Origin: an uncultured bacterium
Lineage (GTDB): Bacteria; Bipolaricaulota; Bipolaricaulia; UBA7950; UBA9294
NCBI GenBank assembly: GCA_903857865.1
Contig: CAIOGO010000009.1
Span: 7,419-71,418 of the forward strand
Length of the DNA stretch: 64,000 bases
Direction: 5' to 3'
Position numbers and translations under genes: made by a program. Shown piece by piece: positions 1 through 64,000 of the stretch. Each line of letters starts with the position of its first letter. Positions within the stretch are counted from its first letter, which is position 1. The notes under the pieces were generated by a model. The model was given only the letters and a program-made list of their open reading frames with translations. It was not told the origin of the DNA and ran no database searches.

Positions 1-645
1 GACCTGCCGATCTATCTTCTGGTCGACCTCTCGGCCTCGATGCGCTTGGGGACTCCGTCCAAAGCGCGGTACGCCGCTCGCCTGGCCGCAGCCCTCGCCT
101 ACCTCGGGCTGCGCGGACTGGACCGGGTGGGCCTCTATCCGTTTACCGACCGCCTCCTCCCGATCGTCGCCCCGCGCCACGGAATGGGACAGATGACCCA
201 CGTCGTCCACGCGCTCGAACGGATGCCCTCCGCGGGCAAGACGTCGATCGATCGTGCGCTTACGGAGTTCGTCTCCAAGAGCCATGAAAGCGGCCTCGTC
301 TTCCTCCTCTCCGATTTCCTCTCCGACGCCGGCTACGAGGAGGGTCTCTCGCGCCTCTTGCATCGGGGCGACGAAGTCGTGGTGATCCAGATCCTCGGTC
401 CCGAGGAACTCCGGCCGACGATCGAGGGGAGCGTCCTCGTCACCGATGTTGAGACCGCCGGCAAGACCCCCATGGTCATCGGGCGCGGGACGCTCGCGCT
501 CTACGAGCGTCGGCTTGGAGCCTATCTTGCGAAGCTTCGCGCGTACCTCTCCGATCACCGGGTTTCCTACGTCCTCGCCCCGACCGACGTCCCCCTTGAG
601 GTCTTGATCCACGAGCGGCTGCGCGCGGGAGGGATCCTCCAGTGA
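1..645 (+). CDS. DUF58 domain protein, C-terminal part (5' truncated by window)
   Basis: The reading frame is open from base 1, so the start lies upstream of the window; 214 codons are visible. The first residues give a vWA-like metal site (D-L-S-A-S-M, a DxSxS motif), followed by the alternating helix/strand pattern of the C-terminal half of DUF58 proteins. In this family DUF58 proteins usually follow a MoxR AAA ATPase and precede membrane vWA proteins, and the next two genes here fit that. The stop overlaps the GTG start of the next gene (GTGA), so they are translationally coupled. Role inferred: cytoplasmic or membrane-associated partner of a MoxR-type chaperone system. The MoxR gene is presumably just outside the window. 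Confidence 0.8.
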   Translation, partial: DLPIYLLVDLSASMRLGTPSKARYAARLAAALAYLGLRGLDRVGLYPFTDRLLPIVAPRHGMGQMTHVVHALERMPSAGKTSIDRALTEFVSKSHESGLVFLLSDFLSDAGYEEGLSRLLHRGDEVVVIQILGPEELRPTIEGSVLVTDVETAGKTPMVIGRGTLALYERRLGAYLAKLRAYLSDHRVSYVLAPTDVPLEVLIHERLRAGGILQ

Positions 646-2432
646 TCTTCGCGAGCCCCGTGTACCTCTCCCTCCTCGCCCTGGCGGCCGGGATCATCCT
701 CCTCTACTTCCTGCACACGCGTCGCCAACGGCACGAGGTCTCGGCCCTCTTCCTGTGGGAAGAACTCCCGAACGACCCGCGGACGCGCGCCGCGCGGATC
801 CGGGTCCGGATCGATGCCTTGCTCCTCCTGCAGCTCCTCGTCCTCGTCGCGGTGGTCCTTGCCCTCGCTCAACCGGCGTTTCTGACGAAGAAGCCTCGCC
901 TCGCTGGGCTGGCGATCGTTCTGGATGGGAGCGCGAGCCTTCGCGGGCGCAGCGCGGACGGGCGCCTGGCCGCTGACCTCGCCCGGTCGGAGGCCTCGGC
1001 CCTGCTGGATCGCTACCCGACAACGCCCGTCGCTCTCCTCGAACTCTCGACCTCCCCTCGCGTCCTCGCGCCGGTTTCCACTGACCACGAGCGGGTCCGG
1101 CGGGCCATCGCCGCCTGGGAGCCCACCTGGTTCGGGAACGGCACGGGAGAGGATCTCACCGGCCTCCTGGCAAGCCAACGGGGCACCTTCGAGCGGGTCG
1201 TCCTCCTGACCGACGGGCAGCCCGCGTTCTCTCTCCCCGATCTCGAAGTCGTCCCGTTCTCCCCGGGGGAGAACCTCGCGCTCACCGCGTTCAGCGTGCG
1301 TGAGGATCCGAGCGGGATAGGGTCGATCGCCTTTGTGCGCATGCGCAACGACACGCCCTCGTACCGCGAGGTCACCGTGCGCGTGAGCGACGGATCCCGG
1401 CGCATCCTCTTCCCTGCCCTCATCGCGCCCGGCGAAGAGCAGGCCTACGTCCTCCCCTTCCCCACGTCGGTCGGACCGGTCTTCACCGCGACGATCGACG
1501 GCGCGGACACGTTCCCCGCGGACGACTCCCGCCTGTTCAGCCTTGCCCGCCGGACGGAGTGGCGAATCCGGATCGTGGGGCAGATTGACCGCTACCTCCG
1601 CGCTGCCCTGGCCTCCGTCGGCGCCGTCCGCTTCCTCGAGGCGTCCGACCCGACCTCCGCCGATATCAACGTAGCGTACGGCGTTCCCCTCCCGGCGGGT
1701 GTCTCGGGGAGTGTCCTCCTCGTCCACGGCTCTCTCCCCGGGGTTGTCGAGGTCGGGGAGGACCAGGAGGGGGACGCGGGGACCCTTGCCGTCGATGCCC
1801 CCGGAGACCCTCTCCTCGCAAACGTCGATCCGCTCGACTTCGTCGTCCGCCGCGCCCCGGTGGTTCGACCCCTGGCGGCCGGCGTCACCCTCCTCTCTGC
1901 CGGAGGGGAGCCGGTTCTCTGGCGGGCCGACCTGCCGGAGCGACGCGTGGTCCTTCTCGCTCCCGATCCGGTCAAGACGAACCTTCCGTTGACCGTCGAC
2001 TTCCCGATCCTCGTGTGGAATATCCTCCACTGGCTCTCGCTCGCGGATCCGTCCGCCCCGCCTCCCGCCCTGGTCGCTGGCGAGCCGATCCCCTTCGCGC
2101 CGTACGGGGTCCCTGAGCGCCTGAAGGATCCCTCCGGCCACGAGACGGAGATCGACCCCAACTCCGTCGGCTTCCTTGCGAAGGCCCCTGGGATCTACCA
2201 ACTCACCACGTCGTCCGGAGCCTACGCGATCGCCGTGAACGTGGACTGGAACGAGTCGCCTCGCCCCGCAGGCGCGGGAACTGTCGCGCCGCCCGCCCGC
2301 GAGGGGGCCACAAACACTCTCGAGGCTGCCCTGCTCTCTGCGTGGCCGATCGCTGCGGTCCTGGCCCTCGCCCTCCTCGTCCTGGAGAGCGCCATCTATC
2401 AGCGGCCCGGACTTCCGAGGAGGCGAGAGTGA
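642..2432 (+). CDS. BatA-like membrane protein with vWA domain
   Basis: 596 aa. Residues 1-75 form the BatA/aerotolerance N-terminal module: two hydrophobic segments (about 5-22 and 56-75) separated by a short charged loop with the family's W-E-E-L motif. A vWA domain follows, with D-G-S-A-S as the MIDAS-like motif near residue 95. A third hydrophobic segment lies near the C-terminus (about 564-585). The GTG start overlaps the DUF58 stop, and its own stop overlaps the next GTG start. This family is thought to work with MoxR ATPases in envelope or metal-cofactor protein maturation; the substrate here is unknown. Confidence 0.75.
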   Translation: MIFASPVYLSLLALAAGIILLYFLHTRRQRHEVSALFLWEELPNDPRTRAARIRVRIDALLLLQLLVLVAVVLALAQPAFLTKKPRLAGLAIVLDGSASLRGRSADGRLAADLARSEASALLDRYPTTPVALLELSTSPRVLAPVSTDHERVRRAIAAWEPTWFGNGTGEDLTGLLASQRGTFERVVLLTDGQPAFSLPDLEVVPFSPGENLALTAFSVREDPSGIGSIAFVRMRNDTPSYREVTVRVSDGSRRILFPALIAPGEEQAYVLPFPTSVGPVFTATIDGADTFPADDSRLFSLARRTEWRIRIVGQIDRYLRAALASVGAVRFLEASDPTSADINVAYGVPLPAGVSGSVLLVHGSLPGVVEVGEDQEGDAGTLAVDAPGDPLLANVDPLDFVVRRAPVVRPLAAGVTLLSAGGEPVLWRADLPERRVVLLAPDPVKTNLPLTVDFPILVWNILHWLSLADPSAPPPALVAGEPIPFAPYGVPERLKDPSGHETEIDPNSVGFLAKAPGIYQLTTSSGAYAIAVNVDWNESPRPAGAGTVAPPAREGATNTLEAALLSAWPIAAVLALALLVLESAIYQRPGLPRRRE

Positions 2433-4936
2433 TCCGCTTCGCGACCCCGCTCGTCCTTCTCGCCCTCCCAGCGCTTGCCGTTCTACTCTTCCTCGGCCGA
2501 AACCGCCTGCGCGAGCTCGTCCTCCCCGCCCTCGCTGTGCTCGTCCTTATCGTGGCCCTGGCGGGACCTGAGCTGCGGCAAGAGGAGCGCCAGGAGAACG
2601 TCTACATCCTTCTCGATTGCTCTCCGAGCGTCACCGCCGCCGTTGCGGAAGGCGAGGTGGAGGATGCCTTGGCTTCCATCCGCGCGGCGAACCCGGGCCA
2701 ACGATTCGGGACGGTCTCCTTCGCCTCGCGGGCGACGATCTCCGATCCCCTCTCCGACGAGTCGATCCCCTTTGCCCTCCTCTCCGAGATCCGTGATCTT
2801 GGGGCACGGACGGACCTCGCCCCCGCCGTGAGCCTTGCCCTCGCCGCGCTGCCCGAGGGGGGCGCGAACCAGATCGTCCTTGCGAGCGACGGGCGGATCA
2901 CGGATGGCCTGCTCGAGGCCGTGAGCGCGGCGCGCGCGGCGAACGTGCCCATCTCCGCTCTCCCCCTCGGCCAGACTGTCGGGGCCGACGCCTCCCTCGT
3001 CCGCCTCGAGATTCCCGCTCGCGTGGAGGTGGGTCGGCCCTTCCAGGTTGTGGTCAGCATCGAGTCCTCGACGCCCGGAGAGGCGATCCTCGCCCTCTAC
3101 CGCAACGGCGAACTCGTCTCATCCACCCCCATCTCTCTGGAGGACAAGCTCTCCCGCTTCCAGATCCCGGACACCCTCAGTTCGGTCGGCGCTCAGACCT
3201 ACCGTGCGGCGGTGAAACGTTCTGGAGACCCGATCCCGGAGAACGACTCCCTCTCCGTCTTCGCCCAGACCGGCCCCCATCCTCCGCTCCTCGTCGTCTC
3301 GCCGGGGGCCTCCAGCGCCCTTGTCGCCCTCCTCGCGGCCTCCGGGAAGCCCTACACGGCGAGCCCGGTCGTCCCCCCACTTGGGGAGCTCGCCGACTAC
3401 CGCGAGATCCTCCTCACGGGACTCCCCCTGAGTGGACTCGCGTACGACGACATCGAAACGCTGCGCTCCTTCGTCACGGATCTCGGCGGTGGCCTCCTCA
3501 TCGCCGAGGGCGAAGCGGAACTCCGCGGGATCCGGGGTGGCGGAATTGAGGATCTCCTTCCCGTCTCCTACACGCTTCCCCAGCGAGCGGAGCAGGCGAG
3601 CCTCGCCGTCGTCTACCTCCTCGACCGCTCGGCGAGCATGCTCGGGCACGCTGAAGGCGCCGTGAAGATCGACGTCGTGAAAGAGGCGGCCGCCGCCAGT
3701 GTCAGCCTCCTCGACCCTGACGCCTTGGCCGGAGTCGTCGCCTTCGACCGGAACTTCAAGTGGCTCCGACCCGTCGCCCCAGTCCTCGACGGGCGCGAGA
3801 TCTACGAGTCGCTCCGGACGCTCGAGGCGAGCGGGGGGACCGACATCTACTACCCGACGGTCGCCGCGCTCGACGCCCTCGAGCAGGTCTCGGCGCGCGT
3901 CAAGCACATCCTCATCCTCTCCGACGGCAAGACGGTCGACGAGCCCCGTGACTGGGATGGCCTTTTCGCCCATCTGGAGGCGCAGTCCGGCGTCCACCTC
4001 TCCGTGATCGCCGTCGGCCCCCAGCCAAACCGCCCGCTCCTCGACCGCCTGGCTGAGGCCGGGCACGGGTCGGTCTACGTCGCGGCGGACTTCTCGACCC
4101 TCCCGCAGGTCTCGATGGAGGCGACCCAGCGCCTCTCGCGGAGCCGCTTCGTGACCGAAGAGACACCGGTGGCCGGCCCGCTGGCGGCCGGGGACCTCGC
4201 CGCGATCCCGTCGCTTCAGGGCTATGCCCTGACCTACCCCCGTCCGACGGCCGAGGTCCTCCTCTCAGCGGGGAATGACCCGATTCTTGCCCGCTGGCGG
4301 CTTGGCCTGGGGCGGGCCGGCGTCCTGAACACCGATCTCGCCGGGATGTGGTCGCGCGACTGGCTCTCCTGGAGCCGTGCCCCTCTTCTCCTCGAGGCCG
4401 TGCTCGGGAGCGTCGAGGCCGAGACCTGGGTCGCCCAGGGCCTTCGGCCGTCCACCGAGGTCGGGGAGTTCGGCGTTCACGTGCGTGTCGAGGCGCGGGA
4501 GTCCGACGGGGCCTTCGCCGACTTCCTCGACCTCGAGGCCGTTCTCCTCCCTGGCGGTACGGTCACTCGGCTCGAGCAAACGAGCGTCGGCCTCTACGAG
4601 GCGACGCTCCCCGCTCTCGCGGAGGGAGGCTACGCCTTGAGAGTCGTCGACCGGACGCGAGATCGGGTCGCCCTCCTCCCCTTCTCCGTCCCCTACCCGG
4701 AGGAGTACCGCCAGACCGGCGTCGACGAGGCGACCCTCCGCGCAGTCGCCCGAGCGACCGGCGGGCGCCTCCTCGTGGACGAGGTCCTCCCCAAACCGTC
4801 CGCCGCCTCGGCGAACCTCTCCTACGTTCCCATTCACCAGCAAGCTCTTCTCCTCTCCCTCGCCCTCTTCCTCCTCGAGCTCGGACGTCGGAAGCTCCCT
4901 CGTCGCCCGACGAGGCCGACACCGCGGGCCGACTGA
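2429..4936 (+). CDS. large membrane protein with two vWA domains flanking a glutamine-amidotransferase-like region
   Basis: 835 aa from the GTG at 2429, chosen because it overlaps the previous stop and follows a GGAGG-like site. Two N-terminal membrane helices (about 4-22 and 28-45) are followed by a first, probably degenerate vWA domain (D-C-S-P-S near residue 54). A middle region (about 285-385) resembles the GATase-1-like domain of such proteins. A second vWA domain (about 395-590) carries a complete D-R-S-A-S MIDAS motif. A last helix lies close to the C-terminus (about 807-823). It is the third gene of the MoxR/DUF58-type operon. The family is common in deep-branching bacteria but has no settled biochemical function. 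Confidence 0.7.
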   Translation: MIRFATPLVLLALPALAVLLFLGRNRLRELVLPALAVLVLIVALAGPELRQEERQENVYILLDCSPSVTAAVAEGEVEDALASIRAANPGQRFGTVSFASRATISDPLSDESIPFALLSEIRDLGARTDLAPAVSLALAALPEGGANQIVLASDGRITDGLLEAVSAARAANVPISALPLGQTVGADASLVRLEIPARVEVGRPFQVVVSIESSTPGEAILALYRNGELVSSTPISLEDKLSRFQIPDTLSSVGAQTYRAAVKRSGDPIPENDSLSVFAQTGPHPPLLVVSPGASSALVALLAASGKPYTASPVVPPLGELADYREILLTGLPLSGLAYDDIETLRSFVTDLGGGLLIAEGEAELRGIRGGGIEDLLPVSYTLPQRAEQASLAVVYLLDRSASMLGHAEGAVKIDVVKEAAAASVSLLDPDALAGVVAFDRNFKWLRPVAPVLDGREIYESLRTLEASGGTDIYYPTVAALDALEQVSARVKHILILSDGKTVDEPRDWDGLFAHLEAQSGVHLSVIAVGPQPNRPLLDRLAEAGHGSVYVAADFSTLPQVSMEATQRLSRSRFVTEETPVAGPLAAGDLAAIPSLQGYALTYPRPTAEVLLSAGNDPILARWRLGLGRAGVLNTDLAGMWSRDWLSWSRAPLLLEAVLGSVEAETWVAQGLRPSTEVGEFGVHVRVEARESDGAFADFLDLEAVLLPGGTVTRLEQTSVGLYEATLPALAEGGYALRVVDRTRDRVALLPFSVPYPEEYRQTGVDEATLRAVARATGGRLLVDEVLPKPSAASANLSYVPIHQQALLLSLALFLLELGRRKLPRRPTRPTPRAD

Positions 4937-5124
4937 GTCGGGTTCAAGCGACGGCAGGAGCGTTCTTCCCGGCCTCGTTTCAGCCGCTCGGAGGGCCCCG
5001 CGCGGGCGGGTCGCACACAGTCGCCGCCTTAGAGGCTTCCCGAGTCCAGGTGGACTCTTGGCGGTGTCCACGGGTGTTCAGACTGAGACGTGAACGGGAT
5101 CCTTGGCGAGCGATACTCCTGACT

Positions 5125-5610
5125 CTAGCGCCGCTTGTAGGCAGCCAGGCCTTCTCGCGCAGCGTCCATCTTCGCAGCGGCGGAGTTCCAGAGGATGCGA
5201 ATCGCATAGTCCGCGTCCGTGTCTTCCATGGCGAACTCGGGATGGACAGCTTTGAACTTGCGCCATGCACATTCTTCGCACTCGTCGAACTTCGTCCCCC
5301 AGGCACGCATGGCGTTCTGGTATGCGTAGAGCGCCTCCGCAAGATGAGAAGCGACTTCGCGAGCCTCGTCGTCCTCAGGCTCGTAGGCCATGAGGGCAGT
5401 GGAGGCGCTGGGAACCCGCTGTGCGTAGTCCGCGTAGGGCACGCCCGTTTTCGTGGCGGACTCGACCGCGGCAACCGCGTCATATGCCGCTTGGAGCTTA
5501 TCAAGACGCTGCGCCCGGTCGGCAGCAGCACGATTCTGCTTGGTGCAGGCAGTGACAAGGCACGCCAGGCAAAGAATGACTACCCCCACAACAAACAGCC
5601 GCCGTTGCAT
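5125..5610 (-). CDS. small predicted lipoprotein of unknown function
   Basis: 161 aa. The N-terminus is a lipoprotein signal: M-Q-R-R, a hydrophobic core, then the lipobox L-V-T-A-C with the acylated Cys at 22. The mature part is mostly helical, rich in Ala and acidic residues, with a C-E-E-C pair in the middle. A good ribosome site (AGGAGG, 5622-5627 on the minus strand) precedes the ATG. It stands alone: the neighbour on the right reads in the same direction but ends about 320 bases upstream of this start. I do not recognise the mature domain. Confidence 0.75.
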   Translation of the reverse strand: MQRRLFVVGVVILCLACLVTACTKQNRAAADRAQRLDKLQAAYDAVAAVESATKTGVPYADYAQRVPSASTALMAYEPEDDEAREVASHLAEALYAYQNAMRAWGTKFDECEECAWRKFKAVHPEFAMEDTDADYAIRILWNSAAAKMDAAREGLAAYKRR

Positions 5611-5928
5611 CTGATCGCTCCTCCTGAGCAGGGTGATGCATCCAGCCTACGAGAATTGCGTTGCTGAAGCAAGATCTATAGGCCACGGGTCTCTTGGTGG
5701 ACTCCTGAGAGTGTTGCTCCGGTCACTCTTTCCTTTCTCCCAACCTCCAACCGTCGCCGACTGCAAGCACTTCTGTGAACCTGGACACACTCGTGCATAC
5801 CGATCCCGCTTCTGCTGCAGACCCGGTTACGTGCGGCAAGAAGAACCCAGCAGCTAAGCTTGGCTGTGGCCTCCAAGCTCCCGAAGCGTCGGGAGAAGGG
5901 GCTTTCCGGGCGCAGCAGCAATTGCTGG
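5611..5928. other. 318-bp intergenic region, no gene seen
   Basis: Lies between the lipoprotein start and the end of the peptide permease gene, both on the minus strand. Apart from the lipoprotein ribosome binding site and the hairpin at 5878-5895, I see no coding pattern, no RNA gene and no convincing -35/-10 pair. Confidence 0.6.
5878..5895 (-). terminator. candidate terminator hairpin of the first peptide ABC operon
   Basis: Perfect 7-bp stem (CTCCCGA / TCGGGAG) with a 4-nt loop, about 34 bases past the permease stop codon. There is no long T-run after it, so it may be a weak or Rho-assisted stop or a 3'-end stabiliser. Confidence 0.45.
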
Positions 5929-6891
5929 CTAGCGCCGCGTCTGGCGCGGATCGAAGGCGTCGCGGACCCCATCGCCGAGGAAGTTGAACGCGAACAGGGT
6001 GATCGAGATCGCGAGGGCCGGCCACAGGACGAGATGGAAATGCGACCGCATCGCGACATACCCCTCGGAGAGCATCATCCCCCAACTCGGGGTCGGCGGG
6101 TTCACCCCCAGGCCGATGAAGGAGAGGAAGGCCTCGTATAGGATGAATCCTGGGATCTGGAGCGCCTGAGCGACGATGGCCGGGCCGAGGACGTTGGGAA
6201 GGACGTGACGGCGCAGGATCTGGGAGCGCGGCGTCCCGACCGCCCGCGCCGCCTCAACGTAGTCCTTTCCGCGCACGGAGAGGACCATCCCGCGGACCAG
6301 TCGCGCCATCCCGAGCCACGAGGTGAGTCCGATCCCGAGGAAGATGAAGAACATCCCGCCCGTTGCCCGGTCGATGTTCGAGAGGGCGCCCCGGAATCCC
6401 CCTTCGGCGACGCCGGAGACAGAGAAGCTCGACTTGAAGAAGACCATGAGGAGGATAATGAGGAGAAGGGTGGGGAAGGAATACATGATGTCGACGAAGC
6501 GCATCATGATGTTGTCCGTCTTCCCGCCGAAGAACCCCGCGATAAGGCCGAAGGTCACGCCGATGACGAAGGCCGTGAGCGCGCCGATGAGCCCCGCGGA
6601 GAGGGAGATCCGCGCCCCGAAGATGAGACGAGACAGCATGTCCCGCCCCATGAAGTCGCACCCGAGGGGGTGGGCCGCACTAGGCCCAGCGTAGTTGTTC
6701 CTGATGTTCCCCTCCGTGATGCTGTAGGGCGCGACGAAGTCGGCGAAGACCGCTGCTAGGACGATGACGAGAAGGATGGCCCCGCCCGCTACGGCAGCCC
6801 GGTTCTTCAAGAGCCGGCGCATGGCGTCCCGCCCCAGGCTTCGCGGCTTGTCCGAGGTTTGTTCACCCGATTGCGGTTTGCGGCGGGCCAT
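5929..6891 (-). CDS. peptide ABC transporter permease (OppC/DppC type)
   Basis: 320 aa from the ATG at 6891, preceded by a G-rich site; an upstream ATG at 6936 would overlap the previous gene by 26 bases and is less likely. It has the OppC N-terminal tail, a first transmembrane helix, the family motif H-P-L-G-C-D-x-x-G-R-D near residues 75-85, then five more helices. The cytoplasmic EAA loop (E-A-A-R-A-V-G-T) that contacts the ATPase is present. Third gene of the operon binding protein - OppB - OppC. No ATPase genes follow, so it may share the OppD/OppF encoded at 15.6-17.6 kb. Substrate inferred as peptides; dipeptide, nickel or sugar relatives cannot be excluded. Confidence 0.88.
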   Translation of the reverse strand: MARRKPQSGEQTSDKPRSLGRDAMRRLLKNRAAVAGGAILLVIVLAAVFADFVAPYSITEGNIRNNYAGPSAAHPLGCDFMGRDMLSRLIFGARISLSAGLIGALTAFVIGVTFGLIAGFFGGKTDNIMMRFVDIMYSFPTLLLIILLMVFFKSSFSVSGVAEGGFRGALSNIDRATGGMFFIFLGIGLTSWLGMARLVRGMVLSVRGKDYVEAARAVGTPRSQILRRHVLPNVLGPAIVAQALQIPGFILYEAFLSFIGLGVNPPTPSWGMMLSEGYVAMRSHFHLVLWPALAISITLFAFNFLGDGVRDAFDPRQTRR

Positions 6892-6910
6892 ACCGTCTCC
6901 CCCTTTCTTC

Positions 6911-7828
6911 CTAGTTGTAGCGGATCCGTGGGTCAAGCAGGGCGTAGCTGATGTCCACGAGGAGGTTCATAAGGATGATGAGTAGGGCGAAGATGAGCGT
7001 CGTCGCCATGATCACCGGGTAGTCGCGGTTCCCAATGCTCGTGACATAGTACTTGCCGATGCCCGGGATGCCGAAGATCTGTTCCACAACGAGAGAACCC
7101 GTAAGGATGTCCGCGAACGCGGGGCCGGCGATCGTGGTCACTGGGATGAGGGCGTTGCGGAAAGCGTGCTTCAGGTTGACGACCGACTCCCGTATGCCCT
7201 TAGCGCGAGCGGTGACGATGTACTCCTCACGAGTGACCTGAAGCATCGAGGCGCGGGTGATCCGCGCGAAGCGAGAGAGGTAGAACGTCGACAGGGTGAG
7301 GGCTGGGAGGATGATGTGCGCCGGCGTTCCCCACGTCGCGACCGGGAGCCACTTGAGCTTGAGGGCGAAGATCCAGATCAGGAACGGTCCGAGGGCGATG
7401 CTGGGAATGGACACGCCCAACATCGCCACCACCATCGAGGAGTGATCGATCAGAGTGTTCTGCTTGACCGCAGAAAGGATGCCGAGAGGAATCCCTAGAC
7501 ACGCTGCGAACACGAAAGCGACCGCACCTAGGGTCATGGTGACGGGCCACTGCTGCGCCAGGATCTCGTTCACGGTCCGTGCGCGATAGGCAATCGACGG
7601 GCCGAAGTCGAGGCGGATGAAGCCCCACATGTATTCGCCGTACTGTTTCCAGAGAGGGTCGTCAAGGTGGTACTTCGCCTCGAGGTTCTTCTGGATCGCC
7701 GCCGGCAGCGCTCTCTCCCGGGTAAATGGGCTACCCGGCACAGAGTGCATCAGGATGAACGTCAGCGCCGACACGACGAAGATGACCGGGATCGTCCACA
7801 GCATCCGCCGCAGGATAAACTGGAACAT
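6911..7828 (-). CDS. peptide ABC transporter permease (OppB/DppB type)
   Basis: 305 aa, the usual family length. N-terminal helix followed by the motif P-G-S-P-F and a periplasmic loop, five further membrane helices, and an EAA loop (reading T-A-R-A-K-G). The C-terminus ends in the typical L-D-P-R-I-R-Y-N. It pairs with the OppC-type permease 20 bases downstream. A long GC hairpin separates it from the binding-protein gene upstream. Confidence 0.88.
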   Translation of the reverse strand: MFQFILRRMLWTIPVIFVVSALTFILMHSVPGSPFTRERALPAAIQKNLEAKYHLDDPLWKQYGEYMWGFIRLDFGPSIAYRARTVNEILAQQWPVTMTLGAVAFVFAACLGIPLGILSAVKQNTLIDHSSMVVAMLGVSIPSIALGPFLIWIFALKLKWLPVATWGTPAHIILPALTLSTFYLSRFARITRASMLQVTREEYIVTARAKGIRESVVNLKHAFRNALIPVTTIAGPAFADILTGSLVVEQIFGIPGIGKYYVTSIGNRDYPVIMATTLIFALLIILMNLLVDISYALLDPRIRYN

Positions 7829-7854
7829 CTAGAACTCCCTCCCTCAGAGAGATA

Positions 7855-7880
7855 GGGGGGGGCGGGACGACGCCCCCCCC
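7855..7880 (-). promoter_or_regulatory. intercistronic GC hairpin between binding-protein and permease genes
   Basis: Perfect 10-bp stem GGGGGGGGCG / CGCCCCCCCC with a 6-nt loop, in the 80-bp gap between the binding-protein stop and the permease start. There is no following U-run. In transporter operons such stems usually protect the upstream mRNA segment and allow more binding protein than permease to be made; that role is inferred here. Confidence 0.6.
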
Positions 7881-7908
7881 TGTTACGGCTCTAGTACCTC
7901 CGGCGACC

Positions 7909-9513
7909 CTAATGGTCGAGGATGTCCCAGTTCTTCCACGATTCGCCGCCGATGGCAGCGAACGTCCGCACGACATAAGGCTTCGTCAACTGGTTGAAGG
8001 TGTAGAAGTAGATCGGAATGAACGCGACGTCCGTGTCGCAGATCAGGATCTCGGCCTGCTTGTAGAGGTCAAGACGCACAGCCGGATCCAACTCCACGGC
8101 CGCCTGCTCGACGAGCGCGTCGAACGCGGGGCTGTTGTACTTCTCGTAGTTATTTCCCGACCCCGAATGGAAGACGTCGTTCATCCAGTTGTTGCCGTCC
8201 GGGTAGTCCGCGCACCAACCCATGCGGAAGACCTGCGGCGCGTCGGCGGAGCAGGTGGCGAGGTAGACGCCCCACTCCTGGTTCGTGATGTTGATCTTGA
8301 TCCCGAGGGTGTCCATCCAGCCCTGACCGATGAACTGCGCGATCTTCATGTGCGCCTGGCTGGTGTTCACCATCAACGTGACCTCGGGGAAGCCCACGCC
8401 GCCCGGATACCCGGCGTCGGCGAGGTACTGCTTCGCTGCCTCAGGGTCGTACGGATACCCAATCCCGAGGGAGACGCCGTCCACGTACCCGAAGATTCCG
8501 GGCGGGGTCCAGGTCTGGGCCGGCTTCTGGTTCCCCTTCAGGACGTAGTCAATCAGGGACTGCCGGTCGACCGACGAGGCGAGGGCCTTGCGAACGAGGA
8601 TGTTGTCAAGCGGCGGCTTCGCGGAGTTAAGCCCGTAGCGGTACGTGCAGAGGCGCGGGGCCTGCTGGAGCTCCAGAGATAGGACGGGATCGGACTTAAT
8701 CCGGTCCATGTCCTCGAGCGGCGGGGTGTCGTCGACATCGAGAACTCCTGCCTCGTACATCGCCATGGCCGTCGACGCCTCGTTGACCATGGTGCAGTAG
8801 ACCTCGTCGATCTTGACGCTAGCCACGTCGTAGTAGGCGACGTTCTTCACGAGCACCAGGTGATCCTCGTGCACCCACTCACCGAGGACGTACGGGCCGT
8901 TGGTGACGATATTCGCCGCCTCTGTCCACTTATCCCCGTACCTCTCGATTGCAACCTGGGGCAGCGGAGCGCAGAGCCAGAGCGCGGCCATGGTTGGGAA
9001 GTACCCAGCCGGGAAGTTGAGGGTGATGGCCACCGTGTGGTTATCGAGGGCCTTAACCCCTACGTCATCCGCGCTCCCAACACCGGTGTTGTACGCCTCC
9101 GCGCCCTTGATGAGGTAGAGGACGTACGCGTACTCGGATGCCGTTTCCGGGGCGAGGAGCCGCTTGATCCCGTATTCGACGTCCCCCGCGGTAACTGGGA
9201 TTCCGCTCAGCGTCCAGTTCCGGTCCGTCCAGTAGACGTCGCTTCGAAGGTGGAAGGTCCAGGTGACTGTCGCCGCGTCGAATTCCCAGCTCGTCGCGAG
9301 ATCCGGGAGGACGGCCATCGTCGCGTCGTCGAACTGGCAGAGGCTGATGAACATCGCCTTGAGGATCTGATGAGATGTCGTATCCGTCGCCAAGCTTGGA
9401 TCGAGGGATGGAGGTTCGGTCGCGAGGTTCCAGTGAAGCGTCTTCGCTTGTCCGGCAACTACAACGCCGGCAAGCAGCGCCACGACGAGAGCAAAGAGCC
9501 ACAGTTTCTTCAC
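7909..9513 (-). CDS. ABC transporter substrate-binding protein, family 5 (peptide-type)
   Basis: 534 aa, normal for the family. A cleavable signal peptide (about 1-23, ending V-A-G-Q-A) precedes the family-5 opening motif L-H-W-N-L-A-T-E-P-P-S-L-D-P. The characteristic G-T/N-G-P-Y-like stretch (T-N-G-P-Y-V-L) and the D-x-P-D-G-N-N region are present. No lipobox, so probably soluble in the periplasm or otherwise tethered. A strong AGGAGG site precedes the ATG. First gene of the minus-strand operon, expressed from the promoter at 9658-9686. Confidence 0.9.
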   Translation of the reverse strand: MKKLWLFALVVALLAGVVVAGQAKTLHWNLATEPPSLDPSLATDTTSHQILKAMFISLCQFDDATMAVLPDLATSWEFDAATVTWTFHLRSDVYWTDRNWTLSGIPVTAGDVEYGIKRLLAPETASEYAYVLYLIKGAEAYNTGVGSADDVGVKALDNHTVAITLNFPAGYFPTMAALWLCAPLPQVAIERYGDKWTEAANIVTNGPYVLGEWVHEDHLVLVKNVAYYDVASVKIDEVYCTMVNEASTAMAMYEAGVLDVDDTPPLEDMDRIKSDPVLSLELQQAPRLCTYRYGLNSAKPPLDNILVRKALASSVDRQSLIDYVLKGNQKPAQTWTPPGIFGYVDGVSLGIGYPYDPEAAKQYLADAGYPGGVGFPEVTLMVNTSQAHMKIAQFIGQGWMDTLGIKINITNQEWGVYLATCSADAPQVFRMGWCADYPDGNNWMNDVFHSGSGNNYEKYNSPAFDALVEQAAVELDPAVRLDLYKQAEILICDTDVAFIPIYFYTFNQLTKPYVVRTFAAIGGESWKNWDILDH

Positions 9514-9657
9514 AGCTTTCCTCCTTGGTTGTCACCGCTAACGCCGCATCCAAGGAGAGGAAGCCTTCCGCCGCCATCCCGGCTGCGCCGTTCAGCACTT
9601 CACTGCAAGGCTCCCGCTGGGAACCTTGCTACATCGATCCAACAGAGAGGCGAGATT

Positions 9658-9686
9658 AGTATGCGTTGTGGCCGCCAGCAAGTCAA
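9658..9686 (-). promoter_or_regulatory. sigma-70-type promoter for the minus-strand peptide ABC operon
   Basis: On the minus strand: -35 TTGACT (9686-9681), 17-bp spacer, -10 CATACT (9663-9658). It lies about 145 bases upstream of the binding-protein ATG, leaving a sizeable leader. Confidence 0.65.
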
Positions 9687-9719
9687 CAGGATCGACGTGG
9701 AACCTCCAAGGAGTGGGGC

Positions 9720-9748
9720 TTGTCTTGACTTGGAGCGACCTGTATACT
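9720..9748 (+). promoter_or_regulatory. sigma-70-type promoter for the plus-strand peptide ABC operon
   Basis: -35 TTGTCT (9720-9725), 17-bp spacer, -10 TATACT (9743-9748). It is only 34 bases from the opposing promoter, so the two operons diverge from one control region. A leader of about 95 bases with the repeated element GGCAGTGC follows before the first start codon. Confidence 0.65.
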
Positions 9749-9847
9749 GGCATCACTCTCCACTAGGCTTGCACAGGCAGTGCGGTGGTGCCTCGGCAGT
9801 GCCGCAATGCACTGTGTGTTCCAACACGAAAAGGAGGCTCCGTAGTG

Positions 9848-10291
9848 ATGAAGAGACTCGTAACTGGTCTTCTCCTCGCATCCCTGCTCTTGGTTGCCGG
9901 GGTGGCGTCTGCAAAGACCATCTCCATCTATGACGACCCGAACGTGACGCTACTGGTCAAGTCGGACGGATCGACCGCGTGGCTGTTCGTCATGAATGCG
10001 GGCGCGGGTGCCATGAACCAGCTGTACATCAACTTCCTGCGCAACGCGAACGTCGATCTCGCGGGTTCGTATGTCTACAAGGCGGATGGGACCGTGGTCG
10101 CGTTCACGCTGACGGACACGGATGCTCGCGGGTGGGATGTGGCGACGAACGGCGACGGCACGATCCAGCGCTTCTGGCTGCCTGCCGATGTCCTTCCGTA
10201 CGAGTACGTCGTCGTGAAGATCGACCTGGACAGCACGGCTGGGCCGATCGGCGTCTTCTTGGCGCAGCTCGGCTTTTTCAGCGTCCAGTAG
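9848..10291 (+). CDS. small secreted protein heading the second peptide ABC operon
   Basis: 147 aa from the ATG at 9848 (AAGGAGG at 9831-9837; a GTG three bases earlier is possible). Residues 1-22 are a classical Sec signal peptide ending in A-S-A. The mature part of about 125 residues is predicted beta-rich, with Thr, Val and Asp-Gly turns and no cysteines. It sits 133 bases upstream of an oversized substrate-binding protein, so it may be an accessory component of that transporter or a secreted product that rides the same mRNA. I do not recognise the family. Confidence 0.7.
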   Translation: MKRLVTGLLLASLLLVAGVASAKTISIYDDPNVTLLVKSDGSTAWLFVMNAGAGAMNQLYINFLRNANVDLAGSYVYKADGTVVAFTLTDTDARGWDVATNGDGTIQRFWLPADVLPYEYVVVKIDLDSTAGPIGVFLAQLGFFSVQ

Positions 10292-10424
10292 CCGGTGACG
10301 TAGCGGCCGACCTCACGTAGTGCGTCGGCGCGCTGCGACGCAGGGTCAACGTGAGTGTGCGGCTCGTCGGCGGGGCGTGGAAAGAGGGCGCCTCCCGAGG
10401 GGAACGCAACAAGGAGGGAAGTAC

Positions 10425-12983
10425 ATGAGGCTTCGCGGAATACTTTGTATGGTTCTGATTCTTGGAACCTTCGTGGGGCTGCTCGCTGTAGCCGAGCAAG
10501 GCCCGTTCGCGGACTCGATCGTCTTCGACGTCCGCATGCAGGAAGAGATCGCGATTCAGGACGTTGCCGCCGGCAACAGCGACATCTTCTTCTACGCCGT
10601 CTCGGGAAGGACCATCAGCGGCGTGGACCAGGCGACGCTCGACAAGCTCGAGCTCTACGTTTCGCCTGGAACGTCGTACTCGCTGCCGTTCAACCCGTAT
10701 CCGAATGTCGCGCCGTACTTCGCGGCGGATATCGATGACGGTGTCGAGTACTTCAACCCGTTCGCCATCCAGGCCGTGCGCTTCCAGATGCACAACCTGG
10801 TGAACCGCCGGCAGATCGTGGACGAGCTCCTCCTGGGCAGCGGCGAGACGGCCATCCTCTCGGTCACCCCGAGCTCGGCTGGCGCGTTCAAGCTCTACCT
10901 CGAGGCGAGCAAGCTCGGCCTCACGGACGTCGGGAACAAGGACCTCGCCCGAACCGAGATCCTGAAGGCGATCGAAGCCGCGGCCGCACTGCCCGCGATG
11001 GGCGGCAGGCTGACGAAGGTCACCGCTGCCGACGCCGCCGGGAAGAACGAAGGCGGCTGGTGGTGGACATTTGACGGACAGCCCGTCACGGTCAAGTTCT
11101 TGATCCGCGTCGACGACCCGAACATCCGACTCCCGATGGGTCGTTTCATTGCGGCCGATGTCGAGACGTGCCACATCAAGGTGGATCGCATCGAGCGCAA
11201 CCGCTCGTTCTGCATTCCGGAGTACCAGACGGACCCCGCGCGATTGCAGTGGCACATGTACACGGAGGGATGGGGCGGCGGCGGCGTGAACAAGTGGTGG
11301 GAAGGCTCCATCGCCCAGTACTACTCTGGTTGGTATTCCGGCGCGTATCCTGGCTGGAACGATCCCGGCAACTACTGGACGTTCACGAACCCGATTTCGG
11401 AAGACGTGACGAAGCGCCTCATCTTCGGGCAGTTCCAGACGATGGATGAGTACTGGGACCTCATGGCCACGGCGGCGCGCGAAGGCTTGAAGGACTCGAT
11501 GCGCGTCTACCTCGCCGGCCAGCTTGGCTACTACGCCGTCAACAAGGCGGCGTTCGAGAGCCGCTTCCTCTACGGACTCGGTGTCGGCCTCAACTGGTCG
11601 TCGCAGTACTCGATGATCCCGGTGAACAACGATCGGCCGGTCCGCATCACGCAATTCTCGTCGATCGGCTCGCTGTTCCTCAACCCGTGGGATCCAGTCG
11701 GCACGGAAGGGTTCAACGACCTCTACGCGTCGACGATCTCGAACGTCTGCACGGACCTCTTGGCGCAGAACGCCATGGGATCGGCCGTTGAGACGGGACT
11801 CCTCACCAAGTGGGAGAACGTGACGTCGGGCATCGACTTCAGCGGCGCCGAGCCGGTAGGTACGATCGACGTTCCGGCCGCGGCCACCGAGTGGAATTCC
11901 GGCACGAAGGCGTGGACGTCCACGGGCAACGAAGTCTCGTGGGCCAAGGCCGATTTCGTGATGAACATGCCGAAGTGGCAGGACGGGAGCGACTTCTCGC
12001 TGCTTGACTTTGCCTGCGCGGAAGGGTTCGCCACGAACTGGGCCACGCTCGACTCCGAGAACGATGCGGAGTACGACTCCGGATACTCGGCTCAGGTGTC
12101 GCCGGGATTCGCTTACGCCCACGGGTCGATCTACAACTGGGCAACGAACACGATCACCAACTTCTACGACTACAACTTCCCGGACACGAACCGACTGGGC
12201 AGCGCGGGAATCCCGAGCCTCTGGTCGCGAGCCGCGAACTTCGGCCAGGGCGTCAAGTACCCGATTTACGAGGCGTTGGGCCGCATCGTCGCCTCGGGCA
12301 CGAGCGAGTCGGGCACGGTGTACGCGTTCACGTTGAACCCCGGCTTTGTTGAGCCGGACGTCCTGACGCCGTCGTGCGTCGCCGACATCCGCGCCGAGCT
12401 GGTCAAGATGGCCGCCGAGAAGTTCGTGCCGGCATATCTCGTCCCGCTCCTCCCGGCAGCCGGGAAGACGGCCGATGACATCGCCAACGACTATCAGTTG
12501 GCGATCAACTTCATCGACACCTACGGGCACGCCTACCTCTCGAACGGCGGGTACATCATCACGAAGTTCGATCCCGCCAACAACCAAATCACGGTGAAGG
12601 CGAACCGCGATCCGAGCTACGGCTTCACGACGCAGACCTGGCTTGACCTCTTCTCGGTCGGCGAGGCGCGCATCGACGAAGTCACGCCGCCGTTCGTGGC
12701 GGTTGCCGGGCAGGACGCCTCGGTCACCCTCAAGGTGAGCCAGGCGATCTTCCCGTACGACGAGTTCGAGCCGGCGACGACGCTTGCCGTCACCCTGATC
12801 TTTGTCGGGCCGAAGGGCGAGGTCACTCTGAACGCTACCAAGGCGGCGCCGGGCGAGTACTCGGTCGTCATCCCGGGCAGCGCGACGAAGGGTCTCTCTG
12901 CCGGCGGGTACGTCATCGTGGGCGTTGCGGCTCCGGCCGACGGCCTTGCCGTCTCCCTTGGCGCAACGCTGCTCATCCAGTAA
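10425..12983 (+). CDS. oversized ABC substrate-binding protein (family 5-like) with extra C-terminal domain
   Basis: 852 aa, far longer than the usual 530-600. Start chosen at the ATG after AAGGAGG. Signal peptide about 1-22. The binding-protein fold is suggested by V-F-D-V-R-M-Q-E-E-I at the start, a periplasmic-protein style with many aromatic residues (a run of Trp and Gly near 285-320), and the immediate downstream OppB/C/D/F genes. The last 110 residues or so read as a separate beta-sandwich (about 750-852) that looks like an Ig-like or stabilising module. Long, Trp-rich versions of this family occur in some deep-branching bacteria and archaea. Substrate unknown. Confidence 0.72.
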   Translation: MRLRGILCMVLILGTFVGLLAVAEQGPFADSIVFDVRMQEEIAIQDVAAGNSDIFFYAVSGRTISGVDQATLDKLELYVSPGTSYSLPFNPYPNVAPYFAADIDDGVEYFNPFAIQAVRFQMHNLVNRRQIVDELLLGSGETAILSVTPSSAGAFKLYLEASKLGLTDVGNKDLARTEILKAIEAAAALPAMGGRLTKVTAADAAGKNEGGWWWTFDGQPVTVKFLIRVDDPNIRLPMGRFIAADVETCHIKVDRIERNRSFCIPEYQTDPARLQWHMYTEGWGGGGVNKWWEGSIAQYYSGWYSGAYPGWNDPGNYWTFTNPISEDVTKRLIFGQFQTMDEYWDLMATAAREGLKDSMRVYLAGQLGYYAVNKAAFESRFLYGLGVGLNWSSQYSMIPVNNDRPVRITQFSSIGSLFLNPWDPVGTEGFNDLYASTISNVCTDLLAQNAMGSAVETGLLTKWENVTSGIDFSGAEPVGTIDVPAAATEWNSGTKAWTSTGNEVSWAKADFVMNMPKWQDGSDFSLLDFACAEGFATNWATLDSENDAEYDSGYSAQVSPGFAYAHGSIYNWATNTITNFYDYNFPDTNRLGSAGIPSLWSRAANFGQGVKYPIYEALGRIVASGTSESGTVYAFTLNPGFVEPDVLTPSCVADIRAELVKMAAEKFVPAYLVPLLPAAGKTADDIANDYQLAINFIDTYGHAYLSNGGYIITKFDPANNQITVKANRDPSYGFTTQTWLDLFSVGEARIDEVTPPFVAVAGQDASVTLKVSQAIFPYDEFEPATTLAVTLIFVGPKGEVTLNATKAAPGEYSVVIPGSATKGLSAGGYVIVGVAAPADGLAVSLGATLLIQ

Positions 12984-12994
12984 GACGGTGCTTG

Positions 12995-13020
12995 GCGGGC
13001 TCGGCGTGAGCCGAGCCCGC
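12995..13020 (+). promoter_or_regulatory. intercistronic hairpin after the binding-protein gene
   Basis: Perfect 11-bp stem (GCGGGCTCGGC / GCCGAGCCCGC) closed by GTGA, 11 bases past the stop. No U-run follows, so a 3'-stabilising or attenuating role is more likely than full termination. It is the counterpart of the hairpin at 7855-7880 in the other operon. Confidence 0.6.
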
Positions 13021-13050
13021 TAGGTCCTAGGATTGAAGGTTGTTCTAGAT

Positions 13051-13099
13051 AGCGGGCGGTGTTGGGTGCGCACTGCGCCGACACTGCCCGCTTTCCTGT
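13051..13099 (+). terminator. second intercistronic stem-loop, attenuator-like
   Basis: 12-bp arms AGCGGGCGGTGT (13051-13062) and ACACTGCCCGCT (13081-13092) pair with one mismatch and enclose an inner GCGC-rich loop; TTTCCTG follows. It could partly terminate transcription before the permease genes. Confidence 0.5.
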
Positions 13100-13135
13100 G
13101 ATGACGCCCCACGTGGGGGGAAAGGAGGAGAGTGC

Positions 13136-14191
13136 ATGTACTGGAAGTACTTCGTGCGCCGCATTCTCTACGCGGTGATGATTCTAGCCATCACCGTGTT
13201 CGTCTTCTCCGCACTCTTCAGCACCGTCGCCGAGCAGGTTCTTCGGGCGCAGATCATTGAGCAGGTGAACGCCGAGGCCCTGACCCTGGCGCGCCAGCGG
13301 ACGAGCCTCGACCCGAATGCCGCGCAGGTGTTCCGCGAGTACCGAACGCAGCAGCTCATTCGGCGTCACAGCCTCGATCAGCCGATGGCCGTACGAGTCG
13401 TCAAGCGCACGTTGGACGCGCTGACGCTCCAGCTCGGCAACTCGACGCAAATCAAGTCGGCGGCGGGCGAGACCGACGTGATGACGATCATCGCCGAGCG
13501 AATCCCGCGCACGCTCTTGCTCTTTGGCGTGGTCGCGGTGATCGACATCGTTGCCGGCGTCTGGCTTGGCATGAGGAAGGCGAGACAAGCGGGAAAGCTC
13601 ATGGATCGGTCGACGGACATCGTGACGATGATCGTCTTCGGGCTGCCCACCTGGTGGCTTGGCATGCTCTTGATCATGGTGTTCGCGTTCGCAATCCCGA
13701 TCTTCCCGTCGGGCGCCATGCACGCCTCGCCTCCCCCCGAGTCCTCGCTTGGGTACTTCCTTGACCTGATGTATCACCTGGTGCTCCCCGTGTTCACGTT
13801 GGTCATCCTGGGATTCTGGGGACGGGCCTACATCACGAGGAACATCGTCCTCAGCACACTGCAGGAGGACTTCATCATGTCCGCCCGGGCGCGCGGCCTC
13901 TCGGAGCGACGGATCCTGTTCGGGCACACGCTGCGTGCCGCGGCGCCGCCGATCGTGACGATGTCTCTTCTCGCGCTCTTGGGCAGCGTGGGGGGTGCGC
14001 TCATCTTCGAGGGCATCTTCAGTTGGCCGGGGCTCGGCAACCTCTACTGGGTCGCGGTTCAGCAGAACGACATCCCCGTCCTCATGGGCAATCTCACCGT
14101 GACCACGGCGCTCTACATCGGCGGACTGGCGTTCCTCGATCTCATCTACGGGTTCCTCGACCCGCGCGTGAAGGTAGGAGGTAAGGCATGA
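13136..14191 (+). CDS. peptide ABC transporter permease (OppB type)
   Basis: 351 aa, somewhat longer than the typical 305-330 because the loop after the first helix (about 30-110) is enlarged. Six membrane helices are recognisable, and the EAA loop reads S-A-R-A-R-G-L-S-E. The C-terminus ends L-D-P-R-V-K-V-G-G-K-A. A strong AAGGAGG site precedes the ATG. The stop overlaps the next start (ATGA), giving tight coupling to the OppC partner. Confidence 0.88.
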   Translation: MYWKYFVRRILYAVMILAITVFVFSALFSTVAEQVLRAQIIEQVNAEALTLARQRTSLDPNAAQVFREYRTQQLIRRHSLDQPMAVRVVKRTLDALTLQLGNSTQIKSAAGETDVMTIIAERIPRTLLLFGVVAVIDIVAGVWLGMRKARQAGKLMDRSTDIVTMIVFGLPTWWLGMLLIMVFAFAIPIFPSGAMHASPPPESSLGYFLDLMYHLVLPVFTLVILGFWGRAYITRNIVLSTLQEDFIMSARARGLSERRILFGHTLRAAAPPIVTMSLLALLGSVGGALIFEGIFSWPGLGNLYWVAVQQNDIPVLMGNLTVTTALYIGGLAFLDLIYGFLDPRVKVGGKA

Positions 14192-15585
14192 AGGGCGCGC
14201 GTTTCTCGGGCCTGCGGCGGTTCTGGGACGAGTATCGCCAGGTGAAGTCCGGGCTCATCGGCATCGGCCTCCTCGTTGTGTTCATTCTCATCGTGCTCCT
14301 TGAGCCCGTGGCCTTGCCGTACCGTCAGGCCAACGAGCGGTGGCGCGATATCAACTACTGGCAGGACAGCCCGCGCCTCGCGCTCCCGGTGTGGGTGAAC
14401 TGGTTCACGTCGAAGGACTACCCGCGCTCGACCGTCATTTCGGAGCCAAAGCGCGAAGAGGTCGCGACCGGAACCTTGCGGGTCATCACGATGGAAGTCC
14501 CCTACGAGTTCACGTCGGGCCATCCGCCGTCCGACCTGTACTACAAGCTCTACTTGACCGGGCGCGCGTCGATCGCATTTGAGTTCATCCGTCCGGACGG
14601 AGAGAAGGTCGAGTTGCGCCGGTCGACGGCCGTCGACGGCGCGCAAATCCTGAGACTCTCGGCCATCGAGACGCTGCAGGAGCGCGCCTACGCCTTGGGG
14701 GCGAAGTACGAGGACCCGAACGTGGCGAAGAGCCGCAACCCGCGCATGATCGACACGATGGGTGTCTTGTTCGGCCAAGCCGCGAGGGGCATCTTCATCA
14801 AGCCCGCCATCCTGGACGGCACGTACAGGATGAGGATCCAGGTGGCACTCGTCAACGAACAGTCCCAGCTCAACAAAGCGGAGTTCGTCGTGCTCGGCGG
14901 CGTGTCCGGGATCCTCGGGACGGACGGCGACCGGCGCGACCTGTGGTGCGGGTTCATCGCCGGGACGAAGTGGGCGTTGTTGATCGGGCTCCTGACGTCG
15001 CTCATCTCGGTCGTGGTCGGCGTGGTGTACGGCGTGGCGGCGGGCTACTTCGGCGGCTGGATCGATGCTCTGATGAACCGTATCTTCGAGGTGGTCTTGA
15101 GCATCCCGCTCCTCCCTATCCTGATCGTCATGAGCGCGGTGTTCAACCCGAGCATCTGGATCATCATCGCGATGATGTGCCTCTTCTTCTGGGTCGGGCC
15201 GGTGAAGACCGTTCGGTCGATGGCCCTACAGATCAAGGAGCACAGCTACATCGAAGCGGCAAAAGCCCTCGGGGCGTCGCACCGCCGGATCTTGTTCCGG
15301 CACATGATTCCGCAGCTCATTCCGTACTCCTTTGCCTCGATGGCGCTCTCCGTGCCGGGCGCGATCTTGTACGAGGCGAGCATCAGTCTTATCGGGCTCG
15401 GCGACCCGACGATCGTCAGCTGGGGGCAAGTGCTGCGCGACGCGTTCTCCAGTGGAGCCGTGCTCCAGGGGATCTGGTGGTGGATTATCCCGCCCGGGGT
15501 GGCCATCGCCTTGATGGGGATGACGTTCGCGTTTATCGGGTTCGCGATGGACACGATCCTCAACCCGAAGCTCAAGACGAGGTAG
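14188..15585 (+). CDS. peptide ABC transporter permease (OppC type) with large extracytoplasmic insertion
   Basis: 465 aa, versus about 300 for ordinary OppC. The first helix (about 22-44) is followed by roughly 190 residues of soluble, beta-rich sequence (about 48-240), where OppC normally has only a short loop. The chain then resumes with an L-G-T-D-G-D-R-R-D motif, the counterpart of the family's L-G-T-D-x-x-G-R-D. The five remaining helices and the EAA loop (E-A-A-K-A-L-G-A) are intact. The insert faces the periplasm and may dock the unusually large binding protein of the same operon; that pairing is inferred. Confidence 0.85.
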   Translation: MKGARFSGLRRFWDEYRQVKSGLIGIGLLVVFILIVLLEPVALPYRQANERWRDINYWQDSPRLALPVWVNWFTSKDYPRSTVISEPKREEVATGTLRVITMEVPYEFTSGHPPSDLYYKLYLTGRASIAFEFIRPDGEKVELRRSTAVDGAQILRLSAIETLQERAYALGAKYEDPNVAKSRNPRMIDTMGVLFGQAARGIFIKPAILDGTYRMRIQVALVNEQSQLNKAEFVVLGGVSGILGTDGDRRDLWCGFIAGTKWALLIGLLTSLISVVVGVVYGVAAGYFGGWIDALMNRIFEVVLSIPLLPILIVMSAVFNPSIWIIIAMMCLFFWVGPVKTVRSMALQIKEHSYIEAAKALGASHRRILFRHMIPQLIPYSFASMALSVPGAILYEASISLIGLGDPTIVSWGQVLRDAFSSGAVLQGIWWWIIPPGVAIALMGMTFAFIGFAMDTILNPKLKTR

Positions 15586-15588
15586 AGA

Positions 15589-16566
15589 ATGGCGAAGGAA
15601 CGAGTTCTGGAGGTCAGGGATCTTGAGCTGCACTACTTCACCCGCAAGGGTGTCGTGAGGGCGGTCGACAAGATCAGCTTCGACTTGCGGCAGAGCGAGA
15701 CGTTGGGCGTCGTCGGGGAGTCGGGCTGCGGCAAGACGACCATGGGGACGGCGCTGTTGAACATGCCGACGCCGCCCGGCCGGATCGTCGGGGGGCAAAT
15801 CCTCCTCGATGGGCACGACGTACTCAAGCTGTCGGAGACGGAGATCCGGCGAAGGGTGCGCTGGGAGACGATCTCGATGGTGTTCCAGGGGGCGATGAAC
15901 TGCCTCACGCCGGTGTACACGATCAAGAAGCAGATGAAGGAGACGCTCCGGCAGCACCGCGAGATGTCGAGGCAGGAGATGGACGCGAGGATGAAGAAGT
16001 ACCTCAACCTCGTCGGCCTGTCGGATGACGTCCTGCGGCGATACCCTCACGAGCTGTCGGGAGGCATGAAGCAGAGGGTGGTCATCGCGATGGCCCTGTT
16101 CCTCGAACCGAAGGTCGTCATCTGCGACGAGCCCACGACGGCGCTTGACGTCGTGGTCCAGGCGCAGGTCATCAACCTCCTGAAGGATCTGAAGGACGAG
16201 CTCCAGGTGTCCTTCATCTTCATCACGCACGATCTGTCGATCGAGGCCGAGGTCTCCGACCGCATCATGATCATGTACGCCGGGCGGATCGCCGAGATCG
16301 GAACGAACGAGCAGATCTACGGCCCTCAGGGTCCCGCTCACCCCTACACGCAGCGGCTGCTCGCCGCCACGCCACGGCTGCACGAGGAAGTAGCGGAACT
16401 CGCCTTCATCCCCGGAACTCCTCCGGATCTGGTGGCGCCGCCGACGGGCTGTCGGTTCCACCCGCGGTGTCACGTGGTGATGGAGCGGTGCTCGCGCGAC
16501 GATGTGGGGCTGCGGGAGATCGAGCCCGACCACCTGGTCGCCTGCTGGAGGTGCTTCAATGACTGA
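15589..16566 (+). CDS. peptide ABC transporter ATP-binding protein (OppD type)
   Basis: 325 aa. Walker A G-E-S-G-C-G-K-T-T (about 44-52), Q-loop, signature L-S-G-G-M-K-Q-R, and Walker B V-I-C-D-E-P-T-T-A-L-D are all intact. The OppD C-terminal extension is present, with the P-P-x-G-C-R-F-H-P-R-C motif that in some relatives binds an Fe-S cluster. It starts 3 bases after oppC and its end overlaps the next ATPase by 8 bases. Confidence 0.92.
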   Translation: MAKERVLEVRDLELHYFTRKGVVRAVDKISFDLRQSETLGVVGESGCGKTTMGTALLNMPTPPGRIVGGQILLDGHDVLKLSETEIRRRVRWETISMVFQGAMNCLTPVYTIKKQMKETLRQHREMSRQEMDARMKKYLNLVGLSDDVLRRYPHELSGGMKQRVVIAMALFLEPKVVICDEPTTALDVVVQAQVINLLKDLKDELQVSFIFITHDLSIEAEVSDRIMIMYAGRIAEIGTNEQIYGPQGPAHPYTQRLLAATPRLHEEVAELAFIPGTPPDLVAPPTGCRFHPRCHVVMERCSRDDVGLREIEPDHLVACWRCFND

Positions 16567-17629
16567 GCCCATTCTCGTTGCCGAGAACCTGACCAAGTGG
16601 TTCCCGGTCAAGAGGACGTTGACCCAGATCACGCGCGGAGAGCGGACCTGGGTTAGAGCCGTCGACGGCGTGTCGTTCTCGATCAACAAGGGGGAGATCT
16701 TCGGCCTGGTTGGCGAGTCCGGCTGCGGGAAGACGACGACGGGCAAGCTGATCATGAAGCTTCTCGACATCACCGACGGCCGACTGCACATGCATGGCGA
16801 TGACGTCACGCACATCCAAGGCGCGAGGCTTGCGAAGCATCGGCGGGAAGTGCAGATGATCTTCCAGGACCCGTACTCCTCGATGAACCCGCGGTTCACC
16901 GTGCGCGACGTCTTGATGGAGCCCTTGGAGATCCACAAGGTGGGTCAGAATCTGCAGGAGAGGGAGGTCTGGGTTCGCGAGATCTTGAACGAAGTCAAGC
17001 TCTCTCCACCCGACGAGTTCCTCGTCCGCCATCCCCACATGTTGAGCGGCGGACAGCGGCAGCGGGCGGCCACGGCGCGGACGCTGATGCTGAACCCGAG
17101 CGTCATTGTCGCGGACGAGCCGGTGTCGATGATCGACCTATCGACGCGGGCCGAGATCCTGTCCATGATGCGCCAGCTGCAACGTGAGCTGGGGCTGACG
17201 TACGTGTACATTACGCACGACCTGTCCACGGCCCGCTACTTCGTGGATCGGCTCGCCGTGATGTACCTCGGCAAGATCGTCGAGATGGGACCGGCAGGAG
17301 TGGTCATCGATCGCTGCCTGCATCCGTACACGCAGGCGCTCATCGGCGCGGTTTGCGAGCCAAAGTCTGGCCGAGTCAATCAAATCAAGGACGTGCCGAT
17401 CAAGGGCGAGATCCCGGCCGCGACGAACATCCCTCCCGGTTGTCGATTCCACCCTCGGTGCCTGTTCAGCGTCCCCGAGTGTTGGGAAGAGGTCGAGCCC
17501 ACGCTCGTCGACGTTGGCGGCGGGCACATGGTGGCCTGTCGGCGGCATGAAGACATCGAGAAGCGCGGAGCCGCGGCGAGGACGTCCGACGCGTCACTCG
17601 GCGTGCGCCGCTCGAGCTTCGAGGCTTGA
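16559..17629 (+). CDS. peptide ABC transporter ATP-binding protein (OppF type)
   Basis: 356 aa from the ATG at 16559, which overlaps the OppD stop. Walker A G-E-S-G-C-G-K-T-T, signature L-S-G-G-Q-R-Q-R, and Walker B I-V-A-D-E-P-V-S-M-I-D-L-S. The last is the OppF-type variant in which the T-T-A-L-D of OppD becomes V-S-M-I-D. The C-terminal C-R-F-H-P-R-C motif is present. It completes the five-component transporter and is the only OppF in the window, so it may also energise the minus-strand OppBC pair. Confidence 0.92.
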   Translation: MTEPILVAENLTKWFPVKRTLTQITRGERTWVRAVDGVSFSINKGEIFGLVGESGCGKTTTGKLIMKLLDITDGRLHMHGDDVTHIQGARLAKHRREVQMIFQDPYSSMNPRFTVRDVLMEPLEIHKVGQNLQEREVWVREILNEVKLSPPDEFLVRHPHMLSGGQRQRAATARTLMLNPSVIVADEPVSMIDLSTRAEILSMMRQLQRELGLTYVYITHDLSTARYFVDRLAVMYLGKIVEMGPAGVVIDRCLHPYTQALIGAVCEPKSGRVNQIKDVPIKGEIPAATNIPPGCRFHPRCLFSVPECWEEVEPTLVDVGGGHMVACRRHEDIEKRGAAARTSDASLGVRRSSFEA

Positions 17630-17757
17630 GACGGACGGGGTCCCGGAGGCAGAATCTGTTGCCGGGGCCTCGTGTCTTTCTGGGGAGGGCAGCGCCCGGC
17701 GAAGCGAGGTCGTTCGCGCGGACGACGTGAGCTAGACTCGTGCCAAAGGAGGGGGGC

Positions 17758-20154
17758 ATGGAACAGATCGAGCGAGTGTTCATCGAAGAGGAGATGCAGC
17801 AGTCGTACATCAACTACGCGATGAGCGTCATCCGCGGCCGCGCGATCCCCGACGTACGCGACGGCCTCAAGCCGGTGCAGCGCAGAATCCTCTTCGGCAT
17901 GCACGAACTCGGCGTTCTTCCCGGGAAGCCTCATCGCAAGTCGGCGCGCGTCGTCGGAGAGGTGATGGGAAAGCTGCACCCCCACGGGGACCTCGCCATC
18001 TACGACACCATGGTCAACATGGCGCAGGGGTTCTCGTACCGCTACCCGCTGGTGGACGGGCAAGGGAACTTCGGCTCGATCGACGGAGACGCTGCGGCCG
18101 CCACACGCTACACCGAGGCGCGGCTGACGCCCATCGCGACCGAGTTTCTCGAGGAGTTGGGCGAGAAGACGGTGGACTGGTCGCCCAACTTCGACGAGTC
18201 GCTCGAAGAGCCGACGGTGCTCCCGGCGCGGGTCCCCCATCTCTTGATGAACGGGGCGTGGGGCATCTCCGTCGGAATGACGACACAGATCCCGCCGCAC
18301 CATCTCGGCGAACTGATCGACGGCGTCATCGCGCTCATGGACAACCCCTTCGCCTCGGCGAAGGACCTGATGCAGTACATCCAGGGGCCCGATTTCCCGA
18401 CGGGCGGGACGATCATGGGCCGGGCCGGCATCGAGGAGATGTACCGCACGGGCCTCGGGAAGATGACCGTGCGCGGCAAGGCCACGATCGAGGACGCTCA
18501 GATCATCATCCACGAAATCCCTTTCCAGGTCAGGAAATCGACCATCGTCGAGACGATCGCCGAGAAGGTGCAATCGGGCGAGATCGACGGAGTCTCCGAC
18601 CTTCGCGACGAGTCGGACCGCGAGGGGTTGCGCATTGTCGTGGACCTGAAACGTTCGGCGAACCCGAATGTCGTCTTGAATCAGCTCTACAAGTTCACGC
18701 CGCTCGAGCGAACATTCTCCGCCATCTTCCTTGTGATCATTGATGGGAACCCGCGCACACTGTCGCTGAAGGAGATCCTGAATTCGTTCATCGACTTCCG
18801 CCGCGAGGTCGTGCGCCGCCGGACCGAGCACCGCCTCGATGTGGCGGAGAAGCGAGCCCACATCCTCGAAGGGTTCCAGATCGCGCGGCGCGACATCGAT
18901 CGCGTGATCGCCGTCATCCGCGGATCGACCGACAGCGCGGCGGCGGCGCGCGCCCTCGCAGGCGAGTTCGCCCTGTCCGACGAGCAGGTCGACGCCATCC
19001 TCAAGATGCGGCTGTCGCAACTGACGTCGCTCGAGGGCGAGAAGATCGATGCGGAGTACGAGGAGAAGAAGCGTGCGATCGCCGACTACGCGCACATTCT
19101 CGGGAGCGAGGTCGTGCTCGACGAGACGATCAAGCGCGAGCTGCGCGAGATCGCCGACCGTTATCTCGATGCGCGGCGTACGACGATCGAGAGCGCCGAG
19201 GGCGGAGTCGACTCGGCCGATCTCATCCCGGACTACGACCTCATGGTCACCGTCACCCGCCGCGGGTACATCAACGCTCCGCGAGCGCACGAATTCCGCA
19301 GCCAGGGGCGGGGCGGGAAGGGCGTGATCGGCCAGCGGACGAAAGACGAGGACTACGTCGAGGTGACCACGCTCGTCAACGCCCGCGATGAGCTCCTCAT
19401 GTTCAGCGACCGGCGGAAGGTCTACCGGACGCAAGGGCACAAGCTTCCCTCCCTCGGGCGCGACGCGTCGGGCAAGAACGTGCGGAGCTTCATTCCGCTA
19501 GAGCAGGACGAGTTCGTTCGCTCGATCCTCCCCGTGCGCAACTTCGCCTTGGTCGAGGGCGACCTCTGTCTGATGGCGACGGCGAACGGGATTGTGAACA
19601 AGAACCGGCTGACGGACTACTCGAACGTCCACGCCGGCGGAATCATCGCCCTGAACGCCGACGAGGACGACCGACTGGTCGACGTCGCGGTGGGCGACGG
19701 CGATCTCATCCTCGCGACGCGGGCGGGGCAGACGATTCGTTTCCGCGACGAAGATGTGCGCCTGACGAAACGTCCGTCGCGGGGCGTGATCGGCATCCGG
19801 CTCGAAGAGGGCGACCACGTCATCGGCATGGCGTGCCTAGGACGCGAGATCACCATGGAGAAGAAGCTGCTCATGGTGGCGGAGAGGGGCCACGGGAAAC
19901 GCGTCTCGCTTGACGAGTTCCCGCTCCAGGGGCGGGGCGGCAAGGGCGTGCAAGGGATCAAGCTGGACACGGAGTCGGGACTCCTCGTGACCGTGCTCGT
20001 CGTTTCCGACCAGGATGAGATTATCATCACCACCGAGCAGAAAGTGATCCGCATCTTGGCCGGGGACATCAACGTGTATCGCCGATACGCGCGCGGCGTG
20101 CGCCTCATTCAACTCGAGGACGACGACCGCATCGTTTCGGTCGTGAAGGCGTGA
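17758..20154 (+). CDS. gyrA: DNA gyrase subunit A
   Basis: 798 aa from the ATG at 17758, just after AAAGGAGG. Catalytic Tyr118 lies in T-R-Y-T-E. The breakage-reunion core is followed by the C-terminal beta-pinwheel, which starts with the gyrase-specific GyrA box Q-G-R-G-G-K-G (about 518-524) and has a second copy near 723; this argues for GyrA rather than ParC. In the quinolone-resistance region, position 79 (E. coli Ser83) is Leu while Asp83 (E. coli Asp87) is kept. The gene ends 9 bases before tyrS. GyrB is not in the window. Confidence 0.95.
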
Positions 20155-20163
20155 GGGCAGGCC

Positions 20164-21369
20164 ATGGCAAGACCGAAAGAGGGGGCAGAAGAACGGCTCC
20201 TGCGCGGCACGGGCGCGGTGATTCCGCAGGAGGAGCTTGTCGCGAAGCTCAAGCGATCGGCGGCCGACAAGCGGCCGCTTCGGGTCAAGCTGGGCATCGA
20301 CCCGTCGGCACCGCATCTCACCTTCGGCCACTCCGTGCCGCTGCGCAAGATGCGGCAGTTCCAGGACCTCGGGCACACGGGCGTTCTCGTCGTCGGCGAC
20401 TTCACGCGGCGGATCGGCGATCCGTCCGGCCGCTCCTCCACGCGGGTCCTCATGTCGCAGGCGGACATCGAGAAGAACATGGCCACGTACCAGGATCAGG
20501 CGTTCAGGATCCTCGACCCGCAGCGGACCGAAGTGCGCTTCAATTCCGAATGGCTCGGAGCCATGTCGTTTGCTGACGTCATTCACCTCACGGCGAAGTA
20601 CACCGTGGCGCGGATGCTGGAACGCGACGACTTCGCGAAGCGGTACGCCGAGGGTCGCTCGATCAGCGTGCTCGAGTTCCTCTACCCGCTCGCTCAGGCC
20701 TACGATTCGGTGGCCGTCCAAGCCGACGTCGAGTTGGGCGGAGCCGACCAGCTGTTCAACCTGCTTGTCGGCCGCGACATCCAGCGCGAGTACGGCCAGG
20801 AGCCGCAGGTCGTGATGACCGTGCCCCTCCTCATCGGGATCGACGGCGAGCGGGCGATGAGCCAGACCGTGGGCAACTACGTCGGAATCGGTGAGCCGGC
20901 CGACGTAATGTACGGGAAGATCCTGTCGATTCCGGACACGCTCATCGAGCCGTACTACACGTTCCTCACCGACATTGCGATGAACGAGGTTCGCGGCGAG
21001 ATTGAGTCCAGTCCGCGGGACGCCAAGCGTCGCCTGGCCAGAACGCTCGTCGGCATGTACCACGGCGTGGAGCCTGCGTCCGCGGCGGAGGTGGAGTTCG
21101 ATCGCATCCACGTCCATCACGAGCGGCCGAGCGACGTGGCGCGGAAGACGCTCGACCGGTCGCAGCTCAAGCAGGGTGGGACGATCTGGATCGTCGACCT
21201 CTTGCAGGCATCGGGACTCGTGCAGAGCCGTGGCGAGGCGAAGCGTGTCATCCAGCAGGGCGGGGTGCGGGTGAACGAGGAACGCATCGACTCGCCCGAC
21301 GCGGACGTGCACTTCGCCCCCCCCATGCTCGTCCAGGTGGGGAAACGCTCGTTCGTCGAACTGGTGTAG
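20164..21369 (+). CDS. tyrS: tyrosyl-tRNA synthetase
   Basis: 401 aa. Class I synthetase of the TyrRS branch. The HIGH-like motif is H-L-T-F-G-H (51-56), the tyrosine-binding region has Q-A-D-V-E-L-G-G-A-D-Q, and a C-terminal S4 RNA-binding domain (about 335-400) carries the G-G-V-R-V-N-E turn. The KMSKS loop is unusual: A-M-S-Q-T (231-235), lacking both lysines. The rest of the loop (V-G-N-Y-V-G-I) fits the family. It follows gyrA closely and is probably co-transcribed. Confidence 0.93.
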   Translation: MARPKEGAEERLLRGTGAVIPQEELVAKLKRSAADKRPLRVKLGIDPSAPHLTFGHSVPLRKMRQFQDLGHTGVLVVGDFTRRIGDPSGRSSTRVLMSQADIEKNMATYQDQAFRILDPQRTEVRFNSEWLGAMSFADVIHLTAKYTVARMLERDDFAKRYAEGRSISVLEFLYPLAQAYDSVAVQADVELGGADQLFNLLVGRDIQREYGQEPQVVMTVPLLIGIDGERAMSQTVGNYVGIGEPADVMYGKILSIPDTLIEPYYTFLTDIAMNEVRGEIESSPRDAKRRLARTLVGMYHGVEPASAAEVEFDRIHVHHERPSDVARKTLDRSQLKQGGTIWIVDLLQASGLVQSRGEAKRVIQQGGVRVNEERIDSPDADVHFAPPMLVQVGKRSFVELV

Positions 21370-21371
21370 AC

Positions 21372-21794
21372 GTGGCCGCCTACCTCCTCGTCGGGGAAGC
21401 GCCGAGTGCGGAGTTCGCGGCGCGGATCGCCGCGCAGTACAAGGATTGCCCTCACGTCCACTTCGTCGCCTCGTTCGGTGCGATGCTCGTCGGCGTCTGG
21501 TACCTGCCCGAGACCAAGCGCTGGTGGCTCGAGTTCGTGGCGGAGAACCCGCAGGTCGCGCTCGGGCTCCACCGCGCCGCCGTCTATCGCACGGAACACC
21601 CAAGCCACCCCGAGGACGCGCCCCAGCGTCCGATTCTTGCGGCGGGGTCCCTCGCGCCCTGCGGCTCGGATTGCCACGCCTGCGACCACGCCTCGCCGTC
21701 CGGCGATGCCGCTCGCGGCGAGGCCGCCTGCGGCGGCTGCCCGGCCCTCGCGGGCCGATGCCCTGGGTCCGCCGAGGCCAACGCGCCTACTTGA
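21372..21794 (+). CDS. small protein with C-terminal cysteine cluster, unknown function
   Basis: 140 aa from a GTG 2 bases after the tyrS stop; coupling to tyrS makes this start likely. The N-terminal 80 residues form a compact alpha/beta pattern with many aromatics. The C-terminal part carries C-G-S-D-C-H-A-C-D-H and then C-G-G-C plus one more Cys, a plausible zinc or Fe-S site resembling DUF3795-type motifs, though not a clear match. The 3' end overlaps the convergent PKD gene by 8 bases. Moderate confidence that it is a real gene, low on function. Confidence 0.6.
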   Translation: MAAYLLVGEAPSAEFAARIAAQYKDCPHVHFVASFGAMLVGVWYLPETKRWWLEFVAENPQVALGLHRAAVYRTEHPSHPEDAPQRPILAAGSLAPCGSDCHACDHASPSGDAARGEAACGGCPALAGRCPGSAEANAPT

Positions 21795-24700
21795 TCTCGA
21801 TCTCGACGCTGATGGAGTCGCTGTTCCCAGCATCGTCCACCACGGTCAGCGTCACAGAGACAACGCCAGGCTGCGGGAACGCATACACGGCGATCGCATC
21901 GGCCGAGTCGGGCATGCCGTCGCTGTCGAAGTCCCAAACGTAGGCCACCACGCGCCCGTCCAGGTCGACTGATGCTGTGGCGTTGAATAGGACCGGCTCG
22001 TTGGCGCTAGGGCTGGATGGAATGTACTGCAGCGCGGCGATCGGTGGCTGCTGGCTGGCCCCTGCCTGCGGCGCACTCGATCCGAGAACGAGGATCGGCT
22101 GGGTGATCGAGTTCGACAGTCCGCTCGCGGCGACCACGGTCAGCGTGACGGGGTAGGTGCCGGGGGCGGAGAACGTCCACTCCGAGATGGGTCCATCGCC
22201 GTCGCTCGTCCCATTGCCGTCGAAGTCCCACGCGTAGTCGAGGGTGCCACCGACAGGATCGACGGACGATGACGCGTCGAAGTCCACGGCGTCCCCGGCG
22301 CGCGGAGCGGCCGGGGTGTAGACGAAGCGGGCCGAGGGGCCGCTCGGCATGGCGGGGAGAATCTGGGGCACTCCCTTGACATCCACGGTGTAGGCGATGG
22401 TGTCGCTCGTCCCGACCGCGTCGGCCACGGTCACGGCGACATCGTAGGAGCCCGGCGCGGAGAACGTCCACTCGACGGTCACGCCCTCGGCGTCCGGGTT
22501 GCCGTCGGCGTCGAAGTCCCAGGCGAACCGAACGATGGGTCCGTCGAAGTCGACGGACGCAGAGGCATCGAACGTGACGGGTTGTCCGACGACTGGCGAC
22601 ACCGGGGCGTAGGCGAAGTCGGCCACGGGCGGGCGAAGGGCGCTTCCGGTCGTGGAGGGGGCGACGGGAGCTCGTGTGGTCTCGGCTTCGGCCACGTCGA
22701 TTTCCAGGATCCACGTGTCGCTGTTGCCGGCGTTGTCGGTGACGGTCAACGAAGCTCGGTAGTGTCCCGCAGCGCCGAAGACGTGGGTCGTTACCGCGTC
22801 TGTCGAGTCGATGTCGCCGTCGCCGTCGACGTCCCAGGCGTAGCCCACGATCTCTCCATCGAAGTCGAACGACGGAGACGCGTCGAACGTCACGACCTCG
22901 CCGACTCGCGGCGCGGCGGGCGTCGCCACACCGTCGGCGGTCGGAGGTTGGAATGTGACGATGACCTCGCGGGGGCGGATGAATCCGCCAAACACGATGC
23001 GATCCCCCGATGACGCGTCTACGGCCTGTGATTCGGGGGTGGTGAAGGAGAATCGCTCCGGGAGCGTGCTCGCGTCGATCGACGCGATGTAGGTTCCTGG
23101 ACGAGCATTGGCCCATGCGAAGTCGCCGCGCGCGTCGGTCGTCGCCGCGACCGTCTCGCCGGCCTCCCGCTGCAGGCGGACGCGAATGCCGGCGAGCCCC
23201 ATCTCCTGCGGCTGCCGCACTCCATCCTGGTTGGCGTCCTCGAAGACGGCGCCGCGGAGGATGAGGATCGGCGCCAGGGGAACGTCGACAGCCCGGCGCT
23301 CCCCAGCGCCGAGCCGGATCTCGATCGGACTTCCGAAGCTGGTGTCGAGCGGCAGTTCGCACGCGGACAGGTGATGGATCCCCGGCGAGAGCGGCGGGAA
23401 GCGGAACTCGCCCGAGGCGTCTGTCGACACCTCGCTCTCTTCGACGAAGACCACGACGCCGTCGGCAGGAGCCTCGCCCTCGTCGAGGAAGCCGTTCGCG
23501 TTGCGGTCGACGAAGACTCGGCCTTCGATGCGGCCCTTGGTGACCAGGAACGGGAAGGGCACGCCGAACGTGGCGTTGACTCCCACGCTCCATCCGAAGC
23601 GGGCGCCGGCCTGGTTTCCCCTGTCCCAGCGGGCGAACCCATCAAACGTCACGTCAAGGTCGTCCGTGGCGTGGACGATGAGCGACGCGTCGAGATCGAA
23701 CGTGTCGCCTTGAGAGCGGAACTCAATCGCCGCCTCGTGGCGCGCCCCTTGAGGCCGGACGGCGAGCGACGCGCTCGCCGCCGAGCTGAGGACGAGGTCG
23801 TGCACGAGATCGACCACCCGTTCCTCGCTTAGCGTGAGGAGGACGGAGAACTCGTCGACCGAGAGGCCGACCTTTTGGGTGTGCGCCAGCGTTCGTTGGC
23901 TCGTCATCACGAGGCGATCGACGCGGTCGGCGACGCGTCCGGTGAAGGCATAGGGGAAGGCGCCCTCAGTTTCTATCACGTTGTAGGCAAGAAGCGTATC
24001 GACATCGTCGCGGGGAGTTCCGTCGGCCTGGTGCCTCCGGACCAGTGCTAGCGTGGTCTGAACAGTCGGGCCGTCGTCCCATGGCGTCGCGGAGAGGTTG
24101 ACGCCCAACGAATCGCTCACCAGCGTCGGGACGAGCGGGTCCCGAACGACATTGTCCCAGGCGTGGCGGATGGACAACCCGAGCGAGAGAGACGTCAGCC
24201 GAAGACGCTGGGACACTTCGACGCCGGCCGTGTCGTTTCGTGGCCCGGGGAAGTAGGTGTCGACGGAGAAGGCGCCGGCACTGAGGAAGTAGGCCTCCGA
24301 ATCGATGGTGGTCCCCACGAATCCTGCGCGACCGGGTCTTCCGTTGTCCGTGCCCAGCCCCCCCTCGCCGCGCAGGATCCAGCCGTCGAGGGGCTCGGCC
24401 TGGGCGGTGCCGGTCCACGTGGCCCATCGGGCGGCCTCGTTGCGCCGATCGGAGTAGGCGAGTCCAAGCTGGGCCTCCTCCGGACCCAGGGCGAGTAGGC
24501 CGCCGAACTTGGTCTCCTCACCGCTTCCCCCGGCGATCAAGGAGACGTCGACCATCGTGCCGTCGATGGCGATGGAGCCGCCGTCGCACGACACACTGAC
24601 GAGATCCGTCAAGGATTGCGACACATTGCCGACGGCGTACGACGCCGTATCCAGGCGGTAGAGAAGGGAGGTTGCGGTGACGTCCACCGGACCCGATCCA

Positions 24701-25587
24701 AACGGGTGAAGGGCCACGCAAGACGCGGAGAAGGTCCCGCCGAAGACGGGCCCGGACGTAGCGAGCGAGATTTGGCTGTCCATGGTTCCCGCGGTCTCGT
24801 CCCTATCTACTCCGACGTGGACCCGCAGGGGAAGGACTTCGAGGAGGGATCCTCCCACGGCGCTAGGGCCTGGCGGAAGGATGGTCGTGAAGATGGCGAT
24901 CTCGTCCTCTACTTCGGCGTACAGCGTGGACGACGCGCGCACGGTGGTGACGTCGCGTCCCGGGCCCGCGTCGGCGGGGACCGCGAGGACGACAGTAACG
25001 GTCCGGCTCTCGCGTGGGGAGAGTTCCAGCGATGCGGTCGATACGTTGACCGCGTACCCACGCGAGGAGACGGCGGCGAGGGAAAAGACATCCTGAGCGT
25101 TGCCGCGGTTGACGACGAGGACGTCGTAGGACACCGATCCGCCGGGAGACAGGCTGCCCCCCGCGGGGGGGACGAGTTCGACCTGATTGACGACGGTGAC
25201 CCGCGTCGCCACGCCGGCCGACGCCTCGTCCGCCGCATCCATCTGCGACGTGGCGTGGAGGGAGAGCACGTAGGATCCTGCTGCGGCGTCGGAGGGGACG
25301 GTCAAGGTCAGGAAGATCACGCCCTCGTCTCCGGTGGCCACGGCGATCTCCGGCGGGGCGCCGAGGAGCGTCCAGCCTGCCGGTACGTCGTAGGTGAGGG
25401 TGAACGTTTGCCCGGAGGGCTCGTCGTGCGACACGGCGAAGACGTGCGTTACGACGTCGCCCGGCGAGGCGTCCTTCACGCTGGAGAGAAGGTCGACGTG
25501 CACGGCACCGGCCGCAGCCTGAGCCGAAGCGAAGACGGCGACGACCAGCGTCGCCACGATTCCCCAGATTCTCGTTCGGGACGCCAT
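21787..25587 (-). CDS. giant secreted protein: NEW3-like domains, barrel-like centre, two SdrD/Cna-B-like domains, four PKD domains
   Basis: 1266 aa from the ATG at 25587 (a TTG directly before it is also possible). Signal peptide about 1-28. Residues 30-240: two NEW3/alpha-galactosidase-type beta domains. Residues about 240-690: long alternating hydrophobic/polar stretches with aromatic ends, reminiscent of an outer-membrane beta-barrel or usher-like region. About 690-860: two carboxypeptidase-regulatory/SdrD_B-like domains with D-R-N-A-N-G and D-A-N-Q-D-G loops typical of calcium or turn motifs. About 875-1266: four PKD domains, each with the W-D-x-D-x-D/G core. No C-terminal anchor was seen. 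Likely surface or extracellular. It ends convergently with the small Cys protein. Confidence 0.75.
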   Translation of the reverse strand: MASRTRIWGIVATLVVAVFASAQAAAGAVHVDLLSSVKDASPGDVVTHVFAVSHDEPSGQTFTLTYDVPAGWTLLGAPPEIAVATGDEGVIFLTLTVPSDAAAGSYVLSLHATSQMDAADEASAGVATRVTVVNQVELVPPAGGSLSPGGSVSYDVLVVNRGNAQDVFSLAAVSSRGYAVNVSTASLELSPRESRTVTVVLAVPADAGPGRDVTTVRASSTLYAEVEDEIAIFTTILPPGPSAVGGSLLEVLPLRVHVGVDRDETAGTMDSQISLATSGPVFGGTFSASCVALHPFGSGPVDVTATSLLYRLDTASYAVGNVSQSLTDLVSVSCDGGSIAIDGTMVDVSLIAGGSGEETKFGGLLALGPEEAQLGLAYSDRRNEAARWATWTGTAQAEPLDGWILRGEGGLGTDNGRPGRAGFVGTTIDSEAYFLSAGAFSVDTYFPGPRNDTAGVEVSQRLRLTSLSLGLSIRHAWDNVVRDPLVPTLVSDSLGVNLSATPWDDGPTVQTTLALVRRHQADGTPRDDVDTLLAYNVIETEGAFPYAFTGRVADRVDRLVMTSQRTLAHTQKVGLSVDEFSVLLTLSEERVVDLVHDLVLSSAASASLAVRPQGARHEAAIEFRSQGDTFDLDASLIVHATDDLDVTFDGFARWDRGNQAGARFGWSVGVNATFGVPFPFLVTKGRIEGRVFVDRNANGFLDEGEAPADGVVVFVEESEVSTDASGEFRFPPLSPGIHHLSACELPLDTSFGSPIEIRLGAGERRAVDVPLAPILILRGAVFEDANQDGVRQPQEMGLAGIRVRLQREAGETVAATTDARGDFAWANARPGTYIASIDASTLPERFSFTTPESQAVDASSGDRIVFGGFIRPREVIVTFQPPTADGVATPAAPRVGEVVTFDASPSFDFDGEIVGYAWDVDGDGDIDSTDAVTTHVFGAAGHYRASLTVTDNAGNSDTWILEIDVAEAETTRAPVAPSTTGSALRPPVADFAYAPVSPVVGQPVTFDASASVDFDGPIVRFAWDFDADGNPDAEGVTVEWTFSAPGSYDVAVTVADAVGTSDTIAYTVDVKGVPQILPAMPSGPSARFVYTPAAPRAGDAVDFDASSSVDPVGGTLDYAWDFDGNGTSDGDGPISEWTFSAPGTYPVTLTVVAASGLSNSITQPILVLGSSAPQAGASQQPPIAALQYIPSSPSANEPVLFNATASVDLDGRVVAYVWDFDSDGMPDSADAIAVYAFPQPGVVSVTLTVVDDAGNSDSISVEIEIK

Positions 25588-25797
25588 CAACGATGAGCCT
25601 ACTTGCAGAAAACACCGTCCTCTAGGACCTTCACTTGCTCGTCCCGGGACATTCGTCTCTGACCGAGGGGGACCTTGGCCAAACGTGGAGCCCGAGCGGA
25701 ATGGCCAGCCAAGTGTCCCTCGCCCGCGGGGCGCGCGGACGCCTTGTCGCAGGGGATCGAGTTAGCCTTCGTCGGGGAAACGCAGCGCGGAGGTTCG

Positions 25798-26202
25798 ATG
25801 CGGGAGGCGAGGCTGGTTCAGGAGATTGTGATTGAAGACGTCGACCGCGTCGGCGTCGTCGCCGACATCAGCCGTCTTCTCGGCGACATGGGCATCAATC
25901 TCTCCGCCGTCTTCGCCAACGTGGTCGGCGAGTCCGTGCGCATCCACTTGATCACGAGTTCGCAGTCCTACGCGCGGGACGCGTTGCGCGACGCGGGGTA
26001 CTCCCTTCGGGAGAGGGACGTGATCGCGATGGAGCTACCCCACCATCCGGGGTTTCTCTGCCGGATCACGGAGGCTCTCGCGCGCCGCGACCTGACGATC
26101 ACCGAACTCTATGCGACCGTGCCGGAAGACGGAGGCATGGGCCTCGTCGTGCTCAGCTGTTCGAACAACCTCCACGCGCTCCAAGTCTTGCGAGGGCGCT
26201 GA
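25798..26202 (+). CDS. tandem ACT-domain protein
   Basis: 134 aa from the ATG at 25798, preceded by GGAGG; longer upstream starts lack a ribosome site and add unconvincing sequence. Two ACT domains: residues 4-68 (I-E-D-V-D-R-V-G-V-V-A-D-I) and 76-134 (L-P-H-H-P-G-F-L-C-R-I). The protein has no catalytic domain, so it probably acts as a small amino-acid-sensing regulator, as in stand-alone ACT proteins. It is monocistronic, divergent from the PKD gene and convergent with the macroglobulin gene. Confidence 0.82.
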   Translation: MREARLVQEIVIEDVDRVGVVADISRLLGDMGINLSAVFANVVGESVRIHLITSSQSYARDALRDAGYSLRERDVIAMELPHHPGFLCRITEALARRDLTITELYATVPEDGGMGLVVLSCSNNLHALQVLRGR

Positions 26203-26209
26203 AAGGGCC

Positions 26210-26229
26210 GCCCGCCGGCTGCGGCGGGC
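26210..26229. terminator. hairpin between convergent ACT and macroglobulin genes
   Basis: Perfect 8-bp stem GCCCGCCG / CGGCGGGC with a 4-nt GCTG loop, centred in the 46-bp gap between the two stops. It can serve both strands. No strong U-run on either side. Confidence 0.6.
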
Positions 26230-26248
26230 GAACCCTGGGGCTCCGTAA

Positions 26249-29200
26249 CTAGTCCGATGGAAGCACGATGAATGCTCGGCCTTCCGATCTTCCGAACACC
26301 TCTGGAAAGTAGAACTCGCGCGCGATCGCCGGAAGGACCTTGAACTCGCCCGGCTGAACGGCGCGGACCGTGTAGCGGTAGGTGTAGGTGCCGGCCGGGA
26401 GGTAGTCGGCGAACAGCGCCACCTTCTCGTCGCGCAGCTCGCTGCGCGAGTACCAGCGCCACCACCACCAGGGATATCGCATCGAGGTCCCGCCCGACGA
26501 CTCGCGGCGGATGCTCGGCCCGGTTTCCAGAACGCTCGTCGTGTCGAGCGTCGTGTTCACCGCCTCGCAGCCGGCGGGCAGCGGGTCTTCGACCACGACG
26601 TAGTAGAGGTCGTTCGGCGCAATGATCGTCAGGCGCACTTCGTACGTCTCTCCGACCGTCGCTTCTCTCACATCCGGGCATGTCGCGTCGAGATCGCATC
26701 CGCTCGGCGCGTACTGACGCGTGACGATGATCCCGCGCGCCAGGGCGCCCACTTCGTCGGCGGGCAGCTGGAGGTTGAGGTGGGCGGTGTAGTAGAGGAC
26801 GCCGGGGCCTTCCTCGCGGAACACGGTGAGCGCGTGCCGATCGCTCGTCGAGAGCTCGCTGCCTGGGACGCTCACCGTGGCTGAGTCGCGCACCGTCTCC
26901 TGGGTTGCGGTGCCTTCGAGTTTCTGAGCCCCATCCCAAAGGACGCCGAACGCGTAGTCCGCGTCGAGTTCGCCCGTTGCGACCATCCAGTCCGTCAACG
27001 AAACGAGGGCCCACGCGGTCTCCTGCGTCGTCTCCCAGATACCGCTCTTCCGTGCCACCATGAGCCAGCGGACGACGTTCGGAAGGAGCGCGTTCTTGGG
27101 GTCGAGGGCCACGAACGCGTCCAGGATGACGGCCGTCGACCGCGTGTCGGTGTTCATCGCCCACCCGTCGTAGTTCGCCTCCTCCCAGTGCATGCCGGTC
27201 GCGCTCTGGATCGACTCGTTCACCAGGTCGGAGAGGAGCGTGTCGATCTCCGTTCTCGGTCGCCCGAGCCGATCGAGTGCCATGGCGAGGAACGCTTTGC
27301 CATAGTGACTGAGCTTGGCGCGATGGTCGAACAGCTGGTCGGCATACAGGCCGGCAGGATCGTTCCTTCCGGCGAGCGAGAGCACGAAGAGTATCCAGGC
27401 CTGGCGATTCGCCTCTCGGAAGGTTCCGAGATCCTCCTGCGACACGAGCGTCGACTCGAGACGGCGTGTCGCGCGGTCGAGAACCTCGGGCCGCACGAGG
27501 ATGTCCGCCTCCTGGAGGCGGAGGAGAGCGTAGGTGGCGTAGGCTGTGAGATACGGGCTCGATGCCTCGTCGGCCCACCAGCCCCAGCCTCCGTCGCCGT
27601 TCTGGCGGACGTAGAGCTTCTCGAGGCCCTCGAGTACCAGATCGTGGAGGCGGCTGGCGAGATCCTCATCCTCGATGCCGAGGAGCGTCAGGGCGCGGTA
27701 GGTCAGGACGTTTGGCAGGAATCGGCTTACCACCTGTTCCGTGCACTCGTACTCGAAGTGCTCGAGATAGCTGAGCCCTTCGGTCATCGCGGCCGCGAGC
27801 GAGGCGTCGAGACGCACGTCGAGCCGGCTTGTGTCCGGATCGTAGCTCTCTGGCAGGGCAATCGTCTCCGTGCGGCCGCCGGCCTTGCGGAGTTCGCCCG
27901 CCGTGCCGACGATCTCGGGAGCCGTGTAGCGGTGTACCGGGATCGTCCCCTCGGGCCCCGTCGTGAGTCGAGGCCGCGCGGCGTCCGACAGATCGCCGGA
28001 CGTGGCACTCCACGCCACGTCGACGGCCTCCACGTCGAGCACGGTGACCCACCACACGGCCTGACTCTCCGAGCCCGCCAGGACGCGAAGCGTCTGGCCC
28101 ACCGGACCCTCGAGCTCGAGGCCCGCGGAGGCGAGCGTAACGTTGACGTTGAGATTGTCCTGCGTCTGATTGGTCACTGAAGCAGCCAATCGCACGCGGT
28201 CGCCCACGACGAAGAAGCGGGGCGCGACCGGACGCACGAGGAGCGGCTTCGTCACGAGGGTCTCCGTCGTCCCCTCGCCGACCTTCGTATCGGTGGTGAT
28301 GCCGACGGCGCGCACGACCCATGTCGTCAGGTTGTCCGGGAACTTGACGTTCAAGGTGGCGCGGCCGTCGGCGCCGGTGGTCACCGTCGGGTTCCAGTAG
28401 GCGGTGTCGGCGAACGCCTCGCGCAGAGCCACCCCGGCCGGGAGCTGCGCGGCCGCCGAAGACCGCCCCGCGGCCTCGTCGAGGCCCGCCGTCGCCATCA
28501 TCGGCGCGGGCGCCCCGGGCAGGGGGCCACGGCCTTCGGCGGCGACCTTGGTCATGTTCGCTGCGCCCATATCCCGCAGCTGTTCCAGAACGAGGCGCGA
28601 CAAGGAGAGCGTGAGGGAACTCGACGTGCCCACACCGAGACCTCGCGGGCCGTAGAACGTCGAAGCGACGCGGTCCGGCTCGCGCGGGCTCAGGGTGAGA
28701 ATGGCCTTGTCCACCACGTCGAGGGAGAACTGGCCCTGGACGGGCACTCCCTCCGCGTCCGTCACTGTGAGGGTGTAGCTCGCCGTCTGGCCGGGCAGGA
28801 GGCTCTCCTGCGGGCCTTCGAGCGAAACGTGGAGGAGGCGCGGCTCCGGATCGACGGAGAGGGTCACGTACCCCACCTTCATGCTCGCGGTGTCGAGCCC
28901 GCCGGCCGCTCGCGCGGCCGTTCGGCCCTGGACAAGGACCACGCTCACGTAGATGTTCGGGACGTGGTCGTCTGTGATAGGGATCGGTAGGACCGTGCTG
29001 TTCGATGGCAGGTGGAGAACCTGCTGCGACAGCACGCCGCCGCGCTCGACGGTGACGAGAGCCCACTGCTCGCCCGGGTAGGGACTTGGAACGAGGATCT
29101 GAGCCGTCTCCCCGACCTGGTAGGTCGTCTTGTCGCTGATGAGCGTCACCCGGTCGTCGTTGCTGCGGCGCCACGACACGGCCTCCGGCCCACTCACCCA

Positions 29201-32200
29201 AACGAAGACGCTGGTGCGCGTCGTGCGCTCCAACTCATCCAATCCTTCCACGGTGACCTTGTACGACCCGCCGGTCGGCGGCGTGAACGCGAAGGATCCG
29301 TCGCCCCGCTCGTCCGTGACCAGCGATCCGCTGTCGATGTCGATGTCCTCCGTCGTCCACTTCCACGTCCCGCCGCCCGACGCGTCGGACTCGAACGTGT
29401 TCTTCCACTCGCGGCGAACCACCGTGTAGCGTACGGCGCGCCCACTGGCTCGTTCGCCGGCCCAGTCGATCGAGACGGCGTTCAGCGTCATCGCCCGGCC
29501 CGCCTGGCCGATCGTCTGAGCGGCGGCGAGGCCGGCGTAGAACGAGGCTTGGTGGACCACGATCGTGGTGCGTCCGGAGATCGTGGATCCGTCGCGGCCG
29601 TAGGCCGTGGCCTCCACGGTGAGGAGGCGGCTTCCTCGCGCGACTCCGCCTTCGGCCTGCGGATCGCGCGAGGCGATGTCGCTCGGGAGTTCGATCAACA
29701 GAGCGCCCGAGGCGTCAGTTCGGCCGCTGCCATCGAGCACGGGCGTCGGCGGTGTCGGCGTCTGCCACCAGCAGCCGCGGCAAGTCCAGGGGTCGTCGAT
29801 GTCGGAGAACGAGTACTGGCTAAACGCCGAGGGGGAGAACGTGTAGGACGACGATAGGACGCGCCACTCCACGCGCGCGTCGGCCACCGGAGCGCCGAAG
29901 AAGTACGACGCCTGAACCACGGCGTGCGCAGGGTCGCCCTTCGCGATTTCGTCTCGGTCAGCGGCGACGGTGACCTCGAACTCCGGCGCTCGGTACGCGG
30001 CGACCTGGAACGCGTGGGACTCCGACCGGTCTCCGACCTCGACGCTTAGCGTGTAGTCGCCGAGCGCCGCGTCGGCTGCGAGCGCGTGCTCACCGGAGAT
30101 AGCGCCGAACTCGTCCAGGGCAAGCGTCTGCTCGTAGACCATATTCCAGTTTGCATCCCTGATTTGGACGTGCGCCTCGCGGATCGCGGGCAGCGCGTAG
30201 TGAGCGTCCGCTTCGTCGCGCAGGAGGGCGCGGAAGTAGACCGTTTGGCCGGCTCGGTAGATGGGGCGATCGGAGTCGAGGTAGGCGCGGCCGGAAGGAG
30301 GCGTCTCGCTAGTGAAGCCGAACTCCCATGGCGTGATTCCGTCGCTCCATTCCGAACTCGAGAAGGCGAACGGGCTCTTCGCGCTGACCGTGAGGCCACG
30401 CCAGTCGAGCGAGGCGGTGCCGGGGAAGCGCGCCAGACCGCGACTGTCGCTGACGTCGACGTCGACCGTCTCCCCGTCTGCGTTCATGCCCGACAGAATC
30501 AGTCCGGCCACCGGCGCGCCGGTCTCGAGATCCGTGGCCCAGACGAGGGTCTCGGCCTCCGACGTCTTCATGACGAGGTGCGTCGGCGTCGAGATGAGCA
30601 CGTGACGCCCTTGCCAGCGACTCCACTCCACGCCGTCGGCCTGGAGGTCGATGACGTAGATCCCAGGGGCAAGAGGGCCGCCGTCCTCGACGAGGTCGAT
30701 GGGCGTGTAGCCGACCTCGTTCAGCGGGGATGAGACGGCGACGGACCACGTCCGACCGCGGCCACGCGCGGGCGGCGTGAAGTCGTACCAGTCCCTCATC
30801 GCTTCGAAGTACTCGGGGAGGTCCACTTGCGTCAGCGTGAGCGCGAGGCGGCTGGTGTTTCGATACGCGACGACGATGTGCGCCGGCTCGTAGGAGCTGT
30901 AGGTCCCCACGTTCCCGGGAACCTGCAGCCAAGTGGCCGGGTCGAGGGGCGCCGTCGTGAAGCGGACGGCCAGCTCCTGAGTCGTCTTGTTCCCGTAGGG
31001 GTCCTCGATTCCCGGACTGACGCTCACGGTGTACGTTTGGCTCGGCTGCGGAGAGAAGTAGATGACGTAGCGAAGGTCCCACGAACTGAAGTAGCCGTAC
31101 ACGTCCTCCGGTTTTGGGGCGGGCTCGATCGTCACGTGCTTGAGGACGGTGCCTTCGTTGACGGGTGCAGTGAACTCGATGATGAACGGCGAGTAGGGGT
31201 CGGTGTTCGTCTCGCCGGCGCGAGGCGTCGTTCCGAGAATCCGAAGCGTCGGCACAGTTCGGAACCGGAAACGGACGAAGTCGGTCGTGCCCAGTCCACC
31301 CGCCTGTGCGACTACGCCGGGTTCCAGCGTGACGACGTAGTGGCGGTTGAAAGCGAGGGGGGCGGCGGGTTCAAAGACGAGGTCGTTTCCGTCCGCCGAG
31401 AGGGTTCCTTGCACAGGGGAGGTCCAGAGCCCGAAGGCCGAGACCTCTCGCACCGAGAGACGCTTGCGCGCGGACTCCACGCCGATCGGCATGTTGAACG
31501 TCACGCGCAGGGAGTCGATGAGAGAGACCATCTCATCGCCGTCGCGCGGGTTCGTCCACACGACTTCCGGCCGGACGGTCGCGAAACGCCAGACCACGTC
31601 CGAGGCGAGGAGACCGCCGGTCGTGTCGGACAGGCCCGCGCGAACGGTCACGGTGTACTCCGTTCCTCCGAGAAGCGGTTGGCTCGGGGTGAAGACGTAG
31701 ATCGAGGTGTTCAGCCACTCTCCCGTGCCCGCGACATCGGGCTCGAAGGCGAGGGGATCGGGCAGGGGGGTTGTTCCCGGCGCGGACAGGGCCGAGAGCG
31801 CGACGACGGGGCGGTTGAACAGAACCGTGATCGAGCTGTCTGCGGCGATGCCGGTCGCGCCGTCGACCGGGACGACTTGCGTCACGGTGAGGAATCCCAC
31901 CGTGTGTAGCCGCAACGAGAAGGGGTCTGCAAGCGGGATCGCGTTCCGGTCGCGGGCCGTGGCGGCCACGCTCACGGTGTAGACGGCGTCGCGTTCCCAG
32001 GGTTGCGACGGGGTGAATTGGATCGTCGCGTCCGACGTCCACTCCCAGCGTCCAGCCGTCTCGGGCGCGATCCCGACGGCGTCCTCAAGCGAGGCGCGGT
32101 CCATCGGTCGGTCGAAGACAAGTCGGATCGCTCCATTGACAGCCAGTTCTTCGCCGCGCGTCGGCGAGGTCTCCACGACTCGTGGAGGAGCGATCTCCGC

Positions 32201-32308
32201 GTTCGTCGCGGAGGATGCAGCGCCCCACGTCGGACACGCTGCCGCAAAGGCAGACACTCCCAAGAGAACGAGGACTCTCAACGCCCTTTCCGCCGACCTC
32301 ATATTCAT
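26249..32308 (-). CDS. bacterial alpha-2-macroglobulin family protein with thioester motif
   Basis: 2019 aa. Signal peptide 1-25 ends in F-A-A-A-C, a possible (weak) lipobox. Four Ig-like Big_5 domains (about 40-480) each contain the V-x-F-x-x-P pattern, followed by a chain of macroglobulin (MG) domains. The thioester site is C-T-E-Q (Cys1522, Glu1524, Gln1525), followed by the alpha/alpha toroid thioester domain with repeated Trp-Gly-W-W and Y-A-T-Y-A-L-L motifs. C-terminal MG/receptor-like domains close the protein. Such proteins trap proteases in the periplasm through the reactive thioester. The usual partner, a PBP1C penicillin-binding protein, is not adjacent here. Confidence 0.92.
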   Translation of the reverse strand: MNMRSAERALRVLVLLGVSAFAAACPTWGAASSATNAEIAPPRVVETSPTRGEELAVNGAIRLVFDRPMDRASLEDAVGIAPETAGRWEWTSDATIQFTPSQPWERDAVYTVSVAATARDRNAIPLADPFSLRLHTVGFLTVTQVVPVDGATGIAADSSITVLFNRPVVALSALSAPGTTPLPDPLAFEPDVAGTGEWLNTSIYVFTPSQPLLGGTEYTVTVRAGLSDTTGGLLASDVVWRFATVRPEVVWTNPRDGDEMVSLIDSLRVTFNMPIGVESARKRLSVREVSAFGLWTSPVQGTLSADGNDLVFEPAAPLAFNRHYVVTLEPGVVAQAGGLGTTDFVRFRFRTVPTLRILGTTPRAGETNTDPYSPFIIEFTAPVNEGTVLKHVTIEPAPKPEDVYGYFSSWDLRYVIYFSPQPSQTYTVSVSPGIEDPYGNKTTQELAVRFTTAPLDPATWLQVPGNVGTYSSYEPAHIVVAYRNTSRLALTLTQVDLPEYFEAMRDWYDFTPPARGRGRTWSVAVSSPLNEVGYTPIDLVEDGGPLAPGIYVIDLQADGVEWSRWQGRHVLISTPTHLVMKTSEAETLVWATDLETGAPVAGLILSGMNADGETVDVDVSDSRGLARFPGTASLDWRGLTVSAKSPFAFSSSEWSDGITPWEFGFTSETPPSGRAYLDSDRPIYRAGQTVYFRALLRDEADAHYALPAIREAHVQIRDANWNMVYEQTLALDEFGAISGEHALAADAALGDYTLSVEVGDRSESHAFQVAAYRAPEFEVTVAADRDEIAKGDPAHAVVQASYFFGAPVADARVEWRVLSSSYTFSPSAFSQYSFSDIDDPWTCRGCWWQTPTPPTPVLDGSGRTDASGALLIELPSDIASRDPQAEGGVARGSRLLTVEATAYGRDGSTISGRTTIVVHQASFYAGLAAAQTIGQAGRAMTLNAVSIDWAGERASGRAVRYTVVRREWKNTFESDASGGGTWKWTTEDIDIDSGSLVTDERGDGSFAFTPPTGGSYKVTVEGLDELERTTRTSVFVWVSGPEAVSWRRSNDDRVTLISDKTTYQVGETAQILVPSPYPGEQWALVTVERGGVLSQQVLHLPSNSTVLPIPITDDHVPNIYVSVVLVQGRTAARAAGGLDTASMKVGYVTLSVDPEPRLLHVSLEGPQESLLPGQTASYTLTVTDAEGVPVQGQFSLDVVDKAILTLSPREPDRVASTFYGPRGLGVGTSSSLTLSLSRLVLEQLRDMGAANMTKVAAEGRGPLPGAPAPMMATAGLDEAAGRSSAAAQLPAGVALREAFADTAYWNPTVTTGADGRATLNVKFPDNLTTWVVRAVGITTDTKVGEGTTETLVTKPLLVRPVAPRFFVVGDRVRLAASVTNQTQDNLNVNVTLASAGLELEGPVGQTLRVLAGSESQAVWWVTVLDVEAVDVAWSATSGDLSDAARPRLTTGPEGTIPVHRYTAPEIVGTAGELRKAGGRTETIALPESYDPDTSRLDVRLDASLAAAMTEGLSYLEHFEYECTEQVVSRFLPNVLTYRALTLLGIEDEDLASRLHDLVLEGLEKLYVRQNGDGGWGWWADEASSPYLTAYATYALLRLQEADILVRPEVLDRATRRLESTLVSQEDLGTFREANRQAWILFVLSLAGRNDPAGLYADQLFDHRAKLSHYGKAFLAMALDRLGRPRTEIDTLLSDLVNESIQSATGMHWEEANYDGWAMNTDTRSTAVILDAFVALDPKNALLPNVVRWLMVARKSGIWETTQETAWALVSLTDWMVATGELDADYAFGVLWDGAQKLEGTATQETVRDSATVSVPGSELSTSDRHALTVFREEGPGVLYYTAHLNLQLPADEVGALARGIIVTRQYAPSGCDLDATCPDVREATVGETYEVRLTIIAPNDLYYVVVEDPLPAGCEAVNTTLDTTSVLETGPSIRRESSGGTSMRYPWWWWRWYSRSELRDEKVALFADYLPAGTYTYRYTVRAVQPGEFKVLPAIAREFYFPEVFGRSEGRAFIVLPSD

Positions 32309-32634
32309 GACTGCCCCCTAGTGGTTGTGTCGCGTCGTATGGTTCGTGCCACTGTGGTCCATTCCCGTGACCCCGTCAACCCGCCTGTAGCATACCCAAC
32401 ACCGCCGCCCCCTCCGTCGTTTCGTTCCCGCCGAGGCAGAGAGACTCGAGGGTGCGGGGAGGCGCAAGAGCAGCAGCCGGCGGATGTCTAACAGTAGGGT
32501 GTGGGTGGCACAATCAGGTCGTTGTTCCTTGACAAGTGAACAGAGACAGACCGAAACCCGCAGTGCGGGTGTTTGAACCTCGATCTGAAGATTGCGGCGG
32601 GTGGTCCGCCGCAATGCACAAGTCCTCATTCGAA
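32309..32634. other. 326-bp divergent intergenic region
   Basis: Holds the leader of the macroglobulin gene (G-rich ribosome site at 32314-32321) and, on the plus strand, the upstream region of the riboswitch transcript. A TTGACA at 32529-32534 is a good -35, but I find no matching -10 at the normal spacing. No coding sequence was seen. Confidence 0.5.
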
Positions 32635-32713
32635 GTATCTACCAAAGGCAAACCAACCGAAAGGATGGGACGCAAAGCTACGGACCTTCTAGGCAGCTCT
32701 GCGTCGGCTCTCA
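32635..32713 (+). promoter_or_regulatory. cyclic-di-GMP-I (GEMM-I) riboswitch aptamer 1
   Basis: Contains the two universal GEMM-I blocks, GGCAAACC (32647-32654) and GGGACGCAAAGC (32667-32678), joined by a hairpin CCAACC / GGATGG with a GAAA tetraloop (32659-32662). The bases before CAAACC give G at the ligand-contact position that selects c-di-GMP. The 3' half after CGGACC diverges from the usual tetraloop-receptor helix, so this copy may be weaker. It is followed 21 bases later by a second aptamer. Confidence 0.82.
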
Positions 32714-32730
32714 AGGCCGGCGCGAACTCT

Positions 32731-32818
32731 TGAGAAACGCAAACCAGGGGAAACCCTGGGACGCAAAGCCACGGACCCTCAGGCGACCGAAAGGCCGCCG
32801 GGTAGCCGGGTTGCCGCA
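32731..32818 (+). promoter_or_regulatory. cyclic-di-GMP-I (GEMM-I) riboswitch aptamer 2
   Basis: A complete GEMM-I aptamer: CGCAAACC (32738-32745), a perfect CCAGGG-GAAA-CCCTGG hairpin (32744-32759), GGGACGCAAAGCCACGGA (32758-32775), a second stem with a GAAA loop, then the tetraloop-receptor side GGTAGCCGGGTTGCC (32801-32815). The base two before CAAACC's first C is C rather than the usual G, a possible change in ligand preference. It leads directly into the Shine-Dalgarno-masking helix. Confidence 0.88.
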
Positions 32819-32821
32819 GCG

Positions 32822-32873
32822 CCTAATGGTGGCCGAGCCGCTAGATGCGCTCGAACAAACAACCATTAGGAGG
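32822..32873 (+). promoter_or_regulatory. riboswitch expression platform: helix masking the ribosome binding site
   Basis: CCTAATGGT (32822-32830) is perfectly complementary to ACCATTAGG (32862-32870). The latter contains the first half of the Shine-Dalgarno sequence AGGAGG (32868-32873), nine bases before the ATG at 32883. Formation of this 9-bp helix would block translation. Its 5' arm begins just after aptamer 2, so ligand binding can plausibly switch it. Translational control is inferred. Confidence 0.78.
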
Positions 32874-32882
32874 TGCTTTGTA

Positions 32883-33353
32883 ATGAGGATGCTTAAGGTA
32901 GTGGGTATGGCGATGTTGGTGGCGGCGATGGTCGTTGGCATGGCAGCGGTTTCGTTCGCGGCGTCTTCGGCAGTGTCCGCGAACGCCTCGTTCTCGATTC
33001 CGTCGTGGATCTCTCTCTCCATCGTCGGCAACGGCGACGTGAGCTTCGCGAGCATCACCGGCCCTGGGACGTACAACGGCTCGAACGGCACCCAGCTTCG
33101 CGTGCTGAGCACGGCGAACTGGTCACTGTCGAACACGATTCTCTGGGCGAGCCCGAGCTCGAAGATGCCTGTTGGCGCGAGCCAGGCCACGATTGACGCG
33201 AGTCTCCAGCGGACGTTCGACAAGACGTCCGGGGCCTGGGGTAGTCAGACGGTGAACGTCTCCTACAGGCTCGTCCTCACGAGCGACGACCTGGCGACCC
33301 TGCCGCAGGGCGACTACAGCTTGGTCGTCCAGTACACGGCGACGACGAACTAG
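32883..33353 (+). CDS. c-di-GMP-riboswitch-controlled small secreted protein
   Basis: 156 aa from the ATG at 32883, nine bases after AGGAGG. A Sec signal peptide (about 1-26, cleavage after S-F-A-A) is followed by a Ser/Thr/Asn-rich beta-strand domain without cysteines, resembling small pilus-like or matrix proteins in composition. Its tandem c-di-GMP aptamers point to a role in adhesion, biofilm matrix or a surface structure. It is monocistronic, with a terminator at 33392-33411. I do not recognise a named family. Confidence 0.8.
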   Translation: MRMLKVVGMAMLVAAMVVGMAAVSFAASSAVSANASFSIPSWISLSIVGNGDVSFASITGPGTYNGSNGTQLRVLSTANWSLSNTILWASPSSKMPVGASQATIDASLQRTFDKTSGAWGSQTVNVSYRLVLTSDDLATLPQGDYSLVVQYTATTN

Positions 33354-33391
33354 CCGCAACATCAGCAGAACCACCCTAGAGATGAAGGAAA

Positions 33392-33411
33392 GGGGGCGGC
33401 GATCCGCCCCC
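33392..33411 (+). terminator. terminator of the riboswitch-controlled gene
   Basis: Perfect 8-bp stem GGGGGCGG / CCGCCCCC with a CGAT loop, followed by a pyrimidine-rich tail (TCTCCGTCTGT), 38 bases past the stop. Confidence 0.65.
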
Positions 33412-33544
33412 TCTCCGTCTGTCCCCTGTTCACGACGTCTCATGGATTCCTCAAGCGAGCCTCACAGATCCCTCACAACGACCTTCTAGGCTCCTTCTGT
33501 TCTAACGAAAGTTAGACATCTCGCACCCCCGATACCAGCCCTCC

Positions 33545-33582
33545 GGGAGAGGGACATTCGTGTCCCTCTCCCTTGGCTTTTC
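33545..33582 (+). terminator. strong intrinsic terminator-like hairpin
   Basis: Perfect 12-bp stem GGGAGAGGGACA / TGTCCCTCTCCC closed by a UUCG tetraloop, followed by TTGGCTTTTC. It lies about 65 bases before the SpoU-family gene, separating it from the upstream transcript. A smaller GAAA-loop hairpin (33501-33516) precedes it. Confidence 0.7.
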
Positions 33583-33647
33583 AAGGCCTCGGTGTCCTCT
33601 TCCCCTTTCCCTCAGCTCTCCCTTCTGGGAAGATAGAGGCGAGGATC

Positions 33648-34460
33648 ATGCTGACCAAGGCCGAGACGCGCGTTGTGGTGTCACTCCAGGAGAAGAAGGC
33701 TCGCGAACGCCTCGGCCTCTACGTCGCTGAGGGGGACAAGCTGGTCCGCGAGGCGCTCGCCCTCGGGTGCGCCGTGGAGACCGTCTACGCGATTTCCGGA
33801 TGGATTCGTGACACCTCGAGTCTGTTGGAGGCTTTCCCGGGAGCAGTCGTCGAAGTGTCCGCCGACGAGCTGCGCCGGCTGAGCGCGCAGAAGACACCGA
33901 ACGGCGCTCTTGCCCTCATTCGGCAGTCCCGCCCCCCACTCGACTGGAGAGCCATCGGTGCGGACCTTGTGCTCGTCCTCGACGCGGTGCGGGACCCCGG
34001 CAACCTCGGCGGTCTCCTTCGCGTCGCCGCGTGGTTCGGGATCGCGGACGTCGTGGCGTCGCCCGACAGCGCGGACGTCTTCCAGCCCAAGGTTGTGCAG
34101 GCAAGCATGGGCGCGCTCTTTCACGTGCGTGTGCACTCTCTCGAAGTGGCGCCGTTTCTCGTCGAGGCGCGGGATCGCGGACTGCCCATCTACGGTGCGG
34201 TGCTTCAAGGGGACTCGATCTACGAGGTCGACCTTGAGCGCCGCGGCCTCATCCTGTTCGGAAACGAGTCCTCCGGCCTGTCGGAGCAGCTGCTACGGTT
34301 CGTGTCCCATCGCCTCGTGATTCCGGCGTGGCGAGAAAGCGGTCCCGGACGGGATTCCCTCAACGTGACGATGGCCGCCGCCGTCGTCTGCTCCGAGTTC
34401 CGTCGCCGCGCCTCCCGCTCGGGTGCTGGCGAGGAGGAACGCCGCAAAGTACGGGCGTGA
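33648..34460 (+). CDS. SpoU-family RNA 2'-O-ribose methyltransferase
   Basis: 270 aa from the ATG at 33648 (GAGG site just upstream). The N-terminal substrate-binding domain (1-100) is followed by the SPOUT knot with the three family motifs: motif 1 L-D-x-V-R-D-P-G-N-L-G (about 109-119), motif 2 L-I-L-F-G-N-E-S-S-G-L (about 200-211), and motif 3 I-P-A-W-x-E-S...S-L-N-V-T-M-A-A-A (about 225-245). It modifies rRNA or tRNA using S-adenosylmethionine. Closest in layout to TrmH/RlmB-type enzymes; exact target unknown. It ends 44 bases before gltX. Confidence 0.88.
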   Translation: MLTKAETRVVVSLQEKKARERLGLYVAEGDKLVREALALGCAVETVYAISGWIRDTSSLLEAFPGAVVEVSADELRRLSAQKTPNGALALIRQSRPPLDWRAIGADLVLVLDAVRDPGNLGGLLRVAAWFGIADVVASPDSADVFQPKVVQASMGALFHVRVHSLEVAPFLVEARDRGLPIYGAVLQGDSIYEVDLERRGLILFGNESSGLSEQLLRFVSHRLVIPAWRESGPGRDSLNVTMAAAVVCSEFRRRASRSGAGEEERRKVRA

Positions 34461-34504
34461 CCCGCCGGAGTACAATGCCGGCACGAGAAGAGGGGGGTCT
34501 AGGC

Positions 34505-35812
34505 ATGGTTCGAGTCAGGTTTGCGCCGAGTCCGACCGGGTACCTCCACGTCGGGGGAGCACGCACGGCTCTGTTCAACTGGCTTTTCGCACGGCACTCC
34601 GGCGGCGCCTTCGTGCTGCGCATCGAAGACACGGACCGCGAGCGATCGACCGACGAGGCGATCGAGCAGATTGTCGCCTCGCTGCGCTGGCTCGGACTGG
34701 ACTGGGACGAGTACTACCGCCAGGCCGAGCGTCACGAGCGCCACCTGGAGGCGGCGGAATCGCTCCTTCGCTCCGGCGCCGTGTACGAAAGGGACGGCGC
34801 GTGGTGGTTCCGCGTTCCCGAGGCTGGCGCGACGGTGGTTCACGATGAGCTCGTCGGCGACGTCCGCTTCGACAACGATCAACTCAAGGACTTCGTCATC
34901 CGACGCTCAGACGGCACGTTTGTCTACAACTTCGTCGTGGTTGTCGACGACGTCGACATGGGCATTACGCACGTCATTCGGGGCGACGAGCACCTGAACA
35001 ACACGCCGAAGCAAATGCGCATCTACCAGGCGCTCGGGTACCCGATGCCGCTGTTCTACCATTTGCCGATGATTCTGGGTGCAGACCGCGGGAAACTGTC
35101 CAAGCGGCACGGCGCCACATCGGTTCTCGAGTATCGGGATCGGGGAATCCTGCCGGAGGCGCTGGTCAACTTCCTGGTTCGCCTCGGCTGGGCATACGGG
35201 GACGAGGAAGTGTTCGCGCGTGACGATCTGGTGCGGCTGTTCGCACTGGGGGACCTCAACAAGTCCGCGGCCGTGTTCGAGGACGCTAAGCTCCTCTGGC
35301 TCAACCAGCAGCACATGAAGCGCGCCGATCTCGATTCGCTCGTCCATCTCGTCGAGCCGCTGGTCATCGCTCGCGGTCGCGTGACAAGCGAGATGTGGGC
35401 GCGCGTTGAGTCGGAGCGACTCCGCGTCGGCGCGAATCTCCTCCGGGATCGAGCGAAGACTCTGCATGATCTGGCCGCGACGATGGAGATCCTCTTTCCG
35501 GTCCCCGTCGAGTGCGAGGACGGAGCGGCCGTGTCGGAGACCCAAGCGCGCCTGATGCGCGCTGTGGCAAGTGCGATCGAGTCTCTCTCGCCCTACACGC
35601 CGGAGACGATCGAGTGCGCCGTGCGGGGGGTCCTCGAGCGTGAGGGCGCCACGCTGAAAGACGTTGCGCTCGCCTGTCGCCTCGCCGTGACGGGCCGCAA
35701 GGCGGGTCCCGGGCTGTTTGAGATTCTCGCTGCGATCGAACCGGCCACGGTCGTTGCGCGGCTGCGCGCCGCTCACGCCCGGCTGAGCGGCGCGGGGGAG
35801 GGCGGCTCGTGA
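34505..35812 (+). CDS. gltX: glutamyl-tRNA synthetase
   Basis: 435 aa from the ATG at 34505, chosen because it places the HIGH-type motif (P-S-P-T-G-Y-L-H-V-G-G) at residues 8-18 as usual. The KMSKS-like loop is K-L-S-K-R-H-G. Somewhat shorter than the 460-490 aa common in the family, mainly in the anticodon-binding half. A TACAAT -10-like element lies at 34471-34476. The stop overlaps the GTG start of the next gene (GTGA), so it is translationally coupled to the redox cassette. Confidence 0.93.
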   Translation: MVRVRFAPSPTGYLHVGGARTALFNWLFARHSGGAFVLRIEDTDRERSTDEAIEQIVASLRWLGLDWDEYYRQAERHERHLEAAESLLRSGAVYERDGAWWFRVPEAGATVVHDELVGDVRFDNDQLKDFVIRRSDGTFVYNFVVVVDDVDMGITHVIRGDEHLNNTPKQMRIYQALGYPMPLFYHLPMILGADRGKLSKRHGATSVLEYRDRGILPEALVNFLVRLGWAYGDEEVFARDDLVRLFALGDLNKSAAVFEDAKLLWLNQQHMKRADLDSLVHLVEPLVIARGRVTSEMWARVESERLRVGANLLRDRAKTLHDLAATMEILFPVPVECEDGAAVSETQARLMRAVASAIESLSPYTPETIECAVRGVLEREGATLKDVALACRLAVTGRKAGPGLFEILAAIEPATVVARLRAAHARLSGAGEGGS

Positions 35813-36945
35813 GGATCGCGCTTCTCGCGGCGGGAGTCTGGATGGCGCTTGCCGCAGCGGGTGGCGGGGTGGAGGTCCCTCTCGATGTCGTAGACGGCGT
35901 CACCTCGCTCACCACAGAGGGCTTTCTGCAGGCGATCGGTCTCTCCGGGCCCGGAACCCTTGAGGGGACCCTACGGCTTTGCGGCTGCGACCGCGCCGTG
36001 CGCGTCGAGTTTGCCGCCGACGGAGCGCCTGGACTCTTGGCCGACCTCGCCGGACGCGGTGTTCTCGAAACGATAGAGTGGGACGGCGTCTCTGCGGACG
36101 GAAGCTACGTGGCGCGGCCCCAGTTCCTGCTTCCCGGCGAAGTTGGCGGGGAAGAGCCCGCCGCCTATCGCCTCCTCGTGATCTGGAATCCTAACCTTCC
36201 CACCGTGCTTGTCTACATACGCGACACGTACCGCACCGGGCGGGCGGAGTTGGGTGGGCGAGCCGTGCGTCTGGCCGTACTCGACGAGGACAGCGATGGC
36301 GCGTACGACGATCTCCAGCACAACGCGCTGATCGTCGACGTGGACGGCGACGGCAAGCTGTCGGCGGCCGGAGACTCCCACGAACGCTTCGTTCTCGGCG
36401 AGCCGTTCTTTCTGGATGGACGGACCTACGCCGTGACGGTCGCGGCGCGAGACGGCTCGAGGATCACGGTCAACGAATCCCCGGTGCTTGCGACTCCTAA
36501 ACTTCCGCTTCTTCCCGGCTTCCCGGCTCCACTCTTCGAGGCGACCGATCTTGAAGGACAGCGTTTCTCGCTCGGCGAGCTGCGCGGATACATCGTCCTC
36601 CTCTACTTCTGGGCCGGCTGGTGCGCCCCGTGCGTGGCGGAGCTTCCGACGATTCGGCGCGTGCAGGAGGACTATGCGTCGCGCGGCGTGGTCGTCGTCG
36701 GCGTCTGCATGGATCGCAGCGAGGCGGCGTGCCGCGCTGCTGTCAGCGACCACGGGATTGCGACTGCGCAGATCTTCGACGGGTCGGCCGGAGCCCTTGG
36801 CGCGCTGTATCGGATCCACGGGATCCCCATGACGTACCTGATCGACCGCGACGGAAGGATCTGGGCCCGTGGCCTGCGTGACGAGGCCCTGCTGGCCGAG
36901 GTCGACGTCCTCGTGTGCCGCGTGCCGGAGGGTGACGGGGGATGA
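35809..36945 (+). CDS. secreted protein with C-terminal TlpA-like thioredoxin domain
   Basis: 378 aa from a GTG overlapping the gltX stop. Signal peptide about 1-18. The N-terminal 230 residues are unfamiliar, with D-E-D-S-D-G and D-V-D-G-D-G calcium-type loops (159-164, 177-182). The C-terminal AhpC/TlpA domain (236-378) has the active site W-C-A-P-C (271-275) and the cis-Pro loop G-I-P-M-T-Y. It probably reduces disulfides or cytochrome-assembly substrates outside the membrane. Overlaps with the next two genes suggest it receives electrons from them. Confidence 0.83.
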   Translation: MRIALLAAGVWMALAAAGGGVEVPLDVVDGVTSLTTEGFLQAIGLSGPGTLEGTLRLCGCDRAVRVEFAADGAPGLLADLAGRGVLETIEWDGVSADGSYVARPQFLLPGEVGGEEPAAYRLLVIWNPNLPTVLVYIRDTYRTGRAELGGRAVRLAVLDEDSDGAYDDLQHNALIVDVDGDGKLSAAGDSHERFVLGEPFFLDGRTYAVTVAARDGSRITVNESPVLATPKLPLLPGFPAPLFEATDLEGQRFSLGELRGYIVLLYFWAGWCAPCVAELPTIRRVQEDYASRGVVVVGVCMDRSEAACRAAVSDHGIATAQIFDGSAGALGALYRIHGIPMTYLIDRDGRIWARGLRDEALLAEVDVLVCRVPEGDGG

Positions 36946-37973
36946 GACAGGCTCTCGCCGTTCTCCTCGCAGCTCTTGGTCTCTGTGTCTTTTCGGGCGC
37001 CGTTTGGCCCCAGGAGGGAATCCTCACGTTCGCGGTGGAACCGGATGCGCTTGACGTTTCTGCCGGCGGGCAGGCAGTCGCGCGGGTGCGGATTGTGAAT
37101 ACGACGGCACGGGAAGCAGATGACATCGAGCTTGTGTGGGCGGGTCCGGAGGGATTCTCTCGTGATCCTGGCCCCGCGAGCGTCGCCGTGCTCGGTGCGT
37201 TTGCGTCCACCACCATCGAGCTGACCGTTGTCGTTGAGGCGACAGCGCCGCAAGGGGAGACGCGAGGGCATCTTGAGGCTATCTACACGTACTGCATCGA
37301 TGATCTCTGCTATCAGATCGTTGCGCCCCTTGTTCTGACGCTTCGCGTCGCCGCCCCGACGGGAGCAACTCCGGATACTACGAGCGATGTCGGAACCCCG
37401 GCAAAGGCGGAGATCGAGATCCCGGGTCGCGTTCCGTGGCGGGGAGTCGCCTTCGGAGTCATTGGGCTACTGCTCGCTGTGGCAGGGCTCCTCTGGCGAA
37501 CGCGACACCGCACGGTGCTCGCTGCAACCCTTGTCATCGCGGGCGGCGTGGCCCTCGGACTCGGCGTGTCGCTCAACCAGCACAAGCAGGCGCAGGCCGT
37601 GGGTGCCGTGCTGTGCACGTCGTGCGTCGGGATCGAAACCGTGCAGACCCTGCGCGCCCGACTGTCGCTATCCCAGGCGGCTGCCGTCGAGCAGCTCACC
37701 GCACCGATCGAATTGCTTGTGTTCTACGCGCCGTGGTGTCGGTCCTGCCCGTACGCCGAGGAGTTGGTCGGCCTCGTCGCAGCCCGCAACCCGCTAGTTC
37801 GCTATCGCCTCGTGAACGCTGAGGCAGAGCGCGACCTCGCCGTCCAGCATGGAGTCACGCGCGCCGGGCGAACCGTCGTCCCGGCGATCGTCCATCTCGG
37901 AACGGGGAAGGTGCTGTTTGGAGCCGAGGACCTGGGCAATCGACTCGTCTCCCTCCTGCAGGAGGCTCCATGA
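36942..37973 (+). CDS. DsbD-like split protein: nDsbD-like domain, two membrane helices, C-terminal thioredoxin
   Basis: 343 aa, ATG overlapping the previous stop (ATGA). Signal peptide about 1-23. Residues 25-138 form a beta-sandwich ending with Y-C-I-D-D-L-C-Y (Cys118, Cys123), very like the redox pair of the DsbD alpha domain. Two helices (about 168-186, 190-210) replace the eight-helix DsbD core. C-T-S-C (225-228) follows. A thioredoxin domain (about 250-343) has the active site W-C-R-S-C (265-269). Both redox domains would face outward. The missing electron-carrying membrane core may be supplied by the next gene. Confidence 0.72.
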   Translation: MRQALAVLLAALGLCVFSGAVWPQEGILTFAVEPDALDVSAGGQAVARVRIVNTTAREADDIELVWAGPEGFSRDPGPASVAVLGAFASTTIELTVVVEATAPQGETRGHLEAIYTYCIDDLCYQIVAPLVLTLRVAAPTGATPDTTSDVGTPAKAEIEIPGRVPWRGVAFGVIGLLLAVAGLLWRTRHRTVLAATLVIAGGVALGLGVSLNQHKQAQAVGAVLCTSCVGIETVQTLRARLSLSQAAAVEQLTAPIELLVFYAPWCRSCPYAEELVGLVAARNPLVRYRLVNAEAERDLAVQHGVTRAGRTVVPAIVHLGTGKVLFGAEDLGNRLVSLLQEAP

Positions 37974-38737
37974 GGATGACGACCGGGCGGCGCGCCGTCC
38001 AGGGAATGGGCGTCGTCCTTGGCCTGTTCGGCGTCACCGGGATCGGCATGACGCACATTCTCTTCCCGGGTCTTCACTGCTACGCCTGCCCGTGGGCCAT
38101 CACGGTCTGTCCGGTGGGTCTTGTTCAGAACCTCGTGATCTTCGGCACCGTGCCCTTCTTCTGGGTGGGCGCCATGATCGTCTACGGCGTGGTTGCGGCG
38201 CGCGGCTTTTGCGGTTGGTTCTGTCCTTTCGGGACGTTGAACGACCTGCTCTCGTTTCGTCGGGCGCGCATTCGGTCCTCCCTCTCCTACGGCAAGTTCC
38301 TGATCCTCCTCGGGACGCTCGTTGGGGCGTGGGCGCTCACTGACACGATCTTCTGCAAGCTCTGCCCCGCTGCGTCGCTCGAAGCCTCCCTGCCGTACCT
38401 GTTCCTTGGCGTGGCCAAGGTGAATGGCCCCTTCCTCATCCACATGGCGACGCTCGGCGCAACGCTCCTCGGCATGGTCCTCATCGCTCGTTTCTGGTGC
38501 CGCTATCTCTGTCCGATGGGCGCCATCCTCGCCCTGTTCAACCGCGTGAGTCTGCTCCACCTGGAGTGGAACCGCACCGAGTGCACCGGCTGCGAGACGT
38601 GCGTCGACGCTTGCCCGATGGGCATCGACCCGCGGCAGGAACACGATGGGCACAACTGCATCAAGTGCGGCGCGTGCACTGAGTCGTGTGTTCCGGACTC
38701 GCTCAAACTCCGCTGCGGGCCAAGGAAGGCGAAGTGA
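37970..38737 (+). CDS. NapH-like polytopic membrane Fe-S protein
   Basis: 255 aa, coupled by ATGA to the preceding gene. About four membrane helices carry paired cysteine motifs (C-Y-A-C-P, F-C-G-W-F-C-P, F-C-K-L-C-P, W-C-R-Y-L-C-P) as in NapH/NosR/CcoG-type proteins. The C-terminal part holds two 4Fe-4S ferredoxin motifs: C-T-G-C-E-T-C-V-D-A-C-P and C-I-K-C-G-A-C-T-E-S-C-V-P. It likely moves electrons across or along the membrane. In context it is the probable electron donor for the DsbD-like and TlpA-like proteins upstream. No nap, nos or mau genes are nearby. Confidence 0.85.
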   Translation: MRMTTGRRAVQGMGVVLGLFGVTGIGMTHILFPGLHCYACPWAITVCPVGLVQNLVIFGTVPFFWVGAMIVYGVVAARGFCGWFCPFGTLNDLLSFRRARIRSSLSYGKFLILLGTLVGAWALTDTIFCKLCPAASLEASLPYLFLGVAKVNGPFLIHMATLGATLLGMVLIARFWCRYLCPMGAILALFNRVSLLHLEWNRTECTGCETCVDACPMGIDPRQEHDGHNCIKCGACTESCVPDSLKLRCGPRKAK

Positions 38738-39522
38738 TCTCCTACTTGGTCCTTGGCCTCATCCAGGGTTTGACGGAGTTCCTGCCGGTCTCAAGCTCCG
38801 GCCATCTGGTCCTTGCAGAAAGGCTCTTCGGCCTCACCTCGCCCGGACTCGTGTTCGAAGCCTGTCTTCATCTTGGGACGGTGGCGGCGATTCTCGTGTT
38901 CTTCCGCTCGGACCTTGCGGCGCTCGCTCGCGCGCTCACGCCGCGCGGGGACATCGGCCGACGCAAGGAAATCGGGCTCCTTCTCCTCGGCACCGTGCCG
39001 ATCGTGGTCGTCGGCCTCGTCTTGCGCGGATCGGCGAACAGCTGGTTTCACTCGCTGTGGGTGGTCGGCGTCGGCTGGATGGCGACGGCGGGCATGCTCC
39101 TCCTGGCGGATCGTCGTGCCTGCCCGTCAGGCGCAGCTCAGCCTTCCGTTGCCGGCGCTCTCGCGATGGGTGTGGCGCAATCCGCGGCGCTCGTGCCTGG
39201 CGTGTCCCGGAGTGGATTCACCATCGGTGCGGGGATGCTCGCCGGGGTTCGCCCGGAGCGCGCGGCGCGCTTCTCGTTCCTTCTCTCCATCCCGGCTGTC
39301 GTGGGTGCGGCGGGACTCACTCTCTGGGACGGTTTGCAGGAACACGCTCTCGGCGACTCGAACGTCCTTGGGATCCTCCTCGGGGCGGCCGCCGCGTTCC
39401 TCGTCGGACTTCTGGCGCTGCGCGCCTTTCTCTCGCTCCTGGCGCGGACGCGATTGTGGCCGTTCGCCCTCTACTGCGCCGCGCTTTCGGTGACGGCGCT
39501 CCTCCTCGCTGCTCTGCGCTGA
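38734..39522 (+). CDS. uppP: undecaprenyl-diphosphatase
   Basis: 262 aa from a GTG overlapping the previous stop, after AAGGAAGG. Both catalytic motifs of the UppP/BacA family are present: E-F-L-P-V-S-S-S-G-H-L (about 14-24) and P-G-V-S-R-S-G-F-T (about 155-163). About eight membrane helices. It recycles the lipid carrier for peptidoglycan and other wall polymers; overexpression of relatives gives bacitracin resistance. It ends the gltX-redox-uppP operon and converges with the C39-like peptidase gene. Confidence 0.92.
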   Translation: MISYLVLGLIQGLTEFLPVSSSGHLVLAERLFGLTSPGLVFEACLHLGTVAAILVFFRSDLAALARALTPRGDIGRRKEIGLLLLGTVPIVVVGLVLRGSANSWFHSLWVVGVGWMATAGMLLLADRRACPSGAAQPSVAGALAMGVAQSAALVPGVSRSGFTIGAGMLAGVRPERAARFSFLLSIPAVVGAAGLTLWDGLQEHALGDSNVLGILLGAAAAFLVGLLALRAFLSLLARTRLWPFALYCAALSVTALLLAALR

Positions 39523-39527
39523 GCCCT

Positions 39528-40421
39528 TCAGGGCATCGTCTTCGTGACGACGAAAATGACGGCGGCGACGAGGGACAGTGCGACCAGGAGCACGGCGATC
39601 GTGGATGCGGCGCTCGGCTGCAACGGAGGCAGAGGACTCACAATAGGGGACGGTAGAGCGAGATCGGGAAGCGCATTCAGGAGCGTCGGATCCCCCGCCG
39701 TGCGGGAGACGACGACGAAGCGATCGATGATGTAGTTGCCTCTCGACCCTTTGTCAAGCGTCGTGCGCAGGCCTGTCGGGCTCGTCGTGTCGGGATTGTA
39801 GGGATCGACGATCGCGTACGTGGTCCCCACCTTCCCTGTCAGGACCACCCAGTGGCAGTCCTCGGTCTGGGACGACCCGCTGCGGCAGGCTGAGTTCCAG
39901 TGCACGCCGGCAACGATCGGGTTCCCTTGGCGCAGCGCGTGGTCGATGATGACGGCGGCCACGGGGTTCAGCCCGACGTTGCTGCGGTTCGTGTGGAAAC
40001 TCAGCGCCACGCCCTTGGGCAGGTTGCTCCACTCCAAGCAGCATGAGCCGAGCGGATCCTGCGAGCACCCCCCATACCCGCGGCGGGCACGGAGCCAGTC
40101 ATTGAGGATTCGAGGATCCATGCCCTGTTCCACGCTGCCGGTGGACGAGTGGGCCGCGGGGATCGTGAGAACGATCTCATCGTAGGAGAGCACGGCCGAG
40201 AACGCCGTGATCAGGCAGCCCGTGCCGCGAATTCGGTCGGGGCAGCCGTCCGTCCCTAGGGCGCAATCGCCCCAGGCTCCGGGACCGCTCGTGTACGCCT
40301 GGTTGAACGACGGCATGGCGTGCGGCAGCGCGATGGATTCCGCGTGTGCGGCGACGGATCCGAGACAAGCGACGAGGACAAGCGCGGCGAGAGCCGTGCG
40401 GAACGGCAGACTGCGGTTCAA
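39528..40421 (-). CDS. secreted C39-like cysteine peptidase with C-terminal membrane anchor
   Basis: 297 aa from a TTG at 40421 that overlaps the HAD stop (TTGA), with an AGAGGTGAT site upstream; it gives an ideal signal peptide (1-26, ending A-A-H-A). Catalytic features of the papain/C39_2 fold: an oxyanion Q in F-N-Q-A-Y, the nucleophile in G-T-G-C-L-I-T-A, H in C-H-W-V-V-L-T-G, and D/N in D-P-Y-N-P-D. Six further Cys suggest disulfides. A C-terminal helix (about 272-292) followed by K-T-M-P would anchor it. Substrate unknown. Confidence 0.75.
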   Translation of the reverse strand: MNRSLPFRTALAALVLVACLGSVAAHAESIALPHAMPSFNQAYTSGPGAWGDCALGTDGCPDRIRGTGCLITAFSAVLSYDEIVLTIPAAHSSTGSVEQGMDPRILNDWLRARRGYGGCSQDPLGSCCLEWSNLPKGVALSFHTNRSNVGLNPVAAVIIDHALRQGNPIVAGVHWNSACRSGSSQTEDCHWVVLTGKVGTTYAIVDPYNPDTTSPTGLRTTLDKGSRGNYIIDRFVVVSRTAGDPTLLNALPDLALPSPIVSPLPPLQPSAASTIAVLLVALSLVAAVIFVVTKTMP

Positions 40422-41140
40422 AGGATCACCTCTCGGACATCGACGGCCCTCGGAAACGCGAACAGCGGGACGACATTGCCTGGAAGCGGCGTCCCCTCGG
40501 GGCGAACCCACGCGGTGGCCAGCCCGGCCGCATGCGCGCCAAGGACATCCATCTCGTACGAGTCGCCGACGAACAGCGCCGTGGGCGCACGCGCGCCGAG
40601 GCGGTCCAGCAAGACGGCAAACGCGCGAGGATCCGGCTTGTAGACGTCGACGTCGCCGGCAACGACCACCGCGTCGAAGTGATGCTCGATGTGCAGAGAG
40701 CGGATCTTCTCCCATTGGCCATCGGCGAGCCCGTTCGTGAGAAGGCCGAGCCCGTAGCCCGCGGCGCGAAGGTCGAACAAGAGCTCGCGGGTGCCGTCGA
40801 ACAGGCGAACGCCGTTCGCGCGGCGGACGGCCCCGTACTTGGCGGCGATCCGCACGGCGAGTCCATCGGCGGAGAGGCCCCGTTCCGTCAAGAGCCGTCG
40901 CCAAACAGCCAAGCGTAGCTCGTCGGTCGACCCGGCGTCGCGCTCAAGGGCCACCCAGAGCGCGTCGTAGCGAGAGGCAAGGTCACGCACCGACCCGAAC
41001 GGCTCGAGCGAGAGCCGGAGGCGATCGAAGGTCACCGCCACCACGCCGGCAGTCGACAGCGGATAGTACGAGAGCGTGTGATCGAGGTCGAAGAGAATGT
41101 GGGAGAACGTCCGCTGGCCTGTCATCAGTTGATCGACCAC
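40418..41140 (-). CDS. HAD-superfamily hydrolase (subfamily IA phosphatase)
   Basis: 240 aa from a GTG at 41140 (an in-frame ATG five codons on is possible but lacks a ribosome site). All four HAD motifs are intact: F-D-L-D-H-T-L, L-L-T-N-G, Y-K-P-D-P, and G-D-S-Y-E-M-D. The helical cap between motifs I and II is that of YjjG-like nucleotidases or phosphoglycolate phosphatases. The true substrate is not evident. It heads a two-gene operon with the C39-like peptidase. Confidence 0.85.
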   Translation of the reverse strand: MVDQLMTGQRTFSHILFDLDHTLSYYPLSTAGVVAVTFDRLRLSLEPFGSVRDLASRYDALWVALERDAGSTDELRLAVWRRLLTERGLSADGLAVRIAAKYGAVRRANGVRLFDGTRELLFDLRAAGYGLGLLTNGLADGQWEKIRSLHIEHHFDAVVVAGDVDVYKPDPRAFAVLLDRLGARAPTALFVGDSYEMDVLGAHAAGLATAWVRPEGTPLPGNVVPLFAFPRAVDVREVIL

Positions 41141-41222
41141 GCCCCCTCTCTTATCCTCTTCCCATGCCGTGGCAAAGAGAGCGATCTTAGCCCACGCGGT
41201 TCCGTGCCTTCAAGGAGAGCTC

Positions 41223-41816
41223 ATGCGGATCATCGGCGGAGAACGGCGCGGCCGGAGGCTGGTCGAGTGGGACGACTCGGCCATACGGCCGATGCGCGAC
41301 TTCGTGCGTACGGCTCTCTTCAACATCCTCTGCGACTTCGTTCCCGACGCCGCCTTCCTCGACCTCTTCTGCGGGACGGGCAGCGTCGGCCTTGAGGCGC
41401 TGTCACGCGGCGCGCGGTCCTGTACGTTCGTCGACCGCTCGCCGGACGCCTGTGGCATTGTGCGGAGAAATCTCGACCTATTGGACTTCCTCCCCCGCGG
41501 CGAGGTCATCCGAGGCGATGCCTTTGGGACCTTGGAGACCCTGCGACAGGTGGGGCGGCGGTTCGATCTCGTGTTCGTCGGCCCGCCGTACTACAAGGAG
41601 CTCGTTCCGCGGGCGCTCGAGGCGCTCGGCGACGGCGCTCTCCTGGGCAGCGATCCTGTGGTCGTGGCTGAGATCCACAGCACCGAGTCGATCGCCGAAG
41701 CGGTCGGGGAACTGTCCCTCGTCGATCGGCGGCGGTACGGGGACAACCAGCTTTGGCTCTACCGCACGGCCGGCGGCTCGGATGACGCGGCCGCGGGAGG
41801 AGGAGACGAATCATGA
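41223..41816 (+). CDS. rsmD: RsmD-family 16S rRNA (guanine-N2)-methyltransferase, altered catalytic motif
   Basis: 197 aa from the ATG at 41223 (AAGGAGA site). The RsmD N-terminus (R-I-I-G-G-E-R-R-G-R-R-L), R-P-M-R-D-F-V-R, and the SAM-binding motif L-D-L-F-C-G-T-G-S-V-G-L-E-A (46-59) are clear. The catalytic motif IV, normally D-P-P-Y/F, reads G-P-P-Y (120-123); the loss of Asp is odd and may lower or change activity. The family methylates G966 of 16S rRNA. The stop overlaps surE (ATGA). Confidence 0.85.
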   Translation: MRIIGGERRGRRLVEWDDSAIRPMRDFVRTALFNILCDFVPDAAFLDLFCGTGSVGLEALSRGARSCTFVDRSPDACGIVRRNLDLLDFLPRGEVIRGDAFGTLETLRQVGRRFDLVFVGPPYYKELVPRALEALGDGALLGSDPVVVAEIHSTESIAEAVGELSLVDRRRYGDNQLWLYRTAGGSDDAAAGGGDES

Positions 41817-42628
41817 ACGGCGAGGCGAAGCAGGAACGACTCATTCTGATCACCAACGACGATGGGATCACCGCTCCGGGCCTTCTTGCCCTCAAGCGCA
41901 GCCTCAACTCGCTCGGTCGAACGGAAGTCTACGCTCCTGACCGGAACTGGTCGGCGGCCAGCCGAACGCGCACATTCCACAAGCCGCTTCGCGTCGATCC
42001 CGTCCCGCTGCTTGACGGCAGCGTCGGATACGCCACGAGCGGGACGCCGTCGGACTGCGTGTCGCTCGCTCTCTTGGGCCTCCTCGACCGGCGCCCAGAT
42101 CTCATCGTCTCGGGCATCAACGCCGGACTCAATCTGGGGCGCGATGTCTCATACTCCGGGACCGTCGCCGCGGCGATGGAGGGGGCACGATCGGGGGTCC
42201 CGGCTGTGGCTGTGTCGTACGACACCCTGCAGGCGCCGAGTGACGATCTTGACTACGACCGCGCTGCGGACTTCCTCCGTCGCCTAGCGGGTTTTCTCCT
42301 CGATCGTCCACCACTGCCCCCGGGCATTCTCCTCAACGTCAACGTCCCCTACTCCCCCGGCGGACGGACTCTGCGCACCCGGTTGACACGACTCGGCGGG
42401 GAGGCGTACTCGAACTACCTCGTCACGGGGAAGGATCCCCACGGCCGTGAGTACTACTGGATCACCGGCGACCCCCTCACGGGCGCCTCCGCCGGAGGGA
42501 GCGGCACCGACATTGAGGCGATCGCCGAGGGGTACGTGTCCATCACGCCGATCCACCTCGACATGACGGAGCACGCGCTGCTCACCGAGTTGCGGCCTTG
42601 GGAGCAAGAACTCGATCTCGCGGCGTAG
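41813..42628 (+). CDS. surE: SurE 5'/3'-nucleotidase
   Basis: 271 aa. Metal-binding N-terminus I-T-N-D-D-G-I (residues 13-19), the S-G-T-P-S-D-C-V loop and the S-G-I-N-A-G-L-N-L-G signature are intact. It dephosphorylates nucleoside monophosphates (and polyphosphate in some species) and is linked to stationary-phase survival. Translationally coupled to rsmD by an ATGA overlap. Confidence 0.95.
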   Translation: MNGEAKQERLILITNDDGITAPGLLALKRSLNSLGRTEVYAPDRNWSAASRTRTFHKPLRVDPVPLLDGSVGYATSGTPSDCVSLALLGLLDRRPDLIVSGINAGLNLGRDVSYSGTVAAAMEGARSGVPAVAVSYDTLQAPSDDLDYDRAADFLRRLAGFLLDRPPLPPGILLNVNVPYSPGGRTLRTRLTRLGGEAYSNYLVTGKDPHGREYYWITGDPLTGASAGGSGTDIEAIAEGYVSITPIHLDMTEHALLTELRPWEQELDLAA

Positions 42629-42716
42629 TTGGGTCCCATGCTCCAGGTTCGTGCCCAGAACTTGTCTTTTCCGAAAGGAGAAGATAGGAAAGGGAGCGCG
42701 TTGCCATGGAGGTGTC

Positions 42717-43088
42717 GTGACGGACCAACAGGAGCGAGGACTCGTACTTCTGGTGTGCGCGGGGCTCCTCGTCGGCGGCGTCGTCCTGCTGTGGCCGAGG
42801 GCGAGGGACGCACACCCGTCGTGGGTACGTCCAATCCACGTGGCCGATGTGGTCGTCGTCGTCCCGACGTTCGTTGCAGCGGGCAAGGTGAATGTCAACA
42901 CCGCGGACGCGACCGAGTTGACGAGATTGCCGGGCATCGGCGACGTGCTCGCGGCTCGCATTGTCGCGTATCGCTCGGCACACGGTCCGTTCCGTACGCT
43001 CGACGATCTCGTCGCCGTCAAAGGGATCGGCCCATCTACCCTTAGCGGATTCCGCGAGTTGGCCACCGTCAGCGACGAGGGTCAATAG
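42717..43088 (+). CDS. ComEA-like helix-hairpin-helix protein
   Basis: 123 aa from a GTG at 42717 after GGAGGT. One N-terminal membrane helix (about 8-27), a short linker, then a ComEA-type double HhH domain (about 58-120): V-N-V-N-T-A-D-A-T-E-L, L-P-G-I-G-D-V-L-A, V-K-G-I-G-P-S-T-L. A membrane-tethered DNA-binding protein of this layout normally takes up DNA together with ComEC and a type IV pilus; neither is in the window. The end overlaps the convergent queuosine salvage gene by 7 bases. Confidence 0.85.
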   Translation: MTDQQERGLVLLVCAGLLVGGVVLLWPRARDAHPSWVRPIHVADVVVVVPTFVAAGKVNVNTADATELTRLPGIGDVLAARIVAYRSAHGPFRTLDDLVAVKGIGPSTLSGFRELATVSDEGQ

Positions 43089-44047
43089 GAGGTCGTCCTC
43101 GTGCGGTGACGCGGCGCTTCTTTGTAGCGGGGTGACTGGCCGCGGTTCCACAGGGCGATGTCGACCTCGCGTGCGGTGACGTCGTGGCCCTTCGCGCGGA
43201 GGTTCTCGACGATCAACTCCACGGCGTGCAGGGCACAGGCGCGGATCTCCACCTCATTCTCGGATCCCGCTGGGAGGAGCTCGCCGCGCGCGATGCGCTC
43301 GACGAGGTCGGGTGCGTACGCGAGGATGCCGTCAAGCTGGAGCACGTGGGGCACGAGGTTGTCGGCGAAGATGGTGAGCGCGTTCAGGTCCTCGAATTGC
43401 CCGAAGCTGCGGCCGCCGAAGGCGAGCGCGAGGTCGGAGACGAGGATCTGAGCGCGTTTGTAGAACGGGACCTCATCTCCTCGGTAGATCGAGACGTCGT
43501 GGAACAGTGGCTGCCGGTCGAGGAGCGACACGAGTCGCGCCGCGGAGGCATCGGCTTTCTCGACGAGAGCCGTGAAGGATCCGCCGAATCGGTCGTGGAG
43601 GTTGCGCCCGAGGTCATTCCACGCCTGGGCGAAGAGCGCCATCAGGTCTGCGATCGGCGGAGTCGAGAGGTCCTGGCCGAACAGCCGCGCGCATCCGGCG
43701 GGAGTGAATGCGGCCATCTCGCTTGAGGTCAAAGGCCCCTCGGTGCGAAAGCGTTCGGTCAGCGATTGAGCGATCGTGCCGTAGCCCGAGTGTCCCGGAC
43801 GTTTGGCGAGGTACGGGAAGTAGCCCGACCCGAAGTTGACCGCGTCGAGCGTCACGAGGTAGGTCACGGTGTCGTACGGCCGTCCGCGGAAGTGGAGAAC
43901 GTCGTCGTAGACGGGTGTCTGGAGGGGAAGAGACGCGAGATCCCCCGCGTATCCAGCGATCGCGCTCTCCACGATGCGCACGCGCTGCGCTTGGCCGGCA
44001 ACATCTCGGCAGCGCCGGCGTATGCGGTCGAACACTCCGTCCTCCAT
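43082..44047 (-). CDS. queuosine salvage protein, Qng1 (DUF2419) family
   Basis: 321 aa. Family signatures: V-T-L-D-A-V-N-F-G-S-G-Y-F-P (the D-x-x-N-F core), V-P-F-Y-K-R-A-Q-I-L-V-S-D-L, and L-T-I-F-A-D-N-L-V-P-H-V-L. Members are N-glycosidases that release queuine from queuosine 5'-phosphate, recycling the tRNA modification base; bacterial forms are patchily distributed. I see no ribosome site before the ATG. It is monocistronic; no tgt or queuine transporter lies nearby. Confidence 0.85.
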   Translation of the reverse strand: MEDGVFDRIRRRCRDVAGQAQRVRIVESAIAGYAGDLASLPLQTPVYDDVLHFRGRPYDTVTYLVTLDAVNFGSGYFPYLAKRPGHSGYGTIAQSLTERFRTEGPLTSSEMAAFTPAGCARLFGQDLSTPPIADLMALFAQAWNDLGRNLHDRFGGSFTALVEKADASAARLVSLLDRQPLFHDVSIYRGDEVPFYKRAQILVSDLALAFGGRSFGQFEDLNALTIFADNLVPHVLQLDGILAYAPDLVERIARGELLPAGSENEVEIRACALHAVELIVENLRAKGHDVTAREVDIALWNRGQSPRYKEAPRHRTRTTSY

Positions 44048-44145
44048 GAAATGAGAGTACCCGACGGACGGGCTGGAGATCGCTTCGCTGCCCGCCCCAG
44101 CCTCGATACGATGATCGGCGGGAAACGTACGCTAAGGGGGACGAC

Positions 44146-44562
44146 ATGAAGTGGATCTTGTTCGGCTGCGTTGTCGGTGGAATCGTCGGCTTGGCTCTCG
44201 GAATTCCGATGGAGACTCAGACTCATCTCGTTCCCCTAGCTGACGTAGGGGCGCTCGCCTCGGCGGCTTCGCGAACTTCGGCGGAGCTTGACGCTCGGCT
44301 CTTCGTCCTGCTTCTGCCTCGCGGCGCGGGCGCTGTCGTGCTGCGCGCGATGCCGAGGTCGGAGTGGGGGTCATTCCAGGTTCGCGCCGTCAGCTGGGAG
44401 GTCATCGAGCGCGAGATGCTGGCCGCGACCGTCGTGCAACCGGCGATCACTCCCGCCGACGCGGCCGGAATCGCGCCGGACCTGTCCGCTCTCCTCAAGC
44501 GTGCCATCAACGAGGCGAGCGGGTTCGAGGTTTTCCCCGACGTTCCCTTGCCGAACCTGTAG
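44146..44562 (+). CDS. small membrane-anchored protein of unknown function
   Basis: 138 aa. One N-terminal hydrophobic segment (about 2-20) resembles an uncleaved signal-anchor. The rest is soluble, with a central L-F-V-L-L-L-P strand and a helical C-terminus. A G-rich ribosome site (GGGGG) lies seven bases before the ATG. It diverges from the queuosine gene and ends at the hairpin at 44587-44620. No family recognised. Confidence 0.6.
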   Translation: MKWILFGCVVGGIVGLALGIPMETQTHLVPLADVGALASAASRTSAELDARLFVLLLPRGAGAVVLRAMPRSEWGSFQVRAVSWEVIEREMLAATVVQPAITPADAAGIAPDLSALLKRAINEASGFEVFPDVPLPNL

Positions 44563-44586
44563 GCAGGAGCGTGAAGGCAAGAGGAA

Positions 44587-44620
44587 AGTCGTCCGCGTCG
44601 CTTTTGCGGGCGGGACGACT
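44587..44620. terminator. bidirectional terminator-like hairpin
   Basis: AGTCGTCC (44587-44594) and GGACGACT (44613-44620) pair perfectly, and the flanking AG-rich/CT-rich bases extend the stem. It sits in the 84-bp gap between the convergent unknown gene and the coiled-coil gene. Confidence 0.6.
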
Positions 44621-44646
44621 CTCCTTGCTCAGCTTGGCGCGCTCCT

Positions 44647-45876
44647 TTAGTTCGAGCAGGGCTCGCAGGGCTCAGCCGGTTCGGCCGGCTCCGCCGGCTG
44701 CGCAGGCTTGGATCGTTGCGAGCGCCGGAAAGGATCGAAGTTCGGACCCAGCGGATCGGAATCCGGTCCCGGGATGTCGCCACAGCCGCAGCCGTGCTTC
44801 GACTTCCGCGATTTCATCTGCATCTGCATCTGAGACTGTAGATTGTCGAAGTGCTGGCGAGTCATCTCGGCAGCCAGGTAGTCCGGCATGCCCGAATCGA
44901 CGAGCGTCTTGTAGAAGCTCGCGAAAGCCTGCGCCGTCGCCTGGACCTGCTCCGGCGAGTAGACGCTCTCGTGCATCCCGCGCATGAGGTGAGGGATCCG
45001 ATCCGACACGACGTCGAGCATCTCGCGGATGCCTTCGATGCCTTCCACCTCGAGCTCCTCTGCGGCGTCGTCGAGAGCCTCCTCGCGCGCCTCCAGCTCT
45101 TCCTCGATCTGCTCCAAGCGCTCCTCCTGCCGTTCAAGACGCGTCTCCATCTCCTCTTGGGCGCGCTCGACCTTCTCACGCTCTCGCTCGAGCTTCTCGC
45201 GCTCGCGTTCGAGGGCTTCGCGCTCTCGCTCGAGGCGCTCCCTTTCCTTCTCCAGCCTTCCCGCCGACTCCGCGCCGTTTCGCCTTTCCAGATCAACCAT
45301 GTCCTCTCCTCCCTTGTCTACGCGGTGTTCACCATGCTGGGCCCAGCGCGGGCGACCCCTTTCGATGGGCGCCCGCGCCGACTCAGCGGCCTCGGCGCTG
45401 CAACTCGCGAAGCTCTCCACGAACGAACTCGCCGCGGCAGGCGGCGTCCCGGCCGCCCGCTGAATGTGAATCGCTGACTCCATCTCTTCAGCCAGCGCGA
45501 CGACGGCCGCCGTCTTGTCTCCCACGGCGCCCTCGGCCAGTCTCCACGCGTCGTTGCGGGTCATGCCCGCTTCTGTGAGGCGGCGGATGAGGGCCGCGAT
45601 GGCGTCGGCGTGGGCGCGCGGGACGGACACATCCGTCCCGGCGAGGCCGGCGAGAAGGGTTCCCGCTTCCTGGCTCGAGAAGCCGTCCTCCACCAGCCGT
45701 TCGTAGAAGGCGGCGAGACTCATTGCGCGCGCGGTTGTCAGGGGTCGGTCGCCGCGGGCCGCAAGCTCGCGGACCCGCTCCTCCGCGATCCCGGCGACGC
45801 GAAGCACGGCGCCCGCTGTACCGGCGCGCTCAAGCGGCACACCCAACGTCACTGTGCGTCCTTCGGCGTCTCGCAT
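44647..45876 (-). CDS. coiled-coil protein co-transcribed with sigma/anti-sigma, unknown function
   Basis: 409 aa from the ATG at 45876, after GGAGGG; it overlaps the anti-sigma gene by 28 bases in another frame. The N-terminal part (1-180) is helical. A highly charged coiled coil (about 205-280) is built of R-E-R-E-x-L-E/K heptads. The C-terminus has H-G-C-G-C-G and a P-A-E-P-A-E-P tail ending C-E-P-C-S-N. A similar helix pair (F-Y-E-R-L-V-E-D-G and F-Y-K-T-L-V-D-S-G) occurs in both halves. An internal ATG at 45300 has its own strong GGGAGGAGAGG site, so a 217-aa short form may also be made. Confidence 0.7.
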   Translation of the reverse strand: MRDAEGRTVTLGVPLERAGTAGAVLRVAGIAEERVRELAARGDRPLTTARAMSLAAFYERLVEDGFSSQEAGTLLAGLAGTDVSVPRAHADAIAALIRRLTEAGMTRNDAWRLAEGAVGDKTAAVVALAEEMESAIHIQRAAGTPPAAASSFVESFASCSAEAAESARAPIERGRPRWAQHGEHRVDKGGEDMVDLERRNGAESAGRLEKERERLEREREALEREREKLEREREKVERAQEEMETRLERQEERLEQIEEELEAREEALDDAAEELEVEGIEGIREMLDVVSDRIPHLMRGMHESVYSPEQVQATAQAFASFYKTLVDSGMPDYLAAEMTRQHFDNLQSQMQMQMKSRKSKHGCGCGDIPGPDSDPLGPNFDPFRRSQRSKPAQPAEPAEPAEPCEPCSN

Positions 45877-46247
45877 TCTTCCCTCCGCTGGGTTCCGACG
45901 ATGCGAACGTTGTGTCCCATCACGCGCAGGCTGGCACGCACCGGGGAGCCGGGGCGCCTCGCATTCACGCCAAGTCGGAACCCAACGAGGAAGGATCCGA
46001 TGTCCACGTTCGCCGTGTCGCGGAAGCCCGCCCTGGTCATCACGCGGCGCCACACGCGCTGCCGAACGCCCGGCATGCTTGCCGACGTCGCTCCAACGGC
46101 CTGGCGAACCCACACGATTTCGGCTAGCTCGAGACGGCACGCCCCGCACGATTGGACGTGCGCGGCAACCGCCCCAGCGTCGGCAACGCCGAGCTTCCCG
46201 GTGACGTACCAGGGCAACAACTCGATAGTCCTCTCGCAGTCCGTCAT
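45849..46247 (-). CDS. zinc-finger anti-sigma factor (zf-HC2/ZAS type)
   Basis: 132 aa. The N-terminal zinc-binding anti-sigma domain has an early D-C followed by H-V-Q-S-C-G-A-C, the H-x3-C-x2-C motif. No membrane helix follows, so it is cytoplasmic. A C-terminal beta-rich part may sense the signal or contact the coiled-coil partner. Its ATG overlaps the sigma-factor stop (ATGA), the classic arrangement for a cognate pair. Confidence 0.85.
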   Translation of the reverse strand: MTDCERTIELLPWYVTGKLGVADAGAVAAHVQSCGACRLELAEIVWVRQAVGATSASMPGVRQRVWRRVMTRAGFRDTANVDIGSFLVGFRLGVNARRPGSPVRASLRVMGHNVRIVGTQRREECETPKDAQ

Positions 46248-46750
46248 AGGAGTTCCTTGGCAAGGGCCTTCCGTGCGTAGAACAGGCGTGACTTCACTGT
46301 TCCCTCCGGGATGCCGAGCACGGCGGCCGCGTCAGCCAGGCTCATCTCTTCGAAGAAGACGAGGTGAAGCACTTCTTGCTGCTCCGGACTCAGCGTCTGC
46401 AGCGCCCGCGTGACGCGCACGTCAATCTCTGCCGCCTCGGCCGGATCGGGCTCCCCCTTAGGGTCCTCGGGAAGCCGTTCCCCCTTCTTTTCGCGACGGA
46501 GAAGACTGTGCGCTTGGTTTCGTGCGATGCCCAGAATCCACGTCGTGGCCTTCGACGCGCCACGGAAACTCGCGGCGTTCTTCCATACGGTGAGCATGGT
46601 CTCTTGCAGCACCTCCTCAGCGAGATGGGCGTTGCGCACGAGCGAGATCGAGAAGCGGTAGACCCGCTCGGCATGTCGGTCGTACAGCTCGCGGAACGCC
46701 TGTCGATCCGCTCGGCCGACGGCGCGCAGCAAGGCTTCATCGGTCTTCAC
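46244..46750 (-). CDS. ECF-type RNA polymerase sigma factor
   Basis: 168 aa. Region 2 (about 20-85) includes L-Y-D-R-H-A-E-R-V-Y-R-F, Q-E-T-M-L-T-V-W and the promoter-melting segment. Region 4 (about 115-165) holds the helix-turn-helix A-A-A-V-L-G-I-P-E-G-T-V-K-S-R-L. No region 1.1 or 3. It is first in the sigma - anti-sigma - coiled-coil operon, which is probably autoregulated, though I could not identify its promoter motif. Confidence 0.93.
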   Translation of the reverse strand: MKTDEALLRAVGRADRQAFRELYDRHAERVYRFSISLVRNAHLAEEVLQETMLTVWKNAASFRGASKATTWILGIARNQAHSLLRREKKGERLPEDPKGEPDPAEAAEIDVRVTRALQTLSPEQQEVLHLVFFEEMSLADAAAVLGIPEGTVKSRLFYARKALAKELL

Positions 46751-46915
46751 GCGTTGTCCCTCATCGCGTCGTCAACTCCTCCGACTTCGTTCTTCTACTG
46801 CATGAGTGCCCGACCGGGCGCGTTCGGTTCATCGCCGGTGCCGCGGTGTCTCTCCGGCCGAAGGCACGATGTGGGCGGGGTCGTCCCTGCCGCAATGGTC
46901 CGGCCCCAGCTGGGC

Positions 46916-47155
46916 CTACCCCCCTCCGACAGGGGGGAACAGGGCGACGCGGTCGCCGTCGGCCAAGCGTACGGCGCGATCATGGTGGATCCGCCCGTTG
47001 ACGATCGCGAGGTGCACGAGATCCGGCTGGATCCCAAGATGCGAGAGAAGGTCGGAGAGCGTCGCTCCTTCTGCCAGCGGCACGGAGAGCGCGTCGCCGG
47101 ACGAGCGGACCGACTCAGCGCGGAGTCCGGCGTAGAGTCGAACCTCGATGTTCAT
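46916..47155 (-). CDS. MoaD/ThiS-type sulfur-carrier protein
   Basis: 79 aa from the ATG at 47155, which overlaps the previous stop (ATGA). Beta-grasp fold pattern with the exposed C-terminal P-P-V-G-G-G, the di-glycine tail that is adenylated and thiocarboxylated. Next to a tungsten-type oxidoreductase it most likely supplies sulfur for molybdopterin/tungstopterin (MoaD role), rather than thiazole; other cofactor genes are absent here. Confidence 0.85.
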   Translation of the reverse strand: MNIEVRLYAGLRAESVRSSGDALSVPLAEGATLSDLLSHLGIQPDLVHLAIVNGRIHHDRAVRLADGDRVALFPPVGGG

Positions 47156-47436
47156 TGATCTGCCGCCTTCGGCCGGAAGTACCACTTGTACAGGAGCTGC
47201 ATGTCGTCGGGAAAGAGCCCGAGGCGCGCCTCGTCCTCGACCGGGCTCGAGAGGTCGGCGTAGCGGCCGTCGACGAACAGGTTGCTGCCGAGCTCCTCGA
47301 CGGGGACGCCGAGGCGGGCGACGACCGATCCCACCGTGTCGGCGGGGCAGTAAGGGACGTCGACGATCGACTCCGATCGCGGATCCGCATCCGCTGCGAA
47401 ACGCCTTAGCTTCCCGTACAAGTGGACGTGGAGCAT
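47152..47436 (-). CDS. ubiquitin-like (MoaD-related) protein without a di-glycine tail
   Basis: 94 aa. The strand/helix pattern (V-H-L-Y-G-K-L-R-R-F at the start, then D-T-V-G-S-V-V-A-R-L-G-V) matches the MoaD/ThiS beta-grasp fold. The C-terminus ends F-R-P-K-A-A-D-Q and lacks the Gly-Gly needed for sulfur transfer. It sits between the oxidoreductase and the true MoaD-like gene, so it may be a structural partner or chaperone of the enzyme. No clear ribosome site before the ATG. Confidence 0.65.
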   Translation of the reverse strand: MLHVHLYGKLRRFAADADPRSESIVDVPYCPADTVGSVVARLGVPVEELGSNLFVDGRYADLSSPVEDEARLGLFPDDMQLLYKWYFRPKAADQ

Positions 47437-47444
47437 GGAAAGAT

Positions 47445-47468
47445 GGGCCGGACCCGGCGGCCCGGCCC
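47445..47468 (-). promoter_or_regulatory. hairpin between oxidoreductase and ubiquitin-like gene
   Basis: GGGCCGG / CCGGCCC arms (47445-47451, 47462-47468) with a GC-rich loop, filling most of the 39-base gap after the oxidoreductase stop and abutting the next start codon. It could hold back translation or transcription of the small genes. Confidence 0.5.
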
Positions 47469-47475
47469 AAGAGCG

Positions 47476-49221
47476 CTACTTCGCGAACACCCTGTCGATC
47501 TCGCTGTCCGCGATGTCCCAGACCGTGTTGTGCGGCGGCAAGGGCTCGCGCGACATGAACTCCGGGAGCCGATCGTCGACGGCCGTGAATCCAGCCTTAC
47601 GGTTGAAGTCCAGCTCGAGGTCGAGCACCGCCTTGCCGATTCGCCCGACGTCGTCCATCGTCCACTTCGTCCCGAGGACACCCGAGCACTCTTCGACCAC
47701 GCCTTCGAATCCCGAGGCGATGTCGAGGATGGCGAACGCGATGAACAGGCAGTGGCCCGTCGTGTCGATGAAGCCGGTCGCGTACTGGAAGTTGCGCGCC
47801 AGCTCGGTCTTCTTCGAGTCGAGTGGGTCGAGCTTTCCGGAGACTCCGAGAATCTCGGGTGCGATCGTGTAGCCCGACGTGTGGTCGGCGCCCATGGTCG
47901 ACACGGCGTAGGTCATGCCGATGCCCTTGACCGCGCGCGGCTCGTAGGCCGGCATGCTCTGGCCCTTCACGTGCGGCACGCGGGGGACGCCGAACGCCCG
48001 CCCGGTGACCACGGCACCGTTGCCGAGGATTCGGCCGAGCGGGGTGGCCTTGCCGATCTCGTGGACAAGCTCAATCGCCCGCTTCCCGTCTCCGAACGCC
48101 CACAGTCCGCCCTCCGCCGCTACGGCAAGCGTGCCGCCGATCTCGATTGTGTCGAGGCCGTACTCGTTGCAGAGGAGATTGAGCTCTGCGATCTGGTCCA
48201 GATCGCTGATCCCGCAGTCGGCGCCGAAGGCCCAATCGGACTCGTACTCGATGCACGACGTGTGCTCGCTTCCGTCCGGGCGGTGCCACGTGTTGGAGCA
48301 GGCGATGATGCACCCGGGCGAGCAGGGATGGTTGTACAGCTCGCGTCCCAAGCGCTCCTTGTTCCCGGCGAAGATGGCCTCGCCGGCGATCTTCGTCGCG
48401 CCCTCGAATCGGCCCTCGCGGAAGTTGCGCGTCGGCAGGCCGCCGGCCTCGTTCAGGATGTTGACGAGGACCGCCGTGCCGTAGGTGTTGAGGGCGCCCT
48501 TCGGCTTGGTGATCGCGTGCTCGCCGAGAGCGGCGGCCAGCTTCTTGCGGCCGGCGTCGAAGGTGGCCTTGTCCGCGATGGGAACGTCTGCGGCCCCCGA
48601 GTCGTTGACGACGATGGCCTTGAGCCCCTTGCTCCCGAGGACGGCGCCCAGTCCGCCGCGCCCGGCGTAGCGCGTGGGGCGCCCTTCCCGGTCCGTGAAG
48701 CAGATCCCGGCCGCTCCCATTCGGCGCTCGCCCGCGACCCCGATGGAGCAGACATCGACGTGATCCTTGCCCCCGAACCGCTCGGCGAGGGCGGGGACGA
48801 CGTCCGACAGCTTCTTTCCCGTCCACGCGTCGGCCGACTCGAATGCCGCTCCTTTCGCGTCCACCTTCAGGAGCCAGAATCGGCCGTCTTGCGGCTGACC
48901 CTCGACGACAAGGGCGCGGATTCCCAGGCGCGCCAGGCGGCGGCCCCAGCCGGTGCCGGAGTTCGCTTCCTTGATGCCTCCGGTGAGCGGCGACTTCCCA
49001 CCGACGGAGATGCGCGACGACGTCGGGGCGGGCGTTCCGGTGACAATGCCCGGCGAGAAGACGACCTTGTTGTTCGGGCCAAGAGGGTGACACGTTGCTG
49101 GCACCTCGTCGTGCACGATGCTCGAGGTCAGCCACCGGCCCGCTCGGTTCTTGTACGAAGAAGGCACGGGCTCGAATCTCGCCGTGCGGTCAGCCATATT
49201 GACCCGCAGAATTCGTTCCAT
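47476..49221 (-). CDS. aldehyde ferredoxin oxidoreductase (tungstopterin family)
   Basis: 581 aa from the ATG at 49221, preceded by CGGGAG; an ATG nine codons upstream lacks such a site. The N-terminal domain has the family pattern (G-P-N-N-K-V-V-F-S-P-G, S-R-I-S-V-G-G-K-S-P). The Fe-S/cofactor region reads C-S-P-G-C-I-I-A-C-S-N (three ligands), with the fourth Cys probably in T-G-H-C-L-F. Length fits AOR enzymes (about 580-620). It oxidises aldehydes to acids with ferredoxin as acceptor; the true aldehyde is unknown. Two ubiquitin-like genes follow in the same operon. Confidence 0.9.
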   Translation of the reverse strand: MERILRVNMADRTARFEPVPSSYKNRAGRWLTSSIVHDEVPATCHPLGPNNKVVFSPGIVTGTPAPTSSRISVGGKSPLTGGIKEANSGTGWGRRLARLGIRALVVEGQPQDGRFWLLKVDAKGAAFESADAWTGKKLSDVVPALAERFGGKDHVDVCSIGVAGERRMGAAGICFTDREGRPTRYAGRGGLGAVLGSKGLKAIVVNDSGAADVPIADKATFDAGRKKLAAALGEHAITKPKGALNTYGTAVLVNILNEAGGLPTRNFREGRFEGATKIAGEAIFAGNKERLGRELYNHPCSPGCIIACSNTWHRPDGSEHTSCIEYESDWAFGADCGISDLDQIAELNLLCNEYGLDTIEIGGTLAVAAEGGLWAFGDGKRAIELVHEIGKATPLGRILGNGAVVTGRAFGVPRVPHVKGQSMPAYEPRAVKGIGMTYAVSTMGADHTSGYTIAPEILGVSGKLDPLDSKKTELARNFQYATGFIDTTGHCLFIAFAILDIASGFEGVVEECSGVLGTKWTMDDVGRIGKAVLDLELDFNRKAGFTAVDDRLPEFMSREPLPPHNTVWDIADSEIDRVFAK

Positions 49222-49363
49222 CCACACTCCCGTTTCCCCGGGATCCATGCCGGAGAGCGCTCAGGTCTACCACGTCGCGGCCCTGGATGTCAACGGCCGC
49301 GGCGCGCGGCGCGTTCTCTCGTTGGAACCGAACGCGTGCGACGCTACCGTGCGCAGACGACGC

Positions 49364-51736
49364 TCACTCCTCCAGGATGCCAACTGCGATGCCGAGCGCG
49401 CTCCCCAGGCGTTCGAGGGATTCGGGCAGCGCCGCGCCAAGGTCCGCTGCCTTGGCATCGCGCCATCGGCGGGCGAGATCGAGGTAGCCATTCTGCGCGC
49501 GCCACAAGTTGACGTTCTGCGCCAATGCGCGGACGAGCTCCACGGCGCGGGCGAACGGATCGCAGGTGGCCGCGTCCGCGGCAGCGAGTTCCCGTTCGAT
49601 GGCGTCGGTCAGGCGGCGCGCGACGAGAGGCCCATCGACAGGAACCGACGCGGCCTGGGCCTGCCGCAGCAGGCGCTCGATGCGCGGGACGTCGAGAGGC
49701 GCACTCGCGGCCAGGGAGAGCAGTCTGCGGTGGACGGTGCACGCCGCGAATCCGCGGAGATGGATCGGGATTGAAGAGCCTGGCTCGTCGAGAAGCGCGA
49801 GGACGGAGATCGCGCGCTCCGCTTGCTCGGTCGCGGCCGCGGCCACCGCGGTGAGGAAGTCCCACCGCTCGGCGGGCGAGAGGATCCCGGCGACGTCGTT
49901 GGGTGGCGGGAACGTCGATGCGATCCTGTCCGAGACGGCAGCGGCGTCGCCGCGATCGAACAGGTCACCGAGCACGGGAAGGAACGCCGAAGCGTCCAGG
50001 CCCGAGGCGAGGCGAGCGCCCAGGCGGACGTCGTCCGCCGCGCTGAGGACGGCGTAGAGGATCTCCCGAACCTGCCCCGTCCTTCGGACTGTGACACGCG
50101 CCAGACCGGCAACGAGGCGCTCCGCCTCTCGTGTTCGTCGCACTTCCACCAGCGGAGTGACGGCGTGACCCCGCGATGCGGGGAGCGCATCGTGTCCGAA
50201 CAGCTCAGCCACGGCGAATCGTGCGGCGGCCCGCGGCGCGCCGACGGTGGATGGTCGGACGTGACGATCGAAGACGCTGCGTCCGTCTCCCTGCGCGGGG
50301 TCGTTGCTCTTCGCCTTCTCGAGTTCGGCGAGGAACACCGCCTCGGTCCCGTCCCCGGCGAGCTGTTCGGCGAACTCGATCGCTCGTCCGGTGTACCGCA
50401 GGATCTGGATCGCCTCGATGCCGGCGAGGTCGGCGAAATACCAGCCGCAGCTCGTCGCGGCGAGCAACGCGTGGCGCTGCATCTCGAGAAGTGTGAGCGC
50501 GTCGACGCGCTCGTCGGGCGCGAGCGCGGGCGGCGCGAGGCGGGCGAAGAACGCGTCGACCGATTCAGGTGCGGGGTCCAGAACGACGTCGATGTACCCA
50601 TCCCGCGCGGCCCACGGATCGCGGAACAGCGCGCCGGCGCGCGCGGCGAAGAGGCCGTCTACCCTACTCTGCAGAGTGTCCACCGCGGCGCGCAGGGGGG
50701 CGCGCCACGCTTGATTCCACCCCGGCCGGTTGTCGGTCGTGCACCCGCAGTCGGAGCGCCATCGCTCGACGCCGTGCGGACAACTCCACGATGTGCTTGG
50801 CGCGATCTGCGCTTCGTGCGTCGGCGGATTCTTCTCGAGCCACTCCCCATAGTTCGTGAGGCGCACGTCCTTTCTCGCCTCGATGCGGTCGAGGACGTAG
50901 GCGAGCGCCATCTCGCCGAACCGGTGGTGATGACCGTACGTCTCGCCGTCGGTGGCGATGTGCACGAGTCCCCCGGCGTCGCCGCGGAACCCGCCGAGCA
51001 GGCGTGCGAGGAAGCGGTCGCCGTTCTTGAGAAGGTCGCCGAACGAGACGCCGTGGGCGATGGCCCCGTCGTAGACGAAGATGGCGATGTCTGCGCCCGA
51101 CGGCAGGCGGACAACGTACGGCATCGTCGTGTCGACGGAGGCGGCGTCCACGGGTTGCCACGCCTCGCTCCCGAGTCGACGCACGCGGCGAACTTGGTGC
51201 GGCGCGAGGATGGTGAATCCAATTCCCTGGTGGGCGATGACCTCGAGCGTTTCGAGGTCGACGGCCGTCTCGGGCATCCACAACCCCTCGGGTCGGCGAC
51301 GGAATCGATGCTCGAAGTCGCGGATGCCCCAGACCACCTGCGTCGTCTTGTCTCTGCGGGACGCGAGCGGAAGGATCGCGTGACCGTAGGCTTGGGCGAT
51401 GGCCGACCCGTGGCCGGAGAACCTCGCCTGGCTGTCAACGTCTGCATCGAGGATGGCGCGGTAGACGTTGACGTCGGCCGTCTCCATCCACGAGAGGAGC
51501 GTCGGCCCCACGTTGAAACTCGTCCGCCCGTAGGTGCAGAGCGTGCGGCGGACGCGGCCCTCCGCGTCGAGAATGCGTGCCGCGGTGTTCGGCGCATAGC
51601 ACTCGGCCGCGATGCGCTCGTTCCAGTCATGGAACGGGCTGGCCGAGTCCTGGACCTCGATCGTCTCGAGCCAAGGGTTCTCGCGCGGCGGCTGGTAGTA
51701 GTGGCCGTGGATGCAAATGGCGCGATCGCGGGTCAT
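49364..51736 (-). CDS. glycoside hydrolase family 57 protein (DUF3536 type)
   Basis: 790 aa. GH57 core at the N-terminus: [22 protein letters not shown] (nucleophile Glu region), and [11 protein letters not shown] long helical DUF3536 region fills the C-terminal half. GH57 enzymes include amylases, amylopullulanases and branching enzymes acting on alpha-glucans. It is coupled to glgB by a 4-bp overlap, which supports a role in glycogen turnover. Confidence 0.9.
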
Positions 51737-53718
51737 GCGATCCTTTGCGTGGCGTTCGACGATTCCGCCTGCGACGCAGCAGGTGCGCCGTCACTCCGCA
51801 GGAAGAGAACCGCGAGCGGAGGCAGGGTGAGCGCTACGGAGAATGGCCGTCCGTGGAAGGGCACGGCGCTCGCGCTCACGCCTCCGAGGTTGCCCGTCCC
51901 GCTGCCGCCGTAGTCGGCGGCGTCGCTGTTGAGGAGCTCGCGCCAGAAGCCGCCGCGCGGCACGCCGACGCGGTACGCGGTACGCGGAACCGGAGTGAAG
52001 TTCGCCACCACGACGACCTCGCCGCCCTCTCGGGTTCCCTTGCGCAGAAGGCTGACGACGCCGGCGTCCGCGTCGCTGCAGTCGATCCACTCGAATCCCG
52101 CCGGGTCGAAGTCGCGCACATGGAGCGCGTCCTCCGTTCGAACCAGGCGGTTGAGATCCGCTACCCACCGTTGGAGCTTGCGATGTGACTCTCCCTCCAG
52201 CGCGCGCCAATCTACGCCACGCTCATGGTCCCACTCGCCCCACTGCCCGATCTCGCCGCCCATGAACAGGAGTTTCTTCCCGGGCTGGGCATACATGGTT
52301 CCGTAGAGCAAACGGAGGTTGGCGAACTTCTGCCACTCGTCGCCAGACATTCGCCCGAGGAGGGATCCCTTTCCGTGCACGACCTCGTCGTGGGACAGCG
52401 ATAGGACGAAGTTCTCGTGGAACGCGTAGAGAAGACGGAACGTGAGCAGGTTCTGGTGGTACCTGCGATGGACGGGATCCTTCGACATGTAGAGGAGCAT
52501 GTCGTGCATCCAGCCCATGTCCCACTTCATGCCGAAGCCGAGTCCTCCTGCGTACGTCGGGCGCGACACCATCGGCCACGCGGTCGATTCTTCGGCGATC
52601 GTCTGCACGTCAGGGAAGTTGGTGTAGACGGCCTGGTTGAGGCGGCGGAGGAAGTCGATGGCCTCGAGATTCTCGCGCCCGCCGTAGCGGTTCGGAATCC
52701 ACTCCCCCTCGCGGCGCGAGTAGTCGAGGTACAGCATCGACGCCACGGCGTCGACGCGCAGGCCGTCGGCATGGTACTTGTCGAGCCAGAAGAGCGCGCT
52801 ACTCGTCAGAAACGACGGAACCTCCGACCGTCCGTAGTTGAAGATGAGGCTGTCCCAATCGGGGTGCAGTCCTTGCCGCGGGTCTGCGTGCTCGTACAGA
52901 CACGTTCCGTCGAACTGAGCGAGCGCGTGCGCGTCCCGCGGGAAGTGGGACGGGACCCAGTCGAGGATCACGCCAATCCCCCGCTGGTGCAGGGTGTCGA
53001 CGAGAGCCATGAAGTCCTGCGGCGTCCCGTAGCGACTCGTCGGCGCGAAGTAGCCCGTCACCTGGTAGCCCCACGACCCGTAGAACGGGTGTTCCATCAC
53101 CGGCAGGAACTCGACGTGTGTGAACCCGAGCTTCTCGACGTAGTCCGCGAGGCGAGGCGCGAGGTCTCGATAGGAGAGACCCCGCGATGGATCGGCGGGA
53201 TCGCGCGCCCAGGAGCCGAGGTGGACCTCGTAGATCGTCGTCGGCGCCCCGAGGGCGTTTCGCGCGCGCCGCGACGCCATCCACTCCGCGTCGCTCCAGG
53301 TGTAGTCGAGGTTCCAGACGATCGAAGCCGTTGCCGGCGCCGTCTCGGCGAACGTGGCAAACGGGTCGGCCTTGTCGAGCCACGTCTTCGCGCCCCGCGG
53401 GCGGAGGTGGATCTTGTACTTCGCCCCGGCCGTCACGCCGGGCACGAAACCTTCCCAGACGCCGGAGGAGCCGTGCGGGCTGAGTCGATGCTTGCCGGGA
53501 CGCCAGTTGTTGAAGTCGCCGATGACGTGCACCTCTTCGGCGTTCGGCGCCCAGACCGCGAACAGCGCCCCGGCCACACCGTCCTCTGTCGCCAGGTGGG
53601 CTCCCATCTTCTCGTACAGCCGGTAGTGCGTCCCCTCGCCGAAGAGGTAGACGTCGTCGTCGGTCAGGCGATAGGGCGACGGCGCCTGCGGTTCCTGCGT
53701 TCGCTTCACCTTGTGCAT
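51733..53718 (-). CDS. glgB: 1,4-alpha-glucan branching enzyme (GH13)
   Basis: 661 aa from the ATG at 53718, after GGAGGAAAG. N-terminal CBM48 (about 25-120), then the GH13 barrel: [16 protein letters not shown] (nucleophile Asp), I-A-E-E-S-T-A-W-P (acid/base Glu), S-H-D-E-V-V-H-G. The C-terminal beta domain is complete. It introduces alpha-1,6 branches into glycogen. Divergent from glgC; the two genes share a 256-bp control region. Confidence 0.95.
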
Positions 53719-53810
53719 CTTTCCTCCGCGTCCCCCGGGAGTGTATGTCGGTGCGCGCCTTGGCACCAAGGAGTCGAGGCGCGTGGCACGTGCACCAAGG
53801 CTGCATGCAA

Positions 53811-53839
53811 TTGACCTTGCGCTGGGAATCCGCTATGCA
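53811..53839 (+). promoter_or_regulatory. sigma-70-type promoter of glgC
   Basis: -35 TTGACC (53811-53816), 17-bp spacer, -10 TATGCA (53834-53839). It leaves a leader of about 130 bases occupied by two long hairpins. Confidence 0.65.
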
Positions 53840-53923
53840 TGGGCGGCGGACGCCAGCGTGGGACCAGGCGTCCGACGCCCATGGCATCGGACTGCGCTAT
53901 GGTGTGCGGTAGGAGTCCGATGC
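53839..53923 (+). promoter_or_regulatory. two consecutive long stem-loops in the glgC leader
   Basis: Hairpin 1: 16-nt arms 53839-53854 and 53867-53882 (ATGGGCG... / ...CGCCCAT), 15 of 16 pairs. Hairpin 2: perfect 10-bp arms GCATCGGACT (53884-53893) and AGTCCGATGC (53914-53923). Both lie upstream of the glgC ribosome site. No U-run follows either, so they look like mRNA structure or protein targets rather than terminators. Confidence 0.6.
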
Positions 53924-53974
53924 GAGGCGTTGTCCTGTGCCGACGCGGAGCGCCAAGGGCGAAAGGGGCGGGCC

Positions 53975-55204
53975 ATGCGCGACATCCTGACATTCATCCT
54001 CGCCGGAGGGCGCGGCGAGCGCCTGCATCCACTCACGCGGGATCGCGCGAAGCCGGCCGTCCCGTTCGGCGGCCACTACCGCATCATCGACTTCGCCCTG
54101 AGTTCGTGCGTGCACTCCGACTTGCGCCGTATCTTCATCCTCACGCAGTACAAGTCGCTGTCGCTCGAGGAGCACATTCGCGACGGCTGGACGGTGCTCA
54201 GCCCCGCGCTCGACGAGTTCCTGCAGACGATCCCGCCGCAGCAGCGGACGCGGACGGATTGGTACCTCGGCACCGCCGACGCGATCCACCAGAACTGGTA
54301 CTGCGTCGATCGGTTCGCCATGGAGCACGGGAGCCCCTCGGCGATCCTCATCCTCGCCGGCGACCACGTCTACAAGATGGACTACCGCGCGATGATGGAC
54401 TTCCACCGCGAGAAGGACGCGGATGTGACGGTCGCCGTCCTGCGCCTGCACCACGACGAGGTGCGGGCGAAGCTCGGCGCGCTCGTCGTCGACGAGGACT
54501 CCCGAGCCGTCGCGTTCGAGGAGAAGCCGTTGCGTCCGACGGGCATGCCCGGCTCGCCGGACCACTGTCTTGCGTCCCTCGGCATCTACGCGTTCCGCCC
54601 GGAGGTCCTGCGCGACGAACTGGACAGGGACGCGGGCGACGACGCGTCGAATCACGACTTCGGCCGCAACCTCCTGCCGGCGATGATCGGCCGCCGCCGT
54701 GTGTACGCGTTCCCGTTCGAGCTTGGGAACCGCAACACGGGCGTGTACTGGCGTGACGTCGGCACGATCGACTCGTACTGGGAGGCGCACATGGACCTCG
54801 TCGGCGTCGTGCCGCGCTTCGACCTCCACGATCGCTCGTGGCCGATCCACACGGTGAACCGCCCGCGCCCCCCAGCGAAAATCGTGCGCGGCGAGGGCGA
54901 CGTCCCGGGAGCCGCGTTCGATTCGCTCGTCTCCTCAGGTGCCATCATCTCCGGTGGCACCGTCGTCCGCTCGGTCCTCTCGCCCGGCGTCGTCGTGCAG
55001 TCGGGCGCGCACGTCGAAGAGTCCGTGCTTCTCGACCGCGTCACCATCGGGCGCGGAGCGCGGATTCGCCGCACCATCATCGACAAGCGCGTCTCCGTGC
55101 CGCCCGGCGCGACTATTGGCTACGACCGTGCCGCCGACGAGAAGGCGTACACCGTCACCGAAAGCGGCATCACTGTTGTGCCCAAGGACCCGTTTGTCCA
55201 GTGA
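53975..55204 (+). CDS. glgC: glucose-1-phosphate adenylyltransferase (ADP-glucose pyrophosphorylase)
   Basis: 409 aa from the ATG at 53975, giving the normal N-terminus with the nucleotide-binding motif A-G-G-R-G-E-R-L-x-P-L-T (10-21) and A-K-P-A-V-P-F-G-G. The catalytic D in A-G-D-H-V-Y-K-M and the sugar-phosphate site F-E-E-K are present. A C-terminal left-handed beta-helix (about 300-400) completes the allosteric enzyme. It makes ADP-glucose, the first committed step of glycogen synthesis; glycogen synthase is not in the window. Confidence 0.95.
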   Translation: MRDILTFILAGGRGERLHPLTRDRAKPAVPFGGHYRIIDFALSSCVHSDLRRIFILTQYKSLSLEEHIRDGWTVLSPALDEFLQTIPPQQRTRTDWYLGTADAIHQNWYCVDRFAMEHGSPSAILILAGDHVYKMDYRAMMDFHREKDADVTVAVLRLHHDEVRAKLGALVVDEDSRAVAFEEKPLRPTGMPGSPDHCLASLGIYAFRPEVLRDELDRDAGDDASNHDFGRNLLPAMIGRRRVYAFPFELGNRNTGVYWRDVGTIDSYWEAHMDLVGVVPRFDLHDRSWPIHTVNRPRPPAKIVRGEGDVPGAAFDSLVSSGAIISGGTVVRSVLSPGVVVQSGAHVEESVLLDRVTIGRGARIRRTIIDKRVSVPPGATIGYDRAADEKAYTVTESGITVVPKDPFVQ

Positions 55205-55231
55205 CGCCCGCCCCGCGATGAAGAAGGCCGG

Positions 55232-56917
55232 GTGAAGAACGAGCTCGTTGCGCGGATCTTGTACGAGATCGCCGACCTCCTCGACCTCGACGGTGTGGCG
55301 TTCAAACCGCGCGCCTACCGCCGCGCGGCCGAGGTCGTCGAGTCACTCGGCGAGCCGATTGAGGATCTGGTCGCGTCAGGCCGGCACGCCGAATTGCCCG
55401 GAGTCGGCGAAGCGATCGCGAAGAAGATCGCCGAGATCGTCGAGACCGGCCACCTCGCCTATCACGACGAGCTACGAGCCAAGCTGCCGATCGACCTATA
55501 CGCGCTCACCCGCGTCGAGGGTGTCGGGCCGAAGACGGCCAAGCTCCTCTACGAGACGTTGGGAGTCAGATCGCTGGCCGATCTCGAGATCGCAGCGCGC
55601 GAGGGCAAGGTGCGGACTGTGAAGGGCCTCGGTGAGAAGACCGAAGAGAAGATCCTCCGCGGCCTGGCCGAGACGCGCGGCGTTGAGGGGCGCATGCTGC
55701 TCGGCCTCGCGTTGCCGCTCGCCGAGAGCCTGATCGCGAAGCTGCATGAGACCGGCCTCTTCGAGCGGCTCGAATACGCCGGGTCGCTGCGCCGCGGCCG
55801 CGAGACGATCGGCGACCTCGACCTGCTCGCCGTCAGCGCCGACCCCGCGCGAGCCGCCGATGCGTTCGTTGGCCTGTCTGACGTGGCCGAGGTTCTCGCA
55901 CACGGCGAGGCGAAATCGTCGGTGCGTCTGGGCAATGGAATGCAGGTGGACCTGCGCATTGTGCCCGCCGAGTCGTTCGGCGCGGCGCTCCAGTACTTCA
56001 CGGGGTCCAAAGCCCACAACATCGCTCTGCGGAAGGTGGCGGTCGCCAAGGGTTGGAAGCTGAACGAGTATGGACTCTATGACGATGAGGATCACCCAAT
56101 CGCAGGTGCCGATGAAGACGGCGTCTACCGAGCGCTCGGCCTCGAGCCGATTCCGCCCGAGCTGCGCGAGGACGCCGGCGAGCTGGAACGCGCTGCCTCT
56201 GGCAAGATCCCCCATGTTGTCGAGCTCGGCGACCTCCACGCCGACCTGCACGTCCACACCGATGCGTCGGATGGCACAGCGTCGCTCGAAGAGATGGTCG
56301 CCGCCGCGCGGGCGCGCGGCCTCGAGTACATCGCCGTCACCGACCACGCCCGCTTCGCAGAAGTCATCGGCGGCCTCACGCCCGACGGCCTACGGGCGCA
56401 GATCGACGAGATCGCCAGGTTCAACGAGACTCTCAGCGGCTTCCGCGTCCTCACCGGGATCGAAGTCAACATCCAGCCCGACGGCTCGCTCGACATGCCC
56501 GACGACCTTCTCGCGCGCCTCGACTGGGTCGTCGCCTCCGTTCACTCTCACTTCCGCCAGACGAAAGACGAGATGACGGCGAGGCTCATCCGTGCTGTGT
56601 CAAACGAGCACGTCGACTGCCTCGCGCACCCCACCGGCCGCAAGATCGGCGAACGCCCGCCCTACGATGCCGACTGGGATCTCGTGTTCCGCGCCGCCGC
56701 GGAACACGCCTGCGCCCTCGAGATCAACGCCAACCCCATCCGCCTCGATCTCAACGCCGAGCTTGCGCGCCGGGCTATCCAAGCCAGATGCCGGCTATCC
56801 ATCGGTTCCGACGCCCACGCGCCAGAGCATTTCGACTTCCTGCGGTTCGGCGTGCTCACTGCCCGACGTGGATGGGCAACGGCGGAGGACGTGATGAACG
56901 CGGCCGGGGCTGGGTGA
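55232..56917 (+). CDS. polX: family X DNA polymerase with C-terminal PHP domain
   Basis: 561 aa from a GTG. N-terminal helix-hairpin-helix 8-kDa and fingers domains (1-160: L-P-G-V-G-E-A-I, V-E-G-V-G-P-K-T). The nucleotidyltransferase palm has G-S-L-R-R-G-R-E-T-I-G-D-L-D-L-L, with two catalytic Asp. The C-terminal PHP domain starts D-L-H-V-H-T-D-A-S-D-G (about 334) and has the A-H-P-T-G-R and S-D-A-H-A-P metal motifs. It fills short gaps in base-excision repair and has 3'-5' exonuclease activity in relatives. A decayed copy of its last 35 or so codons lies 4 kb downstream. Confidence 0.94.
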   Translation: MKNELVARILYEIADLLDLDGVAFKPRAYRRAAEVVESLGEPIEDLVASGRHAELPGVGEAIAKKIAEIVETGHLAYHDELRAKLPIDLYALTRVEGVGPKTAKLLYETLGVRSLADLEIAAREGKVRTVKGLGEKTEEKILRGLAETRGVEGRMLLGLALPLAESLIAKLHETGLFERLEYAGSLRRGRETIGDLDLLAVSADPARAADAFVGLSDVAEVLAHGEAKSSVRLGNGMQVDLRIVPAESFGAALQYFTGSKAHNIALRKVAVAKGWKLNEYGLYDDEDHPIAGADEDGVYRALGLEPIPPELREDAGELERAASGKIPHVVELGDLHADLHVHTDASDGTASLEEMVAAARARGLEYIAVTDHARFAEVIGGLTPDGLRAQIDEIARFNETLSGFRVLTGIEVNIQPDGSLDMPDDLLARLDWVVASVHSHFRQTKDEMTARLIRAVSNEHVDCLAHPTGRKIGERPPYDADWDLVFRAAAEHACALEINANPIRLDLNAELARRAIQARCRLSIGSDAHAPEHFDFLRFGVLTARRGWATAEDVMNAAGAG

Positions 56918-57004
56918 GATGAGGGCATCTTCCAGTGGAGTCTGTGGTGCCATCGCTCTCCTCTCATAGCGCTCGGGCGGAAGGACGAAAGTCGGCGCCG
57001 AGCC

Positions 57005-57033
57005 TTGATCGCGGGTTGCAGTAGGACTAAGAT
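57005..57033 (+). promoter_or_regulatory. promoter of the DUF3800 gene
   Basis: -35 TTGATC (57005-57010), 17-bp spacer, -10 TAAGAT (57028-57033), 77 bases before the start codon. Confidence 0.55.
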
Positions 57034-57110
57034 GACACAAGAGAACATGTCGTGATGCACGACCGTGAGTAGCCTCGCCAGATTCTGGGTGTGTGACGGA
57101 GGAACCAGGA

Positions 57111-57878
57111 ATGCACCTGATGTACGTTGACGGTAGTGGCGATCCAGGGCTCACTAGGTCTCCGACACGGTACTACGCGCTGTCAGGGCTCGTCGTGCAC
57201 GAGCTGCGATGGCAGCAGTGTCTGGACCAACTGGTGACATTCCGCAAGAGGATGAACGCCACGTTCGGTCTCAAGCTGCGTGAAGAGATCCACGCCGCGG
57301 CCATGATCAACAGCCCCGGTGAGCTCATGCGAATCCGCCGCAATGATCGCCTCACGATCCTGCGTGCGTTTGCCGACGAGCTTGCGCGTATGCCGGACCT
57401 CAGCGTCATCAACGTCGTTGTGGACAAAGACGGCAAGCCTGCCAGCTTCGATGTGTTCGACATGGCCTGGAGAGCTCTCCTGCAGCGCTTTGAGAACACG
57501 ATGTCCCATCGCAACTTTCCGGGACCCTCGAATTCCGACGAGCGTGGTATGGTGTTCCCGGATCGTACGGACGATCGGAAGCTCACACAGCTCATGAGAA
57601 AGATGCGTCAGTACAACCCGGTTCCCCATCATCCCGAATTCGGCAGCGGGTATCGAGACCTTCGTCTCCGGTTGGTGCTTGAGGACCCGAACTTCCGCGA
57701 TTCGCGCCACTCGTACTTCATCCAGGCATCTGATCTCGCGGCCTTTCTCCTCTATCAGCACGTCTGCCCGAGCGCCTACGTGAAGCGGAAGAGTGTGCAG
57801 AACTACATCACGAGGCTCGACCCGATCCTGTGCAAGGCAGCGTCCGCGCGGGACCCGTTGGGAATCGTCAAGTTCTGA
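57111..57878 (+). CDS. DUF3800 family protein
   Basis: 255 aa from the ATG at 57111, behind GGAGGAACC; the earlier GTG at 57093 lies before that ribosome site. The family N-terminal motif M-Y-V-D-G-S-G-D-P-G (an RNase H-like first strand with Asp), a central N-V-V-V-D-K-D strand, and the C-terminal F-I-Q-A-S-D-L-A-A-F-L-L-Y helix with the last acidic residue are all present. DUF3800 proteins are often mobile-island genes, and some sit in defence loci; function is unproven. Confidence 0.82.
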   Translation: MHLMYVDGSGDPGLTRSPTRYYALSGLVVHELRWQQCLDQLVTFRKRMNATFGLKLREEIHAAAMINSPGELMRIRRNDRLTILRAFADELARMPDLSVINVVVDKDGKPASFDVFDMAWRALLQRFENTMSHRNFPGPSNSDERGMVFPDRTDDRKLTQLMRKMRQYNPVPHHPEFGSGYRDLRLRLVLEDPNFRDSRHSYFIQASDLAAFLLYQHVCPSAYVKRKSVQNYITRLDPILCKAASARDPLGIVKF

Positions 57879-57891
57879 ATGGAAAGAGAAA

Positions 57892-57907
57892 GGGGCGTTG
57901 CCGCCCC
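57892..57907 (+). terminator. terminator-like hairpin after the DUF3800 gene
   Basis: GGGGCG / CGCCCC stem with a TTGC loop, partly overlapping a second possible stem CCGGGT / ACCCGG just after it. Confidence 0.5.
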
Positions 57908-58027
57908 GGGTGGATCCTACTACCCGGATAGCCCGAGGTTCAGATCCAGTCCGACTATACGATTGCACGGTGGCGCAGTCAAGTGCAGACGACAGGAACG
58001 GGATCATCACGTTGGAGGGCGGAACGG

Positions 58028-58252
58028 ATGCAGAAGCGAACCACCGTGTACCTAGACTCGGTTGTGGACCGGGCTCTGCGGCTCAAGGCGGCCGAGACGG
58101 ACCGCACCGTGTCCGATCTCGTGAACGAGGCCGTCAAGCTAGCGCTTGCCGAGGACGCAGAGGATCTCAGCGCCTTCGACGAGCGAGCTTCTGAGCCTAA
58201 CCTTCCGTTCGAGGACGTAGTCAAGGAGCTCCGGCGGCGTGGCAAGATATGA
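58028..58252 (+). CDS. RelB/ribbon-helix-helix-type antitoxin
   Basis: 74 aa from the ATG at 58028 (GGAGG at 58013-58017). N-terminal R-T-T-V-Y-L-D strand and D-R-T-V-S-D-L-V-N-E-A-V helix are typical of a ribbon-helix-helix DNA-binding domain, followed by an acidic, flexible toxin-binding tail. It overlaps the toxin gene by 14 bases and probably represses the operon with it. Confidence 0.82.
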   Translation: MQKRTTVYLDSVVDRALRLKAAETDRTVSDLVNEAVKLALAEDAEDLSAFDERASEPNLPFEDVVKELRRRGKI

Positions 58253-58499
58253 CGTCCTGATCAAGCCGCCCGCGCGGAAAGAACTCGAGGCCGTGGACCT
58301 GAAGAAGGACCGCCAGCGCATCGTCGAGGCCATCCTGAGCCTCGCTGATGGTTCGCGGCCCTCCGGCTGTCGGAAGCTATCGGGCAAGGACAAGTACCGC
58401 ATCCGCTCCGGTGACTCTCGTGTCGTGTACGCGGTCCAGGACGTCATCCTCGTCGTCACCATCGTGAGGGTCGGTCACAAGAGCGACGTGCATCGGTGA
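58239..58499 (+). CDS. RelE/ParE-family toxin
   Basis: 86 aa from a GTG overlapping the antitoxin. The RelE fold pattern is clear: Y-D-V-L-I-K-P-P-A-R-K-E-L at the start, then R-K-L-S-G-K-D-K-Y-R-I-R-S-G-D-S-R-V-V-Y-A and V-T-I-V-R-V-G-H-K. The basic K-x-Y-R-I-R and V-G-H-K-S-D-V-H-R residues match ribosome-dependent mRNA interferases. Intact toxin-antitoxin pair. Confidence 0.87.
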   Translation: MARYDVLIKPPARKELEAVDLKKDRQRIVEAILSLADGSRPSGCRKLSGKDKYRIRSGDSRVVYAVQDVILVVTIVRVGHKSDVHR

Positions 58500-58529
58500 G
58501 ACGCCCTCTTCAGCAGACTGTGAGCAGCT

Positions 58530-59315
58530 CTACTGTGTGTTGTCGGCGTAGCGCAGCTGCGCCATCACTGCCGCGACGCCGGCGAGGAACGTGAGCGCGA
58601 CCACCACGAGGCTGCCCGGCGCGAGCGCCGTCGCACGCTGGCCGACGGAGCCGATCCACAGCGGAATGATCGACCAGGGGAACCAGGCCGCCCAGCCGGT
58701 CTTGCTGAACACCTGGCCGAGCGCGAGCATCGCCAGCGCGAAACCGAGGGGCGGCATGTAGCCGCGCCCGAGCAGGGCGATCCACGCGACAACGGGCGCG
58801 AGCAAGTACGCGATGGCGGCCGCAACGAGCGCGTCCCGCACGGCCTGCACGGCCAGAGCCGTCGAGAAGTCCGGCAGTCCGAGCAGCAGCCCGAGGGCAA
58901 ACGCTTCGGCGAGGACGGCTACCACGAGCACGGCCCACCACACTGCCGCTACGACAAGCTTCGCGAGCGCGAACTGGTGGCGGCCTACCGGTAGCGCCAG
59001 AAGACTCTTAGCTGTGCCGTCGGTGTATTCACGGCCGAAGAGGTACGCGACGATGAAGGGGAGGAGAAGCATCCCGCCCATACCCACCAAGAGCGTGAGG
59101 ATGCCGGAGTACGCCGGCCACGTCGCTGTGAGCCCGCTGAGGTTCGCCTTCGTGCCGAGCAGGCCGAGTTGAGCAGCGCGGCCCGGGTCTCGCACGATCC
59201 ACATCATGAGCGCCATCCCGAGCTGCCCCATCGACAGCGCGGCGAGCGAGAGCCACGTCACCTTGCTGCGACGTAGCTTGAGGAATTCCGTCGCCAGAAC
59301 CTGCGCGAACATCAC
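58530..59315 (-). CDS. ABC-2 type transporter permease
   Basis: 261 aa with six membrane helices, a cytoplasmic N-terminus (A-T-E-F-L-K-L-R-R-S-K), and the internal F-G-R-E-Y-T-D-G-T segment typical of bacteriocin- or drug-exporter permeases of the ABC-2 class. Its ATG overlaps the ATPase stop. Works with the ATPase below as an exporter; substrate unknown. Confidence 0.87.
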   Translation of the reverse strand: MMFAQVLATEFLKLRRSKVTWLSLAALSMGQLGMALMMWIVRDPGRAAQLGLLGTKANLSGLTATWPAYSGILTLLVGMGGMLLLPFIVAYLFGREYTDGTAKSLLALPVGRHQFALAKLVVAAVWWAVLVVAVLAEAFALGLLLGLPDFSTALAVQAVRDALVAAAIAYLLAPVVAWIALLGRGYMPPLGFALAMLALGQVFSKTGWAAWFPWSIIPLWIGSVGQRATALAPGSLVVVALTFLAGVAAVMAQLRYADNTQ

Positions 59316-60223
59316 CCAACACCTCCCGTGAGCCGCAGGAAGTGCGCTTCGAGATCCTCGTGCACCGGAGCCAGGTGCGTGATGTCGAGCCCGGAGTTGA
59401 CGAGCACGCGGGCGATTTCCGGCACGCGCTCCTCGGCACCAAAGACCCGGAGTCGACCATCGACCTTCTCGATGTGCGCGAAGCCGGCGGCAGCGAGAAG
59501 CGTTGCGGCTCGCTCTGGTTCCGAGGCACCGACCTCCACGTACAAGCGTTCCTTGGCACGCAACTCGTCGCGGTCGAGCTCCTCAAGCAGACGGCCCTCG
59601 TGCACGATGCCGATGCGGTCTGCGAGATGAGCGACCTCGGCGAGGATGTGACTCGACATGAAGACGGTGACGCCGCGCTCGCTCGCCAGCGAACGCAAGA
59701 GCTCGCGTACCTCGACGATGCCGCCGGGGTCGAGCGCGTTGGCGGGTTCATCCAAGATGAGAAGCTCCGGCTTGTGCAGGAGCGTCCGGGCGAGAGAGAG
59801 CCGCTGCTTGTTGCCGAGCGAGAGCACGCCGGCGCGGCGGTCGGCGTGCTGGCCGAGCCGCATGAGGTCGATCGCGTCGTCGACCGCGGCGTACGGCGCT
59901 CGGGTGAGCCGGCGCTGGATGTCGAGGTTCTCGCGCACGGTGAGGTTCGGGTACGCGGTCGCGCTCTCGACCAGATACCCGACGTGCGCGAAGACGTCGT
60001 TCGTCCCCGGCTGCACGCGTTTGCCCAATACCTCAACATTGCCGTCGGTCGGCCGGATGAGCCCCAGCAGCATGCGGATCGTCGTCGTCTTGCCCGCCCC
60101 ATTCCGGCCGAGGAAGCCATAGATCTCGCCGCGGCGCACGTCGAGGTCGAGCGCAGCGACTGCGAGCACATCGCGATAGCGTTTCGAGACTGCGTGCGTG
60201 GCTACGGCAGTGCGTGGGTTCAT
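59312..60223 (-). CDS. ABC transporter ATP-binding protein (ABC-2 exporter type)
   Basis: 303 aa. Walker A G-R-N-G-A-G-K-T-T (about 38-46), signature L-S-L-G-N-K-Q-R-L (variant of LSGGQ), Walker B L-L-I-L-D-E-P-A-N-A-L-D-P, and the H-loop S-S-H. A C-terminal domain of about 80 residues, as in drug-exporter ATPases. Coupled on both sides by ATGA overlaps (TetR - ATPase - permease). Confidence 0.92.
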   Translation of the reverse strand: MNPRTAVATHAVSKRYRDVLAVAALDLDVRRGEIYGFLGRNGAGKTTTIRMLLGLIRPTDGNVEVLGKRVQPGTNDVFAHVGYLVESATAYPNLTVRENLDIQRRLTRAPYAAVDDAIDLMRLGQHADRRAGVLSLGNKQRLSLARTLLHKPELLILDEPANALDPGGIVEVRELLRSLASERGVTVFMSSHILAEVAHLADRIGIVHEGRLLEELDRDELRAKERLYVEVGASEPERAATLLAAAGFAHIEKVDGRLRVFGAEERVPEIARVLVNSGLDITHLAPVHEDLEAHFLRLTGGVG

Positions 60224-60813
60224 GGATTGGGCCCTTCGTAGCCGAGCGCTCGCAGAGCGAATTCGGCTGCCTGGGCGAGCGCCGCCGGCATGTCAAGTGT
60301 CGCCGTCCCGGCGAGTTCGACGCTTCGGAGTCCGCCGAGCACGAACCACGCGGCAGCGCGGATGTCGGAGACACGGAAGACGCCCTCTTCGACACCCTGC
60401 TCGATGATCGATTGCACGAGAGGGATAAGTCGCGGCGTCAGGTCCTCGGCGAGGCGATCGTGGAGGACGCGATTCTCCGGGCGGTGCATGAGATGAATCA
60501 GCTCTGCGGCGTCAGGCTTCGCGGCGACGCTGGACAAGGCGCCGGTGAGGATGTGCATCTTCTCGACCGCCGATTGCCCTGCTTCGACTCGCGTTGCCGC
60601 GTCATCGATCATCGCGTCGCTCAGGCGTTCGACCACAGCTAAGACCACGTCGTCCTTGGACTCGAAGTAGAGGTAGAACGTGCCCTGCGCGACGCCGGCC
60701 GCCTTGACGATGTCGCTCACCGCCGTGTTCGCGACACCACGCCTCGCGAACAGGGTCGCGGCAGCCGAGACAAGCTCGGCACGGCGGGTCTCACGATTCG
60801 CGGTACGGGGCAT
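60220..60813 (-). CDS. TetR-family transcriptional regulator
   Basis: 197 aa. N-terminal helix-turn-helix (about 10-55) reads L-F-A-R-R-G-V-A-N-T-A-V-S-D-I-V-K-A-A-G-V followed by G-T-F-Y-L-Y-F-E-S-K. The C-terminal ligand domain is of TetR_C type. First gene of the exporter operon; a perfect palindrome overlaps its promoter, so it almost surely represses its own operon until a ligand (probably the exported compound) binds. Confidence 0.92.
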   Translation of the reverse strand: MPRTANRETRRAELVSAAATLFARRGVANTAVSDIVKAAGVAQGTFYLYFESKDDVVLAVVERLSDAMIDDAATRVEAGQSAVEKMHILTGALSSVAAKPDAAELIHLMHRPENRVLHDRLAEDLTPRLIPLVQSIIEQGVEEGVFRVSDIRAAAWFVLGGLRSVELAGTATLDMPAALAQAAEFALRALGYEGPNP

Positions 60814-60844
60814 CGAGACTCCTCATTCCAGCGTCTGACGATTG

Positions 60845-60863
60845 ATGACTGACAGTCAGTCAT
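60845..60863. promoter_or_regulatory. TetR operator palindrome
   Basis: Perfect 19-bp inverted repeat ATGACTGAC-A-GTCAGTCAT, 31 bases upstream of the tetR start and overlapping the promoter -10 by two bases. Repression by blocking RNA polymerase is inferred. Confidence 0.8.
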
Positions 60864-60890
60864 AGTACGTGCGGCATGTCCTGATGTCAA
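60862..60890 (-). promoter_or_regulatory. promoter of the tetR-ABC exporter operon
   Basis: Minus strand: -35 TTGACA (60890-60885), 17-bp spacer, -10 TACTAT (60867-60862). Near-consensus and overlapped by the operator, a typical autoregulated layout. Confidence 0.75.
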
Positions 60891-60959
60891 ACGCGAACAT
60901 GCTCGGCCGGTAGGCACAAGACATGAACAGGCATCCGTTGAGCCGCGGGCTTCCAGCTG

Positions 60960-61067
60960 GCCATTGGCTATGGCGCCCATGCCCCCGGGCACTTCGACTT
61001 CCTGCGTCTCGGCGTCCTCACCGCGCGGCGCGGGTGGGCGACGGCGGGAGACGTCCCGAATATCTCG
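60960..61067 (+). pseudogene. decayed duplicate of the polX 3' end (PHP C-terminus)
   Basis: In frame it reads A-I-G-Y-G-A-H-A-P-G-H-F-D-F-L-R-L-G-V-L, then T-A-R-R-G-W-A-T-A-G-D-V. This is nearly identical to the last residues of the intact polX at 55232-56917 (S-I-G-S-D-A-H-A-P-E-H-F-D-F-L-R-F-G-V-L...). The metal-binding S-D before A-H-A-P has become Y-G. No start or upstream part of the gene remains. It is the trace of a second polX copy or of a recombination/insertion event. Confidence 0.82.
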
Positions 61068-61079
61068 AAGTCGCGAGTA

Positions 61080-61759
61080 GGGGCTGCGACAGACTAGGGC
61101 CCACGAACCGCGCGACTGCGCCGTTCACATCGAGCCGCAGGAACCTCTCGATTCATCGTACATAGGACTCCAATGGTTCGCGGGGAGCTGTGCTTGGTCA
61201 GGCACACGGCCGAGACATGGAGAACGGCTGGGACCGGCTGCTGGGCGCGGACACTCGTTGACTCTGATGGGTGTCCGCGCTGCCGCTGCAAGCATCTCAG
61301 GACTCATCCCGATCCTAGGACTCCACCCGGCCTGTTCTGGAAAGGCAGGTCAGCCAGGCCAGACACGATTCACGTCATCACATTCACATGGACACCACTG
61401 TCACATCGAGCGGGATTTGCATTGTGGCGTCATGCGCACATAGTAGAAGCAATGGGGTGCGGGTCTCGTTAGGCAAGAGGCTGGCACGTGCATTCAAGCT
61501 GCGAGCGCGCGTGACTGGGTCGTGCGCTGTGGTTAGGAGGCGTCCTGTTGTTCGGTCACGGTCGTTTGCCTGCCTCGATAGATGTGGCCTGCTCCGTATG
61601 TCGTGGTGAGGTCGTGTCCGAGTTCGCGAAGTCAATGGATGTAGCCATCGCAGGGCGCGAGAGTCGTCGGCGCAGTCTGTGTACCTGACGTGACGCATGT
61701 CAGCGAGTCAGCCTTGCGAAAGCAGGGCGATGTACGCTAGCCCAAAGGAGGGATCAGCG
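61080..61759. other. 680-bp gene-poor stretch
   Basis: Only short, overlapping frames on both strands with no ribosome sites, so I call no gene. It contains a perfect 10-bp inverted repeat GCGCGGACAC / GTGTCCGCGC (61245-61254, 61271-61280). With the polX remnant to its left and a compositionally different gene to its right, it looks like the scar at the edge of an acquired segment. Confidence 0.5.
61245..61280. repeat. 10-bp perfect inverted repeat in the gene-poor stretch
   Basis: Arms GCGCGGACAC (61245-61254) and GTGTCCGCGC (61271-61280) with a 16-nt spacer that itself contains TTGACT. Could be a terminator-like stem or a protein site; nothing else supports either. Confidence 0.4.
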
Positions 61760-64000
61760 ATGTTCAAACACAAGGAACTCGCAGGCGTCATCGGCGCAGC
61801 CCGGGCCGTGCTTCGGGCGGCGCAGAGGTGGGGAGCGCTAGGCGTGGTCCTGGCGCTCGCTGTTACGGGCGGATATGCGAAGACTGCAGTTGGGCAGTCT
61901 CCAGACGTACAGGTACAGAACGGCATACTGTCGATCACCGGCACAGACGGTCCTGACTCTATCCGGCTGATGATCGATAGCACTACTAGCGGCAACACGG
62001 TGAACGTCTACGTGCCGGCAACTGATACGAACCCAAGGTGGTTACAGCTCAGTGGCTTCAATGAGATTCACGCCGAACTCGGCGCTGGCGAGGATCTGAT
62101 CGTCTTTGACAACTCAGGTGGCATCCTCTCGGACCACTGGAAGATTCAGGTTGAGGGCGGTGATGACAACGACGTCGTCCTGGGTGGGATCGACCTGAGC
62201 GCGGTATCACTGACTGATGCGCTTGACCTGATTAACCAGCTCCGCCAGGCGCAATATCTAATCGACGGCGCGTTCGACCTGATCGGCACGTCGACGGACA
62301 TCATTACTGACACATCTGACGTTCTGCGAATGGGCGCTGACGATCTGGTAGAGCCTACAGCACTCTACTTGCAGGATGTTGAGAGCCAGTTGGTGGAACC
62401 GACGGCCAAGAAGGTGCGCGACGCTCATGCGCGCCTGAGTTCATATGTCGAGACATTCCTTGCTGATGATGCTCAGGCAGTCGCGCAGGATGCCCAGGCT
62501 CTGCAGGCTGACGTTGAAACGGCCGTACCGGAATTCCAGCTACTGTTGCCGAAGGCACAGTTGTTGCTGGATCAAGCTACTCAGCTATCCGTGCATGCAT
62601 CTTCGATCTGGTGTGAGACGCCGCAAGCACGGATAGCAGGGGCATCAGCAAAAGACCCCGTGGACCAATTGAAAGACTGTATAGGCCAGTTGATGACGAC
62701 GTTCACTTACTACGAAAACGCAATTACCGCCAGCCAATGCCCCGAAGACCCGGAGCCATCCGATACCGTAACTATCGAGGACGATCAGAACGCCAACGAT
62801 CTGACGCCAGTACCCTGCGCCACACTTGAGGCGGCAACTGAACAACTTGAGAACTACGCCAACTTGAAGTTTGACGATGGGGTTGCAAACTCCCCCGCGT
62901 CGATAATCGAAGGGGAGGGCAACGCCCTTGAGTCGACAGGCGCTAGCCTGGAGACGGAGGGGGAAGCGCTCGGCGACGACGAAGACCCCAACTCCAAGGC
63001 TGCTCAGCTTGAGCACGAGGGCGATGCCCTCGTCGCCTCAGGAGACGCTCTTGTCCTCAAGGCGGATAGCCTAAACGCGGACTGGGAGCAGTGGGTCTCT
63101 CAGACGGAGTTCGACTTGGAGACCGCTGGCGATACGATGCACGATCGAGGCCAGACCGAGATCTTCTCGGCGGCGGAAAATCTGCGTACGGCGGCCGAGA
63201 GCAAGATCTACAATCCGGCGGAGTCGCTGCGCCTACAAGCCGAACAGCTTCAATCAGGTCTCGAGACACTCATGGTACAAGCCGCCCAAGTCCTGGGGAG
63301 TGGTGCGTCCGTTCAGCAACAAACGACTACCGCATCCTGCACGATAACGCCGACGCATACCCTCACGGGGGGCGCAGGCAGTGACGTGTTGATCGGCACG
63401 AGCGGCAGCGACCTGATCGAGGGTGGCGACGGCGACGACTTGCTCATCGGCGCGGATGGCGGCGACAAGATAATGGGAGAGGAAGACAGGGACATCCTCT
63501 TCGGCGGCGGTGGTTCAGATGAGATCCGGGGCGGCAAGAACGTCGATATTCTGGTCGGCAACGGCGGCGACGACTGCATGTTCGGTGGCGGCGGAGAGGA
63601 GATCGAGAAGGGCACCCTGTTGGTTCAGCTTGGTGACCTGTTCTTCGGCGGTGACGGCAACGACAAGATCGTGAGCGGAGACTACGAGACGGAGATCTTG
63701 GACTGGGTAGACCTAGCCTGGGGAGGCGACGGCGACGACGACATCCGCTTGAGCAACGGCGGCAATCTGGCGATTGGCACATTCACTTTCCGGTTTGGCA
63801 ACCTTGTATTTGGGCAGGCCGACAACGATTCCATCCAGACGGGCGATGGGGTCGACGTGATCTTCGGCGGCGACGGCAACGACACCATCAAGACCGGCAA
63901 GGGCTTCCCGCTCGAAATCGGCAACTTGAGCCTTGGGCTGGGCGACCTGATCTTTGGTGACGGTGGCGATGACACCATAGATGCCGATGACCCCAACGGC
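61760..64000 (+). CDS. RTX (hemolysin-type Ca-binding repeat) protein with Sec-like signal, 3' truncated by window
   Basis: At least 747 aa; the frame is open to the window end. ATG at 61760 follows AAAGGAGG. Residues 1-45 look like a long Sec signal (basic start, hydrophobic A-L-G-V-V-L-A-L-A-V core). About 48-150 form a beta domain with degenerate G-x-x-D turns. About 150-525 is a long helical region with a repeated E-G-x-A-L pattern near 387-440. From about 537, G-G-x-G-x-D nonapeptide repeats (for example G-G-D-G-D-D-L-L, G-G-D-G-N-D) fold as a calcium-binding beta-roll. Codons are richer in A/T (ATA, CTA, TTG) than in its neighbours. RTX proteins usually exit through a type I system with a C-terminal signal, so an N-terminal signal is atypical. 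Confidence 0.82.
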   Translation, partial: MFKHKELAGVIGAARAVLRAAQRWGALGVVLALAVTGGYAKTAVGQSPDVQVQNGILSITGTDGPDSIRLMIDSTTSGNTVNVYVPATDTNPRWLQLSGFNEIHAELGAGEDLIVFDNSGGILSDHWKIQVEGGDDNDVVLGGIDLSAVSLTDALDLINQLRQAQYLIDGAFDLIGTSTDIITDTSDVLRMGADDLVEPTALYLQDVESQLVEPTAKKVRDAHARLSSYVETFLADDAQAVAQDAQALQADVETAVPEFQLLLPKAQLLLDQATQLSVHASSIWCETPQARIAGASAKDPVDQLKDCIGQLMTTFTYYENAITASQCPEDPEPSDTVTIEDDQNANDLTPVPCATLEAATEQLENYANLKFDDGVANSPASIIEGEGNALESTGASLETEGEALGDDEDPNSKAAQLEHEGDALVASGDALVLKADSLNADWEQWVSQTEFDLETAGDTMHDRGQTEIFSAAENLRTAAESKIYNPAESLRLQAEQLQSGLETLMVQAAQVLGSGASVQQQTTTASCTITPTHTLTGGAGSDVLIGTSGSDLIEGGDGDDLLIGADGGDKIMGEEDRDILFGGGGSDEIRGGKNVDILVGNGGDDCMFGGGGEEIEKGTLLVQLGDLFFGGDGNDKIVSGDYETEILDWVDLAWGGDGDDDIRLSNGGNLAIGTFTFRFGNLVFGQADNDSIQTGDGVDVIFGGDGNDTIKTGKGFPLEIGNLSLGLGDLIFGDGGDDTIDADDPNG

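Follow-up and report, generated by a model that had tools for sequence, protein, structure and literature searches.

A c-di-GMP-I aptamer nested within another, with one predicted translational platform, upstream of a small secreted protein in Bipolaricaulota

Riboswitch aptamers of the c-di-GMP-I class (RF01051) contact their ligand through G20, A47 and C92 (PMC3764141, PMC4744006), and mutation of G20 in Vc2 lowers binding ~30,000-fold (PMC4744006). Several of these aptamers may occur in one 5' leader, as in the Bc3-5 triple tandem (PMC4759541; PMC9481103). A 2022 survey of tandem riboswitches counted 347 c-di-GMP-I doublets, regarded as pseudo-cooperative, with no nested case, and mentions c-AMP-GMP-sensing c-di-GMP-I variants without giving the letter at position 20 (PMC9481103). 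Two interacting aptamers on one platform are known from tandem glycine aptamers and the guanine/PRPP riboswitch, and ghost aptamers and altered cores are known among glycine riboswitches (PMC9481103). In the HMP-PP (thiS) riboswitch, a ligand-binding domain is embedded in another functional structure, a terminator stem (PMC7266159).

The leader RNA described here belongs to the c-di-GMP-I class but has a new architecture. Like RF01051, both of its aptamers have the P2/P3 core, the GNRA tetraloop, A47 and C92, and the outer one also has G20; they differ from it in that one aptamer lies in the P3 arm of the other, a single platform is shared, and position 20 of the inner aptamer is a C. Known c-di-GMP-I tandems, in contrast, are described as serial, with a platform for each aptamer. 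The glycine and guanine/PRPP aptamers are adjacent rather than one within the other, and have other ligands and folds, whereas the HMP-PP domain resides within a terminator stem and not within a second aptamer. No natural same-class aptamer within an aptamer was found in the riboswitch literature searched (subscription papers and preprints aside), and a full-text literature search for 'nested riboswitch' returned no paper.

The window, the whole 64,000-nucleotide stretch of DNA that was analysed, is part of contig 9 of a 2.24-Mb draft genome from Bipolaricaulota. Infernal cmscan returned two Rfam matches above the gathering cutoff in the whole window, both at this leader (Table 1), in agreement with the original prediction of two c-di-GMP-I aptamers. 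The inner aptamer also lies above the RF01051 cutoff, and no other c-di-GMP-I match in the genome scores higher with that model; it is labelled RF03167 (c-di-GMP-I-GGC) because of clan competition. Assignment to this GGC variant was rejected, as RF03167 calls for G in place of A47 (CGCGAA in its consensus), whereas the inner aptamer has A47 (CGCAAA), with C at position 20.

Table 1. Features of the leader and the gene downstream (positions in the window)
Feature	Position	Strand	Remarks
Promoter-like block TGTCTAA-N16-GCACAAT	32485-32514	+	conserved; precedes nested loci of several genera; putative promoter function
Leader hairpin TTGCGGCGG-GTGGT-CCGCCGCAA	32592-32614	+	conserved, upstream of the aptamers
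OFF helix B, 5' arm AAGUAUCU	32633-32640	+	shares bases with outer P1 5' strand; partner 32871-32878
Outer P1 5' strand GUAUCUA	32635-32641	+	pairs with 32842-32848
Outer aptamer as placed by cmscan	32637-32715	+	RF01051, 41.2 bits (cutoff 35)
Outer aptamer 5' half: J1/2, P2 with GAAA loop, P3 5' strand	32642-32686	+	cmscan
Outer P3 5' strand GCU-A-CGG-ACC	32677-32686	+	
P3 extension, 5' strand UAGGC	32690-32694	+	pairs with 32821-32825; covaries, 31 loci
Inner c-di-GMP-I aptamer	32729-32819	+	RF03167, 64.0 bits (cutoff 59); RF01051, 67.1 bits
P3 extension, 3' strand GCCUA	32821-32825	+	
SD-masking helix A, 5' arm CCUAAUGGU (CCTAATGGT)	32822-32830	+	same strand as outer P3/P3 extension
Outer P3 3' strand GGU-GG-CCG-AGC and J3/1	32828-32841	+	C92 = 32841
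Outer P1 3' strand UAGAUGC	32842-32848	+	
SD-masking helix A, 3' arm ACCAUUAGG (ACCATTAGG)	32862-32870	+	
Shine-Dalgarno (SD) AGGAGG	32868-32873	+	direct reading; 9 nt before ATG at 32883
OFF helix B, 3' arm AGGUGCUU	32871-32878	+	3' part of SD and spacer
Gene for the 156-aa secreted protein with a predicted pilin-like beta-sandwich	32883-33353	+	signal peptide

The 3' half that cmscan assigns to the outer aptamer is a chance fit. The missing P3 and P1 3' strands are found downstream of the inner aptamer, at 32821-32848, where the sequence reads GCCUAAUGGUGGCCGAGCCGCUAGAUGC. Within it, GGU-GG-CCG-AGC pairs with the outer P3 5' strand, with a G before CCG and C92 in place, and P1 is formed, as expected, by UAGAUGC and the GUAUCUA directly upstream of the outer aptamer. 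The inner aptamer is thus inserted in the P3 arm of an outer aptamer that spans 32635-32848 and surrounds it with P1, P3 and the P3 extension, with outer G20 at 32647, A47 at 32674 and C92 at 32841 when the downstream 3' half is used. The outer match scores low because its true 3' half is elsewhere than the model placed it, and it exceeds the RF01051 cutoff even with the wrong one.

Nested and serial placements were scored by one rule (P3 pairs, G83, C92 and P1 length). The nested placement in the window scores 15, a value reached by 2 of 2000 dinucleotide shuffles, versus 10 for the serial placement, reached by 522 of 2000, so the earlier description of the aptamers as lying in series does not hold. 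A serial model in which each aptamer closes on itself and has its own platform also failed on the single SD helix. That the leader is nonetheless a pseudo-cooperative tandem of two independent serial aptamers is highly improbable: cmscan does report two separate full-length matches in order, and such c-di-GMP-I arrangements are common (the 347 doublets of PMC9481103), but the serial 3' half of the outer aptamer is no better than those of shuffles, with a P1 of ≤3 bp, covariation in five families supports the nested 3' half, the downstream 3' strand also serves the un-nested paralogues, and a single expression platform is seen.

The 156-aa protein has homologues in 10 of the 60 relatives searched, and the leaders of these were then read out. 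Ten of these leaders, that of the window included, have the nested arrangement, while two, upstream of a paralogue in the same genome (C20:204517-204975; protein 68% identical to that of the window) and at G017:C30, have the outer aptamer alone. In both, a plain hairpin takes the place of the inner aptamer and the leader ends in an identical CCGAGCCGCUAGAUGC strand; the aptamer of the paralogue (205004-205109) scores 57.5 bits with RF01051. Both leaders serve as natural controls without nesting.

Close tandem aptamers were sought by pattern in GTDB genomes. Of the 94 stretches obtained, 19 loci score 15-16 as nested and 7-11 as serial. Those with a title are from Bipolaricaulota, except one labelled Neomarinimicrobiota and some named only 'uncultured bacterium'. 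By the same scoring, the Fermentibacterota tandems that received a call are serial, and many Firmicutes tandems received none. A further scan, matching the outer 3' strand in 100 genomes of the phylum, added members from four more families. The complete nested loci analysed number 31, and by sequence comparison the layout is conserved in 26 Bipolaricaulota genomes from five families of this uncultured phylum. Across the phylum the two-aptamer leader is kept together with the same small secreted protein family, which supports the earlier proposal that an undescribed secreted protein is tied to a c-di-GMP-I riboswitch and an SD-masking helix.

Other arrangements were seen in the course of these scans. 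In one genus, two genomes (L102 and L135) carry a third c-di-GMP-I aptamer in series before the nested pair. Several serial tandems, mostly from Fermentibacterota (L088, L114, L128, L145, L150 and others), are flanked by long complementary strands, such as GGCGGUAGAG/UUCUACCGUC and GAGCACC/GGUGCUC, that would enclose both aptamers. Close tandems from Lachnospiraceae and Oscillospiraceae (such as L092, L109 and L121) combine an aptamer that has G at position 20 with one that has A there, a hint of mixed c-di-GMP/cGAMP sensing.

When 21 loci were aligned with the inner aptamer excised, outer P1, P2 and P3 had standard pairs in 98.8% of cells, compared to 28-38% with slid partners, and U-A/C-G double changes were present in outer P1. 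For 30-31 loci, each strand was also paired with its own partner and, in 1000 re-pairings, with the partners of other loci; as re-pairing preserves composition and not relatedness, the resulting figures serve as guides rather than exact probabilities. The mean energy was –10.1 kcal/mol for the P3 extension (–7.6 re-paired, 0/1000 as good), –12.1 for outer P1 (–10.5, 1/1000), –12.1 for SD helix A (–10.3, 0/1000) and –12.6 for helix B (–12.1, 6/1000). Support for helix B is weaker because only one of its sides varies. The P3 extension, which directly flanks the inner aptamer, occurs as UAGGC/GCCUA, UAGAC/GUCUA, UAAGC/GCUUA and UAAGU/ACUUA, and also as CUAAGAG/CUCUUAG, GGCUGC/GCAGCC and GGUG/CACC, and its compensatory changes recur across families.

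The 9-bp helix that had been described over the AGGAGG is perfect, 32822-32830 pairing fully with 32862-32870 (helix A), and its 3' arm overlaps the start of the AGGAGG. The original prediction missed the competition between this helix and the outer aptamer for a single strand. Helices A and B together are paired in 97.1% of cells, compared to 41-55% when slid; one relative (L197) is without the SD helix. A single expression platform is seen for both aptamers, and the outer aptamer and the SD-burying fold are mutually exclusive because they use the same strands. A conserved anti-SD helix that excludes the aptamer fold is expected of a translational (SD-sequestering) ON riboswitch, and such a helix is present here.

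In ligand-free MFE folds the outer P1 5' strand lies on the SD region in 22 of 23 RNAs, and the outer P3 5' strand lies on the GCCG of the inner aptamer, which contains its C92, in 15 of 21 nested RNAs; this capture of the outer P3 5' strand is a prediction only. A constrained ON fold frees more of the SD in the window RNA and little of it in several relatives. The ON fold was calculated with nearest-neighbour energies to lie 2.7-12.8 kcal/mol above the OFF fold in nested RNAs (11.4 in the window RNA) and ~2 kcal/mol above it in the two single-aptamer RNAs; since these energies take no account of tertiary contacts, of ligand or of the order of folding during transcription, their direction alone was used.

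We consider it probable that the leader is a double riboswitch of the c-di-GMP-I class, nested and with a single translational platform, predicted to act as an ON switch, and we infer ligand binding and switching from the sequence. In the absence of the outer aptamer, CCUAAUGGU would fold onto ACCAUUAGG and the outer P1 5' strand onto AGGUGCUU, burying the SD; formation of the outer aptamer would consume both anti-SD strands and free it. Binding of c-di-GMP to the outer aptamer would stabilize the ON fold and allow the secreted protein to be translated. Folding of, or binding to, the inner aptamer would help close the outer P3, because the predicted ligand-free folds usually trap the outer P3 5' strand on the inner GCCG, and this capture would be a physical reason for the coupling. 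As outer strands are shared with the OFF helices and the outer P3 5' strand is predicted to be captured by the inner GCCG, ligand on either aptamer is predicted to favour the ON fold, and the two aptamers would act cooperatively or in an AND-like manner. The usual argument for a sharper response, the possibility raised earlier, concerns independent tandems and is not directly applicable to a nested pair with one shared platform.

A reversed switch, turned off by c-di-GMP, or one acting on transcription or RNA stability instead of translation, is quite unlikely. Similar aptamers of cyclic-dinucleotide riboswitches are known in ON as well as in OFF switches (PMC9262584), but here the aptamer and the SD-masking helices share strands, so that ligand should free the SD, and a terminator scan of the + strand found no intrinsic terminator-like site between the aptamer and the ATG.

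In none of the 31 loci does either aptamer depart from A47, or the outer aptamer from C92. Position 20 (outer/inner) is G/G in 22 loci, A/G in six and G/C in three, the window belonging to the last group: its inner aptamer has C at position 20 (32738), with A47 at 32765 and C92 at 32814. It thus lacks the G at position 20 by which c-di-GMP recognition is judged, a point that had escaped the original prediction. The same C is found in the sister species G003 (complete) and G001 (locus cut by the contig end), and in a distant family (L208). No described ligand for a binding site with C20 was found in the searched literature. Given this substitution, the inner aptamer of the window's genus may be a scaffold ('ghost') or a retuned binder of a different ligand. 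It is apparently still under selection, since its core is otherwise intact and sister species differ by a compensatory A-U/G-C change in its P3.

It is a serious possibility, if somewhat short of an even chance, that the nested fold is real and that in this genus the outer aptamer alone senses ligand, the inner one being a ghost that shapes the P3 arm. In line with this, the inner aptamer has C instead of G20 in three species of the genus, and ghosts are known beside singlet glycine aptamers (PMC9481103). Against it, the inner aptamer is otherwise the best RF01051 match in the genome and keeps A47 and C92, the compensatory change in P3 points to continued selection, and G20 is present in most other genera.

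The six loci with outer A20 and inner G20 comprise five in one genus and one in another family. Variant c-di-GMP-I classes were reportedly first described by Weinberg in 2017, and we take A at position 20 to be the letter tied to c-AMP-GMP (cGAMP-type) sensing. A two-input gate, in which inner and outer aptamers would sense different cyclic dinucleotides and require, AND-like, two second messengers for expression of the secreted filament-like protein, is a speculative reading that we hold to be rather unlikely. With seven strong and two partial GGDEF domains encoded in its genome, the organism can probably make c-di-GMP.

Upstream of the aptamers, the promoter-like block matches with 0 mismatches in the window, where 0.06 matches are expected by chance; a sigma-70 scan of the + strand found no promoter. 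Many nested loci across families have in common the block consensus TGTCTAA-N16-GCAYAAT followed by CCTTGACAAGTGAAC (32485-32541 in the window), possibly one common promoter type for this regulon. The leader hairpin occurs in most loci of the window's own family, its stem varying in sequence with pairing kept and its loop being GUGGU. Divergent from the riboswitch gene, on the – strand (26249-32308), lies a gene for a 2019-aa bacterial alpha-2-macroglobulin with Big_5 domains.

The 156-aa protein has a signal peptide and no family was found for it in Pfam or NCBIfam, as originally stated. An N-terminally extended product of the 253-aa open frame at 32592-33353 was rejected, as this frame crosses the aptamers and the signal peptide starts directly after the SD. 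The protein family comprises 24 members that align over their length, 22 of them from nested loci. The structural model is a beta-sandwich (pLDDT 86) with a low-confidence N-terminus (residues 1-21). Among solved structures it comes closest to TLP-1a/b, pilins of the P, type 1 and Csu kinds and TasA, but also to unrelated PapD-like and MSP domains, all with Z < 8; the best Z is 7.5-7.9 and the Foldseek E-value 0.012. TLP entries are the sole, weak matches of the family's sequence profile (E 0.15 and 0.59). As a small secreted protein with a predicted Ig-like beta-sandwich, it may belong with chaperone-usher pilins, the TasA fibre and TLP-1 (PDB 9ikj/9ikk), to which it compares at Z ≤ 7.5 and a sequence E-value of 0.15. 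We regard a part in filaments or adhesion as a reasonable conjecture, and the matrix or adhesion factor envisaged earlier is plausible in view of the pilin-like predicted fold, though at a best Z of 7.5-7.9.

Five larger secreted proteins (~280-310 aa; L031, L029, L032, L033 and L030) have a C-terminal domain homologous to the 156-aa protein and no aptamer motif within 600 bases before the match. The other c-di-GMP-I loci of the genome are mostly upstream of large secreted proteins too (signal peptides judged by eye). At L005 (G000:C4), a c-di-GMP-I aptamer (2002-2099) precedes a 109-aa protein that we take to resemble an MshEN/GSPII N-terminal domain and that may itself bind c-di-GMP.

Nesting would be a new means of linking the binding of two ligands to a single SD. 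In scans with covariance models, a nested pair can be mistaken for a serial tandem whose first member is weak, and the single-aptamer paralogue in the same genome provides a natural control for whether nesting gives true cooperativity. For the Bipolaricaulota, c-di-GMP control offers a functional handle on a widespread family of secreted proteins.
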